Source: Bacillus sp. EAC (GTDB lineage: Bacteria > Bacillota > Bacilli > Bacillales > Bacillaceae_G). From it: a DNA stretch of 64,000 nucleotides. Each line of letters opens with the position of its first letter. Position 1 is the stretch's first letter. The notes under the pieces were generated by a model. It saw only the letters and a program-made list of their open reading frames with translations, was not told where the DNA came from and made no database searches. Positions 1-64,000 of the stretch are shown piece after piece. Position numbers and translations under genes: made by a program. The DNA lies in NCBI RefSeq assembly GCF_002156875.1, contig NZ_NCSY01000004.1, positions 310,001 to 374,000 of the forward strand, given 5' to 3'.

Positions 1-314
1 TGTAAGTATTCCTCACCATCTACGCCATTAACAGATTCAACAATTTGTATTGCAATTTTTTCTTCGGGTAACTCAATTAGTTGGATTGGTTTAGGGACAA
101 TAGAGCCTATTTGATAAAAATGTTCAAGATATGTAAAAACTAATTTGGCATGATCAATACGATTAGAATCATAAATTTTCAGAAAAAATTCCTCATCAGT
201 ATTAATTTTAACTTTCCATTTTTCTTCAAACGAAAATCCTTTTTTGATTTGTGTGAAAGAATTAGCTGAATTAAGTAAAGGGATTTTTTGAATCACTTGT
301 TCATTTAATCTCAT
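1..314 (-). CDS. APH/choline-kinase-fold phosphotransferase, N-terminal part (partial)
   Basis: Only the first 104 codons lie in the window; the gene runs off the left edge. It starts at ATG (314-312), preceded by a good AGGAGG site. The visible protein contains IKKGFSFEEKWKVKI followed by EEFFLKIYD, the glycine-turn and lysine strand typical of the N-lobe of aminoglycoside phosphotransferase/choline kinase-like small-molecule kinases. The catalytic C-lobe (HGD and DxD motifs) is outside the window, so substrate and activity cannot be judged. It is divergent from the MerR gene to its right. The assignment to the fold is fairly safe. An antibiotic substrate should not be inferred, because most chromosomal Bacillus members of this family have no known role in resistance. 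Confidence 0.7.
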   Translation of the reverse strand, partial: MRLNEQVIQKIPLLNSANSFTQIKKGFSFEEKWKVKINTDEEFFLKIYDSNRIDHAKLVFTYLEHFYQIGSIVPKPIQLIELPEEKIAIQIVESVNGVDGEEYL

Positions 315-432
315 CTGGAGTCCTCCTGTTTGGAATATAGTCATCTGATGATACATACTTTTTAAGTAATACAAAAATTCATAACGAAAATGAAATAGGG
401 AAAATGCCCATTTTGTGACAAAAGTGGAACGT

Positions 433-461
433 TTGACTGTATAGTTTCTAAATTATATAAT
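433..461 (+). promoter_or_regulatory. Sigma-A promoter of the MerR gene
   Basis: TTGACT (433-438), a 17-bp spacer and TATAAT (456-461) make a near-consensus vegetative promoter. A transcript would start near 468, about 20 nt before the first possible MerR start codon. The normal 17-bp spacing differs from the 19-20 bp spacing of classical MerR-activated promoters. Confidence 0.75.
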
Positions 462-486
462 AGTAGTATTATATTTTGAGAGGGGG

Positions 487-903
487 TTGTCACTTGGGAT
501 CGAGTATCGAATTGGCGAGTTAGCTGAAATAGCACAAGTTTCAAAAAGAACAATTGATTATTATACAAAATTAGGGTTATTGGAAGCGAAACGTTCGGAG
601 TCAAACTATCGATATTATTCCTCAGAGGCAATTGCAACCCTACGGTTCATTGAACAATGTAAGAAAATGAGAATATCCTTAGATGAGATAAAAAATTTAT
701 TACAAAATAATTATAATCAAAAAAGTTGTGTTTTTGAACAGATACAAGTTATTTCGAATCAAATTGTTGAGTTAGAAGCTAAATTAGCTCAATTAGTTCC
801 TGTCATTGCAGATATGAGTGAATGTGAAAAAGATGCGTTAGTTCATACTTTATCACATCATACTTCTCCGCTTTATCAGACACTAAAATATTTTGTAAAA
901 TAA
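487..903 (+). CDS. MerR-family transcriptional regulator (YhdQ/CueR-like)
   Basis: 138 aa. The N-terminal winged helix-turn-helix is typical of MerR proteins (YRIGELAEIAQVSKRTIDYY about residues 7-26, then NYRYYSSEA), followed by a dimerisation coiled coil (about 80-110). Cysteines are at about 58, 81 and 113. Cys81 and Cys113 could bind a metal or thiol-reactive inducer, but the C-terminal CueR-type CxnC loop is not obvious. The start is uncertain: TTG at 487 directly abuts the GAGAGGGGG ribosome binding site, and no ATG is available. In B. subtilis the order yhdP-yhdQ is found in the same neighbourhood, with yhdQ annotated as cueR. Here it sits just upstream of the yhdP-like exporter with no terminator seen between them, so it might regulate that gene. 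Confidence 0.75.
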   Translation: MSLGIEYRIGELAEIAQVSKRTIDYYTKLGLLEAKRSESNYRYYSSEAIATLRFIEQCKKMRISLDEIKNLLQNNYNQKSCVFEQIQVISNQIVELEAKLAQLVPVIADMSECEKDALVHTLSHHTSPLYQTLKYFVK

Positions 904-1051
904 GTACTCTAAAATGCTAAACTTAGAATACTTCGTCGATCCATTCTTTAATTTTGTAAGTTTGGAAAAATGAATTTTTTACTAAAATATGGTAATCTAT
1001 TAATAGTTTTAAGTAAATAATAATTTTCTATTTTTGAAGATTGAAATTCTC

Positions 1052-1092
1052 AGGAGGTGAATACTCGAGTAATATACTCGGGTTCGTCATTG
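1052..1092 (+). promoter_or_regulatory. Split ribosome binding site with an intervening hairpin
   Basis: A perfect AGGAGGTGA (1052-1060) lies 29 nt before the TTG (1090) that matches the family's N-terminus. Between them, ACTCGAGT (1063-1070) and ACTCGGGT (1076-1083) form an 8-bp stem (one G-U pair) with a 5-nt AATAT loop. If the hairpin is looped out, the remaining spacing is 8 nt, ideal for initiation. The alternative start, GTG 1057, lies inside the Shine-Dalgarno itself. Confidence 0.5.
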
Positions 1093-2409
1093 GACATAGT
1101 TAACTTGTTTTTGATTGCAGTTTTAATCGCACTTACAGCATTTTTCGTTGCAGCAGAGTTTGCAATAGTGAAGATTCGATCAAGTAGAATTGATCAACTA
1201 GTATCAGAGAAAAAAAGAGGTGCGATTGCTGCTAAAAAGGTTACGGCGAGTTTGGATGAATATCTATCAGCTTGTCAATTAGGTATTACTGTTACTGCAT
1301 TAGGTTTAGGGGTTTTAGGGGAACCTACTTTTGAGCATATTATCCATCCAGTTGTGGATTATCTAGGATTGAGCGGGACAGTTGGAACATCAATTTCGTT
1401 TATTCTGTCATTTGCTCTAGTAACATTTATTCACGTTGTTATAGGTGAGTTAGCCCCAAAAACGGTTGCCATTCAAAAAGCTGAAACAATAACATTAATG
1501 CTTTCTGCTCCGTTAATCGTTTTCTATAAAATAGCATACCCATTTATTTGGGCTTTAAATAGTTCTGCAAGATTTTTTACAGGATTATTTGGAATTAAGC
1601 CGGCATCTGAGTCGGATGAAGTTCATACTGAAGAAGAATTGCGAATTATTTTATCAGAAAGCTTTGAAAGTGGAGAAATTAATCAGGCTGAATATAAATA
1701 TTTAAATAATATTTTTGAGTTCGATAACCGACTTGCTAAAGAAATTATGGTCCCACGTACTGAAATTATTGGATTATATGCCGAAGATCCAATCGAGGAT
1801 CAAATTGAAACAATAAAAAGTGAGAAATATACACGTTATCCAGTATTTGGTGAAGATAAAGATGAAATTATTGGTATGGTAAATGTTAAAGACTTTTTTA
1901 TTCGTTACTTAGATGGAAAAGTTGATAGCTCATACGAATTAACAAGTTATACAAGACCGGTTATTCAAGTAATTGAAACGATTGCTATCCATGATTTATT
2001 GCTTTTAATGCAAAAGAAACGTATTCCACTTGCTATTCTTTATGATGAGTATGGTGGAACAGCGGGCTTATTAACGATGGAAGATATTCTTGAAGAAATC
2101 GTTGGTGAAATACGTGATGAATATGATGATGATGAGAAGCCAGCAGTTCAACATATTACCGAATCACATAAAATCGTTGACGGTAAAGTCTTGATCACTG
2201 AAATCAATGATTTATTTGGACTTTATGTTGAAGAAGATGATGTTGATACAATCGGTGGATGGATGTTAACTCAAAATCATGATATACAACAAGGTCAATC
2301 AATTTTATTTGAGGATTATGAGTTTAAAGTTGTTGAATTAGATTCACATCAAGTAAAATTAGTAGAAATCAAAAAAATTAATGATTTAGTACAGAGCGTA
2401 AGTTCATAA
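1090..2409 (+). CDS. mpfA: CNNM/CorC-type Mg2+ exporter (MpfA/YhdP family)
   Basis: 439 aa from TTG 1090. Domains in order: DUF21/CNNM transmembrane domain with about four hydrophobic segments (residues 1-180, beginning DIVNLFLIAVLIALTAFF, with the conserved GELAPKTVAIQ), a CBS pair (about 200-325, containing MVPRTEI and YDEYGGTAGLLT), an acidic linker (EEIVGEIRDEYDDDE) and a C-terminal CorC_HlyC domain. As I recall, the B. subtilis homologue MpfA (YhdP) exports magnesium and also begins MDIVNL, which is why I chose TTG 1090 over GTG 1057. It lies downstream of the MerR gene and is closed by a terminator at 2421. Family assignment is very safe; Mg2+ specificity is inferred from the homologue. 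Confidence 0.88.
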   Translation: MDIVNLFLIAVLIALTAFFVAAEFAIVKIRSSRIDQLVSEKKRGAIAAKKVTASLDEYLSACQLGITVTALGLGVLGEPTFEHIIHPVVDYLGLSGTVGTSISFILSFALVTFIHVVIGELAPKTVAIQKAETITLMLSAPLIVFYKIAYPFIWALNSSARFFTGLFGIKPASESDEVHTEEELRIILSESFESGEINQAEYKYLNNIFEFDNRLAKEIMVPRTEIIGLYAEDPIEDQIETIKSEKYTRYPVFGEDKDEIIGMVNVKDFFIRYLDGKVDSSYELTSYTRPVIQVIETIAIHDLLLLMQKKRIPLAILYDEYGGTAGLLTMEDILEEIVGEIRDEYDDDEKPAVQHITESHKIVDGKVLITEINDLFGLYVEEDDVDTIGGWMLTQNHDIQQGQSILFEDYEFKVVELDSHQVKLVEIKKINDLVQSVSS

Positions 2410-2420
2410 AAACAATCAAG

Positions 2421-2453
2421 AGGATTAAAGGCATAAGTCTTTAGTCCTTTTTT
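2421..2453 (+). terminator. Rho-independent terminator after mpfA
   Basis: AGGATTAAAG (2421-2430) pairs with CTTTAGTCCT (2439-2448), 10 bp with one G-U, followed by T6. Confidence 0.85.
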
Positions 2454-2522
2454 AGTTAGTTCTTACATATTTTATAAATTTTTAATTGGACCATTTTTTA
2501 AAGGCTCTTTTCTTACTCATTA

Positions 2523-2712
2523 TTGCTATTTGAGAGTATGTTAGTTGATTTCCACTTCGGGATGCTCCTTTTATGTGGTGCGTTAGCTTGAGCCTCCTCG
2601 GCCCACACGACGTGGGTCATGCATGCGTTATGACAGGACGTCGTGGTATTAGCATGCCTACCTTTTTGATGCCTGCGGGGTCTCTATCTTCCCGCTACTT
2701 TCACAGGATTTG
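2523..2712 (-). repeat. Dispersed GC-rich intergenic repeat, copy A (long form)
   Basis: Read on the minus strand this has the family's landmarks: CCTGTGAAAGTAGCGGGAAG, then the extra ~70-bp block with GCATGCATGACCC, then GAGGAGGCTCAAGC, and the tail ending in GGAAATCAACTAA. It is much richer in G+C than its surroundings. It matches copies E and G in containing the extra block. No open reading frame is conserved among copies. Similar repeats are common between genes in Bacillaceae, from memory. Confidence 0.8.
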
Positions 2713-2787
2713 AAATGAAGCAGGAAATAATGAGCTAATAGTAAGGTATAGGTCTAACAAATAAACTGAATAGTGAAGGTGAGAAGG

Positions 2788-3462
2788 ATGAAGAGAAAAG
2801 CATTAGTGATTGGAGCAACAGGTCTAATCGGGAGGTATGTTGTAAAACTTCTACTGCAAAATAATGAGTATGAAAAAGTTACGATCCTTGTCCGAAAAAG
2901 CATCGGTATTTATCATGAAAAGCTGGAAGAAGTTGTAATAAATTTTCAAAATTTAGAGGAATATAAGAGTTTTTTTTATGTAAATGATGTTTTTAGTTGC
3001 TTAGGTACAACAATAAAAATAGCAAAAACAAAAGAAAAATTCAGAGAAGTTGATTATGACTACACGTTAAAAGCGGCACAAATTGCTAGTGAAGTATCTG
3101 TACAGAATTTCTTAATGATAAGTTCATTGGGGGCCAATAGTCAGTCAAATATTTTTTACAATAAAGTAAAAGGCGAAGTTGAAAGAGATGTTTTGAAAAT
3201 AAAGTTTAAAGGTTTATTCATTTTCCGACCTTCTTTATTGCTTGGAGATCGTCAGCAATTTAGATTCGGTGAAAAATTTGCTGAAAAACTATCAAGTGTA
3301 ATGCCATTCTTATTCTCAGGACCATTTATAAAGTATCGACCAATTAATGCGATAAATGTTGCTAAGACAATGATAATTTGTGCGACTAGTGACTTGCATG
3401 GTACACAAATTATAGAGTCGAATAAAATAGAAAGCATGTCTATTAATTACCAAGAAAATTGA
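2788..3462 (+). CDS. NAD(P)-binding atypical short-chain oxidoreductase
   Basis: 224 aa from ATG 2788, with AAGGTGA 5-6 nt upstream; the in-frame GTG at 2773 overlaps that ribosome site. The protein opens with the Rossmann dinucleotide-binding motif VIGATGLIGRYVVKLLL (about 5-21). It has FSCLGTT near residue 70 and ISSLGA near 110, as in the HTATIP2/YwnB-like NAD(P)H-binding group of extended or atypical SDRs. There is no clear YxxxK catalytic pair beyond YNKVKGEVE, which could supply Tyr and Lys. Substrate unknown. It is flanked upstream by repeat copy A and downstream by a possible small RNA. Confidence 0.75.
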   Translation: MKRKALVIGATGLIGRYVVKLLLQNNEYEKVTILVRKSIGIYHEKLEEVVINFQNLEEYKSFFYVNDVFSCLGTTIKIAKTKEKFREVDYDYTLKAAQIASEVSVQNFLMISSLGANSQSNIFYNKVKGEVERDVLKIKFKGLFIFRPSLLLGDRQQFRFGEKFAEKLSSVMPFLFSGPFIKYRPINAINVAKTMIICATSDLHGTQIIESNKIESMSINYQEN

Positions 3463-3551
3463 TATGAATTTTGAAATTACCATTCGTGAACTATTTCACA
3501 AAACGTTAACATTCAATTAATTAGTTACATTAAAATTGGTATATTATAGAA

Positions 3552-3657
3552 TTATAAGATTGATTTAAGCAGACTAACTTTTTTGTCTAATTCTAGTGTG
3601 AATTTAGAAGATAGCTTTCAAATTCCTAATTAGCATGCGACTAATTCAATCTTTTTT
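3552..3657 (+). ncRNA. Candidate free-standing small RNA
   Basis: A 12-bp stem, AAGATTGATTTA (3556-3567) with TAATTCAATCTT (3642-3653, 11 of 12 pairing), encloses two small hairpins (AGAC/GTCT, and TTCTA/TAGAA around 3590-3609) and is followed by T6. Just upstream is an extended -10, TGGTATATT (3537-3545), which would place the 5' end near 3552. No open reading frame is present and no family was recognised. It lies in a 360-bp gap before the CBS-CorC gene, so a leader or attenuator role is also possible. Confidence 0.4.
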
Positions 3658-3823
3658 ATTTTAATTGTTTCGTGGTATACCTCAATTTTTCCTCTTCTAT
3701 AATCAAAAGTAAGAGGATTTTTTTTGCATAAATTTTCCTGTAATGAATACATATTAATTAAATATTTGTAAAGGATTGTCGACATTTTGAGCTTCAAAAA
3801 TTAAAAATAGGGGTGTGAATTGC

Positions 3824-4669
3824 TTGTCAGAAGATCCCTCGGGTAATGTTTTATTATATTTTTTTCATTTTTTTAAACGACTATTTAATAGACAAGAAAA
3901 TGAAATTAATCAAACAATTCAAAACTACATTGTTCAAGCTGATACAGAAAAATGTGAGGATGAGTTTTTTTTAAGATCAATCTCGTTTAAAGAAAAAATC
4001 ATTAATGATATTCTTACACCCCGTACAAAAGTTATCGCAATCGAATTAAATGAAAAAGTCGATCAAATCCGTAAAATTTTTTTAGAAGAGCGTTATTCCA
4101 GAATTCCCGTATATGAACAAGATATCGATCATATTGTAGGTGTCATTTCAGAGAAAGAGTTTTTAAATCATTTACTGCATTATCAAACAGTTAATATTAA
4201 AGAAATCTTACGAAAACCGATTTTTGTGATTGAGACGATGAAAATATCAACAGTTTTAGCAATACTTCAAAAAGAAAATGCACATTTAGCAGTTGTAGTA
4301 GATGAGTTTGGCGGGACTTCAGGGATTGTTACACTTGAAGATATTTTAGAAGAACTCGTTGGTGACATCCGGGATGAGTTTGATGATTTAGAAAAAGATT
4401 TTATTCAAATCAACGAGAATGAGTTCCATTTTCAAGCTGCAATTTCTTTATCGAGTTTTTTTCATAAGTTTAAAATGAAAAATCCTAACAGCCGATATTT
4501 AACATTAGGCGGATGGTTATTTGAATGTTTTAAACATGTCCCAAACACTGGGGAATCAGTTCAATATAACAATTTAACTTTCATAATTAATGAAGTACAA
4601 AATAGAAGAATACAGAGTGTAATCGTAAAAATAAATAACCGGAATTTCCAAAGTAAACTCGGTTCTTAG
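3824..4669 (+). CDS. Soluble CBS-pair/CorC-domain protein without a CNNM membrane domain
   Basis: 281 aa from TTG 3824, which lies 8 nt after AGGGGTG; GTG 3815 overlaps that site. It has a short N-terminal hydrophobic/basic patch (NVLLYFFHFFKRLF), then a CBS pair (about 65-185, with ILTPRTKVIAI and VDEFGGTSGIVTLEDILEEL), the GDIRDEFDD linker, and a CorC_HlyC domain (about 200-280). The same modules occur at the C-terminus of the MpfA-like protein at 1090-2409, but the DUF21 transmembrane region is absent and no remnant is visible upstream. It resembles E. coli CorC in architecture. In B. subtilis the nearby paralogue yhdT is full length, as I recall. It might modulate a CNNM partner or bind nucleotides. 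Confidence 0.75.
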   Translation: MSEDPSGNVLLYFFHFFKRLFNRQENEINQTIQNYIVQADTEKCEDEFFLRSISFKEKIINDILTPRTKVIAIELNEKVDQIRKIFLEERYSRIPVYEQDIDHIVGVISEKEFLNHLLHYQTVNIKEILRKPIFVIETMKISTVLAILQKENAHLAVVVDEFGGTSGIVTLEDILEELVGDIRDEFDDLEKDFIQINENEFHFQAAISLSSFFHKFKMKNPNSRYLTLGGWLFECFKHVPNTGESVQYNNLTFIINEVQNRRIQSVIVKINNRNFQSKLGS

Positions 4670-4690
4670 GAATCGGGTTTATTCATTTTG
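4655..4690 (+). terminator. Probable weak terminator overlapping the CBS-CorC stop codon
   Basis: AAACTCGGTTC (4655-4665) pairs with GAATCGGGTTT (4670-4680), 11 bp with two G-U pairs, and the TAG stop lies in the loop. The T tract is interrupted, so termination may be partial. Confidence 0.45.
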
Positions 4691-4815
4691 TAAACTAAGA
4701 ATTAAAACACTCAAAAATAAAAATAATAAAATATAAGATTTTTTTATTGTAATTTTGTAACACATGAAATATATTTAATACAAACAATTCCGATAAGGTT
4801 AAGGGAGATTAAAAA

Positions 4816-5622
4816 ATGAAAATTAAGAAAATTGGTTTAGCTTTAGGATCACTAGTACTTGCAGCAGGTTTTATGGCAGGCTGCAATGCAAATAAAAAAG
4901 AAGATAATACAAAAGGGAAAAATTTATTAACTCAGGTTAAAGATAGTGGTGAATTAAAAATCGGTACTGAAGGTACTTATGCACCATTCACATTTCATGA
5001 TAAGAGTGGGAAATTAACAGGATTTGATGTTGATATAGCAAATGAAGTTGCAAAACGTTTAGGTGTAAAACCGAAATACTTTGAAACGCAATGGGATGCA
5101 ATTTTTGCTGGATTAGATTCAAAACGTTTTGATATGATCGCAAATGAGGTAGGCATTAAACCGGATAGAGAAAAGAAATACTATTTCTCACAACCATATA
5201 TCACATCTTCAGCTGCTTTAGTCATTAAAAGCGATGATAAAAAAGTAAAAGGCTTTGAAGATATTAAAGGATTAACAGCGGCACAATCTTTAACAAGTAA
5301 TTATGGTGACATAGCTAAAAAATATGGTGCCAAATTACTTGGTGTTGAAGGATTCAGTCAAGCAATTCAATTAATTGAAACAGGGCGTGCAGATGTAACG
5401 GTCAATGATAAATTATCAATTCAAAACTATTTAAATGAAACAGGCGATACAAAAGTTAAAATAGCTGCTTTAGAAAACGATGCATCTGATAGTGGTTTAA
5501 TGTTCCGTAAAGACGATGATTCATTAGTAAAAGCGGTGGATAAAGCTTTAGATGAAATGAAAAAAGACGGAACTTATGATCAAATAGTTGAAAAATGGTT
5601 TGGTAAAGATGGTCTTAAGTAA
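4816..5622 (+). CDS. tcyA: Cystine ABC transporter, substrate-binding lipoprotein
   Basis: 268 aa. It has a lipoprotein signal peptide with lipobox FMAGC (Cys about 23), then a periplasmic-binding-protein-3 fold containing [20 protein letters not shown] (about 51-70), the sequence characteristic of B. subtilis TcyA as I remember it, and [14 protein letters not shown] near residue 195. It would sit on the outer face of the membrane and deliver cystine to TcyB/TcyC. An imperfect dyad, AATTCC-GAT-AAGGTT (4786-4800), lies just before the ribosome site; it might be an operator for the cysteine regulator CymR, but I cannot verify the motif. It is the first gene of a three-gene operon and its 3' end overlaps tcyB. 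Solute preference is inferred from similarity. Confidence 0.85.
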
Positions 5623-6304
5623 TATTTTAAATGCAGATTGGAGTAACACATTAACCATTGTGAAGGATTCATTCCTTCCAATGGTTAAAACTGCTTTAAC
5701 AGGAACTATTCCTTTAACCATCATTACGTTCATTCTTGGACTTGTGTTGGCTTTTATTACCGCATTATTCCGTCTGTCAGGTAATAAATTCTTAAATGGA
5801 TTAGCTAGAGTTTATGTTTCAATCGTACGAGGTACGCCATTATTAGTTCAGTTATTTATCATTTTCTACGGATTACCTACAATTGGATTAACAATTTCAC
5901 CATATATTTCTGCAATTATTGGTTTTTCATTAAGTGTAGGAGCGTATGCTTCAGAAATCATTAGAGGGTCAATTCAATCAATTGATAAAGGGCAGTGGGA
6001 AGCTGCTTATTCAATTGGCATGTCATATAATCAAACATTAAAACGAATCATAATTCCTCAAGCTGCTAGAGTTTCTTTACCACCATTATCTAATACATTT
6101 ATTAGTTTAGTAAAAGATACTTCATTAGCCTCATTAATTTTAGTAACTGAAATGTTTAGAACTGCTCAAGAAATTGCTGCAATGAATTATAAATTTTTAG
6201 TTGTGTATTCAGAAGCCGCGTTAATCTACTGGATAATCTGCTTCTTCCTATCAGTAATTCAAGGGCGACTAGAAGCTCGAGTAGAACGATATGTTGCAAA
6301 ATAG
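5609..6304 (+). CDS. tcyB: Cystine ABC transporter, permease
   Basis: 231 aa from ATG 5609, overlapping the end of tcyA by 14 nt, so translation is probably coupled. TTG 5588 and TTG 5600 are possible alternatives. The protein has about five transmembrane segments and the polar amino-acid permease signature ([20 protein letters not shown] about residue 70; the EAA loop [20 protein letters not shown] about residue 130). It forms the membrane channel driven by TcyC. Belongs to the HisMQ-type inner-membrane family. Confidence 0.83.
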
Positions 6305-6319
6305 TGGGGGAAGAAATAA

Positions 6320-7054
6320 ATGATTAAATTAGAAAATATTAAGAAAAGCTTTGGAGAATTAGAAGTACTAAAAGATGTTAGTTTAAATGTGAACAAAGGT
6401 ACTGTAACTGCAATAATTGGACCTTCGGGATCAGGGAAAACTACATTTTTAAGATGCATTAATGTTTTAGAGCAACCATCTGATGGGAAAATTACGATAA
6501 ACGATCAAACAATTGATTTTGCTAATAAAGTGTCTAAAAAAGAAATTATTTCATTAAGAAGTAAAACAGGTATGGTATTTCAACAGCATCACTTATTTCC
6601 ACATTTAACAGCACTTGAGAATGTAATGGAAGGATTAGTGACTGTCCAAAAGATTAAAAAAGACGTAGCTAAAAAGAAAGCAACTGAATTACTAATTAAA
6701 GTAGGGCTAGAAGATAAAATAAATTTATTACCTCATCAGTTATCTGGTGGTCAACAACAACGTGTAGGTATTGCTAGAGCATTAGCTTTAGAACCAACAG
6801 TCATATTATTCGATGAGCCAACTTCTGCTTTAGATCCTGAGCTTGTTCAGGAAGTATTAAAAGTTATGAAGGAATTAGCTGAAGAAGGAATGACAATGAT
6901 TGTAGTTACCCACGAGATGAAATTTGCACGTGATGTAGCAGATGAAGTGATATTCATGGATGGCGGTTATATTGTTGAACAAGGTCATCCAAGTGAAGTG
7001 TTAGTAAATCCAAAACAAGCCCGTACAAAACAGTTTTTACAGTTAATACAGTAA
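6320..7054 (+). CDS. tcyC: Cystine ABC transporter, ATPase
   Basis: 244 aa, with all ABC motifs intact: Walker [10 protein letters not shown] (about 35), Q-loop [11 protein letters not shown], signature [15 protein letters not shown] (about 138), Walker [16 protein letters not shown]-loop VVTHEMKFA. The sequence [10 protein letters not shown] in the insertion before the Q-loop is shared with TcyC as I recall it. Ribosome site GGGGGAAG lies 7-8 nt upstream. Last gene of the operon, followed by a strong terminator. Confidence 0.87.
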
Positions 7055-7058
7055 GTTT

Positions 7059-7089
7059 AAGTACTAGATAACCATCTAGTACTTTTTTT
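7059..7089 (+). terminator. Terminator of tcyABC
   Basis: AAGTACTAGAT (7059-7069) and ATCTAGTACTT (7074-7084) form a perfect 11-bp stem with loop AACC, followed by T-rich sequence. Confidence 0.92.
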
Positions 7090-7142
7090 ATTGTCCATAA
7101 AGTGATTAAATTTTTATTTCCAAAATTTACATTGTCTTAACA

Positions 7143-7172
7143 TACATATGTTAATGGTTTGGAGTCATACTA
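7143..7172 (+). promoter_or_regulatory. Candidate sigma-G promoter of the SASP gene
   Basis: TACATA (7143-7148), 17 bp, then CATACTA (7166-7172). The -10 matches the sigma-G consensus exactly and the -35 differs at one position from TGMATA. It lies 30 nt before the SASP start, in the expected place for a forespore gene. Confidence 0.7.
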
Positions 7173-7201
7173 TCATTACACTACTTAAGGAGGTGAGACA
7201 C

Positions 7202-7402
7202 ATGGCAAACAACACTAACAACAGCTTAGTAGTAGCAGGTGCACAACAAGCTTTAGATTCAATGAAGTATGAAATTGCTTCTGAGTTTGGAGTAACATTA
7301 GGTCCAGATTCTACAGCTCGCGCTAATGGTTCTGTAGGTGGAGAAATCACTAAACGCTTAGTTCAAATGGCTGAACAAAGTTTAGGTGGATATTCAAAAT
7401 AA
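7202..7402 (+). CDS. Alpha/beta-type small acid-soluble spore protein
   Basis: 66 aa from ATG 7202, preceded by AAGGAGGTGA 5 nt away. It is a textbook alpha/beta SASP: the germination protease site [10 protein letters not shown] (about 23-32), the [23 protein letters not shown]-binding segment and the C-terminal MAEQSLGG. Such proteins coat spore DNA in the forespore, protect it from UV and heat, and are degraded by GPR on germination. It has its own sigma-G-like promoter and terminator and is therefore monocistronic. It lies near the yheCD genes, as sspB does in B. subtilis, but SASP paralogues are too alike to name. Confidence 0.95.
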
Positions 7403-7415
7403 TAATATGGATATT

Positions 7416-7446
7416 GGGATGGAGATCTTTCTCCATCCCTTCTTAA
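7416..7446 (+). terminator. Terminator of the SASP gene
   Basis: GGGATGGAGA (7416-7425) and TCTCCATCCC (7430-7439) form a perfect 10-bp stem, followed by TTCTT. Confidence 0.88.
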
Positions 7447-7483
7447 TGAAATAAATAGTACATAGTGAAAGTGAGTAAGTGAA

Positions 7484-7735
7484 ATGGAAGGTATTTGTCC
7501 GCTTTGTAATGGCATTGAACAATATAAAGTAATTTGTCCTGTTTGCGAAAATGTATGTGAGGATAAAGGAAGAGCAATCGACTATGAGGATAAATATAGC
7601 CCTTATTTAGACTACGATATTTCTGCAAAGTCGGATGGATTAACAACTGAAAACTCAAATCAATACTGTACACATATGTTTAATTGTCCAGATTGTAATG
7701 AAGGACTATTAAAAATAATAAATAAAATAAATTAA
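7484..7735 (+). CDS. Small cysteine-rich zinc-ribbon-like protein
   Basis: 83 aa. It has three CPxC-type knuckles: CPLC (5-8), CPVC (about 18-21, with another Cys nearby) and CPDC (about 68-71), plus a Cys-His pair (YCTHMF), enough for two zinc sites. The middle is acidic and tyrosine-rich (YEDKYSPYLDYDI). I do not recognise the family by name. A weak AAGTGAG site precedes the ATG. It lies between SASP and msmX with its own terminator. The location suggests, but does not prove, a sporulation-associated role. Confidence 0.6.
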   Translation: MEGICPLCNGIEQYKVICPVCENVCEDKGRAIDYEDKYSPYLDYDISAKSDGLTTENSNQYCTHMFNCPDCNEGLLKIINKIN

Positions 7736-7772
7736 ACGCAGTACCAATTGAATGGTACTGCGTTTAATTTTA
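7731..7772 (+). terminator. Strong terminator after the Cys-rich gene
   Basis: ATTAAACGCAGTACCA (7731-7746) pairs with TGGTACTGCGTTTAAT (7753-7768), a perfect 16-bp stem with flanking A and T runs, so it can work in both directions. Confidence 0.9.
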
Positions 7773-7773
7773 T

Positions 7774-7822
7774 GGTTCTGTTAAAAAAGATTGTTGATTT
7801 CCACTAACAGAGCCAATTTTAT
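7774..7822 (-). terminator. Possible msmX terminator hairpin
   Basis: On the minus strand GGCTCTGTTA (7814-7805) pairs with TAACAGAACC (7783-7774), one G-U pair, with a 21-nt loop. The downstream T tract is poor, so the hairpin at 7731-7768 may be the real msmX terminator. Confidence 0.35.
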
Positions 7823-7833
7823 AAAAAATTTAA

Positions 7834-8931
7834 TTATCGAATACGTGACTCAGTTTCTTTATCGAAGAAATGTACTTTGTTCATATCTAATGCTAACTTT
7901 ATAATTTGGCCATGAGTGAATGTTGAACGTGCATCTAAACGAGCAACTAATTGATGTCCATCAAAGTTAGTATATAACATTGATTCTGCACCTAAAAGCT
8001 CAGCAACTTCAATCTCTAAATCAAGAATTGTACCTTGAGAAGCTTCTAAGAATACAGGCTCGTCATGTAAGTCCTCAGGACGAATTCCGATAATAACTTC
8101 TTTTCCTACATATCCGTTATCTCTTAATGTTTTCATTTTTCCTTCTGGAACTACAATTTTTTTGTTTCCTAAGCTAAAGAATCCATCTTCAAGTTTACCA
8201 GTCACAAAGTTCATTGCAGGAGATCCGATAAATCCACCTACGAATACATTTTCTGGTCTGTCATAAACTTCTTTAGGCGTTCCTACTTGTTGGATGATTC
8301 CATCCCTCATTACAACTAATCGTGTTGCCATTGTCATTGCTTCTGTTTGATCATGTGTAACATAGATTGTTGTCGTTTGAAGACGTTGGTGTAATTTTGA
8401 AATCTCAGATCTCATTGCTACACGTAATTTTGCATCTAAGTTAGATAATGGCTCATCCATTAAGAATACTTTTGCATCACGCACAATAGCACGTCCTAAT
8501 GCAACACGTTGGCGCTGACCACCTGATAAAGCTTTTGGCTTACGATCTAAATATTGTTCAAGACCTAAAATACGAGCAGCATCTTTTACACGACGATCGA
8601 TTTCAGCTTTTTCAAATTTACGTAATTTTAAGCCGAATGCCATATTATCATAAACTGTCATATGAGGATATAATGCATAGTTTTGGAATACCATTGCGAT
8701 ATCACGATCTTTTGGTTGAACATCATTGACACGTTTGCCATCAATATAGAAATCACCTTTTGAAATATCTTCTAATCCAGCAATCATACGAAGTGTAGTT
8801 GATTTACCACATCCTGATGGACCTACGAAAACGATAAATTCTTTATCTTGAATATGAAGATTGAAATCTTCAACTGCTGTAACATTATTATCATAAATTT
8901 TAAAAATATGGTCTAATTTTAATTCTGCCAT
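7834..8931 (-). CDS. msmX: Multi-sugar ABC importer ATPase MsmX
   Basis: 365 aa, the length of B. subtilis MsmX. Walker A GPSGCGKSTT (about 38), Q-loop VFQNYALYPHMTVYDN, signature LSGGQRQRVALGRAI (about 135), Walker B VFLMDEPLSNLD, then a C-terminal TOBE/MalK regulatory region (about 240-365, IGIRPEDLHDE). MsmX is the shared ATPase that energises several CUT1 sugar importers, and is typically unlinked from the permeases, as here. It has its own promoter flanked by two cre sites. The ribosome site AGGAGG is 8 nt upstream of the ATG. Very similar UgpC/MalK ATPases exist, but the sequence I remember for MsmX fits throughout. Confidence 0.9.
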   Translation of the reverse strand: MAELKLDHIFKIYDNNVTAVEDFNLHIQDKEFIVFVGPSGCGKSTTLRMIAGLEDISKGDFYIDGKRVNDVQPKDRDIAMVFQNYALYPHMTVYDNMAFGLKLRKFEKAEIDRRVKDAARILGLEQYLDRKPKALSGGQRQRVALGRAIVRDAKVFLMDEPLSNLDAKLRVAMRSEISKLHQRLQTTTIYVTHDQTEAMTMATRLVVMRDGIIQQVGTPKEVYDRPENVFVGGFIGSPAMNFVTGKLEDGFFSLGNKKIVVPEGKMKTLRDNGYVGKEVIIGIRPEDLHDEPVFLEASQGTILDLEIEVAELLGAESMLYTNFDGHQLVARLDARSTFTHGQIIKLALDMNKVHFFDKETESRIR

Positions 8932-8951
8932 TTTAAATTCCTCCTAAATAG

Positions 8952-9017
8952 TGAAATCGGTTTCATTACATAGATTGTACCCATAATGATGAAGCCGAAC
9001 AATAGTAAACGTTTACA
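8952..9017 (-). promoter_or_regulatory. msmX promoter with two CcpA cre sites
   Basis: Minus strand: -35 TTGTTC (9002-8997), 17 bp, -10 TACAAT (8979-8974). One cre, TGTAAACGTTTACT (9017-9004), lies directly upstream of the -35. A second, TGAAACCGATTTCA (8965-8952), matches TGWAANCGNTNWCA completely and lies just downstream of the start point. The placement predicts carbon catabolite control by CcpA, with the downstream site acting as a roadblock or operator. Confidence 0.8.
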
Positions 9018-9025
9018 AAAAAAAG

Positions 9026-9059
9026 CACCCCTCTTGTACAATTTGCACAAAGGGAGCTT
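9026..9059 (-). terminator. Terminator of the PucR/CdaR-like gene
   Basis: On the minus strand GCTCCCTTTGTGCA pairs imperfectly with TGTACAAGAGGGGTGC and is followed by T8. It separates this gene from the msmX promoter. Confidence 0.75.
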
Positions 9060-9069
9060 AAATTGATTA

Positions 9070-9987
9070 TTATTCTATAATTTCTAATAGGCGAACGGCT
9101 AAATATACAACAAGACCATCTTCAAAATGCTTTAAATCGATACCAGTTTGTTCAGTAAATTTATCTAGTCTATATTGAACTGTATTTCGGTGTAAAAAAG
9201 CTTGTTTCGAGGTAGCAGTCACATTCATATTATTTTGTAAGTAAATTTTAACAGTAGAAAGGATGGTATCTTCTAATTTCATATTATTTAAAAATAACTT
9301 AGGTAATTCATTCTGTAATTCAATAGGTAAAAAAGAAAGTATGTAATTAATCATTTCTTTTGAAAACCATAGAACTTTATTTTGTTTTTTTAATTTAATC
9401 GCTTTTAGAAAACATTGATGTTCAATGTCATAGTACAAATGCAAATCGGACAATGGGTTATAATGCTTACCAACAAAAAAACTAACATCATGGTACAAAT
9501 CTGCTGCAATAATTTCTTGCATATGTTCCAAGAAAGAATGATGTAGCGGCTGATCATCTATTTTTTCAATAATGACACCTTCTTTAGATGAGGACCAAAT
9601 AATCAGCACTTCTTTATGGAAAAACGCATGTAAGGCTTCTTCATATTCAGCCTTATTCGTAAAAAGTTGATTACTATAAAAATGAATAAAACGCACAGAT
9701 ACTGGAAGTTTACTTTCATCTTCAAGATCGAACGGATTTTTTCCATTTTGATTAAATAAGTATTCATTCCAGTTATTATGGGCGGTTGGAAAGAGTAAAG
9801 TATCTAATTCTAGTTTCGTGAAAATACCTGATAATAAGCTCTTTTGTTCATTTGACATTCTGCTGTTTTTAATCCCAAAAACCTCTTGAGATTCACTAAG
9901 AAACCAAGTGTAATCCATATATGTATTTTTTTGAGGGGAGATTGAAATAGAATCTTTACCAAATAAAATTGCAATTTTATCGATCAT
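9070..9987 (-). CDS. PucR/CdaR-family C-terminal HTH transcriptional regulator
   Basis: 305 aa. The C-terminal 60 residues (FLHRNTVQYRLDKFTEQTGI then LKHFEDGLVVYLAVRLLE) are the HTH_30 domain of the CdaR/PucR families, which control sugar-diacid and purine use. The N-terminal 240 residues are poorly conserved and show no recognised sensor domain or signal peptide, so the protein is cytoplasmic. It is transcribed towards msmX but separated from it by a terminator and promoter. Its target is unknown; control of msmX or of sugar use is a guess from position only. Confidence 0.72.
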   Translation of the reverse strand: MIDKIAILFGKDSISISPQKNTYMDYTWFLSESQEVFGIKNSRMSNEQKSLLSGIFTKLELDTLLFPTAHNNWNEYLFNQNGKNPFDLEDESKLPVSVRFIHFYSNQLFTNKAEYEEALHAFFHKEVLIIWSSSKEGVIIEKIDDQPLHHSFLEHMQEIIAADLYHDVSFFVGKHYNPLSDLHLYYDIEHQCFLKAIKLKKQNKVLWFSKEMINYILSFLPIELQNELPKLFLNNMKLEDTILSTVKIYLQNNMNVTATSKQAFLHRNTVQYRLDKFTEQTGIDLKHFEDGLVVYLAVRLLEIIE

Positions 9988-10039
9988 ATCCTTAAACCTT
10001 TCACGACATTCTTACATTTATTTTATCATTTTTATTCAT

Positions 10040-10073
10040 AATTAAAAAGAAACCGTAGTTCCAACTACGGTTT
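10040..10073 (-). terminator. Terminator of the yheC/yheD operon
   Basis: AAACCGTAGTT / AACTACGGTTT around 10052-10072, a perfect stem with a 2-4 nt loop followed by CTTTTT on the minus strand. The stop codon of the last gene (TAG, 10067-10065) lies inside the stem. Confidence 0.88.
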
Positions 10074-11243
10074 AAAATTTGAAAGTTCATAAAAAAGTCG
10101 AATTAAATTTTCTAGTCCTTGTTCCTTTATAGCAGTTTCATCAAATACCATCGGTTTAGAGTTGATTTCAAAAATATAATAGTGATTATTTTGAAGACCA
10201 ATATCCATCGAGAACTCATAAAAATTAGCTTCGTTTTTATTTAAAGCTTCTCCAGTATTTTGTACGATTTCTTTTAATAATTGATAATCTAACTCTACAG
10301 GAAGTTCTTCTAATGGAATAATACTTCCACCTCGAGGGACATGTGTTGTGATCCCATTTAATGATCCAACTCTAACACCTACACCAGATAAAATATATTG
10401 ATTCTCACTTTTATGAGCGAGAATACGTAAATCAAATTTTCTTCCATCAGGTAATTCACTACGAATAGCCCTCTGACAAATATACGCCTCATTTAATGAA
10501 TTTATAAATTTCCAGCAATCATTAATCTCTTTTGTCACTTCAACATGAAATGCATTTCGAATTAACACCAGATTCTGTTTTAATAATTTAAGTCTGAAAA
10601 CACCAAAGCCTCTTGATGAATTATGCTTCTTTATATATAGACTTTTCCATTTTCTTAAATAATGAGCTAGGTCTTCAGCAGACGTTAAAGTGATAGTTTC
10701 TGGGATATATTTCAAAAGAAATTCGTTTGATGAAAGTATGGATGTGGTTTGAATTTTTGAAAGATAGGATTCATTAAAAAATGGAATTTTCAGCTGTGAA
10801 ATCATTTTTCGAAAATTTTTATAGATCTCATTTGATTCAAATTCAACTGTAGGGATCCTGTTATAAATGACATCAGGTAATGGAGAATATAGTTCGATCC
10901 ATTTCTTTGCCTTAAAACAGAATGTATAGCATTTAATCGAGTTGCCTGAGAATCTTGACGGTGTTAGAATGACTGGAATTCCACCATTTTGTAATACTTT
11001 TTTACATATTCGTTTAAATGTTTTAATATTTCCACTAAATGGTGAGCGATCTTCATTAGTTAATAGACCAACAATTGGACCTAAATGAGTATGATTATTT
11101 TTGACATTGAATGAAATAAAGTTCATTTCTTGCTCTTTCGATATTGGATGAATTGATAGGCGATTATGGCCAAGTGTGGCAATTATAGAATGATTGTCAT
11201 GTGACCATGAATTTGAATCTAGATGGTAAAAAACTGAGGTCAT
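10065..11243 (-). CDS. YheC/YheD-family ATP-grasp protein, fourth gene of the operon
   Basis: 392 aa. YheC/D family ATP-grasp core: substrate-side segment PLPDVIYNRIPT (about 120), ATP-binding loop YIKKHNSSRGFGVFRL (about 210), acceptor region DGRKFDLRILAHK, and the metal-binding end IFEINSKPM (about 355). The loop is KKHNSSRG where its neighbours have KPxxGSxG, so nucleotide binding may be altered. It starts with ATGA overlapping the preceding stop by 4 nt, so it is translationally coupled. Family members are spore-coat-associated in B. subtilis (YheC, YheD); the ligase substrate is not known to me. Confidence 0.82.
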   Translation of the reverse strand: MTSVFYHLDSNSWSHDNHSIIATLGHNRLSIHPISKEQEMNFISFNVKNNHTHLGPIVGLLTNEDRSPFSGNIKTFKRICKKVLQNGGIPVILTPSRFSGNSIKCYTFCFKAKKWIELYSPLPDVIYNRIPTVEFESNEIYKNFRKMISQLKIPFFNESYLSKIQTTSILSSNEFLLKYIPETITLTSAEDLAHYLRKWKSLYIKKHNSSRGFGVFRLKLLKQNLVLIRNAFHVEVTKEINDCWKFINSLNEAYICQRAIRSELPDGRKFDLRILAHKSENQYILSGVGVRVGSLNGITTHVPRGGSIIPLEELPVELDYQLLKEIVQNTGEALNKNEANFYEFSMDIGLQNNHYYIFEINSKPMVFDETAIKEQGLENLIRLFYELSNFKP

Positions 11244-12595
11244 TTCATTGAAACCTCAGCTTTTGTTGTTTCTTTAGTTAGGTGAGTAGCGTATTCAAGA
11301 AAAAGTTTTTTTATATGCTTATCGTTTTCTCGGAAGTTAGGATTTGAAAAGATAGAACGACCTGGTTTGGAATTCGCTTCGAATAACCAGACGTCTTCAT
11401 TTTTATCAACGCCAAAATCAAATCCAATCTCACCTATATATCCATCTAACTGCTTATCTAAGACATCACTGATTTTTAATGCGGCTACAGATAACTTATC
11501 ATTAATTCGTTTCGCCTTATCTTGATCAAATACTTCTTCAATTGTTTTAACACGACCACCATTGTTAATATGAGTAGTTGTACTTCCTTTTCCAGCAACT
11601 TTAGCGGCAATAACTGTAACCTGCCACTTCCCTGAAGAATCTTTATTTGTATGCACCCGGAAGTCTACAGGCTGATGTTCAAAGCGGATTAAAGGAATTC
11701 CTTGTTGGACAATAAAATCTTGCAATTTCATTCTGCGAAAAACATGATTTATTAACGTGTGGATTGAAGAAAATTTTTGTAGCTTATTTATATCATCTTC
11801 ACGATATCTACAATAGTACATTTCTTCTTCGCGATGATAACGAATCAAAATTACTTTTGAACCAAGACTGCCGTTTTCAGGCTTAACATAAACAAATTGA
11901 TAGGCTGAAAGCAATTCTTCAATTGTATCAAAATTGATAAACTTCTTCGTTTTAGGAAGATAATGTGCAATTGTTTTTTCGTTTTTTAGTTTGAGATACA
12001 AATCCCATTTATTGAAAAATCCAGGGTTAAACCAAGGGATTTTATATTCTTCTTCTAAACGATCACGAACACGTTTTATCGATTTATGTTGTTCAATTTT
12101 TCGGTTTGGTAATCGATTATATATAACTGAAGGAAAGGGAACAACTTCTTTAATCCACCTTTTATTTGTGAAGAAGTAACCTTGAATTGTTTCATTTTCC
12201 CAATCAATACCATGTACGCCAAACAAATAAATAAAACTATTTTGATGACTGTTTTCAGCCATTAAGTTAGCAAACATAAAGCTACGATCCCCAATAGGTC
12301 TTAATAGTGATTCGGTAAAACCTGCAGTAAAAATTCCAACTAAAGGTCCTAAGTGAAGGGTATCGCCAATAATGAGTGGTTCTATATTTCCTTCGAAAGG
12401 AATATTTAACATTTCACTTAGCTTTTCTGAAATGGAGATGACGTTATGAAGTGTATTCATCGTAACGAATTGACATGGGTATTTTTTTTGGCCAAAAGCA
12501 ATATACTCAATCAGTCTCGTTGAAGCTAATTCTTCTGGTATACAGACTAAATCTTTACTCTGTCGATGTGTAACGATTTTAACAGCTTCCCTCAT
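11240..12595 (-). CDS. yheD: YheD-like endospore coat-associated ATP-grasp protein
   Basis: 451 aa, longer than its neighbours, as expected for YheD, with an extra N-terminal domain (about 1-130) before the ATP-grasp core. Visible motifs: PFPSVIYNRLPNR (about 160), YVKPENGSLGSKVILIRY (about 238), PVDFRVHTNKDSSGKWQVTV, the glycine-rich INNGGRVKTIEEVF and WLFEANSKPGRSIF (about 410). The start overlaps the upstream stop (TAATG). B. subtilis YheD localises around the forespore. Assignment as yheD rather than another paralogue rests on length and order. Confidence 0.8.
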   Translation of the reverse strand: MREAVKIVTHRQSKDLVCIPEELASTRLIEYIAFGQKKYPCQFVTMNTLHNVISISEKLSEMLNIPFEGNIEPLIIGDTLHLGPLVGIFTAGFTESLLRPIGDRSFMFANLMAENSHQNSFIYLFGVHGIDWENETIQGYFFTNKRWIKEVVPFPSVIYNRLPNRKIEQHKSIKRVRDRLEEEYKIPWFNPGFFNKWDLYLKLKNEKTIAHYLPKTKKFINFDTIEELLSAYQFVYVKPENGSLGSKVILIRYHREEEMYYCRYREDDINKLQKFSSIHTLINHVFRRMKLQDFIVQQGIPLIRFEHQPVDFRVHTNKDSSGKWQVTVIAAKVAGKGSTTTHINNGGRVKTIEEVFDQDKAKRINDKLSVAALKISDVLDKQLDGYIGEIGFDFGVDKNEDVWLFEANSKPGRSIFSNPNFRENDKHIKKLFLEYATHLTKETTKAEVSMK

Positions 12596-13689
12596 TATTT
12601 GATTTCACTTCTTTCGCTTTTAGATTTAGATTGTAGGTGAAGACAATATTGAATTGGAGCGGAATAAAGTTTATTTTGGATAGATGGGTTAGTCTGTAAA
12701 AGAACTTTTCTACCAGGCTTAGAATTAATATCTAAAATCCAAACAGCTTGATTTGAATCAATTCCGATATCTAGACCAATTTCAAAAAGAGGCAAGAAAC
12801 TTTTCTCTAAAACTAAAGGTAACTTTTTGCAAATCGTATCAATTTCATCTTGAATAATTAAGGCAGTTCTTTGACTAAATTGAGTAATCCATTCATCGAA
12901 TAACTGAACATTACTTCCTGCACTTAGATTAGAAATAATCGAATTTGGTTGCCCAATTCGAATACCCTTACCAACTGTGTACCATTCACCTTTTTCATTT
13001 TTTTGTAATAGCACCCTTAAGTCAAAAGCTTCATGTGATTTTGTCTTAAGGTCTAAATAACTTTGATAAAGGTAACCTTTCGATTCAACAATTGGTTGAA
13101 GCCATTCAAAAAATTCGTCTCTTGTTTCAAAAATTGTTTCAACTACTTCTTTATTTTTTTGAGTTGAAACGCTAATCGAGTACGCATTTAGTGTAATAAA
13201 GTAAATATTAATACCTCGCGAACCGTGAATTGGTTTGATCACTAATTTTCTAGTTTTTCTCAGTTCTTCAAAAAATACAGCCAAATGCAATAATTTTTTA
13301 GTTTTAGGAATATATGGATTCAGACTTTCTTCAGTCGAAATAGCTTGATAAGTTTCCCATTTTCCAGGTAGTCCATAACCTAAAAAAGTAATATCTTTTC
13401 GTTTTTTTAACCAATCTACAATTGGTTTTGCTTGCTTACTTTTAATACTTGGAGAGTAAAAACAGCGATCATAAATATAATTTGGAATTTCAAAAGATGT
13501 TTTCTCCCATTGCTCTGTATCAGGAATATATTTCCATCCAATAATTTCCTCAGTCGAAGGTTGAATACTAAAAGGTGTAAATTGAACAAACTCATAACCA
13601 AGTTTACTAGCTTCTTTAGCCATATGTTGTACGTATTCACCTTCCTGTCTTTCTTTAAGAGATAAATATCCTATTCTCATCTTCTTCAC
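12595..13689 (-). CDS. YheC-like ATP-grasp protein, second gene of the operon
   Basis: 364 aa. It begins MRIGYLSL after MKK and has the family core: EIPNYIYDRCF (about 68), LVIKPIHGSRGINIYFI (about 145-160), AFDLRVLLQKNEKGEWYTVG (about 220), NLSAGSNVQLFDEW and VWILDINSKPGRKVLL (about 320). The ATP-grasp lysine, glycine loop and terminal N-x-K-P are intact. It is ten bases downstream of yheC and overlaps yheD's start, so the four genes form one transcript. Paralogue of its neighbours, presumably by duplication. Confidence 0.82.
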   Translation of the reverse strand: MKKMRIGYLSLKERQEGEYVQHMAKEASKLGYEFVQFTPFSIQPSTEEIIGWKYIPDTEQWEKTSFEIPNYIYDRCFYSPSIKSKQAKPIVDWLKKRKDITFLGYGLPGKWETYQAISTEESLNPYIPKTKKLLHLAVFFEELRKTRKLVIKPIHGSRGINIYFITLNAYSISVSTQKNKEVVETIFETRDEFFEWLQPIVESKGYLYQSYLDLKTKSHEAFDLRVLLQKNEKGEWYTVGKGIRIGQPNSIISNLSAGSNVQLFDEWITQFSQRTALIIQDEIDTICKKLPLVLEKSFLPLFEIGLDIGIDSNQAVWILDINSKPGRKVLLQTNPSIQNKLYSAPIQYCLHLQSKSKSERSEIK

Positions 13690-13698
13690 TCCTTGTAC

Positions 13699-14793
13699 TT
13701 ATAAATATGATTGAACAAGAGAAAAAATAGCCTTTGTTGAAGGTCTAATTTTTTGAAGTGGATCTGTAAACTGTAAATCCTTTGATGGTTTCGAATTTAA
13801 TTCAATAACCCATGGATTAAAGTGTTCATCAATAGCAAGGTCTACACCAAACTCTGCAAATAAACCTTCAAAGGAGGTATCAATGCACCTACAACATTCT
13901 AAGGCCAATTCATTAAGTAATTTCTTAAAATGAATTCGCTCCTTCTTCGGTAAGTAATGACTTAGAAAGTCGTCAAGTTTTTGCATATCGCCACCACGTG
14001 CTAAGTTACTCACAAACTGTGTTGGATGACCTAGTCTTGCAATAGTTGAAGTAACTTCCCATTTACTTGATTTATTTTTATGACACAAGAATCTAAAATC
14101 AACCAAACGGTTCTCCTTTAAAATGAGTGATAAGCCCTCCTGAATAATAAAGGTTCTTGTTTTTAAGTGTGGCTTTATTGTTTTAAATAATTGATGAACA
14201 GTTGGGAATTGTAACACTGTTTCTGTATTTTGACTGTTTTGTAAAAGGAAATAATCTTGTTCTTTTGTAATTTTTATTATGTTTCGACCTTGACTCCCGT
14301 GAATTGGTTTAATAAAAACAGTAGAATAATTTTGTAAAAAGTTCTCTAATTGTTCTTGAGCAAGGAATTCCTCAGTGTAAGGGACATAAGGTTTTAAATA
14401 ATTAGATTCAATAAATGCCTTAAAAACTTCAAGCTTATTTAAAAAACGAGCATTAAAAAAAGGAATATGTTGATCAAAGAATGTTGTGCTTAATCGTTTA
14501 AAATCATTTGAACGTTCAAGTTTTCTAGAATGAATACGATTATGAATAACAGTTGGTGGAGGGACATTCATTAAAATCCAACCGTTATCGGTTCGTTTAT
14601 AACCACTTGAATCATTTGAAAATAGTTTTTGAAACGTAGTCACATAGAAGTCTATTTGGTTATCTTGGCACACTTCTGCTAATTCCTCGCATAGCGTTGT
14701 TATTGAACCTAGTGGATTTAAAGAGTGTTCGTTAATTGTATCTGTTACAATGACAAAAGATTGTGGGTCGGAGTGTTTAGGAATAGATTGCAA
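13699..14793 (-). CDS. yheC: YheC-like endospore coat-associated ATP-grasp protein, first gene
   Basis: 364 aa from TTG 14793, which has a strong AAAGGAGGAG 5 nt upstream. Core motifs: PPPTVIHNRIHSRK (about 77), VFIKPIHGSQGRNIIKI (about 138-155), LVDFRFLCHKNKSSKWEV (about 225), NLARGGDMQKL, and NPWVIELNSKPSKD (about 330). It heads a four-gene operon of ATP-grasp paralogues; B. subtilis has yheC and yheD at this place, so the operon is expanded here. A sigma-K-like promoter lies upstream. Its function in the spore is not defined beyond coat association. Confidence 0.83.
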   Translation of the reverse strand: MQSIPKHSDPQSFVIVTDTINEHSLNPLGSITTLCEELAEVCQDNQIDFYVTTFQKLFSNDSSGYKRTDNGWILMNVPPPTVIHNRIHSRKLERSNDFKRLSTTFFDQHIPFFNARFLNKLEVFKAFIESNYLKPYVPYTEEFLAQEQLENFLQNYSTVFIKPIHGSQGRNIIKITKEQDYFLLQNSQNTETVLQFPTVHQLFKTIKPHLKTRTFIIQEGLSLILKENRLVDFRFLCHKNKSSKWEVTSTIARLGHPTQFVSNLARGGDMQKLDDFLSHYLPKKERIHFKKLLNELALECCRCIDTSFEGLFAEFGVDLAIDEHFNPWVIELNSKPSKDLQFTDPLQKIRPSTKAIFSLVQSYL

Positions 14794-14825
14794 TGATTCT
14801 CCTCCTTTCCAAATTATTATCGTTG

Positions 14826-14854
14826 TATCATATGTGATATTCGCCTAGATGGTG
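14826..14854 (-). promoter_or_regulatory. Candidate sigma-K promoter of the yheC operon
   Basis: On the minus strand CACC (14854-14851), 16 bp, then CATATGATA (14834-14826), matching mACm-N16-CATAnnnTA. The predicted start point is about 25 nt before the TTG start codon. It fits late mother-cell expression of coat-associated proteins. Confidence 0.55.
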
Positions 14855-14921
14855 AATGAATCTTAAAAATTTTAGGATCTTTTCTAAAAGATTGTTGTTT
14901 TTAAAAAGGTTTTTAAAACGA

Positions 14922-15009
14922 ACTGTAAATAAAGAAAATGATTGGAACGGAAAGCGAGCATCCTGGAGTGGAAATTGACGACTTACTTTTAATAGCAACA
15001 AAATTTACG
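14922..15009 (+). repeat. Dispersed intergenic repeat, copy B (internally deleted)
   Basis: Only the two ends of the family are present: AACTGTAAATAAAGAAAATG at the left and GGAAAGCGAGCATCCTGGAG through to AGCAACAAAATTTACG at the right. The GC-rich core is missing, with the junction at a short GGAA. It lies between divergent yheC and yheA. Confidence 0.7.
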
Positions 15010-15118
15010 AAAAGAACTGAATGTTAAAAGTAATAAATTGTTTTTGTTTTAGGATAACTGACATATAATAGAATGTTTGCTATAGTGAAAGATACAAATG
15101 TTATTAGGAGGTAGAAAC

Positions 15119-15472
15119 ATGACAGTGAACATTTATGACTTCGCTTATTCTTTACAAAATGCCTTAAAGGAGCAACCAGATTTTAAACATTTACAAGCTC
15201 TTTATTCACAAGTCCTTGCTGACCAAAGTGCAAAACCATTATTTATGGAATTCCAAAACTTCCAAATGGTGATGCAGCAAAAAATGATGCAAGGGGCGCA
15301 AATTACTCCTGAAGAAAGTGCACAAGCGCAGGCAATTGTAGCGAAAGTGTCACAAAATCCTTTAATTGCAAATCTAATGCAGGCAGAGCAAAGAATGAAC
15401 CTAGTCATTCAAGATTTAAATAAAATTATCATGAAACCATTAGAGGAACTATATACCGCACTTAATCAGTAA
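15119..15472 (+). CDS. yheA: YlbF/YmcA-family protein YheA
   Basis: 117 aa from ATG 15119, with AGGAGGT 6 nt upstream (another in-frame ATG at 15098 lies before that site). All-helical, Gln- and Met-rich (FQMVMQQKMMQGAQITPEES), with the NPLIANLMQAEQRMN segment of the UPF0342/YlbF family. Two family members, YlbF and YmcA, are part of the RNase Y-associated Y-complex; YheA's role is undefined. It is divergent from yheC, as in B. subtilis. Confidence 0.85.
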   Translation: MTVNIYDFAYSLQNALKEQPDFKHLQALYSQVLADQSAKPLFMEFQNFQMVMQQKMMQGAQITPEESAQAQAIVAKVSQNPLIANLMQAEQRMNLVIQDLNKIIMKPLEELYTALNQ

Positions 15473-15540
15473 ACTTAAGAAGACTTCTATTATATTTACG
15501 GGTTCTTTTCGCGGGGAGAAAACAGTTTAATATCATACGA

Positions 15541-15582
15541 AATGGCAACTAATTAACATGGTAATTAGTTGCCATTTTTTTA
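15541..15582 (+). terminator. Terminator of yheA
   Basis: AATGGCAACTAATTA (15541-15555) and TAATTAGTTGCCATT (15562-15576) form a perfect 15-bp stem, followed by T6. Confidence 0.92.
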
Positions 15583-15725
15583 AAATTATCAATGTTTCAC
15601 ACTAAAACACTGTTTAAGTCTTTTTTTACATATAAATGGTTATAATAACAACCTATCCTGTTCTATTTAATGTAAGCATGTCATATGTTTGAGTAAGGTA
15701 TTCTTCGTGAAATGGGGGAGATTAA

Positions 15726-16595
15726 GTGATTTATAAGTTACTTGCAATTAATATAGATGGTACATTGTTACAATCAAACGGGAAACTCTCAAAGGAAACA
15801 AAAGATGCTATAGAGTACGTGCAAGATAAAGGTATTTATGTAACTTTATTTACAAGTAGAAATTTCCAAGCTACTAAAAAAATTGCAAAAGCATTAAAAA
15901 TCCCTTCCTTACTAGTCTCTCACTCTGGTGCTTTTATATCATCGAAACTTGACGAGCCATTTTTTGAAAAGCGAATTGAAGAAGAAGAAGCATATGACAT
16001 CGTAAAAAAATTAGAAAAATATGATTGTAATATTCGTCTTTCGCATGAACATTTCTCAATCGGTAATCGTAAAAAATTGCAGTCTAATTTAGTGGCTAAG
16101 GCAGTATTATCGAATGCCGACCCTGTATTTTATCCTATTCAATTTGTTGAATCGCTATCTGATAGTATTCTTGAAAATTCAATCTCACCATTAAAAATAG
16201 AATGTTATTTTTCTGATGAAGTAGAAAAAAATAAAGTAAGAAAAGAACTTAACCAAAAATATTCTCATTTAGATTGTTTATGTGAGGAAGAGAAAAAGAT
16301 AGAAATTGTACGAAAAGGGATTTCAAAATACTCAGGATTAAAACGATTAGGTGAACATTTAGGTGTCTCATATCATGAGATGGTTGTGATAGGTGATAAT
16401 TATAGTGACTTACCTCTGATCGAACATGCCGGATTAGGGGTAGCAATGTCAAATGCGCCAGTCGAAATAAAAAAGGTAGCTGATTGGATTACTCGTTCAA
16501 ATGATCAAAATGGTGTTCCATATATGATCAAAGAGCATTTCCGGAAACAATTTCCACTTCCTTTTTTAAAATCGCATTTAAAAATAGAAAAATAA
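15726..16595 (+). CDS. yhaX: HAD-like protein YhaX, catalytic nucleophile replaced
   Basis: 289 aa from GTG 15726 with GGGGGAG 5 nt upstream. Cof-type HAD fold: motif I region LLAINIDGTLL (residues 5-15), motif II LFTSRN (about 41-46), cap domain (about 85-200), and the motif III/IV region MVVIGDNYSDLPLIEHAGLG (about 219-238). The HAD nucleophile, normally the first Asp of DxDGT, is Asn here (NIDGT). I recall the same Asn in B. subtilis YhaX, so the change seems to be a family trait. Phosphatase activity by the normal mechanism is therefore unlikely. It lies between terminators and is probably monocistronic. Confidence 0.85.
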   Translation: MIYKLLAINIDGTLLQSNGKLSKETKDAIEYVQDKGIYVTLFTSRNFQATKKIAKALKIPSLLVSHSGAFISSKLDEPFFEKRIEEEEAYDIVKKLEKYDCNIRLSHEHFSIGNRKKLQSNLVAKAVLSNADPVFYPIQFVESLSDSILENSISPLKIECYFSDEVEKNKVRKELNQKYSHLDCLCEEEKKIEIVRKGISKYSGLKRLGEHLGVSYHEMVVIGDNYSDLPLIEHAGLGVAMSNAPVEIKKVADWITRSNDQNGVPYMIKEHFRKQFPLPFLKSHLKIEK

Positions 16596-16601
16596 TATTA
16601 G

Positions 16602-16641
16602 CCTGGTTTTCAGAGAATATGTCTTTGAAAACCAGGTTTTT
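16602..16641 (+). terminator. Terminator of yhaX
   Basis: CCTGGTTTTCA (16602-16612) pairs with TGAAAACCAGG (16626-16636), followed by T5. Confidence 0.9.
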
Positions 16642-16659
16642 ATCTGTGATTTTTATTAA

Positions 16660-16688
16660 TTGACCTCAGTAGTCATTAATTTTATACT
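16660..16688 (+). promoter_or_regulatory. Sigma-A promoter of hemZ
   Basis: TTGACC (16660-16665), 17-bp spacer, TATACT (16683-16688), about 30 nt upstream of the hemZ start. Confidence 0.65.
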
Positions 16689-16717
16689 TAAGTGATAAAT
16701 TATGAAGGTGATAAATC

Positions 16718-18196
16718 ATGAAAATATATATTAAAGGTTTAGACGATAGCCGTTTTCAAAGACCATTAGAGCTTTTATCTCAATTGTTCTTCGAGGACTG
16801 TGATGTTTCGTTAAATAAAATAGAAGCAGATATAGAAGTATTGTTTGAATTAGATGAACAGAATAAGAGAGTTTTAGGTAAGTTAGGTGCTGAGTTTCAA
16901 AAAACGACTAGCTATGTAGACGGAAAAGATGAAAAAGAATCGTTTAAATTTATTAAGAAGGCTGTTAATTTTGTCTTTTTGTCACTACTGCAAGAATATA
17001 CAGGAATTCAACAAAAATGGGGAATTCTAACAGGAATTAGACCGACAAAGCTTCTTCATACGAAGTTGAAAAACGGTATGTCAAAGGAATTGGCTCATGA
17101 AGAACTACGTAATGATTATTTAATTCACGAAGAGAAAATACAATTAATGCAATCGATTGTTGATCGACAGTTAAAAGTGATTCCGGATTTATACAACCTG
17201 GAAAATGAAGTAAGTATTTATATTGGTATCCCATATTGTCCAACGAAGTGCGCTTATTGTACATTCCCAGCTTATGCAATTCAAGGTAAGCAGGGTGCAG
17301 TCGATTCATTTTTATATGGATTACATTACGAAATGGAAAAGGTTGGCGAATTCCTAAAAGAACGTGGAATCAATATTACGACCATCTATTATGGTGGAGG
17401 AACGCCAACTAGTATCACAGCTGAAGAAATGGATTTACTTTATGCTAAAATGCATGAATCATTTCCAAATATGAAGCAAGTACGTGAAATAACTGTTGAA
17501 GCAGGTAGACCGGATACAATCACACCTGAAAAATTAGATGTCTTAAATAAATGGAATATTGACCGAATTAGTATAAATCCACAGTCGTATATTCAAGAAA
17601 CATTAAAAGCTATTGGAAGACATCACACTGTTGATGAAACAATCACTAAATTCCATTTAGCTCGTGAAATGGGAATGAATAATATAAATATGGATTTAAT
17701 TATTGGATTACCTGGCGAAGGGCTATCCGAATTTCAGCATACGTTAAATGAAACTGAAAAGCTTATGCCTGAATCTTTAACAGTCCATACCCTATCATTT
17801 AAGAGAGCTTCAGAAATGACGCAAAATAAACAAAAGTATAAAGTAGCTGCTCGCGAAGAAGTTCAACAAATGATGAATGAAGCAACTGTGTGGACAGAAA
17901 ATCATAACTATCATCCATATTATTTATATCGTCAAAAGAATATATTAGGTAATCTTGAGAATATTGGCTATGCAGTTGATGGACAAGAAAGTTTATACAA
18001 TATATTAATTATGGAAGAAGAACAAACGATAATTGGTCTTGGTTGTGGAGCTTCAAGTAAATTTGTTCATCCTGGCACTCGTCAAATTACGCGTTTTGCG
18101 AATGCAAAAGATCCAAAGTCATATAATGATGGATACGAGCATTACACTAACGCTAAGATTAAAATATTAGATGAATTGTTTTCAAAAAGAAATTAG
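16718..18196 (+). CDS. hemZ: HemZ, radical-SAM coproporphyrinogen oxidase-like protein
   Basis: 492 aa. An N-terminal extension (about 1-165, including KWGILTGIRPTKLLH) precedes a radical SAM domain with the cluster motif CPTKCAYC (about 173-180) and the SAM-binding glycines YYGGGTPTS (about 224). Then comes a HemN-like C-terminal region (GLGCGASSKF about 440). It resembles oxygen-independent coproporphyrinogen dehydrogenase HemN, and the N-terminal extension is the mark of HemZ. Firmicutes such as this use the coproporphyrin-dependent route, so HemZ's exact reaction is debated. A sigma-A promoter precedes it and a hairpin at 18219 follows. B. subtilis has hemZ next to yhaX, as here. Confidence 0.9.
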   Translation: MKIYIKGLDDSRFQRPLELLSQLFFEDCDVSLNKIEADIEVLFELDEQNKRVLGKLGAEFQKTTSYVDGKDEKESFKFIKKAVNFVFLSLLQEYTGIQQKWGILTGIRPTKLLHTKLKNGMSKELAHEELRNDYLIHEEKIQLMQSIVDRQLKVIPDLYNLENEVSIYIGIPYCPTKCAYCTFPAYAIQGKQGAVDSFLYGLHYEMEKVGEFLKERGINITTIYYGGGTPTSITAEEMDLLYAKMHESFPNMKQVREITVEAGRPDTITPEKLDVLNKWNIDRISINPQSYIQETLKAIGRHHTVDETITKFHLAREMGMNNINMDLIIGLPGEGLSEFQHTLNETEKLMPESLTVHTLSFKRASEMTQNKQKYKVAAREEVQQMMNEATVWTENHNYHPYYLYRQKNILGNLENIGYAVDGQESLYNILIMEEEQTIIGLGCGASSKFVHPGTRQITRFANAKDPKSYNDGYEHYTNAKIKILDELFSKRN

Positions 18197-18218
18197 TCAA
18201 TTTAAATAAAAAAAAAGG

Positions 18219-18277
18219 AAATTCCCCCTACTATGTTTAATGTTAGAAATAGACATGAACTTAAGGGGGAATTTTTT
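18219..18277 (+). terminator. hemZ terminator hairpin that also covers the yhaR ribosome binding site
   Basis: AAATTCCCCCT (18219-18229) pairs perfectly with AGGGGGAATTT (about 18264-18274), followed by T's that run into the yhaR ATG (18278). The 3' arm contains the yhaR Shine-Dalgarno AAGGGGGA. Within the ~34-nt loop ATGTTT can pair with AGACAT. The structure both ends hemZ transcripts and would hide the yhaR ribosome site on any read-through RNA. Confidence 0.75.
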
Positions 18278-19066
18278 ATGACAATTTCTAACACGGCTAA
18301 CCATATTTTAGTAAGTAAAGAAGGACGCGTTGCAACGATTGTATTTAACCGACCTGAAGTTTTAAATGCAATGAATGAAGATACATTCAGACAATTTAGA
18401 GATGCTTTAGATGAAATTACAACATCTGATGTTGATGTAGTTATATTATGTGGAAATGGAAAAGGTTTTTCTTCTGGTGGAGATTTAAAATCTATGTTAA
18501 GTAATACAGATGAAAGTGCATTTGGTCCAGTAATGGATTTAATCTCAGAATTAGTAATTAAATTGTATACATTACCTAAAATTGTCATTAGCGCAATTCA
18601 TGGACCAGCTGCTGGCATTGGATTAAGTCTTGCACTAGCAAGTGATTATGTACTAGCACACGAATCAGGTGTACTAGCAATGAATTTTATTGGAATCGGT
18701 TTAATACCAGATGGTGGTGCTCATTACTTCCTTGAAAAAAGGATTGGAGAGTCAAAAGCAAAACAACTTATTTGGGAAGGTAAGAAACTAAACGCAAATC
18801 AAGCGTTAGAATTAGGTTTAATAGATGAAGTAATTAGCGGAGACTTCGAATCTGAAATAAAAGAACGAGTAAAAACTATTCTCCAAAAACCAGTTCAAGC
18901 AATGATTCAAACAAAACAAATTTACTGTGAAAACAATCTAGAAAACTTAAAAAATACTTTAGCAAGTGAAAAAAATGGCCAAGGCTTAATGAGAAAAACA
19001 AAAGACCACAATGAAGGCATACAAGCATTCCTACAAAAAAGACAACCAGAATTTACTGGGAAATAG
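18278..19066 (+). CDS. yhaR: Enoyl-CoA hydratase/isomerase-family protein YhaR
   Basis: 262 aa from ATG 18278. Crotonase fold: VFNRPEVLNAMN (about 21-32), oxyanion-hole segments GKGFSSGGDLKSML (about 62-75) and IHGPAAGIGLSLALASDYVLA (about 107-127), and the terminal helix region. The second catalytic acid of hydratases is usually Glu in the segment around GLIPDGGAHYFL; here Asp is present. Likely acts on an acyl-CoA thioester in the cytosol; its substrate is unknown. Its ribosome site lies in the hairpin noted above. Its stop codon abuts the 127-bp tandem repeats. Confidence 0.83.
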   Translation: MTISNTANHILVSKEGRVATIVFNRPEVLNAMNEDTFRQFRDALDEITTSDVDVVILCGNGKGFSSGGDLKSMLSNTDESAFGPVMDLISELVIKLYTLPKIVISAIHGPAAGIGLSLALASDYVLAHESGVLAMNFIGIGLIPDGGAHYFLEKRIGESKAKQLIWEGKKLNANQALELGLIDEVISGDFESEIKERVKTILQKPVQAMIQTKQIYCENNLENLKNTLASEKNGQGLMRKTKDHNEGIQAFLQKRQPEFTGK

Positions 19067-19446
19067 AAAAGTGGAAAAAGCTTGTTCAGCTCTGAAGGGA
19101 ATATCTCCATGAAACAGAAGAAGTGGCGAACTTACCACTTCAATGGTTTATGGAATATTACCAAAGAGCTAGCTTTTGGAACTAGACAATAAGAAAAGTG
19201 GAAAAAGCTTGTTCAGCTCTGAAGGGAATATCTCCATGAAACAGAAGAAGTGGCGAACTTACCACTTCAATGGTTTATGGAATATTACCAAAGAGCTAGC
19301 TTTTGGAACTAGACAATAAGAAAAGTGGAAAAAGCTTGTTCAGCTCTGAAGGGAATATCTCCATGAACCAGAAGAAGTGACGAACTTTCCACTTCAATGG
19401 TTTATGGAATATTACCAAAGAGCTAGCTTTTGGAACTAGACAATTA
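19066..19446 (+). repeat. Three tandem 127-bp repeat units
   Basis: Units 19066-19192, 19193-19319 and 19320-19446, each beginning GAAAAGTGGAAAAAGCTTG and ending GGAACTAGACAATAA or nearly so. Units 1 and 2 are identical; unit 3 differs at about four positions. Each folds on itself: AAAGCT...AGCTCT with AGAGCT...AGCTTT at the base, and GAAGTGG/CCACTTC at the tip. The array starts at the last base of yhaR. Confidence 0.95.
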
Positions 19447-19622
19447 GAAAAGTGGAAGGCGTTCGCTCAGCTGCGACAAGCATAAGACAATTTCCAACAA
19501 AGGTTGGTTTTTAACCTTTGATGGAAATTGGCTTATGACCTCGAGCAGCTAACGCCTGTAACTGGACAATAAGAAAAGTGGAAGGCGTTCGCTCAGCTGC
19601 GACAAGCGTAAGACTAGTGCAA
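19447..19622 (+). repeat. Diverged fourth unit and truncated fifth unit of the array
   Basis: Unit 4 (19447-19572, 126 bp) keeps the GAAAAGTGG start and GGACAATAA end, but its inside is different in sequence while forming an even better hairpin: GGCGTT/AACGCC, AGCTGC/GCAGCT, CATAAG/CTTATG, CAATTTCCA/TGGAAATTG and AAAGGTT/AACCTTT. Unit 5 (19573-about 19622) repeats only the first ~50 bp of unit 4. The paired changes between units 1-3 and unit 4 support a conserved structure. Confidence 0.85.
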
Positions 19623-19633
19623 GATAAAAGTAT

Positions 19634-19670
19634 AAAAAAAGCTGCGAAGTAATTTCGCAGCTTTTTTTAT
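19634..19670. terminator. Bidirectional terminator between the repeat array and yhzD
   Basis: AAGCTGCGAA and TTCGCAGCTT (19639-19662) with A7 before and T7 after, so it can stop transcripts from either side. It overlaps the last codons of the minus-strand yhzD-like gene. Confidence 0.88.
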
Positions 19671-19852
19671 GGATGAAATAATAATAATTTACCAGTTGGA
19701 TTAATACAGCGATGAGTTTTATGAAGAGCATCAAGTATTGTCAGTTTTTCTTCACCGATTTTCTTTGCTTCTTGATCTGTAGTAGCCTCGAATTGTTCAT
19801 CTACAATAGATTCTCCAGTTTTCTCAAATGCAGTGATTCGATAAGTTGCCAA
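19667..19852 (-). CDS. Small conserved protein, YhzD-like
   Basis: 61 aa: MATYRITAFEKTGESIVDE at the N-terminus, an acidic helix (FEATTDQEAKKIGEEKL about 21-37) and the end KTHRCINPTGKLLLFHP. This matches the small YhzC/YhzD-type proteins I remember from the yhaR-yhaM interval of B. subtilis. No catalytic motif, signal or membrane segment is visible. A ribosome site (GGAGGAT) is correctly placed. Function unknown. Confidence 0.7.
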   Translation of the reverse strand: MATYRITAFEKTGESIVDEQFEATTDQEAKKIGEEKLTILDALHKTHRCINPTGKLLLFHP

Positions 19853-20020
19853 ATTAGTATCCTCCCTATATAATCCGATTAATCTTATTTTGTCATAAAA
19901 TAAAAAGAAGTGTAAAGTAATAATTTGAATTATATAAAAATTCAGGTTTATCGAAATGAATTTATTTGTGTAGAAAAAGAAGAATTGTTATATTATGTCT
20001 TATTTTTTGTACTATCTTAG

Positions 20021-20050
20021 TTGGGATAAGTTCGCGATTTAACGTATAAT
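20021..20050 (+). promoter_or_regulatory. Candidate sigma-A promoter of yhaM
   Basis: TTGGGA (20021-20026), 18-bp spacer, TATAAT (20045-20050). It would give a 5' leader of about 160 nt. Confidence 0.5.
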
Positions 20051-20086
20051 AGGTTAAGTAAAACAACAATTACATAATTAAACTTT

Positions 20087-20188
20087 CCCTTTTCTATTAG
20101 TTGATAAATTTAGTTTGTTATCTAAAAGGACTGATCGCAAACCTAGACTTTTGAATGTCAAAGGTAGGGTATTTAGCCTGTAAATGCG
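20087..20188 (+). ncRNA. Structured yhaM leader with a three-way-junction fold
   Basis: CCTTTT (about 20088-20093) can pair with AAAAGG (20124-20129), with GATAA/TTATC inside. Then CGCA (20136-20139) and TGCG (20185-20188) close two helices: CCTA/TAGG continuing into CTTT/AAAG (20142-20168), and ATTTA-GCCTG-TAAAT (20171-20185). No terminator follows. I could not match it to a known riboswitch class. It could be a cis-regulatory element or simply a stable leader. Confidence 0.35.
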
Positions 20189-20218
20189 GAGGAAACATAG
20201 ACTTATTGGAGGTACAAT

Positions 20219-21157
20219 ATGGATAAAAAAGTATATGAATATGAAGTTGGTGAACGTTTTGTAACGTACTTATTTTTAAAAGCAGTTACAAAAGGAGTAG
20301 CTAGTAATCAAAAATCATTTTTATCTTTAACGTTACAAGATCAAAGTGGTGATATTGAAGCAAAACTATGGGATATTACTTCAGAACAAGCAGAATCGTA
20401 TGTAGAAGGTACGATTGTTAAAGTTGAAGGTGAGCTTCATGATTATCGAGGGAAACTACAATTAAAACTAAGACAAATTCGACCTACAAAAGAATCTGAC
20501 GAAGTGAATGCTGAAGACTTTTTTGCAAGAGCACCGATTGCTAAAGATGAGCTATATGAAAAAATTATGTCTTTTATAAATAATATGACAAATGAAAAAC
20601 TTAAGAAAATTACTGAACATCTTGTTTTAAAAAATCAGGACGACTTTTTAGATTTTCCTGCTGCAACAAAAAATCATCATGAATTCGTTTCTGGATTAGC
20701 GTACCATGTTTATTGCATGTTGAAATTAGGAGAATCAATTTCAAACTTGTATCCTTCAATTAATAAGGATTTACTATATGCAGGTATAATCTTACATGAT
20801 TTAGGAAAAGTGAAAGAGTTGTCTGGTCCAGTATCTACAAAATATACTGTTGAAGGTAATTTACTAGGGCATATCTCTTTAATGGCAATCGAAGTTGGTA
20901 ATGCTTCAATTGAACTCGGCATCGAAGGGGAAGAGATTACAGTACTTCAGCATCTTATATTAAGTCACCATGGGAAATATGAGTGGGGTAGTCCAAAACT
21001 TCCACTAATTAAAGAGGCGGAAATCTTGCACTATATTGATAATATTGATGCGAAAATGAATATGTTAGATCGAGCATTAGAACGTGTAGAGCCTGGGGAG
21101 TATACAGAACGCATTTTCCCACTTGAAAATCGAAGTTTCTATAAACCAAAATTTTAA
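20219..21157 (+). CDS. yhaM: 3'-5' exoribonuclease YhaM
   Basis: 312 aa, the usual YhaM length. An N-terminal OB-fold nucleic-acid-binding domain (about 1-95, ending [20 protein letters not shown]) is followed by an HD phosphohydrolase domain with [13 protein letters not shown] (about 160), [11 protein letters not shown] (HD about 193) and [10 protein letters not shown] (about 245). YhaM degrades single-stranded RNA 3'-5' with divalent metal and has also been linked to DNA replication. Ribosome site TTGGAGG is 7 nt upstream. YhaL follows 68 nt later, without a terminator. Confidence 0.92.
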
Positions 21158-21225
21158 AATAATCATACTTTCTTCAGAGTAGCCATATAATGAAGCAAAT
21201 GCTTGTCTACTAAGGAGGAAGAAAT

Positions 21226-21429
21226 ATGTTATTGTTACCATTTTGGATGTATATTGTTATTTTAGGTATTTTTGTTAGTGGATTTATGGTTTTGTATACT
21301 TCTAAGCAAGAAAAAGATGCTGATGAAGCCTTCATTGAAAAAGAAGGAGAAATCTACTTACAAAGAATTAAAGAAGAAAGAGAAAGAAGAGAACAGTTAT
21401 TACTTAACTCTGAAGTTTCTTCAAACTAA
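21226..21429 (+). CDS. yhaL: Sporulation protein YhaL
   Basis: 67 aa. One N-terminal membrane helix (PFWMYIVILGIFVSGFMVLY, residues 5-24), then a charged cytosolic helix (EEAFIEKEGEIYLQRI-like region). The motif AFIEKEGEIYLQRI is the hallmark of YhaL as I recall. It is annotated as a sporulation protein in B. subtilis; no molecular function is known to me. It lies between yhaM and prsA, the conserved order, with AAGGAGG 7 nt upstream. Confidence 0.85.
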   Translation: MLLLPFWMYIVILGIFVSGFMVLYTSKQEKDADEAFIEKEGEIYLQRIKEERERREQLLLNSEVSSN

Positions 21430-21466
21430 AAAACACCTGCCTTTTGAAAGGCAGGTGTTTTTTAGT
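21428..21466. terminator. Bidirectional terminator between yhaL and prsA
   Basis: AAACACCTGCCTTT and AAAGGCAGGTGTTT form a perfect stem with a 3-nt loop, with A-run and T-run on both sides. Confidence 0.93.
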
Positions 21467-21468
21467 TA

Positions 21469-22284
21469 TTATTTTGCTTGTTTTGCTAAATCTTTATCTT
21501 CAACTTTGAATTTTGCTTTTTTAAGTAACTCATCAGAGAATGCAGAGAAATTTTCTTGACTTAGCTTTGAAGCAGCGATTTTTGCACGAGCATCTTTCTC
21601 ATTTACTGCTTTTTTATCAACTACTTTAATTATGTGATAGCCAAATTGTGATTTAACTGGCTCACTAATTTCACCAACTTTTAGTTTATAGGCAGCTGCT
21701 TCAAACTCTGGAACCATAGCACCTTCACCAAAATAACCTAAATCTCCGCCTTTTTCTTTTGAACCTGGATCAGTTGAATATTTTTTAGCTAATGCCGCAA
21801 AATCCCCACCAGCATCTAGTTCTTTTTTTACTTTTATAGCTGTAGCTTCATCTTTTACTAAAATATGGCTTGCCTTAATTTCGGGTTTATATTTAGCTAT
21901 TTCTGCTTTCGTAACGCTTGCTTCAGCAGCCTTTTCAGTTAATAAGTCAATTTTAACTCGTTCTTTAAATGCAGCTTCATCTTTAAAGCCATATTGAGTT
22001 AAAAATGCTTTAAACTGATCACCATTTTGTGTTTTATAATCATTGAATTTCTTATCAACATCTTTATCACTAACTTTGTAATTTTTAGTTAAGTAGTCTT
22101 CAATTGCCATTTGTTTAAGCATTGCTAATCCAGCTGTATCTTTCATTTTATTATACAGGTCTTCGGAAGTAATATCTCCGGCACTTGTTTTTGCAACTAC
22201 ATCATTTTTAATACCAGCCGATCCACATGCTGCTAATCCGAATACCGATGTTGCTAAAACTGCAGATACGATTAACTTTTTCAT
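21469..22284 (-). CDS. prsA: PrsA foldase lipoprotein
   Basis: 271 aa. Lipoprotein signal peptide ending in LAAC (Cys about 20), an N-terminal SurA-like helical arm (about 21-130), a parvulin PPIase domain (about 132-225: IKASHILVKDE, GGDLGYFGEGAMVPEFE, VKSQFGYHIIKV) and a lysine-rich tail. PrsA is anchored to the outer face of the membrane and helps secreted proteins, including penicillin-binding proteins, fold after translocation. Ribosome site AGGAG is 8 nt upstream. It has its own terminator and lies next to ScoC, which represses prsA-associated secretion genes in B. subtilis. Confidence 0.95.
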   Translation of the reverse strand: MKKLIVSAVLATSVFGLAACGSAGIKNDVVAKTSAGDITSEDLYNKMKDTAGLAMLKQMAIEDYLTKNYKVSDKDVDKKFNDYKTQNGDQFKAFLTQYGFKDEAAFKERVKIDLLTEKAAEASVTKAEIAKYKPEIKASHILVKDEATAIKVKKELDAGGDFAALAKKYSTDPGSKEKGGDLGYFGEGAMVPEFEAAAYKLKVGEISEPVKSQFGYHIIKVVDKKAVNEKDARAKIAASKLSQENFSAFSDELLKKAKFKVEDKDLAKQAK

Positions 22285-22640
22285 TTAAACATCTCCTAAT
22301 AAAAATTTGAAATATATTTCCTTTATAAAAGAAAAATTTACGTTGTTAAGTATGTATCTTAAACATAACAATATCCAGCTTTTTGAATCTTTCTAATTAC
22401 TGGAAATAACTTCACTTAATATATCATATTTTTCTTCAATCTGACAAAGTTTATCCAAAAAAAGAAGATTTTGGCATGCATTTTAATGAAAATATAATTT
22501 ATGGTCTGATTGGTAAAAAAATTTTTTTTATTAAAAATAGGCGATTTAACAATGTTTAGCTTGTCAATCGTGACATTAGCACAGTCACATGTGACATTAG
22601 TTTATATATTATAAAGAATTACACTTAGGAGGTTGGAAAA
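22285..22640. other. Intergenic region between prsA and the first YjcZ-like gene
   Basis: AT-rich. It contains a repeated motif, GTGACATTAG at 22570-22579 and again at 22591-22600 (21 bp apart), with the palindrome GTCACATGTGAC (22584-22595) between them. Immediately after comes TATATATTATAAAG, which could include a -10 for the small gene at 22641. The arrangement looks like an operator for a dimeric regulator, not identified. The prsA promoter was not located with confidence. Confidence 0.4.
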
Positions 22641-22724
22641 ATGGGATCAGGTACATCAAATGAGTTTGTTTTAATCGTAATCCTATTTATCTTATTAATA
22701 ATTATTGGGTGTTCATTTCTTTAA
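22641..22724 (+). CDS. YjcZ-family sporulation membrane peptide 1
   Basis: 27 aa, MGSGTSNEFVLIVILFILLI followed by IIGCSFL. Short polar head, then a single hydrophobic helix, as in the YjcZ/SscA-like peptides found in many copies in Bacillus. Strong AGGAGG site 8 nt before the ATG. Paralogue of the gene 100 bp downstream. Probably a small membrane or coat-associated peptide made during sporulation; function unknown. Confidence 0.8.
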   Translation: MGSGTSNEFVLIVILFILLIIIGCSFL

Positions 22725-22772
22725 ACATAATAGAGGCCTTTAAAATAGAAAGATATTTAGACAATTGCCCAG

Positions 22773-22800
22773 ACCATTTTTTTACTATACGCATAAGATA
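22773..22800 (+). promoter_or_regulatory. Candidate sigma-K promoter of YjcZ-like gene 2
   Basis: ACC (22773-22775), 16 bp, CATAAGATA (22792-22800), a full match to the CATAnnnTA -10 of sigma-K, 25 nt upstream of the start codon. Confidence 0.55.
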
Positions 22801-22825
22801 AGATATGTAGCTAAAGGAGGTGTAT

Positions 22826-22915
22826 ATGATGAGCGCAGGATTTCATCATGGTGGATTTGCTTTAATCGTCGTTCTGTTCATCTTATTAATAATCGTTGGA
22901 GCAGCTTGTATTTAA
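22826..22915 (+). CDS. YjcZ-family sporulation membrane peptide 2
   Basis: 29 aa from ATG 22826 (or 28 from the ATG at 22829): head MMSAGFHHGG, then FALIVVLFILLIIVGAACI. The FALIVVLFILLIIVG core is the family signature. Strong AAAGGAGGTG ribosome site. Tandem paralogue of the gene at 22641 with its own sigma-K-like promoter and a strong hairpin downstream. Likely expressed late in sporulation. Confidence 0.85.
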   Translation: MMSAGFHHGGFALIVVLFILLIIVGAACI

Positions 22916-22937
22916 TTCGTAAATAAGACAATTATTC

Positions 22938-22964
22938 GACCGGAGGCATATTGCCTCCGGTTGA
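22938..22964 (+). terminator. Hairpin after YjcZ-like gene 2
   Basis: ACCGGAGGCA and TGCCTCCGGT (22939-22961) form a very stable stem with a short loop. The T tract after it is weak (TTGAGTGTTT), so it may stop transcription inefficiently or protect the 3' end. Confidence 0.6.
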
Positions 22965-23082
22965 GTGTTTAATTGGAACATATTTTAAATGAAAATTATA
23001 AAAGTAGTATACATATTAAAGAAATAAGCAGATTTGGTTTCGTTGAGAAGAATTAAAAAAATTGGGAAGGGAGGGGATATCA

Positions 23083-23295
23083 GTGTTTAAAAAGGAAATG
23101 GAATTTAAGGGGTTACAAAGAATATTAATTTATGTGAATCGTTGAACAATTAGGTTCAAAACAAAAAGCGGATTGAATTTTAAATTTTGGCCCGCTTCTA
23201 ATGATTCCATTAGGCAACAATTAAGAATGGTACAAGCATGTAAATCAAATAAGCTTGTATGTATGCGAATTGTTCATAATGAAATTTATATTTAA
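23083..23295 (+). pseudogene. Small ORF interrupted by one in-frame TGA
   Basis: A reading frame starts at GTG 23083 (strong GGGAGGGGAT 5-8 nt upstream; ATG in frame at 23098). It reads FKKEMEFKGLQRILIYVNR, meets TGA at 23143-23145, then continues in the same frame as TIRFKTKSGLNFKFWPASN and on to a TAA at 23293. The downstream part has protein-like composition and no other frame is open. CGA to TGA is a one-base change, so the simplest reading is a recent nonsense mutation in a ~70-codon gene. A sequencing error or two separate peptides are alternatives. Family not recognised. Confidence 0.5.
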
Positions 23296-23316
23296 GAAAA
23301 TAAATCCAAAATAATA

Positions 23317-23877
23317 TTAAGGCTTTTTAATTAAACGGTTATCTTCTTCAATAAATTCTTTATCTATATTATCTAAAGTAGTTTCAAATATATCGATAAA
23401 ATCTTTACCGTAAATATTGCGTAAAATAGCCATGATTTCCATGTTTTCTGGGAATTTACCATAAAATTCTTTTAAAGGTAAAGTACCTTGGAAAACCGAA
23501 TTAGTCTCAGGATCAAATTCTTCTAATATATCTAATAAAATATTTTTACCTTTTTCAGTTAACTCAATATAAGTATTTCGCTTGTCTTCTACTTTTTTAG
23601 AAAATACTAATAAACCACGTTCCTCTAATTTTTTAGAGAAATTAAAAGCAGTAGATACATGCATTACACCAAATTTAGCAATTTCAGAAATTGAAGCACC
23701 CTTTAAGTGGAAGGCGATCATTAAAATATGATGTTCATTGATATTTAAATCATAGGGTTTAATCCATTGTTGCCAGTCTTTTTCAACTGATTTCCATAAT
23801 GCTTTTGAAATTTGTGCAATTCTTTGACTAAAAATCAAAGCTTCTTTCATTGTGTACATTTTTTGTTCAGTTTTCAT
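23317..23877 (-). CDS. scoC: MarR-family transition-state regulator ScoC (Hpr)
   Basis: 186 aa from ATG 23877 (TTG one codon earlier is possible), with AAGGTGA upstream. A MarR-type winged helix: [20 protein letters not shown] (about 50-69), recognition helix [18 protein letters not shown], wing [16 protein letters not shown]. The N-terminal [22 protein letters not shown] and the C-terminal extension (about 125-186) distinguish ScoC from short MarR proteins. ScoC represses extracellular protease and sporulation genes during growth in B. subtilis. Neighbours prsA and hit are conserved, but B. subtilis yhaG-yhaI are missing here. Confidence 0.9.
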
Positions 23878-24231
23878 CAATTCACCTTCTTTTCTATTTA
23901 ACTATTTAACTATCTATTTATTATTATGCCAATAATATGTGAATAAATAAAGAACTTTTAGTTAGAATTTTTAAAAATTTTCACAAAGTAGTTGATAAAA
24001 TTCTACAATTTTATATTATAATTATGGGTTAAGGATAAAAAACAGTATGCTTATATAATAATTATTTGTGAGAAAATAGAATTTTGGCTTAAATAATATT
24101 ATTAGGTATATAGTAAATATATAATATAAATCATTAAAAATACAGTATAAATAATAGTTTAAATTTGGAAACTAAATAAAAAACAGGAGATCATTGATCT
24201 CCTGTTTTTATTTATATGAAGTATTCAATTA
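23878..24231. other. AT-rich gene-free region between scoC and hit
   Basis: No reading frame with a ribosome site on either strand, and no recognised element apart from the hit terminator (24177-24212). Its position suggests it holds the scoC promoter, but no convincing -35/-10 pair was found. In B. subtilis this interval carries yhaG, yhaH and yhaI. Confidence 0.5.
24177..24212 (-). terminator. Terminator of hit
   Basis: AAAAACAGGAGATCA pairs with TGATCTCCTGTTTTT, a perfect long stem with T runs on both sides. On the minus strand it ends hit. Confidence 0.92.
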
Positions 24232-24669
24232 TTATTGTTTAATAATGTTATTTTCGATACATTTTGCAATTTTTTGTAGATGTTCATTTGTGTAATTTTC
24301 GGTATTTGTCTCCCATTTGACATCAAAGCCATCATTTTTTCCATATCGTGGTAAAATATGCATATGATAATGAAATACAGTTTGCCCTGAAACTGCACCA
24401 CTATTATTAATAATATTTACACCTTCAACATTAAATGCTTTTTTGATTGCATTTGCAATTATTGGCATCTTTTTGAAATAGACACTTGCTGTTTCTTCAG
24501 TCATAGAAAATATATTTTCAACATGATTCTTTGGAATAACTAATGTGTGTCCCTCTGTAACTTGACTTAAATCTAAAAAAGCTAATACATTGTCATCTTC
24601 ATACACTTTAGATGCTGGGATTTGACCTTCTACAATTTTACAAAAAATACAATTCGCATCATGTACCAT
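24232..24669 (-). CDS. hit: HIT-family protein Hit
   Basis: 145 aa from ATG 24669, which matches the family start; GTG 24681 and TTG 24678 are in frame further up. N-terminal zinc-type Cys pair CIFCKIV, LDLSQVTEGHTLVIPKNHVE, and the histidine triad HYHMHILPRYG (about 98-108). HIT hydrolases cleave the alpha-phosphate of nucleoside-phosphate conjugates; Hit's cellular substrate is unknown. It is divergent from ecsAB, as in B. subtilis, but separated from it by 1.3 kb of repeats and non-coding RNA. Confidence 0.92.
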   Translation of the reverse strand: MVHDANCIFCKIVEGQIPASKVYEDDNVLAFLDLSQVTEGHTLVIPKNHVENIFSMTEETASVYFKKMPIIANAIKKAFNVEGVNIINNSGAVSGQTVFHYHMHILPRYGKNDGFDVKWETNTENYTNEHLQKIAKCIENNIIKQ

Positions 24670-24793
24670 TTTAATCAACACTCTTTTCTATTTTTTCCCT
24701 ATTTTACCATAAATTTGTTGTGAATAAAAAAGCAGTATTTTTGATTTCTGAAAGACTTTTTTTAGTCTCGGATAAAAAAATAAAGTTGAATTA

Positions 24794-24900
24794 CGATGCA
24801 GGATGCTCCCTTTCCGTGGGGTGTGAACTGAGCCTCCTCGGTTAGGACTGAGGGGTCTCACCCTTACTCGCTACTCCCACAGGAGTCTCGCATCTTCAAC
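24794..24900 (-). repeat. Dispersed intergenic repeat, copy C (short form)
   Basis: On the minus strand: CTCCTGTGGGAGTAGCGAGT, GTGAGACCCCTCAG, CCGAGGAGGCTCAG, CCCCACGGAAAGGGAGCATC. It lacks the ~70-bp extra block of copies A, E and G. Confidence 0.85.
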
Positions 24901-25021
24901 CCAAATCAAACATCTTTATATACTCTTCCTATTAAATCTTTCAGAGCAATGAGTTTTGTTTAATATCAACAATAAAAATTAACAGTTTCCTACTGTCCGA
25001 TTTAATAATTGAAAACAAAAA

Positions 25022-25425
25022 CAAGAAGCAACTTCTAATAGTTGCTTCTTGCTGAAGGGGAAAGTTGTTAGTTTTTTGAATGGTCTTTGATAGACACCTC
25101 ATTTGCTTTAATGTTCAATTAATTTGTACACCTTTTATAATAAATTATATGCTCTGGTCGAGACACCTCATTTACGATTTTGGTATACTAAAGACCTTTG
25201 TAATAATAGATATTGTTCAAGCGTACCATCTCCTTAGATATTTTCGTTGAAGTTTGACAACGATGGTTTATCGAGGAGATACTTGTTCACTAAAAACAAT
25301 GATCTGATTTAGGTTTGAACGCAAATAATAACTTATTTAACACACAACTCATTTCAATTGTTTGAAAAGAAAGAGTGTGCACTTTCCCTTCAAGAATAGA
25401 ATACCCTAAATGCAAAACAGTATTC
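25022..25425 (+). ncRNA. Large structured RNA candidate, copy 1 of 2
   Basis: A ~404-nt segment largely colinear with 25522-25930. 5' hairpin CAAGAAGCAACT/AGTTGCTTCTTG (25022-25051). A long-range closing helix GAAGGGGAAAG (25054-25064) with CTTTCCCTTC (25382-25391), ATCTCC (25228-25233) with GGAGAT (25275-25280), small stems GTCT/AGAC and CTC/GAG, and a 3' hairpin GAATAC/GTATTC (25399-25425). ACCTCATTT occurs at 25096 and 25165, with AACTCATTT at 25346 and a degenerate version at 25281. No protein-coding frame is conserved between copies. Orientation is inferred from the closing helices and from ecsA downstream. Confidence 0.6.
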
Positions 25426-25521
25426 GTATTAAGAGCAAAGTTTTTATTTTTTTAGGATCTGCTTTATAAGATTTAAATTTTTTAGCGCTTTTAATGAAGG
25501 GATTAGATCCTTAAAATGAAA

Positions 25522-25930
25522 CAAGAAGCAACTAGTAGTTGCTTCTTGCCGAAGGAGAAAGATATTGGTTTTTAAGTTAATTGTCTTTAACAGACACCTC
25601 ATTTGCTTTTTTAGTTCAATTAATTGGTACACCTATAAATAAATTATATGCTCTGCTCGAGACACCTCATTTACAAAGTTGGTATACTAAAGACCTTTGT
25701 AACTATAGATATTGTTCAAGCGCACCATCTCCCTTGATATTATCACTGCTGTTTATGACAACGATGCTTTATCTTAGGAGATACCTCATTTCACTTAAAA
25801 CATTTATCTGACTTAGGTTTGAACGCAAATAATATACCTTTAACACACACCTCATTTCAAATGGTTGAACTGGAAAGAGTGTGTTTCTTTCCCTTCAAGA
25901 ATAGAATACCCTTTAGACAAAATAGTATTC
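25522..25930 (+). ncRNA. Large structured RNA candidate, copy 2 of 2
   Basis: Second copy, ~409 nt, 500 bp after the first and about 110 bp before ecsA. It keeps every helix: CAAGAAGCAACTA hairpin, GAAGGAGAAAG (25551-25561) with CTTTCCCTTC (25887-25896), ATCTCC (25727-25732) with GGAGAT (25777-25782), AACACAC with GTGTGTT, TTACAAAG with CTTTGTAA, and GAATAC/GTATTC at the end. It has four intact ACCTCATTT segments (25596, 25664, 25783, 25849), each just after a small helix or in a loop. Differences from copy 1 lie mainly in loops. It could be an independent RNA or an ecs leader. Confidence 0.62.
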
Positions 25931-26041
25931 AAAAAAAAGAAGGATTTTTTTTTAGGTTCACATAAATATGATATTAAGGAAGTTACAGTTAATATTTGTT
26001 ACAATAAATAAAGTAAAGTACTATGAAAGGATTTGTAGAAA

Positions 26042-26779
26042 ATGACTTTATTAGAAGTACAAGATGTATCAGGTGGCTATACTAGACAACCTGTTATTAA
26101 AGATGTTTCATTCACAATTAATAAACATGAATTGGTTGGTCTAATTGGATTAAATGGCGCAGGGAAGAGTACAACAATCAAACATATTTTGGGGCTTTTG
26201 AAACCATTAAAAGGTGAAATATTAGTTAATGGTAAAAATTTTGATAAGGACCCTACAGAGTACCGTGCAAGTTTATCTTATGTACCAGAGACTCCAATGA
26301 TTTATGATGAACTAACACTACAAGAGCACTTGGAACTTACTGCCCTAGCATACAACATACCTGAATCAGAGTTTAAAAAACGCAGTGAAGAATTACTGAA
26401 AACATTTCGACTTTATGAAAAAAGAAAGTATTTTCCTTCTACGTTTTCAAAAGGTATGAAACAAAAGGTAATGATCATTTGTTCTTTAATCGTTCAACCA
26501 CAGCTATACATAATTGACGAACCTTTCTTGGGGCTAGATCCAATTGCAATAAATGATTTACTTGAGATTTTAAAGAAAGAAAAAGAAAATGGAGCAGGTA
26601 TTTTAATGTCTACACACATTTTATCAACTGCACAAATTTATTGTGATTCTTTCATTATTATTCATGAAGGAATTATTATTGCAAAAGGCTCCTTAAAAGA
26701 ACTTCAAAAACAATATGATATGCCAAATGCTTCATTAGACGAAATTTATATTTATGCTACTAAGGATAAAAAAATATGA
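26042..26779 (+). CDS. ecsA: ABC transporter ATPase EcsA
   Basis: 245 aa. Walker A GLNGAGKSTT (about 36), Q-loop YVPETPMIYDELT (about 81), signature FSKGMKQKVMIICSL (about 137), Walker B LYIIDEPFLGLDP, H-loop STHILSTAQ. Paired with the membrane protein EcsB in the Ecs transporter, needed in B. subtilis for normal secretion, competence and sporulation and for regulated intramembrane proteolysis by RasP. Ribosome site AAAGGA is 9 nt upstream. Overlaps ecsB by 4 nt (ATGA). Confidence 0.93.
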   Translation: MTLLEVQDVSGGYTRQPVIKDVSFTINKHELVGLIGLNGAGKSTTIKHILGLLKPLKGEILVNGKNFDKDPTEYRASLSYVPETPMIYDELTLQEHLELTALAYNIPESEFKKRSEELLKTFRLYEKRKYFPSTFSKGMKQKVMIICSLIVQPQLYIIDEPFLGLDPIAINDLLEILKKEKENGAGILMSTHILSTAQIYCDSFIIIHEGIIIAKGSLKELQKQYDMPNASLDEIYIYATKDKKI

Positions 26780-27996
26780 AGAATGTTAACGAGTTATGGC
26801 TTAAACGTTTTCGTGATTACATAAAGGAGTTATCAAAGTATAGTCGATATATTCTAAATGATCATATCAAATTTGTTCTTGTATTTGCTTTTGGTGGAGG
26901 GGCATATTACTACCAACAATTTCTTAAAACGATGTCGCCAAATTTTCCAGCTGAATTAGTTATTTCTATTCTATTTAGTTTGCTTGTATCTACAGGTCAA
27001 GTCATGACATTTTTCAAAGGTCCAGACTTGTTGTACTTATTACCTCTAGAAAAAAGAATGAAGGTATATTTTATTCGGTCATACATTACTTCTTACATGG
27101 CTCAAATTTATTTATTGTTGATATTTTTAGGAATCGCCTATCCGATTTACAAGAAATTTTTATTAGGAGAAACAACAAGTTTCATCATATTTATTCTCAT
27201 TATATTCTTGTTGAAAGGATATCATCTATTTATTTCTTTTGTTCATACATCAAATAAGGGGATTCTTAATTGGGGTTTTGATTATTGTGTACGATTTTTA
27301 AGTACTTTTTTCTTTCTATTTAGCTTATTAAATAAGTGGTATAGTCTGATTATTTTACTTCCAATACTACTTTTAGCGACGTATGCAATCCTAATCCAAA
27401 CAATCAGTCTTAATAAGCGTGTTCAATGGGAAAGAAATGTCAAACTTGATACAACGAGATTATCAAATTTTTATCGTTTTGCTAACATGTTTACGGATGT
27501 ACCTTCTATTCAACAACAAGTAAAGCGCCGTAGATGGGCAGATCCATTAATTAATAAAATTAAAACAAACAATGCAGCAAATTATTTGTTAATTAGAACT
27601 TTTATTCGAAATGGTAATTATTTAAGTATGTTTATTAGGCAATTGCTGGTCGGAGCATTTGTTATTTATTTAGTGCCAACTTTTGTAGGGAAGCTAATTA
27701 TAGGTTTCATTTTCCTTTACTTGATAGGGATTCAAAATATGACAATTTTGAAACAATATAATTATCACTTGTTATGGAAAATATATCCTTATACAAATGT
27801 GGGGAATCGAAAATCCATTTCAACACTTTTGTATATACTACTGATAATATGTACTCTAGTTTTTAGTATTATTGCTTTAATAATGTTGAAATCTATAGTA
27901 AGTTTTGCATTGATTGTTATCGTGTACACTTTATTCTCAGTGTGGTTTATCAAATTTTATGTCCGAAAAAGGTTGAACCAACCACAACAATTGTAA
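26776..27996 (+). CDS. ecsB: ABC transporter membrane subunit EcsB
   Basis: 406 aa, close to the B. subtilis length. About eight hydrophobic segments in two groups, separated by a basic cytosolic stretch (FTDVPSIQQQVKRRRWADPL, about 235). Early conserved segment LWLKRFRDYIKELSKYSRYI. The stop of ecsA overlaps its start, showing translational coupling. It forms the membrane part of the Ecs transporter; the substrate is still unclear. Confidence 0.92.
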   Translation: MKNVNELWLKRFRDYIKELSKYSRYILNDHIKFVLVFAFGGGAYYYQQFLKTMSPNFPAELVISILFSLLVSTGQVMTFFKGPDLLYLLPLEKRMKVYFIRSYITSYMAQIYLLLIFLGIAYPIYKKFLLGETTSFIIFILIIFLLKGYHLFISFVHTSNKGILNWGFDYCVRFLSTFFFLFSLLNKWYSLIILLPILLLATYAILIQTISLNKRVQWERNVKLDTTRLSNFYRFANMFTDVPSIQQQVKRRRWADPLINKIKTNNAANYLLIRTFIRNGNYLSMFIRQLLVGAFVIYLVPTFVGKLIIGFIFLYLIGIQNMTILKQYNYHLLWKIYPYTNVGNRKSISTLLYILLIICTLVFSIIALIMLKSIVSFALIVIVYTLFSVWFIKFYVRKRLNQPQQL

Positions 27997-28008
27997 AGGG
28001 TGATCTAA

Positions 28009-28740
28009 ATGGACTCTTACGAACTTCGTATTCAATATGAAATTTCTAGATGGAAGCAAAAAATAATGGCTGATTCAAACTTTTTTCAATCTTCAGCAAA
28101 GAAAGTCCAATTAAAGATACAATCTTTATTGCCTGAACAAATTCAGGAATTACTTACCCAAACAGTTAAAAATATGATGACTTTATTTATGGGAGGTTCA
28201 ACTGTATTTAGTGGCGGAAGTGAAGAGTATGAAGCATTGTCGCTAAGAGAAAGAGATGCAATTCTTGATAAGAAATTGAACGAATATAAAAAGATATCTG
28301 CAGTTGAAGGTGCTGGGACAGGTGCTGGTGGTATTCTACTAGGACTAGCAGATTTTCCATTATTAATGGGAATTAAAATTAGGTTTTTGGTGGAAGCTGC
28401 AAGGATATATGGTTATTCTCCTAAAGTAGAAATAGAGCGGCAATTTATGTTATATATATTTCAACTTGCTTTTTCAAGTGATGAGCATAGGAAGAAGACC
28501 TTGCAAATTATTGAAAACTGGGAAGAGAAATTGGATGGAAATCCTCAAGTTAATTGGGATAAACTTCAACAAGAATATCGAGATCATATTGATTTAGCAA
28601 AATTGCTACAATTGGTCCCATTAATCGGTGCCCCTGTTGGAGCGTATGTTAATTATCAGTTACTAGAACAGCTAGGTGAAACAGCAAAAAATTCATATCG
28701 ATTAAGATATTTAAAAGAAAAAGGAGAACTTGTGAAATAA
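28009..28740 (+). CDS. ecsC: EcsC family protein
   Basis: 243 aa. The EcsC signature is visible: AVEGAGTGAGGILLGLADFP (about 96-115) followed by LLMGIKIRFLVEAARIYGY, with another hydrophobic stretch LLQLVPLIGAPVGAYVNYQLL (about 197-217). Third gene of the ecs operon, 12 nt after ecsB. The glycine-rich hydrophobic segments suggest membrane association. It is dispensable in B. subtilis and has no defined activity. The stop codon lies within the terminator hairpin. Confidence 0.9.
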   Translation: MDSYELRIQYEISRWKQKIMADSNFFQSSAKKVQLKIQSLLPEQIQELLTQTVKNMMTLFMGGSTVFSGGSEEYEALSLRERDAILDKKLNEYKKISAVEGAGTGAGGILLGLADFPLLMGIKIRFLVEAARIYGYSPKVEIERQFMLYIFQLAFSSDEHRKKTLQIIENWEEKLDGNPQVNWDKLQQEYRDHIDLAKLLQLVPLIGAPVGAYVNYQLLEQLGETAKNSYRLRYLKEKGELVK

Positions 28741-28758
28741 AGTTCTCCTTTTTCTTTT
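28718..28758. terminator. Bidirectional terminator between ecsC and yhaA
   Basis: AAAAGGAGAACTT and AAGTTCTCCTTTT with an 8-nt loop containing the ecsC stop codon, flanked by A and T runs. Confidence 0.92.
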
Positions 28759-29953
28759 ATTTTTGCCCAACTAATTTATTCGAATGTTTTAATGAAGCTA
28801 ATGTAACAGAACCTAATGTTTTGGCAGCTATTAACATAGCTTTCTCGTCAAAATCGAATTTAGGATGATGATGAGGGTAAGGTTCAGAGATTGCAGGAGA
28901 TTTTGCTCCTGTAAAAAAGAATGTACCAGGCACTTTTTGCAAATAGTATGCGAAATCTTCTCCACCCATTTTTGGGTCCATTTCTTTTAAGTGTGAAACT
29001 TCATCAATCGAAGCAGCAACTTGGACTAGTAAATCTGTTTCTTTTTCATGATTAACAACTGGAGGATAACCATCATCATATTTAAACTCATATGTAACAT
29101 CATTCGCAAGACAAATTCCTTTAATGACTCGTTCCATTTGCTCTTTAACTTGTGCTTGAATTTCTTTTTTAAATGTTCTTACTGTTCCTATGAGAGTCGC
29201 TTTGTCTGCGATGACATTAAAAGCGTTCTTAGCTTCAAAGCTCCCAATAGAAATTACAACTGTATCAATTGGATTTGTTTCACGACTTACAATTTGCTGT
29301 AATGCAATAACTAATTGACTGGCAACTACAATGCTATCTTTCGTACGATGAGGTTCTGCACCGTGTCCGCCTTGTCCTTGAATTGTAATTGTAAAACGAT
29401 CAGCCGCAGCCATAATTGGACCACTTCGATAACCGATTGTACCTAAATCTTCTACAGCCCAAAGGTGTGTACCATAAACTTCATCTACACCATTTAGACA
29501 ACCATCTGCAATCATTGAAATTGCACCACCTGGCGCATATTCTTCAGCATGTTGATGAAGAAAGACAACCTTTCCATCCCATGTATCTTTTAAATCAAAG
29601 AAAGCCTTCGCTAAATAAAGTAATGTTGCAGTGTGCCCGTCATGACCACAGGCGTGCATTACACCAGGTACTTTAGATGAATATGATACATTTTTTTCAT
29701 CCTGAATTGGTAAAGCATCAAAATCAGCTCGAATTGCGATTGTTTTGCCAGGGTTTCTACCAGTTATAGTTGCTACGATTCCATTTCCTCCAACATTTGC
29801 CTGATAAGGAACCCCTAATTGTTTATAAAAGTTTTGAATGAATTTTGCAGTTTCATATTCTTTAAAAGAAAGTTCGGGGTTTTCGTGTAAGTACCTACGA
29901 GTAGTAACCATTTCTGGATAATACGAATCTAACATTGAAAATAAATCAGACAT
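28757..29953 (-). CDS. yhaA: M20-family amidohydrolase YhaA
   Basis: 398 aa. Motifs of the M20D/HipO group: RADFDALPIQDE (about 74), HACGHDGHTA (about 104), HQHAEEYAPGGA (about 132), GGHGAEPHRTKDS (about 192, dimerisation domain) and MGGEDFAYYL (about 350). Such enzymes hydrolyse N-acyl or N-acetyl amino acids using two metals, normally one Cys and several His/Glu ligands, all seen here. Convergent with ecsC, as in B. subtilis. The natural substrate is not established. Confidence 0.88.
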   Translation of the reverse strand: MSDLFSMLDSYYPEMVTTRRYLHENPELSFKEYETAKFIQNFYKQLGVPYQANVGGNGIVATITGRNPGKTIAIRADFDALPIQDEKNVSYSSKVPGVMHACGHDGHTATLLYLAKAFFDLKDTWDGKVVFLHQHAEEYAPGGAISMIADGCLNGVDEVYGTHLWAVEDLGTIGYRSGPIMAAADRFTITIQGQGGHGAEPHRTKDSIVVASQLVIALQQIVSRETNPIDTVVISIGSFEAKNAFNVIADKATLIGTVRTFKKEIQAQVKEQMERVIKGICLANDVTYEFKYDDGYPPVVNHEKETDLLVQVAASIDEVSHLKEMDPKMGGEDFAYYLQKVPGTFFFTGAKSPAISEPYPHHHPKFDFDEKAMLIAAKTLGSVTLASLKHSNKLVGQK

Positions 29954-30153
29954 GTTTTCACTCCTCCAACTATATATCTGTATATCCTATTCAAGAAATA
30001 TAGCGGATATCCTTCAAAAAAAGTTAGATAAAATCTTGTTGAAATTTGTATTTCCAAGGAAATAAGTAGCGAAAATAATATTATAATGACTTATTCATGG
30101 GAATAAATGGATATACTAAGACGGAAATGGTTAGAGAAATGAAGGTGAATGGT

Positions 30154-32289
30154 TTGAAAAAATGGGGATATGTAGCGATGGGACTTTTAAGTGTCCTATT
30201 AGTTAGTTTCTTTGGATTCCTATTAATCGTCTTTCTAGGAAATTATGTAATAGATGAGGAGAAACTTGTCGTTCATTCTTCTTCAGAAATGGTAGATTTG
30301 GAAGGGAATTATATTTCAAAACTCTATAATGAAAATCATCAAATTATTTCAATAAATGATGTTCCTGATTTTACAAAACATGCGATTGTTTCAATAGAGG
30401 ACGAACGATTTTATAAACATCACGGAATAGATATGCAATCAATATTTCGTGCGATTGTCCATGATTTAAAGGCGTTTAGCAAAGTTCAAGGAGCAAGTAC
30501 TCTTACTCAGCAACTTGCAAAGAATGTTTTTTTGACGAATGATAAGACATTTATGAGAAAAACAAAAGAGGTAATAATTGCAATAAATCTTGAAAGAAAG
30601 TATACAAAAGATCAAATATTGGAAATGTATTTGAATCAAGTTTATTTTGGACATGGGGTGTACGGAATCGGTGGCGCAGCCAAATATTATTTTGGAAAAG
30701 ATATTCAAAATTTAACAGTAGATGAAAGTGCTTCTCTTGCAGCTCTTTTAAAGGCCCCGTCACATTATGATCCAGTTAATCAACCAGCAAGAAGTTTGGA
30801 AAGAAGAAATTTAGTATTATTTAAAATGTTGGATAATCATTATTTAACTGATGTTGAATATCGGAAATACAAACAAAAACCAACCAATTTACATATTACT
30901 GAACAGAAATTCGAAAATGGATACGCTACATATATCGATATGGTCATTAAAGAAGCAAAAGAGAAATACGATATTTCGTATGATGAATTGTTAAATGGCG
31001 GATATAAAGTTGTCGTGCCTATACACAAAAAAACACAATTAACAGCCTATAAATATTTTAAAAATGGAAACTATTTTCCTGGAACTGATTCGAACGCTGA
31101 AGGAGCTTTTATTTTAATAAATGCTGAAACAGGTGGAGTTGAAGCAGCAATTGGTGGTAGAAATTATTACTTCCAAGGATTAAACCGTATTAATGTTAAA
31201 AGACAACCAGGTTCAACAATAAAACCATTACTTGTGTATTCACCTGCACTTGAAACAGGAAATTACAATCCATATTCTTTAATTCCAAATGAACAAAGTG
31301 CATTAGGAGATTACAAACCAAAAAATTACAATGAACAGTATTCTAAGAATATTTCAATGTTTAATGCAATAATAGAATCCGCAAATGTTCCTGCAGTTTG
31401 GTTATTAAATGATATTGGAATGGACGTAGCTAAAAGCTATTTAGAAAAGATGGACTTAAAGATTCCAGATAAAGGATTGAGTATGGCTTTAGGAGGTCTT
31501 AAAGAAGGACTTACGCCATTGCAACTAGTAAAAGCATATAGTTCATTTGATCATAATGGAGATGCATTAGAGCCTTTTGTCATTAATGCAATTTATGATC
31601 GAAATAATGAGTTAGTCGCGGAAGTGAAAATTAAACAATATAAGGTATTTTCATCTCAAACATCATGGTATATGACGAAAATGTTAAGTGGTGTTGTAAA
31701 AGAAGGTACAGCAAATAGAGGTAAATTTAATGGTGATTTGGCGGGGAAAACGGGTTCAACAAATATTCCGGGTCAAACAAATGGAAATAAAGATGCCTGG
31801 TTCGTTGGCTATACCCCAGAGGTAGTAGGTACGATTTGGATGGGGTATGATAAAACTGATTCAAAGCATTTTTTACGAAATGGTAGTACATATCCAACAA
31901 TCTTATTTAAAAAGATTCTAAGTGAAGCTGGGCGGGAACCTTCGTCTCATTTTGAGAAACCAAAAAATATAGATGATTTAGATTCTCCAATTCAAATCAA
32001 ACCAGTTTCAAATGTTCGTTCGAAAGTGAAATTCTCACCGTTTGGTTTATTTTCAGTTGTAATTAATTGGGACAAACCGACCGATAAGCGACAACAATAT
32101 CGTATTTATCGTGTAAAAGATGGTAAAGAAAAATTAGTTGATACAGTTACTGGACAAAATGAATATCGAGATTCATTCGTAAATGTATTTAATGTTCCTT
32201 CTTATTATGTAGTTCCTTACAATCCTCAAACAAATGAAGAGGGTGAGAGGTCTAAACTTGTCAAACCGAACATAAGAAATAAAGAATAG
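30154..32289 (+). CDS. pbpF: Class A penicillin-binding protein PbpF
   Basis: 711 aa from TTG 30154, chosen because AAGGTGA lies 5 nt upstream; ATG 30097, 30127 and 30139 are in frame but lack a ribosome site. N-terminal membrane anchor (about 5-30), GT51 glycosyltransferase (about 60-230: EDERFYKHHGID, QGASTLTQQLAKN, KTKEVIIAINLE, MYLNQVYFGHGVYG), and a transpeptidase with SxxK in RQPGSTIKPL (about 370), SxN in ESANVPA and KTGS in GKTGSTN. A short Fn3-like C-terminal tail follows. It polymerises and cross-links peptidoglycan. In B. subtilis pbpF is forespore-expressed and lies upstream of hemEHY, the same order. Confidence 0.9.
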   Translation: MKKWGYVAMGLLSVLLVSFFGFLLIVFLGNYVIDEEKLVVHSSSEMVDLEGNYISKLYNENHQIISINDVPDFTKHAIVSIEDERFYKHHGIDMQSIFRAIVHDLKAFSKVQGASTLTQQLAKNVFLTNDKTFMRKTKEVIIAINLERKYTKDQILEMYLNQVYFGHGVYGIGGAAKYYFGKDIQNLTVDESASLAALLKAPSHYDPVNQPARSLERRNLVLFKMLDNHYLTDVEYRKYKQKPTNLHITEQKFENGYATYIDMVIKEAKEKYDISYDELLNGGYKVVVPIHKKTQLTAYKYFKNGNYFPGTDSNAEGAFILINAETGGVEAAIGGRNYYFQGLNRINVKRQPGSTIKPLLVYSPALETGNYNPYSLIPNEQSALGDYKPKNYNEQYSKNISMFNAIIESANVPAVWLLNDIGMDVAKSYLEKMDLKIPDKGLSMALGGLKEGLTPLQLVKAYSSFDHNGDALEPFVINAIYDRNNELVAEVKIKQYKVFSSQTSWYMTKMLSGVVKEGTANRGKFNGDLAGKTGSTNIPGQTNGNKDAWFVGYTPEVVGTIWMGYDKTDSKHFLRNGSTYPTILFKKILSEAGREPSSHFEKPKNIDDLDSPIQIKPVSNVRSKVKFSPFGLFSVVINWDKPTDKRQQYRIYRVKDGKEKLVDTVTGQNEYRDSFVNVFNVPSYYVVPYNPQTNEEGERSKLVKPNIRNKE

Positions 32290-32299
32290 ACATTTTAAG

Positions 32300-32340
32300 G
32301 CTCTCCTTCTTATCAATTGATTTGAAGGAGAGCTTTTTTC
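32300..32340 (+). terminator. Terminator of pbpF
   Basis: GCTCTCCTTC (32300-32309) pairs with GAAGGAGAGC (32324-32333), followed by T6. Confidence 0.93.
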
Positions 32341-32389
32341 GTTTATATAGTTTTCTATTAGTTTATAGTGTGTTATAGCTAGATTCTCT

Positions 32390-32460
32390 TTAAAAATGTT
32401 GCTTGGAAAGCAAGTAACCTGGAGTGGAAATCAACTAGGGCATTCTTAAAAGTAACAAAG
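32390..32460 (+). repeat. Dispersed intergenic repeat, 3' fragment only
   Basis: Only the tail of the family is present: GCTTGGAAAGCAAGTAACCT, then GGAGTGGAAATCAACTAGG. A complete copy starts 60 bp later in the same orientation, suggesting that one unit was inserted next to the remains of another. Confidence 0.65.
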
Positions 32461-32520
32461 TTTAAGGATACATCTTAAATCAAGACTACGTAATATAAGA
32501 TTGTTTTTTACCGAAACAAT

Positions 32521-32691
32521 TGAACAATAAGTTGAATGGAAAGGAAGGTGCTTGACTCCTGTGGGAGTAGCGGGACAGCAGAGACCCCACAGGCGGTTTA
32601 GCCGAGGAGGCTCAGCGCCCGCCCCACGGAAAGCAAGCAACCTGAAGTGGAAATCAACTAAGGTCACTCTTAAATAGCAACAAACTTTACG
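32521..32691 (+). repeat. Dispersed intergenic repeat, copy D (short form)
   Basis: Contains GACTCCTGTGGGAGTAGCGG, CAGAGACCCCACAGG, CCGAGGAGGCTCAGC, CGCCCCACGGAAAGCAAGC and the tail GGAAATCAACTAA. Its two ends are imperfect inverted repeats, so the whole unit can form a long stem. It lacks the extra block. It sits in the 640-bp gap before hemE. Confidence 0.9.
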
Positions 32692-32937
32692 GAAACAACA
32701 TCCTTTATAATAATTATCAACTAATAAAAATTATTAATATTATTCATTCGATATTTTAGTTATATTTTGATATAATTTTTTATGGGAAAAGTATAGTAGT
32801 AAAATAGAACTATTAATTGATAAAAAATGTAAATTAAGTGAACATTATGTGTCATTAATCGAGTTTTCTATACAATTTATGAATCAATCAGTATATTTAA
32901 TAGTAGAGTTTGGAAAGCGAAAGGGAGACTTTTGAGG

Positions 32938-33981
32938 ATGAAAAAAGATTTTAACGATACATTTTTACGAGCGGCAAAAGGAGAATCAGTTACACATACA
33001 CCAGTTTGGTATATGAGACAAGCAGGTCGTTCTCAACCAGAATATCGCAAAATTAAAGAGAAATATTCATTATTTGAAATTACTCATCAACCTGAATTAT
33101 GCGCATATGTAACAGCGCTTCCAGTTGATCAATACAATGTTGATGCAGCAATTTTATATAAAGATATTATGTCTCCATTACCAGCAATTGGAGTAGATGT
33201 AGAGATTCAGTCAGGGATAGGACCGGTTATTAGTAATCCAATTCGTTCTTTAGAAGATGTTAAAAAGTTAACTGATATTCATCCTGAAGAGCAACTACCA
33301 TATATTTTTGAAACGATTAAATTGTTAACAACTGAAATACTGTCTGTACCATTAATTGGATTTGCAGGCGCACCATTTACAGTTGCAAGCTATATGATCG
33401 AAGGAAGACCATCGAAAAACTATAATAAAACAAAATCATTTATGTATGCACAGCCTGAAGCATGGTTTGCATTAATGGATCATTTAGCAGAAATGACAAT
33501 TAAATATGTTAAAGCTCAAGTTGATGCAGGGGCAAGTGCAATTCAATTGTTTGATTCATGGGTAGGAGCATTAAATGCAACTGATTATAGAATATATATC
33601 AAACCATGTATGGAGAAAATTTTTAGTGCACTAAAAACTTTCAATATCCCGACAACTATGTATGGTGTTGGAGCAAGTCATTTAATTCATGAATGGAAAG
33701 ACCTTCCATTGAATGTAATTGGTTTAGACTGGAGAACAACGATAACTGAAGCACGTTCTTTAGGGATTACAAAAACATTACAAGGTAATTTAGATCCTGC
33801 GTTTTTATTAGCTCCGTGGGAAGTAATTGAAGCTCGTGCAAAAGAAATTTTAGATGAAGGTATGGCAAATCCAGGTCACATTTTCAACTTAGGTCATGGA
33901 GTATTCCCAGAAGTAAATCCTGATACTCTAAAGCGTTTAACAAGCTTTGTACATGAGTACTCATCAAGGGTGAAAGTTTAA
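32938..33981 (+). CDS. hemE: Uroporphyrinogen decarboxylase
   Basis: 347 aa from ATG 32938 (TTG 32932 is in frame). Key signatures: [17 protein letters not shown] (about 19-35), [16 protein letters not shown] (about 140), [10 protein letters not shown] (about 202), and [12 protein letters not shown] near the C-terminus. It removes four acetate carboxyls from uroporphyrinogen III to give coproporphyrinogen III in the cytosol. First gene of hemEHY, followed by hemH after 23 nt. The upstream region contains repeat D and an AT-rich stretch; no certain promoter was identified. Confidence 0.96.
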
Positions 33982-34004
33982 TTTAGAAGGACTATGGTGA
34001 TGAC

Positions 34005-34937
34005 ATGAAAGAAAAAATTGGTCTATTAGTTATGGCATACGGCACGCCATACAAAGAATCAGATATTGAACGTTATTATACAGATATTCGTAGAGGTAGA
34101 AAACCTTCGTCTGAAATGTTGGAGGAGCTTACTGAACGTTATCGCGCGATCGGAGGAATTTCTCCATTAGCTAAAATTACATTAGAACAAGGAATGGCAT
34201 TAGAAAATGACTTAAATGAGATTCAAGATAAAGTAGAATTTAAAATGTATCTTGGTCTTAAACATATTGAGCCATTTATTGAAGATGCTGTTGATCAAAT
34301 GAAAAAGGATGGAATAACAAAGGCAGTTAGTATCGTACTTGCTCCGCATTATTCTACTTTTAGCGTGAAATCTTATAACGAAAGAGCTACGAACCATTCA
34401 TCAAAAATTGATGGTCCAGCGATTATTCATGTAGATGATTGGTATAAAGAAGAAAGATTTATTCAATATTGGGTTCGCGAGGTTGAACAAATTCTTGAGC
34501 CCATGAATGAAAAGCAACGTGAAAAAACTGTCTTTATATTTTCAGCACATAGTTTGCCTGAAAAAATTCTCACTTATGGCGATCCGTATCCCGAACAACT
34601 TAAGCAAACAGCTGAATTAGTAGTTGAACAATCAGATATTCGTCATTATTCATTAGGTTGGCAAAGTGCAGGAAATACTCCTGAACCTTGGCTTGGACCT
34701 GATGTTCAAGATTTAACTCGTGAACTAAATGATAAGTTTGACTTCGATACGTATGTGTATTTACCATTAGGATTTGTTAGTGAGCATTTAGAAGTTCTTT
34801 ATGATAATGATATTGAGTGTAAAATAGTAACTGATGAAATTCAAAAAAAATATGTTCGTCCAGCAATGCCTAATACAGATCCGCTATTCATTAGTGGTCT
34901 AAGTACTGTTGTATTAAGAAGGTTGAATGAGCAATAA
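34005..34937 (+). CDS. hemH: Coproporphyrin III ferrochelatase
   Basis: 310 aa. Opens with [20 protein letters not shown] (about 6-25); has the metal-site histidine in [14 protein letters not shown] (about 107), FSAHSLPEK (about 182), [20 protein letters not shown] (about 207) and the glutamate-bearing [12 protein letters not shown] (about 256). In this lineage the enzyme inserts Fe2+ into coproporphyrin III (CpfC), not protoporphyrin IX. Lies between hemE and hemY with short gaps. Soluble. Confidence 0.96.
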
Positions 34938-34965
34938 ATCTGTTTTATAAATAGGAGGTTTAAAG

Positions 34966-36384
34966 ATGAAAAAGAAGGTTGTCATTATTGGTGGCGGAAT
35001 TACTGGATTGACAGCCGCCTACTATTTAAAACAAGAACGAAATAATAAAAACCTTCCGATTGATATTCAATTAATTGAAGCATCATCAAAGCTTGGGGGG
35101 AAAATCCAAACGGTTCGAAAAAATGGTTTTGTCATTGAACGTGGACCGGATTCGTTTTTAGCAAGGAAAACAAGCGCATATCGATTGATTGAAAATTTAG
35201 GGATACAAGAAGAAATAGTATATAATACAGCCGGTAAGGCCTATGTATTAGCGAATAATAAATTACATGGAATGCCAGAAGGCTCAAATATGGGGATACC
35301 TACCCAAATAAAACCTTTTATTTTTTCAGGGCTTTTTTCTCCAATTGGAAAACTTCGAGCTGGTCTAGACTTTGTCTTACCGAAAACAAACGTTGAAGGT
35401 GATATGTCTTTAGGTGCATTTTTTAGAAGACGGTTAGGAAATGAAGTAGTAGAAAACTTAATAGAACCATTATTATCGGGTATTTATTCAGGTGATATTG
35501 ATAAAATGAGTTTAATGGCCACTTTTCCACAGTTTTACCAAATTGAACAAAAACATCAAAGTATTGTTTTAGGCATGAAGAAAGAAATGCCAGTTAAAAA
35601 ATCAAAAGGTCCTAGAAAAGGGATTTTCCAAACTGTTAGTTCAGGTTTACAAACAATCGTTGATCGAATAGAAGAAGAATTAGATTCAGAAGAAGTATTA
35701 AAGGGTGTACAAGTTGTTAATATTGATAAACTGAACGATAAGTATGAGATTACATTAACTAATAATACAACAATAGAGGCAGATTCAATTATTGCAGCTG
35801 TTCCGCATCGTTTAGTTCCTGAGATGTTTAAAAATGTTTCTGTTTTTGAACCATTTCGCAAAGTACCGTCAACGTCTGTAGCAAATGTAGCACTAGCATT
35901 TCCGGAACATGCGATTAAGAATGACATAAATGGCACTGGTTTTGTTGTGTCACGTAACAATGATTACAATATTACTGCGTGTACGTGGACACATAAAAAA
36001 TGGCCTCATGCGTGTCCAGAAGGAAAAGTATTATTACGTTGTTATGTAGGACGACCTCATAACCAAGAGATAGTCGATAAAACAGATGAAGAGCTTGTTG
36101 AAATTGTATTAGAAGATTTAAGAAAAACAATGGAAATAACAGAGCGACCAGAATTTTATGTTGTTTCGCGATGGAAGGAAGCAATGCCACAATATACGAT
36201 AAACCACCTAGATCGTACACATAATATGGAGAAATATTTACAAAGTGAAATGCCAGGTGTATCTGTAGTAGGTTGCTCTTTCTATGGATCTGGTTTACCA
36301 GATTGTATAGATCAAGGTGAAAAAGCAGTTAAAGATACGATTGAATTTTTATTTTCTAATCAAAGAGAAGCGGCATTAAATTAA
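34966..36384 (+). CDS. hemY: Coproporphyrinogen III oxidase (oxygen-dependent, FAD)
   Basis: 472 aa. N-terminal FAD-binding VVIIGGGITGLTAAYYL (about 4-20) with GGKIQTVRKNGFVIERGPDSFL (residues about 44-65), and the C-terminal FAD segment GVSVVGCSFYGSGLPDCIDQ (about 431-450). It oxidises coproporphyrinogen III to coproporphyrin III (CgoX in the newer nomenclature), the step before HemH. AGGAGG is 8 nt upstream. Last gene of the operon; its terminator follows at 36393. Confidence 0.95.
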   Translation: MKKKVVIIGGGITGLTAAYYLKQERNNKNLPIDIQLIEASSKLGGKIQTVRKNGFVIERGPDSFLARKTSAYRLIENLGIQEEIVYNTAGKAYVLANNKLHGMPEGSNMGIPTQIKPFIFSGLFSPIGKLRAGLDFVLPKTNVEGDMSLGAFFRRRLGNEVVENLIEPLLSGIYSGDIDKMSLMATFPQFYQIEQKHQSIVLGMKKEMPVKKSKGPRKGIFQTVSSGLQTIVDRIEEELDSEEVLKGVQVVNIDKLNDKYEITLTNNTTIEADSIIAAVPHRLVPEMFKNVSVFEPFRKVPSTSVANVALAFPEHAIKNDINGTGFVVSRNNDYNITACTWTHKKWPHACPEGKVLLRCYVGRPHNQEIVDKTDEELVEIVLEDLRKTMEITERPEFYVVSRWKEAMPQYTINHLDRTHNMEKYLQSEMPGVSVVGCSFYGSGLPDCIDQGEKAVKDTIEFLFSNQREAALN

Positions 36385-36392
36385 TATAAAAA

Positions 36393-36459
36393 GTAAAGCA
36401 GTCAAACCTATTTGATTTTCCTAAAATGGAACTTTCAAATGGTTGACTGCTTTTTTCTA
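36393..36459 (+). terminator. Terminator of hemEHY
   Basis: AAAGCAGTCAAACC pairs with GGTTGACTGCTTT, with an inner ATTTGA/TCAAAT, followed by T6. Its 3' side reaches the end of the convergent yhfH-like gene. Confidence 0.85.
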
Positions 36460-36597
36460 TATTAAAGTTATTCTTTTTAAAAACTGTTCTTTAAACAATT
36501 TGAGCAAGTGTTACTATAACAATCATGTTGTTCTTCAATCGCCGAATTACATTGTAAACATTTTTTCTTAGGTAAAAGTTTCAAAAATTCAGACATT
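36457..36597 (-). CDS. yhfH: YhfH-family small zinc-ribbon protein
   Basis: 46 aa from ATG 36597: MSEFLKLLPKKKCLQCNSAI then EEQHDCYSNTCSNCLKN. The CxxC-x9-C-x4-CxxC cysteines and the EEQHxCY core match the YhfH family as I recall it, and its place beside yhfI is conserved. The start is puzzling. The good ribosome site (AAGGGAGTGG) serves an ATG at 36608 that is out of frame and would make only MLIKCLNF before a stop. The YhfH ATG lies 16 nt from that site. Either a 1-nt indel has occurred or the short upstream frame couples translation. Function unknown; two cysteine pairs suggest zinc binding. Confidence 0.7.
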
Positions 36598-36639
36598 TTA
36601 ATTAACATGCTGTCCACTCCCTTAATTTATCTTATTAGT

Positions 36640-36684
36640 ATTGTATTACTACAATGTATAAAGTGTCAATCTGTATTAGTACAA
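36640..36684 (-). promoter_or_regulatory. yhfH promoter with paired operator palindromes
   Basis: On the minus strand TTGACA (36669-36664), 18-bp spacer, TACAAT (36645-36640). Two near-identical 14-bp palindromes, TTGTATTACTACAA (36641-36654) and CTGTATTAGTACAA (36671-36684), start exactly 30 bp apart. One covers the -10 and the other lies next to the -35. The GT-N6-AC layout is like GntR-family operators; the regulator is not identified. Since yhfI starts at 36784 on the other strand, the same sites could serve both. Confidence 0.65.
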
Positions 36685-36783
36685 TTTTAAAAAATAATTC
36701 AAATACCTAACTACATATAGTAAGTATCTAATAATGTTGAATTTGGAAAGAATAATAATATTGTCATTAAGGAGTGTGTCGTT

Positions 36784-37515
36784 ATGAAAGTGACGGTTAT
36801 TGGTTATTGGGGAGGCTATCCTGAAAAGGGAGAAGCCACATCATGTTATTTAATTGAGGAAAAAAATTTCAGGTTACTAGTCGATTGCGGGTCTGGCGCT
36901 TTAGCTAGTTTGCAAAATTACATAGATCTTAAGAGCCTAAATTGTGTAATCATTTCACATTATCATCATGACCATATTGCTGATATCGGAGTTCTACAAT
37001 ACTACAAAATTATTAATGCACGTACAGATGGATTTGCTTTACCTATTTATGGTCATAACCTAGACAAAGATAAATTCAATGCTTTAACTTATAAGGAATC
37101 AACAAAGGGATATGAATATAAACCAAATGAAGTGCTTAATTTAGGACCTTTTACTATTCAGTTTCTGAAAACTAAGCATCCAGTAGATTGTTTTGCAATG
37201 AGAATTGAAACAGCGGATAGTACAGTTGTATACACTGCAGATTCGAGTTATAAGGAAGAGTTCATACCTTTTTCAATGAATGCAGACTTATTAGTATGTG
37301 ATTGCAATATGTATGAAGACCAAGACGGAACAAAAGCGGGGCATATGAATAGTAAAGATGCTGCTACAATAGCTGACAAAGCTAGCGTAAAGGAATTACT
37401 TTTATCCCATTTACCTCATAATGGTGATACAAATCATTTATTAAATGAAGCAGAAAAGTATTATAATGGTCGTATCCATCTAGCTTATACTGGTTTTGAA
37501 TGGAAAACGTTTTAG
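36784..37515 (+). CDS. yhfI: Metallo-beta-lactamase-fold hydrolase YhfI
   Basis: 243 aa. Metal-binding HxHxDH motif in ISHYHHDHIADIGV (about 58-70), His in TKHPVDCFAMRI (about 119), Asp in YTADSSYKEEF, and terminal LLLSHLPH. The overall layout resembles RNase Z/ElaC-type MBL proteins of ~240 aa, but the substrate is unknown. Its 3' end is 17 nt before lplJ, so they are probably cotranscribed. Divergent from yhfH across the paired-operator region. Confidence 0.85.
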   Translation: MKVTVIGYWGGYPEKGEATSCYLIEEKNFRLLVDCGSGALASLQNYIDLKSLNCVIISHYHHDHIADIGVLQYYKIINARTDGFALPIYGHNLDKDKFNALTYKESTKGYEYKPNEVLNLGPFTIQFLKTKHPVDCFAMRIETADSTVVYTADSSYKEEFIPFSMNADLLVCDCNMYEDQDGTKAGHMNSKDAATIADKASVKELLLSHLPHNGDTNHLLNEAEKYYNGRIHLAYTGFEWKTF

Positions 37516-37532
37516 AAATTAGGAGGATTAAA

Positions 37533-38522
37533 ATGCTTTTTTTAGATAATAGAGGAATCACTGATCCAACATTAAATTTAGCTATGGAAGAATATGCTTT
37601 AAAAAATTTGGATCCTGAAAATACATACTTTCTGTTTTATATCAATGAACCTTCAATTATAATAGGTAAAAATCAAAATACAGCTGAAGAAATTAATGCA
37701 TCTTACGTAAATGATAACAATATCCACGTAGTTAGAAGATTATCTGGCGGAGGAGCAGTGTATCATGATTTAGGAAATCTTAACTTTAGTTTTATTACAA
37801 AAGATGATGGAAATAGTTTTCATAATTTTAGAAAGTTCACAGAACCAGTGATAGAAGCGTTAAAAGAACTTGGGGTAAATGCAGAATTAAGTGGTCGAAA
37901 TGATATTTTAGCTGAGGGTAGAAAGATTTCGGGGAATGCTCAGTTTTCTACTAAAGGCAGAATGTTTAGCCATGGAACATTACTTTTTGATAGTAATATA
38001 GATGAAGTTGTAAATGCTTTAAATGTAAAACTTGAGAAAATCCAATCAAAAGGAATCAAGTCGGTTAGAAGCAGGGTAGCAAATATAAAAGAGTTTTTAA
38101 AAGAAGATCTAACAATTCAGCAATTTAAAGATTTATTATTAGAATCTATCTTTAAAGAACTTGGTTCAATTGAGCGTTACGAATGGACAGAAAACGATAT
38201 TAAGAATATAAAAGAACTTGCCGAAAAAAGATATCGTTCTTGGGATTGGAATTATGGGAAATCACCAAAATGTAATATTCAGCAAAGTAAGCGATTTGCA
38301 GTTGGTCAGATTGATATTCGTTTAGAAGTGAATAAAGGAGTTATAGAGTTTGTTAAAATTTATGGCGACTTCTTTGGAGTAGGGGATGTGGCTGATATAG
38401 AACAGATTCTAATTGGAACAAAATTTGATAAACAAGAAATAGAAAATAAACTGAGCGAAGTTGATTTAAAGCATTATTTTGGAAACGTATCAATAGAAGA
38501 ATTTATGAGTTTGTTATTTTAA
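37533..38522 (+). CDS. lplJ: Lipoate-protein ligase LplJ
   Basis: 329 aa from ATG 37533 with AGGAGG 6 nt upstream. Signature features: NLAMEEYAL (about 14), IGKNQNTAEEIN (about 46), VVRRLSGGGAVYHDLGNLNF (about 68-87), the lysine in AEGRKISGNAQF (about 133) and SHGTLLFD (about 150), then the C-terminal accessory domain (about 245-329). It activates lipoate with ATP and attaches it to lipoyl domains. Follows yhfI closely; ends at a strong terminator. Confidence 0.94.
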   Translation: MLFLDNRGITDPTLNLAMEEYALKNLDPENTYFLFYINEPSIIIGKNQNTAEEINASYVNDNNIHVVRRLSGGGAVYHDLGNLNFSFITKDDGNSFHNFRKFTEPVIEALKELGVNAELSGRNDILAEGRKISGNAQFSTKGRMFSHGTLLFDSNIDEVVNALNVKLEKIQSKGIKSVRSRVANIKEFLKEDLTIQQFKDLLLESIFKELGSIERYEWTENDIKNIKELAEKRYRSWDWNYGKSPKCNIQQSKRFAVGQIDIRLEVNKGVIEFVKIYGDFFGVGDVADIEQILIGTKFDKQEIENKLSEVDLKHYFGNVSIEEFMSLLF

Positions 38523-38524
38523 GA

Positions 38525-38550
38525 AAGAGTGGGAAACCATTCTTTTTTTT
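38525..38550 (+). terminator. Terminator of yhfI-lplJ
   Basis: AAGAGTGG (38525-38532), loop GAAA, CCATTCTT (38537-38544) and a long T tract. Confidence 0.88.
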
Positions 38551-38597
38551 GTTTTTTAAATAAAATTCATATAAATAAGGAAGTTGAATATTCTTAC

Positions 38598-38626
38598 TTG
38601 TCAGAAATGTTTTCTAGCAATATAAT
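38598..38626 (+). promoter_or_regulatory. Sigma-A promoter of yhfL
   Basis: TTGTCA (38598-38603), 17-bp spacer, TATAAT (38621-38626), about 44 nt before the TTG start. Confidence 0.8.
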
Positions 38627-38669
38627 ATATTTAGAATATTTTAAATTATTATTCAAAGGGGGTCATTTC

Positions 38670-40205
38670 TTGAATTTAGTTCATACACTTTCACAATCTG
38701 TACTAAAACATCCAGAAAATACTGCAATTGTCTTTGAAGGGCAATCGTATAGTTACTCGACGCTGAATACATATGTTTCACGGTTTGCAAGTGGACTTTC
38801 CAAAATGGGAATTGAAAAAGGAGATAAAATAGCCTTAGTAGTTGGTAACTCTCCACATTTTATTATTGGCCTATTTGGTGCGTTAAAAGTTGGAGCTGCA
38901 GTAATTCCAGTAAATCCACTCTATTCACCAGACGAATTAATTTATATTCTTACGAATGGCGATGCAAAAGCGGTCATCACCTTAGATTTATTTCTCCCAC
39001 TAGTTGAAAAAGCTTCACCAATTCTTCCGAAAATAGAACACTTCATTATTTGTGAAACAAAGCAAGAGAATCCTTATGAATTTACAGACAATAAATTGAA
39101 ATCGTTTACAAACGTAATTGGGCTTGGAGATGAATCATTCCAAGGACCAGAATTACATGATGATGAATTAGCAGTCATTTTATATACCTCAGGTACGACT
39201 GGTAAACCAAAAGGAGCAATGCTAACACATAAAAACCTTTACTCAAATGCAATAGATGCAGGGCACTTTTTAGGCTTTACTAGCTCTGAAAAGGTTATTG
39301 CGACGCTACCAGCATTCCACGTTTTCTGTTTAACAGTAGCATTAAATGCACCGCTAATGTATGGTGCAACAGTTATACTTGTACCGAAATTTAGCCCAAA
39401 TGAAATATTTAATATTATTCGTTCACAAAAGGCAACGGTATTTGCAGGTGTACCAACGATGTATAATTTCTTATATCAATATCCAGAAGGAAAAACAGAA
39501 GATTTTGAATCAATTCGTTTATGTATTTCTGGTGGATCATCACTTCCAGTTGCATTATTAGAGAATTTTGAGAAAAAATTTAATGTGATGATTTCAGAAG
39601 GATACGGATTATCTGAAGCTTCACCGGTCACTACATTTAATCCATTAGACCGTCCAAGAAAAGCTGGTTCAATTGGAACGAATATTAGTAATGTAGTTAA
39701 TCGAATCGTTAATGAACTTGGTGAAGATGTAAAAGTAGGTGAAGTTGGTGAATTAATTGTACAAGGGCCGAATGTAATGAAAGGCTATTATAATATGCCT
39801 GAGGAAACGGCAATGACGATTAAAGATGGCTGGTTATATACTGGTGACTTAGCGAGACAAGATGAAGACGGATACTTCTTTATCGTTGATCGAAAAAAAG
39901 AAATGATTATTGTTGGAGGATTTAATGTGTATCCTCGAGAAGTAGAGGAAATTTTATATAATCATCCTGATGTTGTTGAATGTGCAATTATTGGTTTACC
40001 TGATGATAATTTTGGCGAAAGTGTCAAAGCATATGTCGTATCAAAAAATCCTGCATTAACTGAAATGATGTTGATTGAGTATTGTAAAGCACATTTAGCG
40101 AAGTATAAAGTGCCAAGATCAATCGAATTTATCGCAGAACTTCCAAAAAATGCGACAGGTAAAATATTAAGAAGAGCATTAAAGGAATCAATTGTTCAAT
40201 CATAA
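38670..40205 (+). CDS. yhfL: Long-chain fatty-acid--CoA ligase YhfL
   Basis: 511 aa from TTG 38670, with AAAGGGGGT 6 nt upstream; the frame is open further up, but a promoter and terminator lie there. AMP-forming ligase motifs: P-loop LYTSGTTGKPKGAML (about 171-185), GYGLSEASPVTTFNP (about 311), DGWLYTGDLARQDEDGYF (about 386), DRKKEMIIVGGFNVYPREVE (about 408), and the catalytic lysine in KNATGKILRRAL near the end. It matches the B. subtilis YhfL sequence I remember almost throughout. Activates fatty acids to acyl-CoA. Confidence 0.93.
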   Translation: MNLVHTLSQSVLKHPENTAIVFEGQSYSYSTLNTYVSRFASGLSKMGIEKGDKIALVVGNSPHFIIGLFGALKVGAAVIPVNPLYSPDELIYILTNGDAKAVITLDLFLPLVEKASPILPKIEHFIICETKQENPYEFTDNKLKSFTNVIGLGDESFQGPELHDDELAVILYTSGTTGKPKGAMLTHKNLYSNAIDAGHFLGFTSSEKVIATLPAFHVFCLTVALNAPLMYGATVILVPKFSPNEIFNIIRSQKATVFAGVPTMYNFLYQYPEGKTEDFESIRLCISGGSSLPVALLENFEKKFNVMISEGYGLSEASPVTTFNPLDRPRKAGSIGTNISNVVNRIVNELGEDVKVGEVGELIVQGPNVMKGYYNMPEETAMTIKDGWLYTGDLARQDEDGYFFIVDRKKEMIIVGGFNVYPREVEEILYNHPDVVECAIIGLPDDNFGESVKAYVVSKNPALTEMMLIEYCKAHLAKYKVPRSIEFIAELPKNATGKILRRALKESIVQS

Positions 40206-40221
40206 AATTTACAGTAAGAAG

Positions 40222-40250
40222 GTACACCATGATCAGGTGTACTTTTTTTT
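40222..40250 (+). terminator. Terminator of yhfL
   Basis: GTACACC (40222-40228) and GGTGTAC (40236-40242), followed by T8. Confidence 0.9.
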
Positions 40251-40289
40251 ATTAGCCTTTTTTCTATAAGATTACTTTTTTTTAGAGCT

Positions 40290-40490
40290 AACTGTAAATA
40301 AAGAAGATGATGAACGGATATGCGAGTCTCCTGTGGGAGTAGCGGGAAGGTGAGACCCCGCAGTGGTCAAAAAGGTAGGCATGTAATACCATGACGTCCT
40401 GTCGTAACGCATGCATGACCTACATCGTGTGGGCCCGAGGAGGCACACCGCCCGCCCCACGTAAAGCGAGCATCCTGGAGTGAAAAACTA
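40290..40490 (+). repeat. Dispersed intergenic repeat, copy E (long form)
   Basis: Full unit: left end ACTGTAAATAAAGAAGATGA, CGAGTCTCCTGTGGGAGTAG, GAGACCCCGCAG, the ~70-bp insert (AAAAAGGTAGGCATG, GACGTCCTGTCGTAACGC, ATGCATGACC), GAGGAGGC, CCGCCCGCCCCACG and right end AAAGCGAGCATCCTGGAGTG. The insert carries its own inverted repeats. Confidence 0.9.
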
Positions 40491-40628
40491 CAAATCTGCA
40501 TAAATTTGCAAAAAAATTTTAAGTTTTAATTAAAATGGAGATTTATTCCAATATTAAATCTATAATTTAAATAGGTTGAAGTTCTAAAAAATTGGACAAA
40601 GTTGATAATATAGAAGTGGGGGGATGTT

Positions 40629-41897
40629 ATGAAAAATACAACTAAATCTAAAACATCAAAAATTATCTTAATAGGTTATGCGATTTATATCATACTTGTA
40701 TTGTTATACTTTTATGTTTTTACAGATGCTAATCTTCCTTCTAAATATCAAGGAACATTTGTCGATCCAAATACATTTATGAACCATAAAGAAGCTAATT
40801 TAACGACGAGCTATAGTACGATTAAAAATGTTTTATACTTTATTAGTTTACCTTTAGATTGGATCGTCTTATCACTATTATTAATTAGTGGATTTATGGA
40901 GAAACTAGGTAACTCATTATCAAAGTTAACTAGATTTAAGTTTATTCAAGTCTTTTTGTATTACTTTTTCGTGTCCATATTAACCTATTTAATAACGTTT
41001 CCAATCGATATATATCGATTTCACCTATCAACAAAGTATGGATTGTCCGTTCAATCTTTTAGTGCTTGGATGAAAGACGAGGTTATCAGTTTTTGGGTTA
41101 ATTTTGGGATGACGTTTTTAGTGTTGTATGTCGTGTATCTCCTGATTAAGAAGCAGCCTAAAAAATGGTGGATATCTGTTTGGTTGCTAAGTATTCCTTT
41201 TACAATTTTTTTAACGTTTATTCAACCGGTCTTAATTGATCCATTGTACAATGACTTTTATCCATTAAAGAATAAGGAATTAGAAAAGAAAATAGTTGCT
41301 TTAGCCGGAGAGGCAAATATTTCAGCACATAGGGTATATGAAGTAAATATGTCTGAAAAAACAACTACATATAATGCATATGTTACCGGTATAGGTAAGA
41401 ATGCAAGAATTGTCCTTTGGGATACTACCTTAAAAGGATTAACTGAAGATGAAATTATGTTTATAATGGCTCATGAAATGTCCCATTATGTGAATAAAGA
41501 TATTTATAAAGCGATGTTCGGAACATTGGCAGGCAGCTTAGTCGGTTTATATATTATTGATCGTTTAATGAAATATGCACTATCAAACAAAAGAAAACTA
41601 AATTCATCAGATAAAATGACTGTTATCTTAACACTGTTTTTATTGTTTAGTGGAATTGTTGGCTTCATTTCCGAACCGGTTTCTAATACTGTCTCAAGAA
41701 ATGCAGAGAAAAAAGCAGATTTATTTGCAGTAAAATTAACGAATGATCCAGAATCAGGTATTACTGCTTTTCAAAAATTAACAAAAAACAGTTTATCTCA
41801 GGTGAACCCACCATTCATTGTGAAGTTCTTTAGATATGATCATCCAACTATGCTTGAACGCATGAACTATTTAGAGGCAGCGAAAAAAGGAAAATAA
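40629..41897 (+). CDS. yhfN: M48-family membrane metalloprotease YhfN
   Basis: 422 aa. About seven hydrophobic segments; the zinc-protease motif HEMSH in IMAHEMSHYVNKD (about 282), the third ligand Glu in NAEKKADLFA (about 358), and DPLYNDFYPL (about 206) typical of Ste24/CAAX-protease-like M48A proteins. Resembles B. subtilis YhfN in length and position after yhfL. Likely a membrane quality-control or peptide-processing enzyme; substrates unknown. GGGGGG-type ribosome site directly upstream. Confidence 0.88.
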   Translation: MKNTTKSKTSKIILIGYAIYIILVLLYFYVFTDANLPSKYQGTFVDPNTFMNHKEANLTTSYSTIKNVLYFISLPLDWIVLSLLLISGFMEKLGNSLSKLTRFKFIQVFLYYFFVSILTYLITFPIDIYRFHLSTKYGLSVQSFSAWMKDEVISFWVNFGMTFLVLYVVYLLIKKQPKKWWISVWLLSIPFTIFLTFIQPVLIDPLYNDFYPLKNKELEKKIVALAGEANISAHRVYEVNMSEKTTTYNAYVTGIGKNARIVLWDTTLKGLTEDEIMFIMAHEMSHYVNKDIYKAMFGTLAGSLVGLYIIDRLMKYALSNKRKLNSSDKMTVILTLFLLFSGIVGFISEPVSNTVSRNAEKKADLFAVKLTNDPESGITAFQKLTKNSLSQVNPPFIVKFFRYDHPTMLERMNYLEAAKKGK

Positions 41898-41957
41898 ACA
41901 AATTAAGATACGCTAAACAAATTATTTTTATAGCAATGTAGTTAATGAAAATAGTCG

Positions 41958-41987
41958 AAAAAAAACATCCTAAGAGGATGTTTTTTT
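41958..41987. terminator. Bidirectional terminator between yhfN and pstA
   Basis: AAAACATCCT and AGGATGTTTT with a short AAG loop, with A and T runs on both sides. Confidence 0.93.
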
Positions 41988-42873
41988 ATTGTTTATATTT
42001 TTTAAACATAAATGGGAGTCTAAGAATTAATGATAATAATAGAATAATGATGACTAATATTGCTGCAGATTGATCGGCTATTTTCCTGGCATCGTCTACT
42101 AATGCCTCAGATTGAATATACCATAGTTGTACAGGGAGGGTCGCTCCAGGTCCTGTTAGAGAAAAATCCCACATTTTATCTGATGCACTTGTTCCTCCGA
42201 CAAGTAGGATTACAGCCGATTCACCTAATGCTCGACAAGCTGTTAAAGAAATTCCAGTGAAGATACCTTTTAATGCTGCAGGTAATATGATTGTTAAAAT
42301 ACATGTAGCTTTTGATGCACCTAATGAATAGGCTGCCTCACGATAACTTAAAGGTACATTACGGATCGATTCTTCAGTAATACGCGTTAATGCAGGTAAA
42401 TTTAAGAATGATAGTGTAATTGCAGCACCAATAACAGTTAATCCTATATCAAACACTTCAACGAATAATACATATCCGAATAAACCAAATACAAGTGAGG
42501 GAACTGAAGCGAGTGCTTCAACACAAGTGCTAATCCATTCTGTCATTTTATTTTTCTTTGCATATTCAGCTAAATAGATCCCAGCACCCAATGCAATCGG
42601 AATTGAAATAACTAGAGAGATTAATAAAACATAAAAAGTATTAAATAGGAAAGGGCCAACACCTCCACCAGCATCAATTTCTTCTGGTAGGCCAGTTAAG
42701 AAGTGGATATTAATCGTAAATAGTCCCTTACTAATAATTTTCAATAATAAAAAAAGAATGATTGAAAATGAGAAAACTGTAATAGCAGATAGTAAGAATT
42801 TGATTACTTTATTAATTGTTCTATTTTTCTTTATACTTTTTTCGATGTTTATAGGAGTCGTTCTCATATTCAT
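41986..42873 (-). CDS. pstA: Phosphate ABC transporter permease PstA
   Basis: 295 aa, six transmembrane segments. Typical PstA sequences: GGGVGPFLFNTFYVLL (about 69), EALASVPSLVFGLFGYVLF (about 118), and the EAA loop PLSYREAAYSLGASK (about 174). With PstC it forms the phosphate channel. Overlaps pstC by 4 nt (ATGA). It is the last gene before a strong terminator, and no pstB ATPase follows. Confidence 0.92.
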   Translation of the reverse strand: MNMRTTPINIEKSIKKNRTINKVIKFLLSAITVFSFSIILFLLLKIISKGLFTINIHFLTGLPEEIDAGGGVGPFLFNTFYVLLISLVISIPIALGAGIYLAEYAKKNKMTEWISTCVEALASVPSLVFGLFGYVLFVEVFDIGLTVIGAAITLSFLNLPALTRITEESIRNVPLSYREAAYSLGASKATCILTIILPAALKGIFTGISLTACRALGESAVILLVGGTSASDKMWDFSLTGPGATLPVQLWYIQSEALVDDARKIADQSAAILVIIILLLSLILRLPFMFKKYKQ

Positions 42874-43793
42874 GCTCCTTTTTTACGTAAGTTTCTAATT
42901 ATGACAATTAAGATCAGGGAGATACATAATAAGATAAATGCCATCATATAAAGTGCGTAATTCCATGTTGAATGATAATCCACATTTAATATTTCCATTA
43001 CTATATTACTTGTAAGAACAGAAGTTGGCATAAAAAGAGACTTTGCAAGCTGTGCAGTATTTCCAATAACCATAACAACAGCCATAGTTTCACCAATTGC
43101 CCTAGCCATTCCTAGAATAATAGCTGTCGTTACACCCGAAGAAGCAGTTGGAATTAATACTCGACGAATCATTTGAATATGTGTACTTCCGAGTGCATAG
43201 CTTGCCTCTTTTAAATCGGCTGGAACGGCCATAAATGAATCTTCCGAAATTTTTACTACAGTAGGAATACACATTAATGTTAATACAAGTGAGGCAGACA
43301 GTAATCCGCTTCCTAGGCTAGTGTGAAACAAATCACGAAGGAAAGGGACTAATAAAGTTAATCCAATGTATCCATAAACAATTGAAGGGATCCCAACTAA
43401 AATATCAAGTGATAATGATAAAATATTTCGTAACCAAGCAGGTGCAAACTGTGTATTAAAAATGGCTATACTTAAAGAAATAGGTACTGTAAATAGTAAA
43501 GTTAAGGCTGTTAAGCTTAGCGTACCAATAATAAAAGAGGCTGCTCCAAAATGATTGTCATATGGTTCCCATTTTAATGAAAAGAAAAATTCTTTAAATG
43601 AAACAGCATGAAACACGTGTATACCTGTTTTTCCAATAAAATAAACAATTGCAAATAGAATAATTCCTAGTAATAAAGAACTGCAAAGGCAGGCAATTAA
43701 AAATGAACGATTAAAGAAAGTTGTCTGATATACGTTTTTTTTCTTATCTAATTGACTATAAAGCTGATTGCTCTCTATATGTGGAACACCCAC
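42870..43793 (-). CDS. pstC: Phosphate ABC transporter permease PstC
   Basis: 307 aa, six transmembrane segments after a hydrophilic N-terminus. Characteristic LVGIPSIVYGYIGLTLLVPF (about 130), SVKWEPYDNHFGAASFI-like region (seen as FSLKWEPYDNHFGAASFIIG, about 68), EEASYALGSTHIQMIRRV-type EAA loop (about 195) and GMARAIGETMAVVMVIGN. Separated from pstS by an internal terminator, so it should be made at lower levels than PstS. Confidence 0.92.
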   Translation of the reverse strand: MGVPHIESNQLYSQLDKKKNVYQTTFFNRSFLIACLCSSLLLGIILFAIVYFIGKTGIHVFHAVSFKEFFFSLKWEPYDNHFGAASFIIGTLSLTALTLLFTVPISLSIAIFNTQFAPAWLRNILSLSLDILVGIPSIVYGYIGLTLLVPFLRDLFHTSLGSGLLSASLVLTLMCIPTVVKISEDSFMAVPADLKEASYALGSTHIQMIRRVLIPTASSGVTTAIILGMARAIGETMAVVMVIGNTAQLAKSLFMPTSVLTSNIVMEILNVDYHSTWNYALYMMAFILLCISLILIVIIRNLRKKGA

Positions 43794-43812
43794 CTGAAAA
43801 TCCCCCTTCTCG

Positions 43813-43838
43813 AAAAAACAAACCCCAAATATTTGGGG
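43813..43838 (-). terminator. Internal terminator between pstS and pstC
   Basis: CCCCAAATATTTGGGG (43838-43823), a perfect palindrome, followed on the minus strand by TTTGTTTTTT. It would let only part of the transcript reach pstCA, fitting the need for excess binding protein. Confidence 0.8.
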
Positions 43839-43856
43839 CTTGCTATCCTTTTTTTA

Positions 43857-44732
43857 TTATTTCATTTCTTTAACTGGAATAAATTTTAAGCTTTTTAATG
43901 ATTTGTTTTGGAATTTACTGCTTTGCATAAATTTAATAAACTTCATGTTCGCATCAGAAACATTCTTTTTAGTGATAAGGTAACCATAGCCCCAGACTGG
44001 GTATTTTTTTGCTTTTACGTTAGCAACTGTAGCTGCTACACCATTATATTTTAATGCTTTTAATCCACTAGAAGGCGTAATATAAGCTAAATCGATGTAA
44101 CCAATACCATAATTGTCACCAGCAACACTAGTTTTCATTGCACCACTACTAGCAGCTTTAGAAACATTTGAACCTGAGTCTTTAATATCTTCACCTTTTA
44201 ATGCTTTTTTCTCAAAGTTTACACGAGTTCCAGAACCAACGCTTCTTGTATAAACGTTGATTGTATGATCTGGACCACCAACTTCTTTCCAGTTTTTAAT
44301 TTTACCTGTGTAGATATCAGTTAAATCTGAAGTTGAAAGGTTATCAACAGGATTATTTTTACTAACTACTGCAGCGAATGGAATAACTGCAATTTTATGT
44401 GCTTCTAAACTTGAGAAAGTACTTAGACCAGTAACTTTTTCAGTAGTAGCATCCCAGTCACATGCACCGATTGTTGCAGAACCTTTTGTTACAGCTTGTG
44501 GTCCGGCGATTGAAGATGAACCTGAAACTGAAATTTTAATTTTTGGATTTGATTTTTTAAATTCTTTTGAAGCTTGGTTTGTTAATGGAAGTAATGCAGT
44601 TGAACCTGCAATTACAATACGGTTTTTATCGATTGCAGCACCTGCATGTTCCTTTGTATAAGAAGTAGATACACCAAATGCAAGAGCTGTAGATAATACT
44701 GCGATAGATAATTTTTTAGTTGTTAATTTCAT
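43857..44732 (-). CDS. pstS: Phosphate-binding protein PstS without a lipobox
   Basis: 291 aa. PstS fold with phosphate-site segments IAGSTALLPL (about 41), SVSGSSSIAGPQAVTKGSA (about 68), VYTRSVGSGTRVNFEK (about 160). The N-terminal signal ends in a stretch like HAGAA with no cysteine near it, so it is not a lipoprotein, although Gram-positive PstS proteins usually are. It should be released or held by another factor. Second gene of the operon, 22 nt after the propeller gene, with AAAGGGG upstream. Confidence 0.88.
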   Translation of the reverse strand: MKLTTKKLSIAVLSTALAFGVSTSYTKEHAGAAIDKNRIVIAGSTALLPLTNQASKEFKKSNPKIKISVSGSSSIAGPQAVTKGSATIGACDWDATTEKVTGLSTFSSLEAHKIAVIPFAAVVSKNNPVDNLSTSDLTDIYTGKIKNWKEVGGPDHTINVYTRSVGSGTRVNFEKKALKGEDIKDSGSNVSKAASSGAMKTSVAGDNYGIGYIDLAYITPSSGLKALKYNGVAATVANVKAKKYPVWGYGYLITKKNVSDANMKFIKFMQSSKFQNKSLKSLKFIPVKEMK

Positions 44733-44754
44733 GATTTTTTTCCCCTTTTTGTTA

Positions 44755-46188
44755 TTATTTTGTGATATAAGTTACAGTGCCATTAGTTACATAAGCAGTT
44801 TTTTCTTCGCCATCATCACCATAAGTGAAAGCTAATTTTGCTGTATTTAAAGCAGTTAGTGAGTTAATTCTTTTAACCGATTTAAAAATTGGTTTTAACA
44901 TTCCACTTTCAGTTAATTCAAATACTTGATCACCAGAAGCTAGCATTTGAACAACTAATACTTTTCCATCCATTGTTTTTGTCATTAAACTGAAATCTTT
45001 ACCTGCATATAAATGCATAGCTTGATTAGTTAATGGGTTTTGTACGATTAACTTTTCTAAAGCATTTTCATCTTCCGTGCTTTGAGACAAGTAGCTATAA
45101 AAACCACTTGGAAGAATAGTAGGGTAAACTTTATTATCTTTTGAATTTGTTAATTGAACTGCAGTAGCTCCAGAAACTGACGCATCGATTGACCATAAAT
45201 CTTGTCCTGCATTAGAATCATCAATTTCAGTTTGTTCTCCTGTGATTGGATCTATTGTTGAAGTAGCTGTTTTTGTAACATTATAGATAAATTTCAAAGG
45301 TGAGACTGAAGCAACGATTAAATCTGATTTATTTTCTACTTTGTCAGCTACAAGAACTTTAAACGCACCAGATGTAAGATCTAATTCTGAGATTGATGCA
45401 TTTTTGTCACCTTCAATATAGTAGATCTTTTTATTATCTGTAGACCAGATAACACTTGTTTTTGGTTCAACATTTTGATCGAATTTAGAAACTTTGGCAG
45501 TATTTAAATCAACAATGTTAATAATTCCTTCGTCATCCACATAAACAGCACTTTTACCATCATTCGAAACAGTTAAATCTTGGTATGGTAAAGTTTTTTC
45601 GATTTTCATTGTCATTGGATTTACGATATATGAATTTGATGCTTCTTCAGTATCACCAGTTACAAGTAATTTTCCACCAGCGATAAATTGAGTTTCATAA
45701 GTATCGGCTTGAAGTAGTTTTGTAGAACTAATATAAACTGTTGAAGTATTTTCAGCTTTTAAAACTTCTTTTCCAAAAGTTGATGCAAATACATTTACGT
45801 CTCCGTAAAGTACGCCTTTATTGTTTACTATTGTCATAGAAAACTTTTTATTATTTAAAAGAATTGCCTTGGATTTAGAGTTAAATAGTAAACTTGTTTT
45901 GTTTTTACCAGAAACTACTTTAAATTCAGTCGTGTTGTTTTTCTTGTTGAAGATAGTAGTAATTTTTAATGCTGAGCTTACGTCTTTTAATGAATAAAGA
46001 GTTTTACTACCGTGTTTAATAGTAGCAATGTTTCTTAATGATCCATCAATCGAAATCTGTTTTTTAGCTGTTACATATTTTACTGATGTTACTTTAGTAG
46101 CGGCACTAACAGAATCGTGGAGACCTGGTAAAGCTTGGCTCGTTAAGATTGTAGATGCTACAACCAACGCAGGAATTACTTTCTTCAT
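44755..46188 (-). CDS. Secreted protein with copper-amine-oxidase N-terminal-like and beta-propeller regions
   Basis: 477 aa. Signal peptide (MKKVIPALVVASTILTSQAL, cleavage near VSAA, about 30). Residues about 55-155 resemble the stalk (Cu_amine_oxidN1) domain common in secreted Paenibacillus/Bacillus proteins: LYSLKDVSSALKITTIFNKK and GVLYGDVNVFASTFGKEV. Residues about 165-470 consist of repeated beta-strand blades (NSYIVNPMTMKIEKTLPYQD, KSAVYVDDEGIINIVDLNTA, SVIWSTDNKKIYYIEGD), a TolB/PD40-like propeller. No Cys anchor, LPXTG or S-layer domain. It heads the pst operon directly behind the PhoP box, so it is predicted to be phosphate-regulated. Function unknown. Confidence 0.75.
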   Translation of the reverse strand: MKKVIPALVVASTILTSQALPGLHDSVSAATKVTSVKYVTAKKQISIDGSLRNIATIKHGSKTLYSLKDVSSALKITTIFNKKNNTTEFKVVSGKNKTSLLFNSKSKAILLNNKKFSMTIVNNKGVLYGDVNVFASTFGKEVLKAENTSTVYISSTKLLQADTYETQFIAGGKLLVTGDTEEASNSYIVNPMTMKIEKTLPYQDLTVSNDGKSAVYVDDEGIINIVDLNTAKVSKFDQNVEPKTSVIWSTDNKKIYYIEGDKNASISELDLTSGAFKVLVADKVENKSDLIVASVSPLKFIYNVTKTATSTIDPITGEQTEIDDSNAGQDLWSIDASVSGATAVQLTNSKDNKVYPTILPSGFYSYLSQSTEDENALEKLIVQNPLTNQAMHLYAGKDFSLMTKTMDGKVLVVQMLASGDQVFELTESGMLKPIFKSVKRINSLTALNTAKLAFTYGDDGEEKTAYVTNGTVTYITK

Positions 46189-46268
46189 TAATTTTTTCCC
46201 CCTAGGTATTATGTAATCTTATTACAATGTTAATCCTACAATCTTAATGTTGAGGAAATATAAAGAAG

Positions 46269-46307
46269 TCAGAATCTTATGTAAAAAACCTGTAAATAAA
46301 TTGTGAA
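46269..46307 (-). promoter_or_regulatory. PhoP box of the pst operon
   Basis: On the minus strand TTCACA (46307-46302), TTTACA (46296-46291), TTTACA (46285-46280) and TTCTGA (46274-46269) are each separated by exactly 5 bp, the 11-bp periodicity of B. subtilis PhoP sites (TT-A/T/C-ACA repeats). It lies about 80-120 bp upstream of the first gene. A -10 such as TATATT follows. Confidence 0.75.
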
Positions 46308-46385
46308 CCTTCCCTTTATTCTGATTAAAGGTGTCGAAAAATCTTTTGAAAAAAAATTCTGAATTTAATATCCATTTTGAATTAT

Positions 46386-46426
46386 CTGTTATATAATAAC
46401 GTAAGTAAACAATAACTGTTATATAA
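46386..46426 (+). promoter_or_regulatory. aceBA promoter -10 and repeated operator-like sites
   Basis: CTGTTATATAA occurs at 46386-46396 and again at 46416-46426, 30 bp apart. The second is embedded in the palindrome GTTATATAAC. TATAAT (46392-46397) in the first is a good -10, though its -35 is poor, suggesting an activated or repressor-controlled promoter. The second site lies between the start point and the ribosome site. Confidence 0.5.
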
Positions 46427-46443
46427 CTGATAGGAGGAACAAC

Positions 46444-48030
46444 ATGACGACTGAGCTTTCAAGAATAAAGGTACTTGGTAAACAAGTGGAAGGTTCATTA
46501 GACATTCTTACGAGTGAGGCATTAAGTTTCTTAGAGCAATTACACACACAGTTTGAAAAACGTAGACAAGAGTTACTTTTAAACAGGAAAGACAGAATGC
46601 GTTTTTTACAAAATGGAGGTAAGCTTCAATTTTTAAACGAAACTCAACATATTCGTGAAAGTGATTGGACAATTGCGCCAATTCCGAGTGACTTACAAGA
46701 CAGACGAGTTGAAATAACAGGACCAGTTGATCGGAAAATGATTATTAACGCACTAAATTCAGATGCTTTTGTTTTCATGGCTGATTTCGAAGATGCCACT
46801 TCACCAACTTGGGAAAATATAATCTCAGGTCAAGTTAATTTAAGAGATGCTGTAAATCGCACAATTTCACTTCAGTCGAATGGGAAAACCTATAAGTTAA
46901 AAGAAAAGCCAGCTGTGTTAATTGTTAGACCAAGGGGTTGGCATTTAGAGGAGAAACATATCACAGTAAATGGAGAATCCATGTCTGGTAGTCTAGTAGA
47001 TTTTGGTCTTTATTTTTTCCATAATGCAAAACAGTCAGTTGAAAATGGCTCAGGTCCTTATTTTTATCTACCTAAAATGGAAAGTTATTTAGAAGCAAGA
47101 CTATGGAATGATGTATTCTTATTTGCTCAAAGCCAGTTGGATATTCCTGTTGGAACAATCAAAGCAACTGTGTTAATTGAAACAATAGCTGCTTCATTTG
47201 AAATGGATGAAATTTTATATGAATTAAAAGACCACTCTGCAGGATTCAATTGTGGAAGATGGGATTATATATTTAGTTTTATAAAGATGATGCGTTATGA
47301 CAAATCTATTATTCTTCCAGAACGTTCAGTCGTTACGATGGAAGTTCCATTTATGCGTTCATATTCACAGAAAGTAATTCAAACTTGTCATCGTCGCAAT
47401 GCTCCAGCAATTGGAGGGATGGCTGCACAAATTCCTATAAAAGATGATGAGGAAAGAAATGAAAATGCCTTTGAGAAAGTAAGAAAAGATAAAGAAAGAG
47501 AAGCTAGAGATGGCCATGACGGAACTTGGGTAGCACATCCTGGGTTGGTGCCTGTTGCTCTTGAACAATTCAATAAATATATGCCTACACCAAATCAAAT
47601 CCACGTTAAACGCGAAGATGTAAATGTTACAGAAGAAGATTTAGTGAGACTTCCAAATGGTGTCATTACAGAGCAAGGTCTTCGAACGAATATCACTGTA
47701 GCTATTCAATATATTGAAGCTTGGTTAAGTGGTCGAGGTGCCGTACCTTTATATAACTTAATGGAGGATGCAGCTACTGCTGAAATATCTCGCGCACAAA
47801 TTTGGCAATGGGTTCGTCATGAAAAAGGTGTATTAGAAGATGGTACAAAAATAAGTCTTCCATTAGTAGATTTACTAAAAATTGAAGAGATGATGAAGCT
47901 AGAGTTAGAGCTTGGTAAAGATCGCTTTAAAGCTAGACGTTTTAATGAAGCAATTGATTTATTTGATGACTTAATAAGTAATGATGAGTTCGCTGATTTT
48001 CTAACTTTAAAAGGTTATAGCTACTTATAA
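46444..48030 (+). CDS. aceB: Malate synthase A
   Basis: 528 aa, the malate synthase A length. Signatures: FMADFEDATSPTWEN (about 112), RPRGWHLEEKHITV (about 160), PYFYLPKMESYLEARLWND (about 203), ETIAASFEMDEILYEL (about 246), GFNCGRWDYIFSFIK (about 265). Condenses glyoxylate with acetyl-CoA to malate. AGGAGG is 7 nt upstream. Followed 20 nt later by aceA. Confidence 0.96.
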   Translation: MTTELSRIKVLGKQVEGSLDILTSEALSFLEQLHTQFEKRRQELLLNRKDRMRFLQNGGKLQFLNETQHIRESDWTIAPIPSDLQDRRVEITGPVDRKMIINALNSDAFVFMADFEDATSPTWENIISGQVNLRDAVNRTISLQSNGKTYKLKEKPAVLIVRPRGWHLEEKHITVNGESMSGSLVDFGLYFFHNAKQSVENGSGPYFYLPKMESYLEARLWNDVFLFAQSQLDIPVGTIKATVLIETIAASFEMDEILYELKDHSAGFNCGRWDYIFSFIKMMRYDKSIILPERSVVTMEVPFMRSYSQKVIQTCHRRNAPAIGGMAAQIPIKDDEERNENAFEKVRKDKEREARDGHDGTWVAHPGLVPVALEQFNKYMPTPNQIHVKREDVNVTEEDLVRLPNGVITEQGLRTNITVAIQYIEAWLSGRGAVPLYNLMEDAATAEISRAQIWQWVRHEKGVLEDGTKISLPLVDLLKIEEMMKLELELGKDRFKARRFNEAIDLFDDLISNDEFADFLTLKGYSYL

Positions 48031-48050
48031 AAATTTAGGAGGAAATAAAA

Positions 48051-49340
48051 ATGAAAAAAAATCGTGAAAGCCGTATTGCTCAATTACAAGAAAGCTGGGA
48101 GTTTGATTCTAGATGGAATGGAATTACTCGACCATATTCAGCTGAAGAAGTAATTAAATTAAGAGGTTCAATTGACATTGAACAAACACTAGCAAGACGA
48201 GGCTCTGAAAAACTTTGGAAGTTATTAAACGAAGAAAACTATGTTCATGCACTTGGTGCACTTACTGGAAATCAAGCTATTCAACAAGTAAAAGCAGGGT
48301 TAAAAGCAATTTATCTAAGTGGATGGCAAGTAGCGGCTGATGCAAATTTATCAGGGCAAATGTATCCAGATCAAAGCTTATATCCTGCAAATTCTGTTCC
48401 TGCTGTTGTAAAAAGGATCAATCAAGCTTTTCAACGTGCTGATCAAATTCAATACGTTGAAGGCGGAGAAGAGCTTGATTATTTCGCCCCAATTGTTGCT
48501 GATGCAGAGGCTGGTTTCGGTGGACAATTAAATGTGTTTGAATTAATGAAAGGGATGATTGAAGCTGGTGCAGCAGGTGTTCACTTTGAGGATCAATTAT
48601 CTTCTGAGAAGAAATGTGGACATTTAGGTGGTAAAGTTTTATTACCGACACAGACTGCTATTCGTAATTTGATTTCAGCTAGATTAGCAGCTGATGTAAT
48701 GGGTGTTCCTACAATTATTGTTGCAAGAACGGACGCTGATGCAGCGGATTTAATAACAAGTGATATTGATCCTGTCGATCAAAAGTTTATTACAGGCGAA
48801 AGAACCCCTGAAGGTTTTTATCGAACAAGAGCGGGGCTTGACCAAGCAATTGCGCGTGGTCTTGCTTATGCACCGTATGCAGATTTAATTTGGTGTGAAA
48901 CATCAGAGCCGAATTTAGAAGATGCAAAACGATTTGCAGACGAAATTCATGCTCAGTTCCCTGGGAAGCTTTTAGCTTATAACTGTTCACCTTCGTTTAA
49001 CTGGAAGAAGAAATTAGATGAAAAAACGATTGAAACATTCCAAGAACAAATTGCTGAAATGGGTTATAAATTCCAATTTGTGACACTTGCTGGTTTTCAC
49101 GCTTTAAACTTTGGTATGTTCGAGCTTGCTAGAAAGTATAAAGAAAGAGGAATGGGTGCTTATTCAGAATTGCAACAAGCAGAATTTGCTAGTGAGAAAT
49201 TTGGATATACTGCAACACGTCATCAACGCGAAGTCGGAACAGGTTATTTTGATGAAGTGGCTCAAGTTATAACAGGAGGAACATCTTCAACAACAGCATT
49301 AAAAGGGTCGACAGAAGAAGAACAATTTACTGAAAAATAA
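48051..49340 (+). CDS. aceA: Isocitrate lyase
   Basis: 429 aa. Signature motif [11 protein letters not shown] (about 186) with the catalytic Cys; [20 protein letters not shown] (about 92); [12 protein letters not shown] (about 146); [12 protein letters not shown] (about 223); [13 protein letters not shown] (about 312). Splits isocitrate to succinate and glyoxylate, so with AceB it makes the glyoxylate bypass for growth on acetate or fatty acids. B. subtilis 168 lacks this pathway; here the pair lies between the pst operon and comK. Closed by a strong terminator. Confidence 0.97.
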
Positions 49341-49350
49341 TTAAAAATCC

Positions 49351-49384
49351 AAACTATCCTAATTTAATTAGGATAGTTTTTTAT
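49351..49384 (+). terminator. Terminator of aceBA
   Basis: AAACTATCCTAAT (49351-49363) and ATTAGGATAGTTT, followed by T's. Confidence 0.93.
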
Positions 49385-49726
49385 ATTCCACTAATTATTA
49401 GTAAAGTTGTTCAATTTATGACTAAATGTCGGATAAATCGTTGACTTGACTATAATATTGTCAGCGTCCCTAAAGCAAAACTAGAGTTAACCACTTCTAA
49501 TATATTAGGGAATTTTAAAATAAAACGTACTGCAAAAATCCAACACATATCTAAGGTTTTTAGTAAAGATTGACAATTATGTTAAACAATTCACAATTAG
49601 ATAGTAAGATTTTCTTTTTATGATATTATTGCATTTAGCAACCTTGTTTTCGCAAAATTTTGTCTTAAAGCTATTAAATCTTTAAATTTTTTAACTAGTA
49701 GAATGAGGCTTAGGAGGAGGCAAAGT
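49385..49726 (+). other. Upstream region of comK
   Basis: 342 bp, very AT-rich. It contains TTGACA (49570-49575) followed after 16-17 bp by CACAATT, a plausible comK promoter, and TATAAT at 49451 followed by TCCCTAA (49467-49473)/TTAGGGA (49505-49511), a possible leader hairpin. Perfect ComK boxes (AAAA-N5-TTTT in pairs) were not found; the nearest is TTTTCGCAAAATTTTG around 49650. Long untranslated upstream region fits the multi-regulator input expected for comK. Confidence 0.4.
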
Positions 49727-50302
49727 ATGGATCATGTGAAAGGAAAAGTAAAGGTATTAACAGAGTACGAGGTAAATAAATCGACTATGGCTATTATTCC
49801 AGAATTTACAGTCGATTTAGCAGTAATTTCAAAAGTTTATGAAACAGACGACAATTTCTATGTATTGATGAAACCACTTGAAATAATAGAAAGAAGTTGT
49901 GCTTACTTTGGATCAAGCTATAAAGGGAGAAGAGAAGGCACGAAAAAAATGATTTCTATTACTCACAAACCACCAATTGCCATTAGTGCGATGAATCAAA
50001 TATTCTTTTTCCCCACTTCATCTTCCCTGAAAATAGAATGTTCTTGGATCTCCTACAACCATGTTGGCAGTTTCAAAGGCGGAAAGTTCAATCGGTCTGT
50101 AGTTGAATTTTTTAACGGAGTAGAAATTCCGTTAGAAATTTCTAGAGGTTCATTTGAAAATCAATTGTATCGTACGGCCCACTTACGAGCGATCTATGAA
50201 GATCGACTTAATCCCGAAAATAATAAACAAAAATCCTACAAATTAATTCCAGATCAAGAAATTACATCTTATATTAAAGGGGTTATGGTGCACGAAAAAT
50301 AA
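49727..50302 (+). CDS. comK: Competence transcription factor ComK
   Basis: 191 aa from ATG 49727, with TAGGAGGAGG 6 nt upstream. ComK family hallmarks: YEVNKSTMAIIPEF (about 14), MKPLEIIERSCAYFGSSYKG (about 50-69), RREGTKKMISITHKPPIAIS, NQIFFFPTSSS (about 97) and NQLYRTAHLR near residue 155. ComK activates DNA-uptake genes and itself. The sequence is intact with no frameshift. It does not tell whether the strain is naturally competent. A terminator follows. Confidence 0.93.
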   Translation: MDHVKGKVKVLTEYEVNKSTMAIIPEFTVDLAVISKVYETDDNFYVLMKPLEIIERSCAYFGSSYKGRREGTKKMISITHKPPIAISAMNQIFFFPTSSSLKIECSWISYNHVGSFKGGKFNRSVVEFFNGVEIPLEISRGSFENQLYRTAHLRAIYEDRLNPENNKQKSYKLIPDQEITSYIKGVMVHEK

Positions 50303-50323
50303 ATAGGAATAATAGGTTATATT

Positions 50324-50360
50324 AAAACTACTTTCGGTGAGATTAAGAAGTAGTTTTTTT
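50324..50360 (+). terminator. Terminator of comK
   Basis: AAAACTACTT (50324-50333) pairs with AAGTAGTTTT (50348-50357), followed by more T's. Confidence 0.88.
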
Positions 50361-50371
50361 ATATTGTGCTG

Positions 50372-50491
50372 TTTTCGAAAAGGTAAGCCCCCTCAGGCAT
50401 GATTGTGCCAAAGGAGGCCCGTCGCCCACCCCACGGAAAGTCAGCATCCTGAAGTGGAAATTTACAAAACGCTATATTAGAAGTAACAATG
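50372..50491 (+). repeat. Dispersed intergenic repeat, copy F (decayed)
   Basis: Left end degraded. Recognisable parts: CCAAAGGAGGCCC, CGCCCACCCCACGGAAAGTC, AGCATCCTGAAGTGG and the tail with AAGTAACAATGG. Between comK and yhjE. Confidence 0.7.
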
Positions 50492-50639
50492 GTACAATTA
50501 ACATTTTAAAAAGGAACGAATAATTCATGAAAAATTACTAATAGTAGCATTTATTATTATTGAATAAATAGTTATATGTGATAATGTTAACAGTAAGGAT
50601 ATCATTATTGAAAAATGGTTTAAGGAGATTCATATTTAG

Positions 50640-51281
50640 ATGAGCGTTTTTGACATAAAGGATTTTTTTACAGAGGAACATTTTTTACATCTAATTCAGC
50701 AATACAAAGATTATGGTCCATTAATCGGGATTTCAATTCCATTTCTTGAGGCTATATTTCCAATACTACCTCTGGTCGTTTTCGTATTTGCGAATGCTGC
50801 AGCATTTGGTCCTTTATTGGGATTTTTATATTCATGGATTGGATCTTGTTTAGGTTCAATTTTATTATTTTATCTCGTGAGAAAGTTTGGGCAGAAACGA
50901 TTTTTTTCTTTCCTAAATAAGCATCAAAAGGTTAAGTCTTCAATTGGATGGATTGAAAAAAGAGGATTTGGTCCAATTTTTATAATGTTTTCATTTCCCT
51001 TTTCACCTTCCTTTTTAATTAACATAGTTGCAGGTTTATCTCGTATAAAAATTACTCAATTCTTAATTGCTCTTGTATTAGGGAAATTTACGATGATTGC
51101 TGTGATTAGTTATTTAGGTAAGGATTTAACTTCAGTCTTTGGAAATCCGATAAAAGCATTATACATAGGAATTTTTATTTTTGTATTATGGATTGTTGGA
51201 AAAGTGATTGAGAAACGTATGAACATCAACGAGAATACATCAAAGAATAACGGTACGCCTCAACCATCTGATGAGCAATAA
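50640..51281 (+). CDS. yhjE: DedA/TVP38-family membrane protein YhjE
   Basis: 213 aa, SNARE-associated (PF09335) architecture: re-entrant segment PFLEAIFPILPLVVFVFANA (about 34-53), FGPLLGFLYSWIGSCLGSIL with the GSxxG-type turn, IFIMFSFPFSPSFLINIVAG-like segment (about 115-134), two further helices, and a hydrophilic tail. The family is implicated in lipid scrambling or transport across membranes. 32 nt upstream of sipV, so probably an operon. yhjE-sipV is also the order I recall in B. subtilis. Confidence 0.82.
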   Translation: MSVFDIKDFFTEEHFLHLIQQYKDYGPLIGISIPFLEAIFPILPLVVFVFANAAAFGPLLGFLYSWIGSCLGSILLFYLVRKFGQKRFFSFLNKHQKVKSSIGWIEKRGFGPIFIMFSFPFSPSFLINIVAGLSRIKITQFLIALVLGKFTMIAVISYLGKDLTSVFGNPIKALYIGIFIFVLWIVGKVIEKRMNINENTSKNNGTPQPSDEQ

Positions 51282-51313
51282 CTAATTATTACTCAGGGGA
51301 GCGAGCTACTAAA

Positions 51314-51865
51314 ATGTTAAAAAAAGAAGTTTTTGACTGGGGTAAGGCATTAATTCTAGGAGTAGCAATTGCTTTTATTGTAAGGACATTTTTGTTTTCA
51401 ACGTATGTAGTTGATGGAGAATCAATGATGCCTACACTAAAAGATGGAAATTTACTAGTAATCAACAAGTTTGGTTATCAATTGGGAGAAATTAAACGTT
51501 TTGATGTAATCGTTTTTCATGCAAATAAAGAAGAGGATTATGTGAAGCGAGTTATTGGATTATCGGGTGATACGATTGAATATAAAAACGATCATCTCTA
51601 TATTAATAACAAGAAAATGAGCGAACCATATCTTAATGAATATAAAAGTATATTAAAAGGTGTTCCTTTTACTGGGGATTTTAGCTTGAACGAAATAACA
51701 GGAAAAACTAGAGTTCCGTCAGGTTACGTCTTTGTAGAAGGGGATAATCGTCCAAAAAGTTATGACAGTCGTTTGTTTGGTTTTGTAAAAGTTGATAAAA
51801 TAGTTGGTAAAGTAGATTTGCTATATTGGCCACTTTCAAATATGAATACGAATTTTAACAAATAA
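51314..51865 (+). CDS. sipV: Type I signal peptidase, SipV-like
   Basis: 183 aa. One N-terminal membrane anchor (about 9-32), the catalytic Ser in VDGESMMPTL (about 36-45), catalytic Lys in YVKRVIGLSGDTIEY (about 76-90), and GDNRPKSYDSRLFG (about 140-153). Cleaves signal peptides of Sec and Tat substrates outside the membrane. Named sipV by synteny with yhjE and addB; B. subtilis has several similar peptidases. Closed by a modest terminator. Confidence 0.85.
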   Translation: MLKKEVFDWGKALILGVAIAFIVRTFLFSTYVVDGESMMPTLKDGNLLVINKFGYQLGEIKRFDVIVFHANKEEDYVKRVIGLSGDTIEYKNDHLYINNKKMSEPYLNEYKSILKGVPFTGDFSLNEITGKTRVPSGYVFVEGDNRPKSYDSRLFGFVKVDKIVGKVDLLYWPLSNMNTNFNK

Positions 51866-51888
51866 GCTCCTTTTTGGGGGCTTTTCTT
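51864..51888 (+). terminator. Weak terminator of yhjE-sipV
   Basis: AAGCTCC (51864-51870) pairs with GGGGCTT (about 51877-51883), with G-U, followed by TTTC. Short stem; read-through towards addBA is possible. Confidence 0.55.
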
Positions 51889-51912
51889 TATAAGTAAGTA
51901 CTGTCAATTCAT

Positions 51913-52121
51913 ACTGTTGATAGTAATGATGATTGGAAAGGTAATGCTCGACTCTTGTGGAAGTAATGGGAAAGGTGAGACTCACGCAAGATGCCAAAAA
52001 GGTAGACATGCTAATAACACGACATCCTGTCGTAACGCATGCATGACCCACGTCTTGTGGGCCCAGGAGGCTAAAGCAGCCTCCCGCGGAAAAGCGAGCA
52101 TCTTGAAGCGGAAATTAACTA
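51913..52121 (+). repeat. Dispersed intergenic repeat, copy G (long form, upstream of addB)
   Basis: Full-length unit with the extra block (AAAAAGGTAGACATGC, CATCCTGTCGTAACGC, ATGCATGACCCACG) and right end CGAGCATCTTGAAGCGG. It fills nearly the whole space between the sipV terminator and the addB ribosome site (52145-52154), so the addBA promoter must lie within it, in its last bases, or further upstream in sipV. Confidence 0.88.
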
Positions 52122-52160
52122 ATTTTGAACATTAATAGATTAGAAAGGAAGGGGTATGAT

Positions 52161-55100
52161 ATGTCATTTCAATTCATATTAGGACGTACAGGTAGTGGGA
52201 AAACATATTCAATCTTAAATGAAATGTCAAAAAGAATAAAAAATGAACTAAAAAATATTATATTAATTGTTCCAGATCAAATGACCTTTCAAATGGAATA
52301 TGAACTTGTAAAAAGACAAGAAAAGAAAGCACTTTTAAATTCACAAGTATTTAGTTTTACTCGTCTAGCTTGGAAAGTATTACAAGAAACTGGTGGAATA
52401 AGTAGAATACATATTGGTGAGATTGGAATTTCAATGATTCTTCGTAAAATCATTGAAGAAAGAAAAGAAGAATTAAAAGTATTTCATCACGTTGCTGACC
52501 AACAAGGTTTTTATAAAGAATTGTCAGCACTCATCGCTGAATTTAAAGGTTTCAAAGTTTCAGATGAGGAATTGGCAACTGTTATTCATCAAATGGAGCA
52601 ACAATCTTCAAATGATCGCGTTTTTATCCAACAAAAAATAAACGATATTCAAATCGTTTTTGAGGCTTTTAATACATATATGAAGGATAAGTATCTTGAT
52701 TCAGAGGATTATTTAAATCTTCTTATTCAAGAAATTCCCAAAAGTGATTATCTAAAGGACAGTATTATTTACATAGACGGATATTATGATTTAGCTCCAC
52801 AAGAGCGAAGTGTCGTTGAGATGTTAATGAAGCATTGCAGCGAAGTGAAGTTCTCATTAACATTAGACCAACCTTATGATGATGGTTTACCTCATGAACT
52901 AAACTTGTTTCACAAACCAGCACAGTTATATTTTCAAATGAAACAATTAGCTTTAAGCTTGAATCTATCAATAGAAGCACCAGTAATATGTAAAGTAAAT
53001 CAAAGAGGTAAAACGAATGCTTTAAAATACTTTGAAGAAAATTTTGATCGTAGACCACTAAAAGCCTCATTCGATTCAGAAGGATTAGAGGTTATTTCTG
53101 CTGCTAATCGTAGAACAGAAGTACATGCAATAGCTAGAGATATAATTAGAAAGGTTCGTGATGAAGGATATAGGTACCGTGATATCGCTATTTTCCTTCG
53201 AAATAGTGATTCATATTCACATCTGATATCTACTATTTTTCATACATATCAAATACCCATTTTCATAGAAGAAAAACGCTCAATGTTAACACATCCATTA
53301 TTTACTTTATTACAAGCAACATTTGATATCATTCAGAAGAACTGGCGCTATGAAGCAATTTTTACTGCATATAAAACAGAGTTAGTTTATCCATATGATA
53401 GTGATGTACATAAAAATAGAGAGCATCTCGAACTATTCGAAAACTATTGTATTGCCTATGGAAAACAAGGTAAAAAGTGGACAAAAGATGAACGGTGGAA
53501 TTATCGGAAATATCGCTCCACTGATGGGATTTCCATTGGGAAAACAGATGAAGAATTAGAATTTGAGGACCTTATAAATAAAGAACGTGATTTATTAGTA
53601 AACCCTATACTCACACTTCAAAATGAACTGAAGAAAGCTCAAAATGTAAAAGAAATGTGTGTCGCACTATATCAGTATATTGAATCGATGGACATTTCAA
53701 GAAAGCTTCAAAGGTTAAAAGATGAGGCAGAATCTCAGTCAAATTTAATAGAAAGTAAGGATCATGATCAAGTATGGAAAGGTTTCATCCAACTTCTTGA
53801 TGAATGTGTTGAATTAATTGGAACTGAAAAAATGTCTCGTAAAACATTTTTTCAAATTTTACAAACAGGATTTCTTTCACTTCAGTTTGCAAATGTTCCA
53901 GCATCTTTAGATCAAGTGAATATTGCTGACTTCGATCACTCTCGATTACAAAATATAAAATGTGCCTATATTTTAGGAGTAAATGAAGGAGTCATTCCTA
54001 GTAAAGTAAGTGAGGACGGATTATTAGGTGATGCAGCAAGAGAATATTTACAATCATTTGGTCTTGAAGTCGCACCTACTAGTAAACAACAATTATTCGC
54101 TGAGAACTTTAATATCTATATGGGGATGAATAGAGCAAGTGATTGCTTAATCGTTAGTTACCCATTAGCAAATGATGAAGGGAAAATTTTGACACCTTCA
54201 AGTATTATTCAAAGGATTAAAACAATTTTTCCAACAATACGTAAACGATTTGAAAGTGGTGATTTAACATTTAGTGCTACCGATGATCAGTTATCTTATT
54301 TAACAAATCATGGTACGGCTATTTCTCACTTAGTGTCGCAAGTTCAAATTTGGTCCTCACAAGATCGAGAAGTTAATATGGATATTTGGTGGACTGTTTA
54401 TAATTTACTCCGCGAAGACGGTGACTTCAAAGATAAGCTTTATAAAGTACTAAATAGTGTGATGTATAACAATATTGCCAAACCACTTGGTGAGGATTTA
54501 AGCACGGAGCTTTATGGGGAAGAATTGAAAGGTTCAGTGTCGCGAATAGAACTTTTCCATCAATGTGCTTATGCTCATTTCGCTCGTTATGGTTTGCAAC
54601 TGCAGGACCGTGAAATATATAAATTTGAAGCATTTGATATGGGGCAATTATTCCATAGTGCTTTAACAATTATTGGAGAAAACCTCCTTCAAGAGGGTAA
54701 AAGCTGGAGCGGTTTAACTAATTCTGAGTGCGAGGAATTGGCCTCAAAAGTAGTGGACGAAATCTCTCCAAAGTTTCAACGTGAAATATTACTTAGCACA
54801 AATCGTTATCTCTTCTTAAAGAAAAAAATGAAAGATGTTATATCAAAGGTTTCTTCAATCTTGAGTAAGCAAGAGAGTGCGGGGAAATTTATACCAATTG
54901 CATTAGAGGTTCCTTTTGGTGCAGGGAAGCAATTAAATTCCTACGACCTTCCAATTGATCAAAAACGAAAAATGGTTTTAAATGGACGAATTGACCGTAT
55001 TGACCAGGCATCTAGTGAAAACGGTGATTATTTACGAATACTAGATTATAAATCTACAAATAAAGAATTAAAATTGTCTGATGTTTATTATGGACTAGCT

Positions 55101-55679
55101 TTACAGTTACTTACTTATCTTGATATTGCGGTTGCGAATTCCAACAACTTACTTGGAAAGCCGGCAGATCCTGCAGGGATTTTATATTTCCATGTACAAA
55201 ATCCAATAGTAGATGTTGGTAATAAGTTTGTTGGACTGGATGATATTCAAAATGAAATCTTTAAAAAGTTTAAGATGAATGGACTATTATTAGCAAACCG
55301 AGAGAGCAATATATTAATGGATGAAGAGTTGATTGAAGATGGCGGATCTTCGGATATAATTCCGGTCGCAATTAAAAAAAGTGGTGAATACACAGCAAAG
55401 TCAAAAACTGTAAATCTCGAGCAATATCCGATGATGACGAATTATATTAAACAAAAATTTACAGAAGCTGGCCAACAAATTTTTCAAGGGGTTGTTGAAG
55501 CAAATCCATATCAACAAAAAGATAAAATCCCTTGTACTTATTGCTCATTTAAATCTGTTTGTCAATTTGATAAAAATGTAAAAGGAAACGAATATCGTAT
55601 TCTCCCTCCTTTAAAAGATGATGAAGCGTTACATAAAATGATAGAGGCGGTGAAATATGATGAGTCAGGAAGAAAATAA
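52161..55679 (+). CDS. addB: AddB subunit of the AddAB helicase-nuclease
   Basis: 1172 aa from ATG 52161 (AGGAAGGGG 6-7 nt upstream; the frame is open before it). Walker A GRTGSGKT (about 8-15), degenerate helicase-like domains in the middle, and a C-terminal RecB-type nuclease with ILDYKST (about 963). The iron-sulphur cluster cysteines are visible: one in HQCAYAHFA (about 805) and CTYCSFKSVC near the end (about 1125). With AddA it resects double-strand breaks to Chi. Overlaps addA by 23 nt. Confidence 0.96.
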   Translation: MSFQFILGRTGSGKTYSILNEMSKRIKNELKNIILIVPDQMTFQMEYELVKRQEKKALLNSQVFSFTRLAWKVLQETGGISRIHIGEIGISMILRKIIEERKEELKVFHHVADQQGFYKELSALIAEFKGFKVSDEELATVIHQMEQQSSNDRVFIQQKINDIQIVFEAFNTYMKDKYLDSEDYLNLLIQEIPKSDYLKDSIIYIDGYYDLAPQERSVVEMLMKHCSEVKFSLTLDQPYDDGLPHELNLFHKPAQLYFQMKQLALSLNLSIEAPVICKVNQRGKTNALKYFEENFDRRPLKASFDSEGLEVISAANRRTEVHAIARDIIRKVRDEGYRYRDIAIFLRNSDSYSHLISTIFHTYQIPIFIEEKRSMLTHPLFTLLQATFDIIQKNWRYEAIFTAYKTELVYPYDSDVHKNREHLELFENYCIAYGKQGKKWTKDERWNYRKYRSTDGISIGKTDEELEFEDLINKERDLLVNPILTLQNELKKAQNVKEMCVALYQYIESMDISRKLQRLKDEAESQSNLIESKDHDQVWKGFIQLLDECVELIGTEKMSRKTFFQILQTGFLSLQFANVPASLDQVNIADFDHSRLQNIKCAYILGVNEGVIPSKVSEDGLLGDAAREYLQSFGLEVAPTSKQQLFAENFNIYMGMNRASDCLIVSYPLANDEGKILTPSSIIQRIKTIFPTIRKRFESGDLTFSATDDQLSYLTNHGTAISHLVSQVQIWSSQDREVNMDIWWTVYNLLREDGDFKDKLYKVLNSVMYNNIAKPLGEDLSTELYGEELKGSVSRIELFHQCAYAHFARYGLQLQDREIYKFEAFDMGQLFHSALTIIGENLLQEGKSWSGLTNSECEELASKVVDEISPKFQREILLSTNRYLFLKKKMKDVISKVSSILSKQESAGKFIPIALEVPFGAGKQLNSYDLPIDQKRKMVLNGRIDRIDQASSENGDYLRILDYKSTNKELKLSDVYYGLALQLLTYLDIAVANSNNLLGKPADPAGILYFHVQNPIVDVGNKFVGLDDIQNEIFKKFKMNGLLLANRESNILMDEELIEDGGSSDIIPVAIKKSGEYTAKSKTVNLEQYPMMTNYIKQKFTEAGQQIFQGVVEANPYQQKDKIPCTYCSFKSVCQFDKNVKGNEYRILPPLKDDEALHKMIEAVKYDESGRK

Positions 55680-58600
55680 GGCAAAAAAGACTATGTGGAC
55701 AGCGGATCAACAAAAAGCAATTGATAGGGAAGGGTCAGATATTTTAGTAGCAGCAGCCGCTGGATCTGGTAAAACAGCGGTATTAGTTGAACGAATCATT
55801 CAAAAAATTATCCGTGATGAGAATGCGATTAATGTAGATGAATTACTTGTCGTTACATTTACAAAAGCCAGTGCACAGGAAATGAAAGAGAGAATTGGAA
55901 TCGCATTAGAAAAGCAATTGGAACTCAATCCTAGTTCAGAACATTTGCGTAAACAGGCCTCCCTGTTAAATAAGGCGTCTATCTCTACAATTCACTCGTT
56001 TTGCACTGAAGTAATACGTTCGAATTATTATATGGTTGAATTAGACCCGAATTTCCGAACTGCAGAAGAAGTGGAAATAAAACTATTAATGGATGAGGTT
56101 TTGGAAGAATTATTAGAGAATGAATATAGCGATGAAGAGAATATACACTTTTTCGATTTTATCGATCGTTATACGAGCGACCGTGACGATAATGATTTAC
56201 CAAAATTAATCTTAAAATTATATCGACATGCCATTTCAAATCCGAATCCAAGTGAGTTCTTAAATTCATTTATAGATCAATATGATGTCATGAATAAAGA
56301 AGTTGATGATATTCCGTTCATAAAAGAACTAAAGAAATTTATTCAAGGGGACATTGTTACTTGCATCAACGGATATAAGCAGGCACTTGATTTAATAGAC
56401 AGTCCAGATGGTCCAATAAAATACGCAGACTTATTTAAGGAAGAATGCTTCAGATTAGAATCGTTACTTCATGTCACACAAAAATCTTGGGAAACTATTA
56501 ATGATGAACTAAAAAATATAGCTTTTAATAGACTTCCTATCATCAAAAAGACTGAAGGGGATCAACACAAGAAAGAACTTGCAAAGAGTTTTAGAGATGA
56601 AATTAAAAAGAAAATTGATGATATAAAAGATAAATATTTTAGTCGACATATTGATGTTCAATTAAAACAAATTCATGAATTAAAGCCACTATGTCAAAAG
56701 TTAATAGGGTTAGTCAATCAATTTATTGTAATGTTTAAGCAAGCGAAACTAGAAAATGGGATATTAGATTTCAATGATTTAGAACACTATGCACTTCAAA
56801 TATTAAAGGACAAGGATCATCAGAATGAACTAGTTCCTTCTTCTGTAGCTAAAGTTTATCAAGAAAAATTTACTGAAGTTTTAGTGGATGAATACCAAGA
56901 TACTAACTATGTACAAGAATCGATTTTAAGATTAATTACTAGAGGAACAGGTGCTTCAGGTAACTTATTCATGGTAGGTGATGTTAAACAATCAATTTAC
57001 AGATTTCGTTTAGCTGAACCGCAATTATTTATTACGAAATATAATCACTTTGAAAAAGAACAAAATAGCAATACAGGTTTACGGATCGATTTATCTAAAA
57101 ATTTTCGTAGTAGATCTGAAGTGTTAGATGCTACAAATTTTATTTTCCAACAAATTATGGGAAGAGAAATAGGTGGAATCGAATACGATGAAGATGCCAT
57201 GTTAAAGCTTGGCGCGAATTATCCTGAATATGAGGATAGTGCAGCGGAATTAGTTCTTTTAACAAAGACTGACGATGAAGCATTTTCTGATGAACAAGTA
57301 GAAAGTGAAGAAATAATTGAGGAAAAACTTGATCGAATTGAAGCAAGATATGTAGCAAATCGAATGAAAGAACTAGTTGAAAGTCATTATCTAGTTACAG
57401 AAAAATCAGGTGAAATGAGGCCAATTAAATATAGTGATATTGCTATATTAGGACGTTCACTATCAAATGCAGATTTATATATCGAGGAATGTAAGTCGCT
57501 TGGAATACCACTTTATGCGGAGAAATCTAATAATTTGTTTGAAACAATTGAAGTAGCAGTCTTTCTAAATCTATTAAAAATTATTGATAATTCGATTCAA
57601 GATATTCCGCTTGCTTCAGTATTACGGTCTCCAATAGTTGGTCTTAGCGAACGAGAGTTAACACTCATAAGATTAAATGAGAAAAAAGGTTCTTTTTATG
57701 ATGCGTGTCTTGCTTATATGAATAATTTTGATAAAAGTAAACAAGCATTATCACATAAATTAGTAAACTTCTTTCTTCAATTAACGAAATGGAAACAGTT
57801 AGTTAAGAGGGAGTCTTTATCAATTTTTATTTGGAAAGTATTAATTGAATCTACTTATTTTGACTTTGTAGGCGGATTATCTGGTGGAAAACAAAGACAA
57901 GCCAATTTATTAACAATATTTGATCGAGCTAAATCGTTAGAAGAAACGAATTATAGAAGTCTATTTCAATTTCTTCGATTTTTAGATCGAATGCAGGAGA
58001 GAGATGAGGAGTTAGGCGAGGTTCGAATAGTAAGTGACCAAGAGAATGTAGTACAAATGATGACTATTCATAAAAGTAAAGGTTTGGAATTCCCAGTAGT
58101 ATTTGTGGTAAATACATCAAAGCAATTTAATATGCAGGACCTTAATGGGAAATTTATTTTACAAAAGGAATTAGGATTGGGCATGAATTATGTCCATCCA
58201 ATCTATCGTACGACAAACACTACATTGTTGAAAGAAACGATTAAACGTAAAGAACGGGAAGAATTAATTTCAGAGGAATTACGTATTCTTTACGTAGCAT
58301 TAACACGTGCGAAAGAAAAATTGATTTTAGTAGGAAGAGCGAAGGACACATCGCAAAAAACAATTGATAAATGGAAAGAAGTTGAAAACCATAATGATTG
58401 GCTTCTGCCACTAAATGTAATCAGTGGCGCAAAATGCTATCTTGATTGGATTGGACCATCAGTAATTAGACATGAATCAAGTAATGCAATTCGAATTGAA
58501 GATGAGTTATGGAATACTTCAAATGAAATTCAATTTTATCCATGTAGGTGGACTTATTCCATAGTTGATGCTTCTACGATTAAACAATTGGAACAAGAAG

Positions 58601-59391
58601 AGGATGAAAATAACAAATCAAGTATTTATCAATCATTGCAGTTGAAAGAAGCCATTAAACTCGATAATAATCAATGGAAAGAAACGCTAGAACATCAATT
58701 AAACTGGAAATATAAATACAATCAATCTACATTATATAGACCAAAACAATCTGTTACTGAGTTGAAACGAAAAATGCAGGAAGAAGATCCATATACCGGG
58801 AGTTATACATCTTCTAAAAGTTTCCCACTAGAGAGACCTAAATTTATGTCTGAAACTAAGATGAATCAAGCCGAGAAGGGAACGGCTACTCACGCAGTTA
58901 TGCAGAATCTAAATTATTTACAAGTTTCATCTAAAGAAGAAATTCAGGAACAAGTAAATCAGATGATTTCAAAAGAATTAATCACTATTGAACAAGGAGA
59001 AGTGGTTAATAGCTCAGATATTTATCAGTTTTGTCAGTCTGAATTAGGTCAATTAGTTCAAAAATCGAATCGGATATTACGAGAAGTACCATTTAGTTTT
59101 GGTGTGCCAACAAATGAAATATATAAAGATTGGGAAGACGAGGAAGAAGTTGTCCTAATTCAAGGCATTATTGATTTACTCTTAATTGAGGGTGATGAGG
59201 CCATTTTGATCGATTATAAAACAGATCGAACGGACTCATTTTCTTCGATTGATGAATTAAGAAATGAAGCAATTAGACGATATGGGGTCCAATTAGATCT
59301 TTATACTAGAGCAATTGAAGCAGGGATGGAAAAGAGGATCAAATCAAAATTTCTTTATTTCTTTGACGGTGGACATATTATTGAACTTTAA
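55657..59391 (+). CDS. addA: AddA helicase-nuclease subunit
   Basis: 1244 aa (ATG 55657 or the next codon). UvrD-like helicase motifs: VAAAAGSGKTAVLVERI (about 31-47), VTFTKASAQEMKERI, LVDEYQDTNYVQ (about 410), FRSRSEV (about 480), MTIHKSKGLEFPVVFV (about 805) and LRILYVALTRAKEKL (about 873). The C-terminal nuclease has AILIDYKTDRTDS (about 1185). 3'-5' motor and nuclease of AddAB. In B. subtilis sbcD and sbcC follow; here the gerP operon is next on the other strand. Confidence 0.96.
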   Translation: MMSQEENKAKKTMWTADQQKAIDREGSDILVAAAAGSGKTAVLVERIIQKIIRDENAINVDELLVVTFTKASAQEMKERIGIALEKQLELNPSSEHLRKQASLLNKASISTIHSFCTEVIRSNYYMVELDPNFRTAEEVEIKLLMDEVLEELLENEYSDEENIHFFDFIDRYTSDRDDNDLPKLILKLYRHAISNPNPSEFLNSFIDQYDVMNKEVDDIPFIKELKKFIQGDIVTCINGYKQALDLIDSPDGPIKYADLFKEECFRLESLLHVTQKSWETINDELKNIAFNRLPIIKKTEGDQHKKELAKSFRDEIKKKIDDIKDKYFSRHIDVQLKQIHELKPLCQKLIGLVNQFIVMFKQAKLENGILDFNDLEHYALQILKDKDHQNELVPSSVAKVYQEKFTEVLVDEYQDTNYVQESILRLITRGTGASGNLFMVGDVKQSIYRFRLAEPQLFITKYNHFEKEQNSNTGLRIDLSKNFRSRSEVLDATNFIFQQIMGREIGGIEYDEDAMLKLGANYPEYEDSAAELVLLTKTDDEAFSDEQVESEEIIEEKLDRIEARYVANRMKELVESHYLVTEKSGEMRPIKYSDIAILGRSLSNADLYIEECKSLGIPLYAEKSNNLFETIEVAVFLNLLKIIDNSIQDIPLASVLRSPIVGLSERELTLIRLNEKKGSFYDACLAYMNNFDKSKQALSHKLVNFFLQLTKWKQLVKRESLSIFIWKVLIESTYFDFVGGLSGGKQRQANLLTIFDRAKSLEETNYRSLFQFLRFLDRMQERDEELGEVRIVSDQENVVQMMTIHKSKGLEFPVVFVVNTSKQFNMQDLNGKFILQKELGLGMNYVHPIYRTTNTTLLKETIKRKEREELISEELRILYVALTRAKEKLILVGRAKDTSQKTIDKWKEVENHNDWLLPLNVISGAKCYLDWIGPSVIRHESSNAIRIEDELWNTSNEIQFYPCRWTYSIVDASTIKQLEQEEDENNKSSIYQSLQLKEAIKLDNNQWKETLEHQLNWKYKYNQSTLYRPKQSVTELKRKMQEEDPYTGSYTSSKSFPLERPKFMSETKMNQAEKGTATHAVMQNLNYLQVSSKEEIQEQVNQMISKELITIEQGEVVNSSDIYQFCQSELGQLVQKSNRILREVPFSFGVPTNEIYKDWEDEEEVVLIQGIIDLLLIEGDEAILIDYKTDRTDSFSSIDELRNEAIRRYGVQLDLYTRAIEAGMEKRIKSKFLYFFDGGHIIEL

Positions 59392-59411
59392 AAATAAGTT
59401 TAAAGAAAGTA

Positions 59412-59448
59412 GAAAAGCGATGCCAATGGGCATCGCTTTTCTTTTTAG
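59412..59448. terminator. Bidirectional terminator between addA and gerPF
   Basis: AAAAGCGATGCC and GGCATCGCTTTT with loop AATG, flanked by A-rich and T-rich sequence. Confidence 0.93.
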
Positions 59449-59471
59449 TTTTTTCGGAGTACTTTACAGAA

Positions 59472-59687
59472 TTATAATGTCGCAACGTCATTTTGATCTG
59501 CTAAATCTGCATCAAGTGTATTTGTAGCACTTGCACCACTTACAGTAGTTGGGATAAATCCAGTGTTACCTGAACCGGAACCAAAGTATGATTTTGTAGC
59601 AGTTTTTGGTGAAATATTGTTCAAATCACCTGTATTAATGCTACCTTCATTGTTTTGTATAACGATTGCTCCTAGAAATGTAGGCAT
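59472..59687 (-). CDS. gerPF: Spore germination protein GerPF
   Basis: 71 aa: MPTFLGAIVIQNNEGSINTG, then ISPKTATKSYFGSGSGNTG and ATNTLDADLADQNDVA. The SxGSGSxNTG core and terminal DxxxADQN are typical of GerPF; GerPA at 61224 is its paralogue. GerP proteins lie in the spore coat and help germinants reach their receptors. Last gene of the operon. Confidence 0.9.
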   Translation of the reverse strand: MPTFLGAIVIQNNEGSINTGDLNNISPKTATKSYFGSGSGNTGFIPTTVSGASATNTLDADLADQNDVATL

Positions 59688-59707
59688 TAATCTCTCTCCC
59701 TTCTTAT

Positions 59708-60190
59708 TTAAGATTGTATTGTCGGTGTACCAGTAGCACCAGTAATATATTCTTCATGAATCGGTGTAGAAGTAGCACTGGAATGAGATTGATACTGTAT
59801 TTGAGTTTCTTTTTCAAAACGTCGTATTTGATGAACACGTGATAACATGGATGCACTATGAACTGATCCAATGAGTGAGACACTTGCCGCACTGATACCG
59901 TTAAAAGTAATGTATCCAACTTGGATTGTAGGGTTAATATTTACTCGATTCAAATTAACAATTGGAACATAAGGATCATGGGTCGGTACTACTTTATAAA
60001 CTGGATAAATTTCGAAAACATCTCTTTCTGGATTGGCAATGATTTTTCCTTCTTGATGTAATGCAAGAGCGTTCGATTCTGAATTAATCGAAAAGACATC
60101 CCCAAATTGTAGAATACTAGAAAATAATGTAGAGTTCACATCGAATCTCTCCACTGCAGCTAATCGAAATCTAGGATCAATCTTAAACAT
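59708..60190 (-). CDS. gerPE: Spore germination protein GerPE
   Basis: 160 aa. RFRLAAVERFDVNSTLFSSI-like opening (about 7-26), LQFGDVFSINSESNALALHQ (about 27-46), YPVYKVVPTHDPYVPIVNLN (about 62-81) and INVGYI-type strand at IQVGYITFNGISAASV. A serine/threonine-rich C-terminal tail (about 133-160) makes it longer than the B. subtilis protein as I remember it. Starts within the gerPD stop (TAATG). Confidence 0.88.
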   Translation of the reverse strand: MFKIDPRFRLAAVERFDVNSTLFSSILQFGDVFSINSESNALALHQEGKIIANPERDVFEIYPVYKVVPTHDPYVPIVNLNRVNINPTIQVGYITFNGISAASVSLIGSVHSASMLSRVHQIRRFEKETQIQYQSHSSATSTPIHEEYITGATGTPTIQS

Positions 60191-60366
60191 TAGCTTATAG
60201 ATAAAGGCACAAATGGTCCAATAATTAACGATTCGGGGGGAGTATCAAATATGGAGGATAGTGATATGTTATGAGCATCACCGATCAAAAATAATGAGGA
60301 TGATGAAACTGCTGTAAACTTTATTGTATCAACTTGTAAATTACAGTTTGTTACATTTAAATTCAT
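60190..60366 (-). CDS. gerPD: Spore germination protein GerPD
   Basis: 58 aa: MNLNVTNCNLQVDTIKFTAV, SSSSLFLIGDAHNISLSSIF, then DTPPESLIIGPFVPL. The SSSxFLIGD and SSIFDTPPESLI segments identify GerPD. It begins in ATGA overlapping the gerPC stop and ends in TAATG overlapping gerPE, so the three genes are tightly coupled. AAAGGAG lies 7 nt before its ATG. Confidence 0.9.
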   Translation of the reverse strand: MNLNVTNCNLQVDTIKFTAVSSSSLFLIGDAHNISLSSIFDTPPESLIIGPFVPLSIS

Positions 60367-60974
60367 CCTTTATTCTCCTTTCGGATATTATTAGGTAAGT
60401 TTTGTAAAAATGCACGATAAGCTGTTTGAATATCTCGTAACATGTGTAATACAACTTCTTCAGAATACTTCATAGGATTTTCTTCAAAGTTAGGCTTATT
60501 TTTAAATAAGTCTATATAGTAAGGTATCCGTATATCCATTTGATTTCGAATATCATCAATCATCATTTGACGATAGTAATCATCTACAGAACATCTCAGT
60601 TCCATTTCTAATTGATGGATTGTTTCAAATGCTTCTTCTTTTAAATGGAAATTAATTCGTTCTTGAATATACGATTTTAATTCTTTCATTTGAGTATCTG
60701 ACTTAATTGTAATTTGTTGGTTTTCAACTGTTAAATCATCAAATGTTGGGGCTTGAAGTGGATTCAATCCAATCGATAACGAACCATTTAAATTCTCTAC
60801 TTTTAATTGGTCAAATTTATATTCAATTTTTTCAATCGTTGTTTCAGGTCGTTGGGAAAGCTCATGTACAGTGGTTTCAAGTTGAACAATTCGATTCTTT
60901 AATTGCTCAATCATTTGTGATTGTTCATACAGAATTTGTTCGATCTGAGTGTATCTCATTTCGAGTTGATTCAT
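60363..60974 (-). CDS. gerPC: Spore germination protein GerPC
   Basis: 203 aa. N-terminal coiled coil (about 5-45: QIEQILYEQSQMIEQLKNRI then VQLETTVHELSQR), followed by VEKIEYKFDQLKVENLNGSL-like GerPC core (seen as IEKIEYKFDQLKVENLNGSL, about 48-67) and LNPLQAPTFDD. C-terminal helical half. The largest GerP protein. Sits third in gerPABCDEF. Confidence 0.92.
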   Translation of the reverse strand: MNQLEMRYTQIEQILYEQSQMIEQLKNRIVQLETTVHELSQRPETTIEKIEYKFDQLKVENLNGSLSIGLNPLQAPTFDDLTVENQQITIKSDTQMKELKSYIQERINFHLKEEAFETIHQLEMELRCSVDDYYRQMMIDDIRNQMDIRIPYYIDLFKNKPNFEENPMKYSEEVVLHMLRDIQTAYRAFLQNLPNNIRKENKG

Positions 60975-61006
60975 TTCATTCCCTCGCTTTCAATTTGCTA
61001 CAGGAA

Positions 61007-61210
61007 TTAAATCGAGTCTTCTTGGGATGTTCGAACGATTTGACCTGGTTCAGTAATTGGTGGTGCAGGTGATAAATAATCGCCCGTATTATTTGTTATC
61101 GTTTTTGCATTTATATTTCCTGAGGTACCTATTTGAAAAACAGATGAATTGACAATTCCGCCAGTTTTAAGCTGATTGATAATAATTGTTTGATGTATAT
61201 ATATATTCAA
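61007..61210 (-). CDS. gerPB: Spore germination protein GerPB
   Basis: 67 aa from TTG 61210, which follows GAGGAGGGTG by 4 nt; an ATG further up (61237) lies inside gerPA before that ribosome site. Sequence opens MNIYIHQTIIINQLKTGGIV, then SSVFQIGTSGNI and NTGDYLSPAPPI. The ISNSSxxQIG-like and PAP motifs fit GerPB. The ribosome site overlaps the gerPA stop. Confidence 0.88.
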   Translation of the reverse strand: MNIYIHQTIIINQLKTGGIVNSSVFQIGTSGNINAKTITNNTGDYLSPAPPITEPGQIVRTSQEDSI

Positions 61211-61223
61211 ACAACACCCTCCT

Positions 61224-61445
61224 CTACATGTTTCCAACTATTGGTTGGTCAATTTGATCTTGATCATAAACATTCGAAATGCTCTTGTTGTTATAAACAG
61301 TTACATTATCACCTGTATTAAATGAGCCAGCGCCAGCATATGTTTGAGAATTACTTTTAGGTTGAATGTGATATGCGTCGCCAACGTTTACTACAGCGCT
61401 ACTTCCGATACTTACAATATTAATAACTCCAACATAAGCAGGCAT
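61224..61445 (-). CDS. gerPA: Spore germination protein GerPA
   Basis: 73 aa: MPAYVGVINIVSIGSSAVVN, VGDAYHIQPKSNSQTYAGAG, SFNTGDNVTVYN. The AGAGSFNTGD core is the GerPA/GerPF signature. First gene of gerPA-PF, behind a sigma-K-like promoter, consistent with coat assembly in the mother cell. Confidence 0.92.
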   Translation of the reverse strand: MPAYVGVINIVSIGSSAVVNVGDAYHIQPKSNSQTYAGAGSFNTGDNVTVYNNKSISNVYDQDQIDQPIVGNM

Positions 61446-61477
61446 GATTGTACATCCTTTGTCTTTTTATGATTATG

Positions 61478-61506
61478 TATTATATGGCTAAATGCCCTAA
61501 AACGTG
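61478..61506 (-). promoter_or_regulatory. Candidate sigma-K promoter of gerPA-PF
   Basis: On the minus strand CACG (61506-61503), 16 bp, CATATAATA (61486-61478), matching CATAnnnTA exactly. The start point would be about 25 nt before the gerPA ATG. The gerP operon of B. cereus and B. subtilis is sigma-K-dependent, which supports it. Confidence 0.65.
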
Positions 61507-61552
61507 ATTACTGTAAGTGTATTACTTAGGCGTTATCCTATTTAATGAAAAA

Positions 61553-61600
61553 GAAAAAAAGCTAATCGCAATTAGAAAATACATTCTAATCGCAACCAGC
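61553..61600 (-). terminator. Terminator of the Spo0E-like gene
   Basis: On the minus strand AGCTGGTTGCGATTAGAA pairs with TTCTAATTGCGATTAGCT (18 bp with several G-U), followed by T8. Confidence 0.8.
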
Positions 61601-61602
61601 TA

Positions 61603-61758
61603 TTATGCTCTCTTTTTAGTAAAAGAAGAAATAGAAATCATATTCATGAGCCTGTCCAATTCTTGACTGCATAATACAGTTCTCTTGTTCGTAAAGCCAT
61701 ACCGCCCCGCAAAATATACCATGCGAGCGCGTTTTTTCTCTATAACATGAAGTAGCAA
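61603..61758 (-). CDS. Spo0E-like aspartyl-phosphate phosphatase (YisI position)
   Basis: 51 aa from TTG 61758, with GGTGA 5 nt upstream: MLLHVIEKKRARMVYFAGRY, GFTNKRTVLCSQELDRLMN. The I-E-x-x-R-x-x-M...YGFT...S-Q-E-L-D pattern is that of the Spo0E/YisI/YnzD phosphatases, which dephosphorylate Spo0A~P and hold back sporulation. B. subtilis yisI lies beside gerPA, as here. It has a TATAAT (61826-61831 complement) upstream and a strong terminator. The C-terminal tail (SISSFTKKRA) is not conserved. Confidence 0.8.
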   Translation of the reverse strand: MLLHVIEKKRARMVYFAGRYGFTNKRTVLCSQELDRLMNMISISSFTKKRA

Positions 61759-62355
61759 TTTAGTCACCAACTTTGTTCAAGAATAGGGAATTATGTCTAG
61801 GTCTCGCGATGTATGTAATGCTATTATACAAAATCATTTTCATATGAAAAGGCATTCGCTAAAAGAAGTGTAAAAGTTACAAATAACTACAATTCCCAAC
61901 TAAATACTTCATATGAAAAGTGGAATTTCAACCGTTTTTGTAGTAAAAAGGTTGTGGAATGTCGAAAAACAAAGATGTGTTGTTCTCTATATATTTATTT
62001 TCGACAGTAGATTACAATTCCTTTAGATTGATATTTAAAAATAAACAAAATCCTTCGAAAGTCACGATGTTTTAAATGGATGTTAGGAATAAAGTTACGG
62101 TATTTAAGATCGTATGATATGTTCATAAGTTTTAAGAAAGATAATTTCAATGAAACAGTTATTAAGTGAGTAATATGTCCTTATATGGGCCTTGATTTAG
62201 TGACTTTTAAGACCTAGAAAAGTAGGTATTTCTTAAAAAATGGCGAATTTGTGACAAAATTAGAATTTCTTCTTTTTAGAGTTATGGCTAAATTTATTAA
62301 TTTATTCGATAGTATGATATGATAATTTGGAATATGAAATTTGGGAGGAAATGAA
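61759..62355. other. Regulatory interval between the Spo0E-like gene and yisL
   Basis: About 600 bp with no gene found. It holds the perfect palindrome TTTTCATATGAAAA (61837-61850) and a second TTCATATGAA (61909-61918), and two Spo0A boxes (below). ACCTA/TAGGT near 62212-62227 is a minor hairpin. The yisL promoter was not located with certainty. Confidence 0.4.
61960..62006. promoter_or_regulatory. Two Spo0A boxes in opposite orientation
   Basis: TGTCGAA at 61960-61966 and its complement TTCGACA at 62000-62006, both exact matches to the 0A core and both continuing with A's (TGTCGAAAA). They are 40 bp apart, about four helical turns. They lie between the divergent Spo0E-like gene and yisL. 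Confidence 0.5.
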
Positions 62356-62727
62356 ATGGTTCACTTACATATTACTTCGTGGGTATTGGCTATTATTTTA
62401 GCTCTTTATGTTGGACATGGGTATAAAAATGGTCAAAATGTGAAAATAGCTCACATGATTTTACGTTTATTATACTTTGTTATTTTAGGAACTGGTCTGT
62501 ATTTATTTATCGGTTTAGATAAGGATGCAATGCCGTCAGATATTAAAATGCTGTACAATATCAAAATGACACTTGGCATTATCATGTTAGGGGTATTTGA
62601 ATACTTTACTGTTTCTTCAAAGAAAAAAAGAAAAATGGTTATTCCAGCTACAGTTTTTACTGTTATTATTTTAGCTTTATTGTACATAGGATTCAGATTA
62701 CCTTTAGGTTTTCATTTCTTTGCATAA
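62356..62727 (+). CDS. yisL: YisL family (DUF1516) membrane protein
   Basis: 123 aa from ATG 62356 (GGAGG 7 nt upstream). Four transmembrane helices: residues about 7-23 (WVLAIILALYVGHGYK), 33-52, 68-86 and 98-116. Matches YisL of B. subtilis in length and in the opening HLHITSW. Function unknown. Convergent with yisN. Confidence 0.85.
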   Translation: MVHLHITSWVLAIILALYVGHGYKNGQNVKIAHMILRLLYFVILGTGLYLFIGLDKDAMPSDIKMLYNIKMTLGIIMLGVFEYFTVSSKKKRKMVIPATVFTVIILALLYIGFRLPLGFHFFA

Positions 62728-62765
62728 AAAAACTGCCACATTTTGATGTGGCAGTTTTTTTATTT
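62725..62765. terminator. Bidirectional terminator between yisL and yisN
   Basis: AAAACTGCCACAT and ATGTGGCAGTTTT with a short loop, with A7 before and T7 after. Confidence 0.94.
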
Positions 62766-62783
62766 GATAAAGCAATTATAGTT

Positions 62784-63347
62784 TTATGATAGTTGAGTTA
62801 ATAAATAACGGTTACCTGTCGCTTTCGTTAATTCAAATCGATGGTTTTGTTCTTCTGGTGAAATTCTAAACTGATGGTACAAAGAGCAAACTAGTTCTCC
62901 GTTATCAAAAACGATGAAATTTACCCCTTCTACAGGCGTATCTTCTGGTTGGAATGAAAGGAAATTATGACAGTATAGACAGTCGTAAAGAGAAAACCCG
63001 TGAGTATTAAGTAAGTACGCTAAAGAATAAAACGATTCATCACTTAAATTCTTTAATAATGAATCAAAGCTATATAATAGTTTCTTTTGAATTCGCAATA
63101 AGTCACCGTTTTGTAATTTTTTCTTTTTTGAATGATTGATACTATACGTCCCATTTTTTAATGAAGCTGGTGTCCATTCTTCATTTATAGAAACCTCAAA
63201 TTCTACTTCGATAAGTTCTTCGAGTAAAAAGGCTTCATCAGTTTCATCATCGAAAAAGACCCATTCATCATTAATTTCCTCAATTGTTCCAATGGTAAAA
63301 GCACGAGGTTGCTCTTTAAAAAGTTGTGTTCGAAGCTTATATTGCAT
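62784..63347 (-). CDS. yisN: DUF2777 family protein, YisN-like
   Basis: 187 aa. N-terminal beta-rich half (RAFTIGTIEEINDEWVFFDD about 15-34), a lysine run (HSKKKKLQ about 72), then a C-terminal half with CLYCHNFLSFQ (about 123-133) and FIVFDNGELVCSLYHQF. No signal or membrane segment. Identified as Yis-cluster DUF2777 by synteny (yisL-yisN-asnO) and resemblance from memory. The CxxC could bind metal. Function unknown. Confidence 0.65.
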   Translation of the reverse strand: MQYKLRTQLFKEQPRAFTIGTIEEINDEWVFFDDETDEAFLLEELIEVEFEVSINEEWTPASLKNGTYSINHSKKKKLQNGDLLRIQKKLLYSFDSLLKNLSDESFYSLAYLLNTHGFSLYDCLYCHNFLSFQPEDTPVEGVNFIVFDNGELVCSLYHQFRISPEEQNHRFELTKATGNRYLLTQLS

Positions 63348-63800
63348 TAAGTAACCTCCAGTTACAAGCGTTCTAAATTCTTTTCGATAATATAATTAGA
63401 TTTGTTATCTGGAAAATTTAATGATTCGGACATTTTGTGTAAACATAAAATAAGAAGGTGAAAGTATATTTTTCCTTTTCAACTAACTGTATTTTAAAGT
63501 CGATAATCGTTCCATAGTTAGAGATTTAACATATCTTGCCTCGTAGGCATTAATAGGAGTGTTTTGTTTTCAACTAATTTTAAATCATGTTTAGTTTAAA
63601 ATTTAGCTGCTACTTTTTTCATTTATTGACATAACTTTACTATTTTATAACTATGCAAAAATTGAAAAAACGCATGGACAAATAAGGATGGGTTTGTAAC
63701 TTTTTTTATGGTTTATGGCACCTATTTTTATGAACAATAATACGATATAGAATTAAATTTATTTCTATAGGGAAATAGCCCAGAAAGGAGAAATTGAAAT
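63348..63800. other. Upstream region of asnO
   Basis: 450 bp without a gene. TTGACA at 63626-63631 lacks a good -10 at the right distance. No T-box, attenuator or repeat was seen. The most plausible promoter is the sporulation-type one below. Confidence 0.4.
63719..63747 (+). promoter_or_regulatory. Candidate mother-cell (sigma-E/K-type) promoter of asnO
   Basis: CACC (63719-63722), 16 bp, AATACGATA (63739-63747), one mismatch from CATAnnnTA. AATACGAT also partly resembles a sigma-E -10. In B. subtilis asnO is a sigma-E gene, so the class is uncertain. Confidence 0.3.
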
Positions 63801-64000
63801 ATGTGCGGAATAACTGGGTGGGCAGATTATCAAAATGATTTGTTAAAGTTGACCGATATTTCAAAAAAAATGGCTGACACGTTATCAAAACGTGGTCCTG
63901 ATGATACAAATGTATGGGCATCGAATCATTGCAATTTTGGTCATAAAAGATTAGTTGTTGTCGATCCTGAAGGTGGAAAACAACCAATGCGTAAGTCTAA
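63801..64000 (+). CDS. asnO: Asparagine synthase (glutamine-hydrolysing), AsnO-like, N-terminal part
   Basis: First 66 codons only; the gene continues beyond the right edge. Starts MCGITGW with the N-terminal nucleophile Cys exposed after Met removal, then the class II amidotransferase segments KRGPDDTNVW (about 31-40) and GHKRLVVVDPEGGKQPM (about 47-63). Makes asparagine from aspartate, ATP and glutamine. AGAAAGGAG lies about 10 nt upstream. Named asnO because it follows yisN as in B. subtilis; asnB-type enzymes look the same at this end. Confidence 0.88.
   Translation, partial: MCGITGWADYQNDLLKLTDISKKMADTLSKRGPDDTNVWASNHCNFGHKRLVVVDPEGGKQPMRKS

Follow-up and report, generated by a model that had tools for sequence, protein, structure and literature searches.

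Tandem S357/Bvs196-like RNA genes between hit and ecsA in Gottfriedia carry repeated Shine-Dalgarno-like modules

The gap between hinT and ecsA is the site of a published small RNA gene. In B. velezensis, this gap encodes Bvs196, a 294-nt RNA seen on northern blots and ending in a terminator, whose reporter is active only in the forespore under the control of sigma-F and mainly sigma-G (PMC9147052). Deletion of Bvs196 lowers the heat and UV resistance of the spores and raises their formaldehyde resistance. In vitro, Bvs196 binds the spo0A mRNA (Kd 3.57 uM) and the sspN-tlp mRNA (74 nM), the targeting regions being overlapping loops at nt 74-131; mutation abolishes the binding, and mRNA levels are altered in the deletion strain (PMC9147052). 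The B. subtilis homologue is named S357 in the introduction of that paper, whereas its discussion has S547 instead (PMC9147052). The 256-nt RNA ncr1670, also from hinT-ecsA (PMC3574147), is S357 under another name (PMC4410918). Many Bacillales genera retain this forespore RNA at the same locus, there is no agreed mechanism for it, and the one functional paper found on it examined single mRNA targets (PMC9147052).

The window analysed here, a 64,000-nt stretch of the genome of Bacillus sp. EAC, a member of Gottfriedia, contains two ~400-nt copies of one element (25022-25425 and 25522-25930) that together occupy the gap between hit, on the minus strand, and ecsA, on the plus strand. The copies are 83% identical (copy 2 matches copy 1 over query positions 1-404 of 409, E 5.4e-114) and form five two-copy repeat blocks with a start-to-start spacing of 497-505 nt, so that the ~405-nt tandem repeat of the original prediction is real. 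A protein-coding repeat was ruled out by the frame-breaking indels between the copies, whose lengths are not multiples of three, in agreement with the earlier statement that no reading frame is kept. Also borne out was the general picture of a structured, duplicated, non-coding RNA of ~400 nt whose recurring segments are akin to the ribosome-binding region. The RNA is almost certainly a homologue of the forespore RNA S357/ncr1670/Bvs196, which is absent from Rfam. Taking this identity together with the minus strand and the two-gene structure, we are highly confident that each copy is a separate minus-strand gene with its own promoter-like element and its own terminator. The features are as follows.

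25515-25895, minus strand: S357/Bvs196-like RNA gene, copy 2 (type A), ecsA-proximal; ~380-nt transcript with approximate ends, promoter-like element and terminator; found by alignment in 13/13 genomes of the genus
25018-25390, minus strand: S357/Bvs196-like RNA gene, copy 1, hit-proximal; ~373-nt transcript with approximate ends, promoter-like element and terminator; 83% identical to copy 2
25901-25930, minus strand: promoter-like element of copy 2, GAATA-N14-GGGTATTCTAT; sigma-F/G class by likeness to CsfG promoters
25396-25425, minus strand: promoter-like element of copy 1, GAATA-N14-GGGTATTCTAT; sigma-F/G class by the same likeness
25887-25898, minus strand: closing helix P1 of copy 2, 5' arm UUGAAGGGAAAG; sequence, RNAalifold consensus and order-wide arm-pairing test
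25550-25561, minus strand: closing helix P1 of copy 2, 3' arm CUUUCUCCUUCG; sequence and RNAalifold consensus
25382-25393, minus strand: closing helix P1 of copy 1, 5' arm UUGAAGGGAAAG; sequence and RNAalifold consensus
25053-25064, minus strand: closing helix P1 of copy 1, 3' arm CUUUCCCCUUCA; sequence and RNAalifold consensus
25520-25550, minus strand: intrinsic terminator of copy 2, by terminator scan and its same-strand counterparts in 48/48 homologous motif-A gaps
25020-25053, minus strand: intrinsic terminator of copy 1, by terminator scan
25847-25857, minus strand: motif A no. 1 of copy 2, AAATGAGGTGT; genome-wide motif scan and profile
25781-25791, minus strand: motif A no. 2 of copy 2, variant AAATGAGGTAT; sequence and one-mismatch scan
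25662-25672, minus strand: motif A no. 3 of copy 2; genome-wide motif scan
25594-25604, minus strand: motif A no. 4 of copy 2; genome-wide motif scan
25344-25354, minus strand: altered motif A of copy 1, AAATGAGTTGT; sequence and one-mismatch scan
25163-25173, minus strand: motif A of copy 1; genome-wide motif scan
25094-25104, minus strand: motif A of copy 1; genome-wide motif scan
25714-25735, minus strand: motif B of copy 2, AAGGGAGATGGTGCGCTTGAAC; sequence and profile
25215-25235, minus strand: motif B of copy 1, AAGGAGATGGTACGCTTGAAC; sequence and profile
26042-26779, plus strand: ecsA, divergent flanking gene
24232-24681, minus strand: hit (HIT-family protein), flanking gene on the same strand as the RNA

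The link to the published RNA comes from the corresponding loci. At one locus, EcsA shares 99% identity with its B. subtilis counterpart; there and at further loci from that genus, the RNA occupies the same gap, on the same strand and with the same motifs, including two or three copies of motif A, and the predicted lengths of 293 and 295 nt for two of these loci compare with 294 nt for Bvs196 (PMC9147052). The loci nearest B. subtilis and B. velezensis contain a promoter of the GGACAT/GGACAA type, three motif A copies and the closing helix; their species were assigned by EcsA identity, and homology here means shared motifs, promoter and closing helix. Like Bvs196/S357, the Gottfriedia RNA lies in the hit(hinT)-ecsA gap on the same strand, ends in a terminator and has a similar length scale, and motif A copies occur in the corresponding loci; its promoter-like element may be of the same class. 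In contrast to the single ~294-nt gene of these relatives, Gottfriedia has one to three tandem, individually promoted copies of ~375-380 nt. The kind of RNA is thus already known and the Gottfriedia genes are duplicated relatives of it, while for the modular build we found no earlier description in the openly licensed literature.

The original prediction had placed the RNA on the plus strand, starting with a strong 5' hairpin. Read on the minus strand, each copy shows the order expected of a gene: GAATA-N14-GGGTATTCTAT, the 5' arm UUGAAGGGAAAG, the body, the 3' arm CUUUCYCCUUC, a 14-pair hairpin and a T-rich tail. Because this hairpin and tail close the minus-strand gene, the supposed 5' hairpin is an intrinsic terminator at the 3' end. 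Three terminator-like sites were found at the locus where 0.5 were expected, two of them the minus-strand hairpins at 25053-25020 and 25550-25520 and the third a 6-pair plus-strand site within copy 1. Across the order, the final motif is followed by an intrinsic terminator on the hit strand in 48/48 motif-A gaps (best -15.4 to -23.8 kcal/mol); on the opposite strand, one occurs at the mirror position in 4/48 gaps, anywhere in 9/48 and outside the mirror position in six. Motif A itself was found on the hit strand in 48/60 hit-ecsA gaps and on the opposite strand in 0/60. All 27 complete Gottfriedia copies that were aligned have the terminator hairpin, a 28th being truncated by a contig end.

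At the other end of the gene, the promoter-like element G[CTA]ATA-N12-17-GG was found in 26/48 RNAs and in 101/960 shuffled sequences, with at least two of the 26 matches appearing spurious (L200, L204). The pattern has no match in 22/48 RNAs, including the two nearest B. subtilis and B. velezensis (L157 and L158). An element of this type is present in 24/30 CsfG genes from this group, and in 21 of the 24 its parts are 14 nt apart. The -10 parts differ, being GGTCATAAT in CsfG and GG.CATCATAAT or GGGTATTCTAT in the S357-like RNAs. Because of this difference, and because the loci nearest B. subtilis and B. velezensis miss the pattern, sigma-F/G control in Gottfriedia is something we infer from homology and promoter likeness. 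The GAATAC/GTATTC palindrome of the original prediction is present, and on the transcribed strand it reads as part of the promoter rather than as an RNA hairpin.

These observations bear on the earlier reading, in which a plus-strand RNA with anti-Shine-Dalgarno segments would block the translation of mRNAs. Its starting point is correct as sequence: CACCTCATTT differs by one base from the 3' end of 16S rRNA. Allowing at most one mismatch, the window has 13 occurrences of CACCTCATTT where 6.35 would be expected, a number reached by 1/100 shuffles, and 7 of the 13 lie within the two copies. The counts given for ACCTCATTT also hold for the intact segments (four in copy 2 and two in copy 1), and of the two altered segments in copy 1 one was recovered by the scan at 25344-25354 and the other, at ~25281, by eye only. 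The minus strand, however, is favoured by the terminators, by the promoter-like elements, by the strand bias of the motif and by the helix energies, and in the published relative this gap likewise encodes a separate sRNA with its own terminator (PMC9147052). On the minus strand the recurring RNA segment is AAAUGAGGUGU, which resembles a Shine-Dalgarno sequence and therefore cannot pair with the ribosome-binding sites of mRNAs as an anti-Shine-Dalgarno segment would. We consider the plus-strand reading hardly credible.

The long-range closing helix P1 was retained, with its arms assigned to the minus strand. Pairing of the arms was compared in the 33 of 48 RNAs with both ends recognised, the other 15 being without a recognised promoter or terminator (<= -12 kcal/mol). 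The arms of one RNA pair at -20.1 kcal/mol, arms combined between species at -13.9 kcal/mol and own arms read on the other strand at -18.6 kcal/mol; in one of the 33 RNAs, L165, the own arms are no better than swapped arms. P1 varies among species yet remains paired, as in GUAGAGGA/UCCUCUGC, GUAGAAGAAAU/AUUUCUUCUGC and UCGAAGGGGA/UCCCCUUCGA. In the RNAalifold consensus of 28 copies from the genus, both sides are changed in 3/84 pairs, indicating little covariation. This consensus contains the closing helix, ATCTCC/GGAGAT and the strong hairpin of the original prediction, while its CACAC/GTGTG appears as ACAC/GTGT with four of the five pairs. Covariation in homologues was seen for P1 across species and for the terminator within the genus, and for these two alone.

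Rfam 15, searched at the gathering threshold over the whole window, returned only three Bacillaceae-1 RNAs (RF01690; 51995-52061 on the plus strand, 2602-2668 on the minus strand and 40368-40433 on the plus strand), none of them in either copy. Matches up to E 10 contained nothing credible, the best sub-threshold match reaching 25.5 bits against a cut-off of 55.8. The earlier statement that the element belongs to no known RNA family therefore holds for Rfam and fails for the literature, where Bvs196/S357/ncr1670 is a published forespore sRNA. The RF00516 (CsfG) model likewise has no match at this locus, and its single match in the genome is at G000:C1:76250-76369.

CsfG (RF00516, which is the ylbH element in the opposite orientation) deserves a closer comparison. 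Like the S357-like RNA it is non-coding, widely conserved, ends in an intrinsic terminator and has a promoter of a similar class, and the two co-occur: all 30 genomes searched contain CsfG, and 29 of them also carry motif A between hit and ecsA. CsfG differs in its locus, in being shorter (RF00516 spans ~116-151 nt), in being CU-rich and in having no complement of the motif A core. The similar promoter class, the co-occurrence and the presence of UCUCCUCUCCC in the seven CsfG sequences inspected would suit an S357-like RNA that acts as a sponge for CsfG through the CU-rich, anti-Shine-Dalgarno-like loops of the latter. Within the RF00516 span, however, the motif-core complements CACCTC, ACCTCA and CCTCAT are absent from CsfG in 26/26 genomes, and the duplexes with CsfG are no better than those with shuffles (mean z +0.36) or with the CsfG of other species (+0.46 kcal/mol). 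A CsfG sponge is very unlikely on this evidence.

These RNAs have a modular build. They contain one to eight copies of AAAUGAGGUGU with a mini-hairpin (motif A), and there is a second motif (motif B), AGGRGAUGGUY...UUGAAC. The consensus of motif A, from 125 GAGGTG instances in 48 RNAs, is AAAUGAGGUGU-Y-U-R-Y-N-R-A-A-G-A-C; the three A are conserved at 84, 94 and 97%, U4 at 99% and U11, after GAGGUG, at 92%. When AAATG is the seed (156 instances), AGGTGT emerges again, each position at 72-80%, indicating that the pattern is not merely a product of the GAGGTG seed. The end of motif A can form a 4-pair stem with a pentaloop, and the 17 nt from GGTG fold at a mean of -1.83 kcal/mol against -0.58 kcal/mol when shuffled. 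Covariation in the mini-hairpin (four positions, 123 instances) did not place its pairing above column shuffles; G-U accounts for 126 of the cells and A-C for 19, and four are changed on both sides (C-G twice, G-C twice). The consensus of motif B, from 40 instances seeded on GGRGATGG, is AGGRGAUGGUY-NNN-UUGAAC.

CsrB/RsmZ-type titrating RNAs have many copies of a short purine-rich module per RNA, with GGA in hairpin loops. The S357-like RNAs are similar in that many copies of one short purine-rich module suggest, by analogy, the titration of one partner. They differ in that GGA is absent from motif A; GGRGAUGG is part of motif B. Another Bacillus RNA proposed to act by titration is a sponge of the RNA RoxS in B. 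subtilis, named RosA, which reportedly titrates sRNAs. ROOL, GOLLD and OLE are large ornate structured RNAs closed by a long-range helix. The S357-like RNA is likewise large and structured with a long-range closing helix and, unlike them, has no Rfam match. Motifs A and B could be modules for tertiary structure or self-assembly, as in ROOL and GOLLD, rather than sites for a partner in trans. The closing helix and the predicted length of ~260-490 nt in 32 of the 33 RNAs measured (one tandem case is 753 nt) agree with such a role, as does the prediction that the motifs are largely paired, more so than with shuffled flanks. The number and spacing of the modules, on the other hand, differ widely among loci, unlike a fixed fold, and covariation is limited to P1 and the terminator. 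We regard this role as rather improbable.

If the RNA were instead an ordinary base-pairing sRNA, single-stranded stretches would pair with a few mRNAs such as spo0A and sspN-tlp and the repeats would be structural only. The binding of Bvs196 to both mRNAs in vitro, its loss on mutation and the altered mRNA levels in the deletion strain speak for this (PMC9147052). Targeting loops at nt 74-131 nevertheless leave unexplained an 11-mer with a hairpin that recurs up to eight times and is conserved across genera. In the available part of its account of Bvs196, that paper has no mention of motifs A and B (PMC9147052), and the repeated module (UGAGGUGU) is undescribed in the openly licensed literature searched on Bacillus and this sRNA. 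We consider this explanation doubtful.

The sequence of motif A points toward the ribosome-binding site. Outside this locus, which holds 5 of the 13 occurrences of AAATGAGGTGT in the genome, there are eight; in six of the seven that were viewed, ATG or TTG follows 7-10 nt after GAGG and opens a frame of 43-337 aa, while the seventh lies inside a long frame on the other strand. AAATGAGGTGT is therefore probably a usable Shine-Dalgarno sequence in this genome. Within the RNAs, ATG, GTG or TTG follows motif A at 5-11 nt in 10/123 cases, one of them ATG, which suggests that the RNAs may mimic ribosome-binding sites without being translated.

Against the 16S tail, motif A has a pairing energy of -9.5 kcal/mol, equalled by 127/5000 shuffles of its bases, and motif B is not special (1188/5000 shuffles were as good). 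The near-invariant U4 of motif A is a mismatch to 16S; a G at this position would give -15.5 kcal/mol yet is not seen. Partition-function folding of 35 RNAs (the 33 and the two window copies, with one of >700 nt omitted) gave motif A a mean unpaired probability of 0.29, equal to other purine-rich 7-mers (0.29) and below that with shuffled flanks (0.41; control RNAs of <= 500 nt). A plain 16S decoy acting by base pairing is thus weakly supported for motif A and unsupported for motif B. The U4 mismatch, the shuffle counts of both motifs and the lack of predicted exposure favour titration of one partner that reads beyond the Shine-Dalgarno core, and we infer that the likeliest such partner is a protein, for which the original prediction had alternatively suggested the repeats as sites, followed by the 30S subunit.

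In the mechanism that we propose, the forespore RNA would fold into a closed, multi-branched body bearing several near-identical modules, AAAUGAGGUGU with its mini-hairpin and AGGRGAUGGUY...UUGAAC. As a multivalent decoy of ribosome-binding sites, it would titrate one partner that reads a Shine-Dalgarno-like sequence, either an RNA-binding protein or the 30S subunit. The timing of expression, in the forespore under sigma-F and mainly sigma-G, and the role in spore resistance would be those of the published relative. Titration by the repeated modules is for us a matter of even balance, and the 30S subunit as the titrated partner is a minority possibility. A repeated module predicts one partner and can be mutated copy by copy in S357 or Bvs196. 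If the partner is the 30S subunit or a protein that reads Shine-Dalgarno sequences, the RNA would be a way of lowering or redirecting translation in the maturing spore.

The RNA is found throughout Gottfriedia. All 13 genomes searched carry one to three tandem copies, some interrupted by contig ends; EcsA adjoins the RNA on the opposite strand in 13/13, and Hit lies in the same locus in 10/13, with contig ends intervening in three. Compared with the ecsA-proximal copy of G002, the ecsA-proximal copies of nine other species are 92-97% identical and those of G000, G006 and G004 86%, 83% and 75%, whereas the other tandem copies are 80-85% identical to it. Much of the duplication therefore predates these species.

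Beyond the genus, two motif A copies 40-70 nt apart serve as a search signature that finds the family although Rfam has no model. A contig scan with this signature gave 44 stretches, some genomes appearing twice, in Gottfriedia, Metabacillus, Ectobacillus, Peribacillus, Alkalihalobacillus macyae, Virgibacillus, Priestia taiwanensis, Lentibacillus, Niallia and records named Bacillus. EcsA and/or Hit accompany 39 of the 44, with the motif pair always opposite to the EcsA strand and on the Hit strand; the five without either are L052, L064, L066, L085 and L094. The strict two-motif pattern occurs in 41/299 genomes of the order sample. The 60 gaps, 48 of which have motif A one or more times on the strand of hit, were hand-picked from the higher-scoring EcsA matches among those listed (395/397 genomes had an EcsA match), so that this fraction is no estimate of prevalence. 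In 28 further genomes, the motif was found upstream of ecsA in 3/17 with a full SigG and 0/11 without one, counts for which 1,500 bases were scanned where Hit was unrecognised (3/17 and 3/11, respectively), and the link of the RNA to SigG or sporulation from this count is weak. Several SigG-bearing lineages have no such RNA in the hit-ecsA gap.

The fixed position between the divergent hit and ecsA at most loci would also suit a mainly cis-acting element that serves the two genes as an insulator or attenuator. The RNA has its own terminator, however, and unlinked copies exist, both as a second copy in four genomes of one genus and in Texcoconibacillus, which makes such a role very improbable. 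The four genomes belong to genus g47, which we take to be cereus-group-like, and the second copies lie in L286 (3513-3660), L289 (3558-3703), L287 and L288; near the copy in L286, L287 and L289 is a gene that is presumably cold-shock-protein-like. The Texcoconibacillus element (L066, 6197-6766) has eight motif A copies spaced 76-84 nt apart with promoter-like and terminator-like ends, and neither EcsA nor Hit lies within the 8-kb stretch; by eye it looks like a genuine unlinked member. A k-turn reading (UUCA-AAU-GA-GGU...ACC-GA-UGGA) fits some of the Texcoconibacillus repeats by eye and was rejected for the family. On a broader view, these RNAs may form a widespread Bacillales forespore class of repeated ribosome-binding-site mimics without start codons that acts as a multivalent decoy, withdrawing the 30S subunit or a Shine-Dalgarno-reading protein during spore maturation, amplified in Gottfriedia to up to three diverged tandem genes; we offer this tentatively, as possible rather than probable.

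Several further loci were observed during the scans. A second tandem duplication lies in another family (G140), where gap positions 304-958 of L205 hold two motif pairs with a strong terminator after each. In Niallia endozanthoxylica (L088, 4595-5210) the RNA body looks duplicated internally, with six motifs and near-identical spacers. The gap of G244 (L202) has motif B twice and no motif A, and is perhaps a diverged member of the family. A haloarchaeal contig (L094, Natronorubrum, 6027-6245) contains CTCAGGAAATGAGGTGT four times, 62-74 nt apart, and these repeats are probably unrelated to the S357-like RNA. Finally, downstream of the RNA genes in the window, at ~24797-24900, lies a G+C-rich, repeat-like intergenic element (CTTTCCGTGGGGTGTGAACTGAGCCTCCTCGG...GGAGTCTCGCATC), and a similar one is found near L139.
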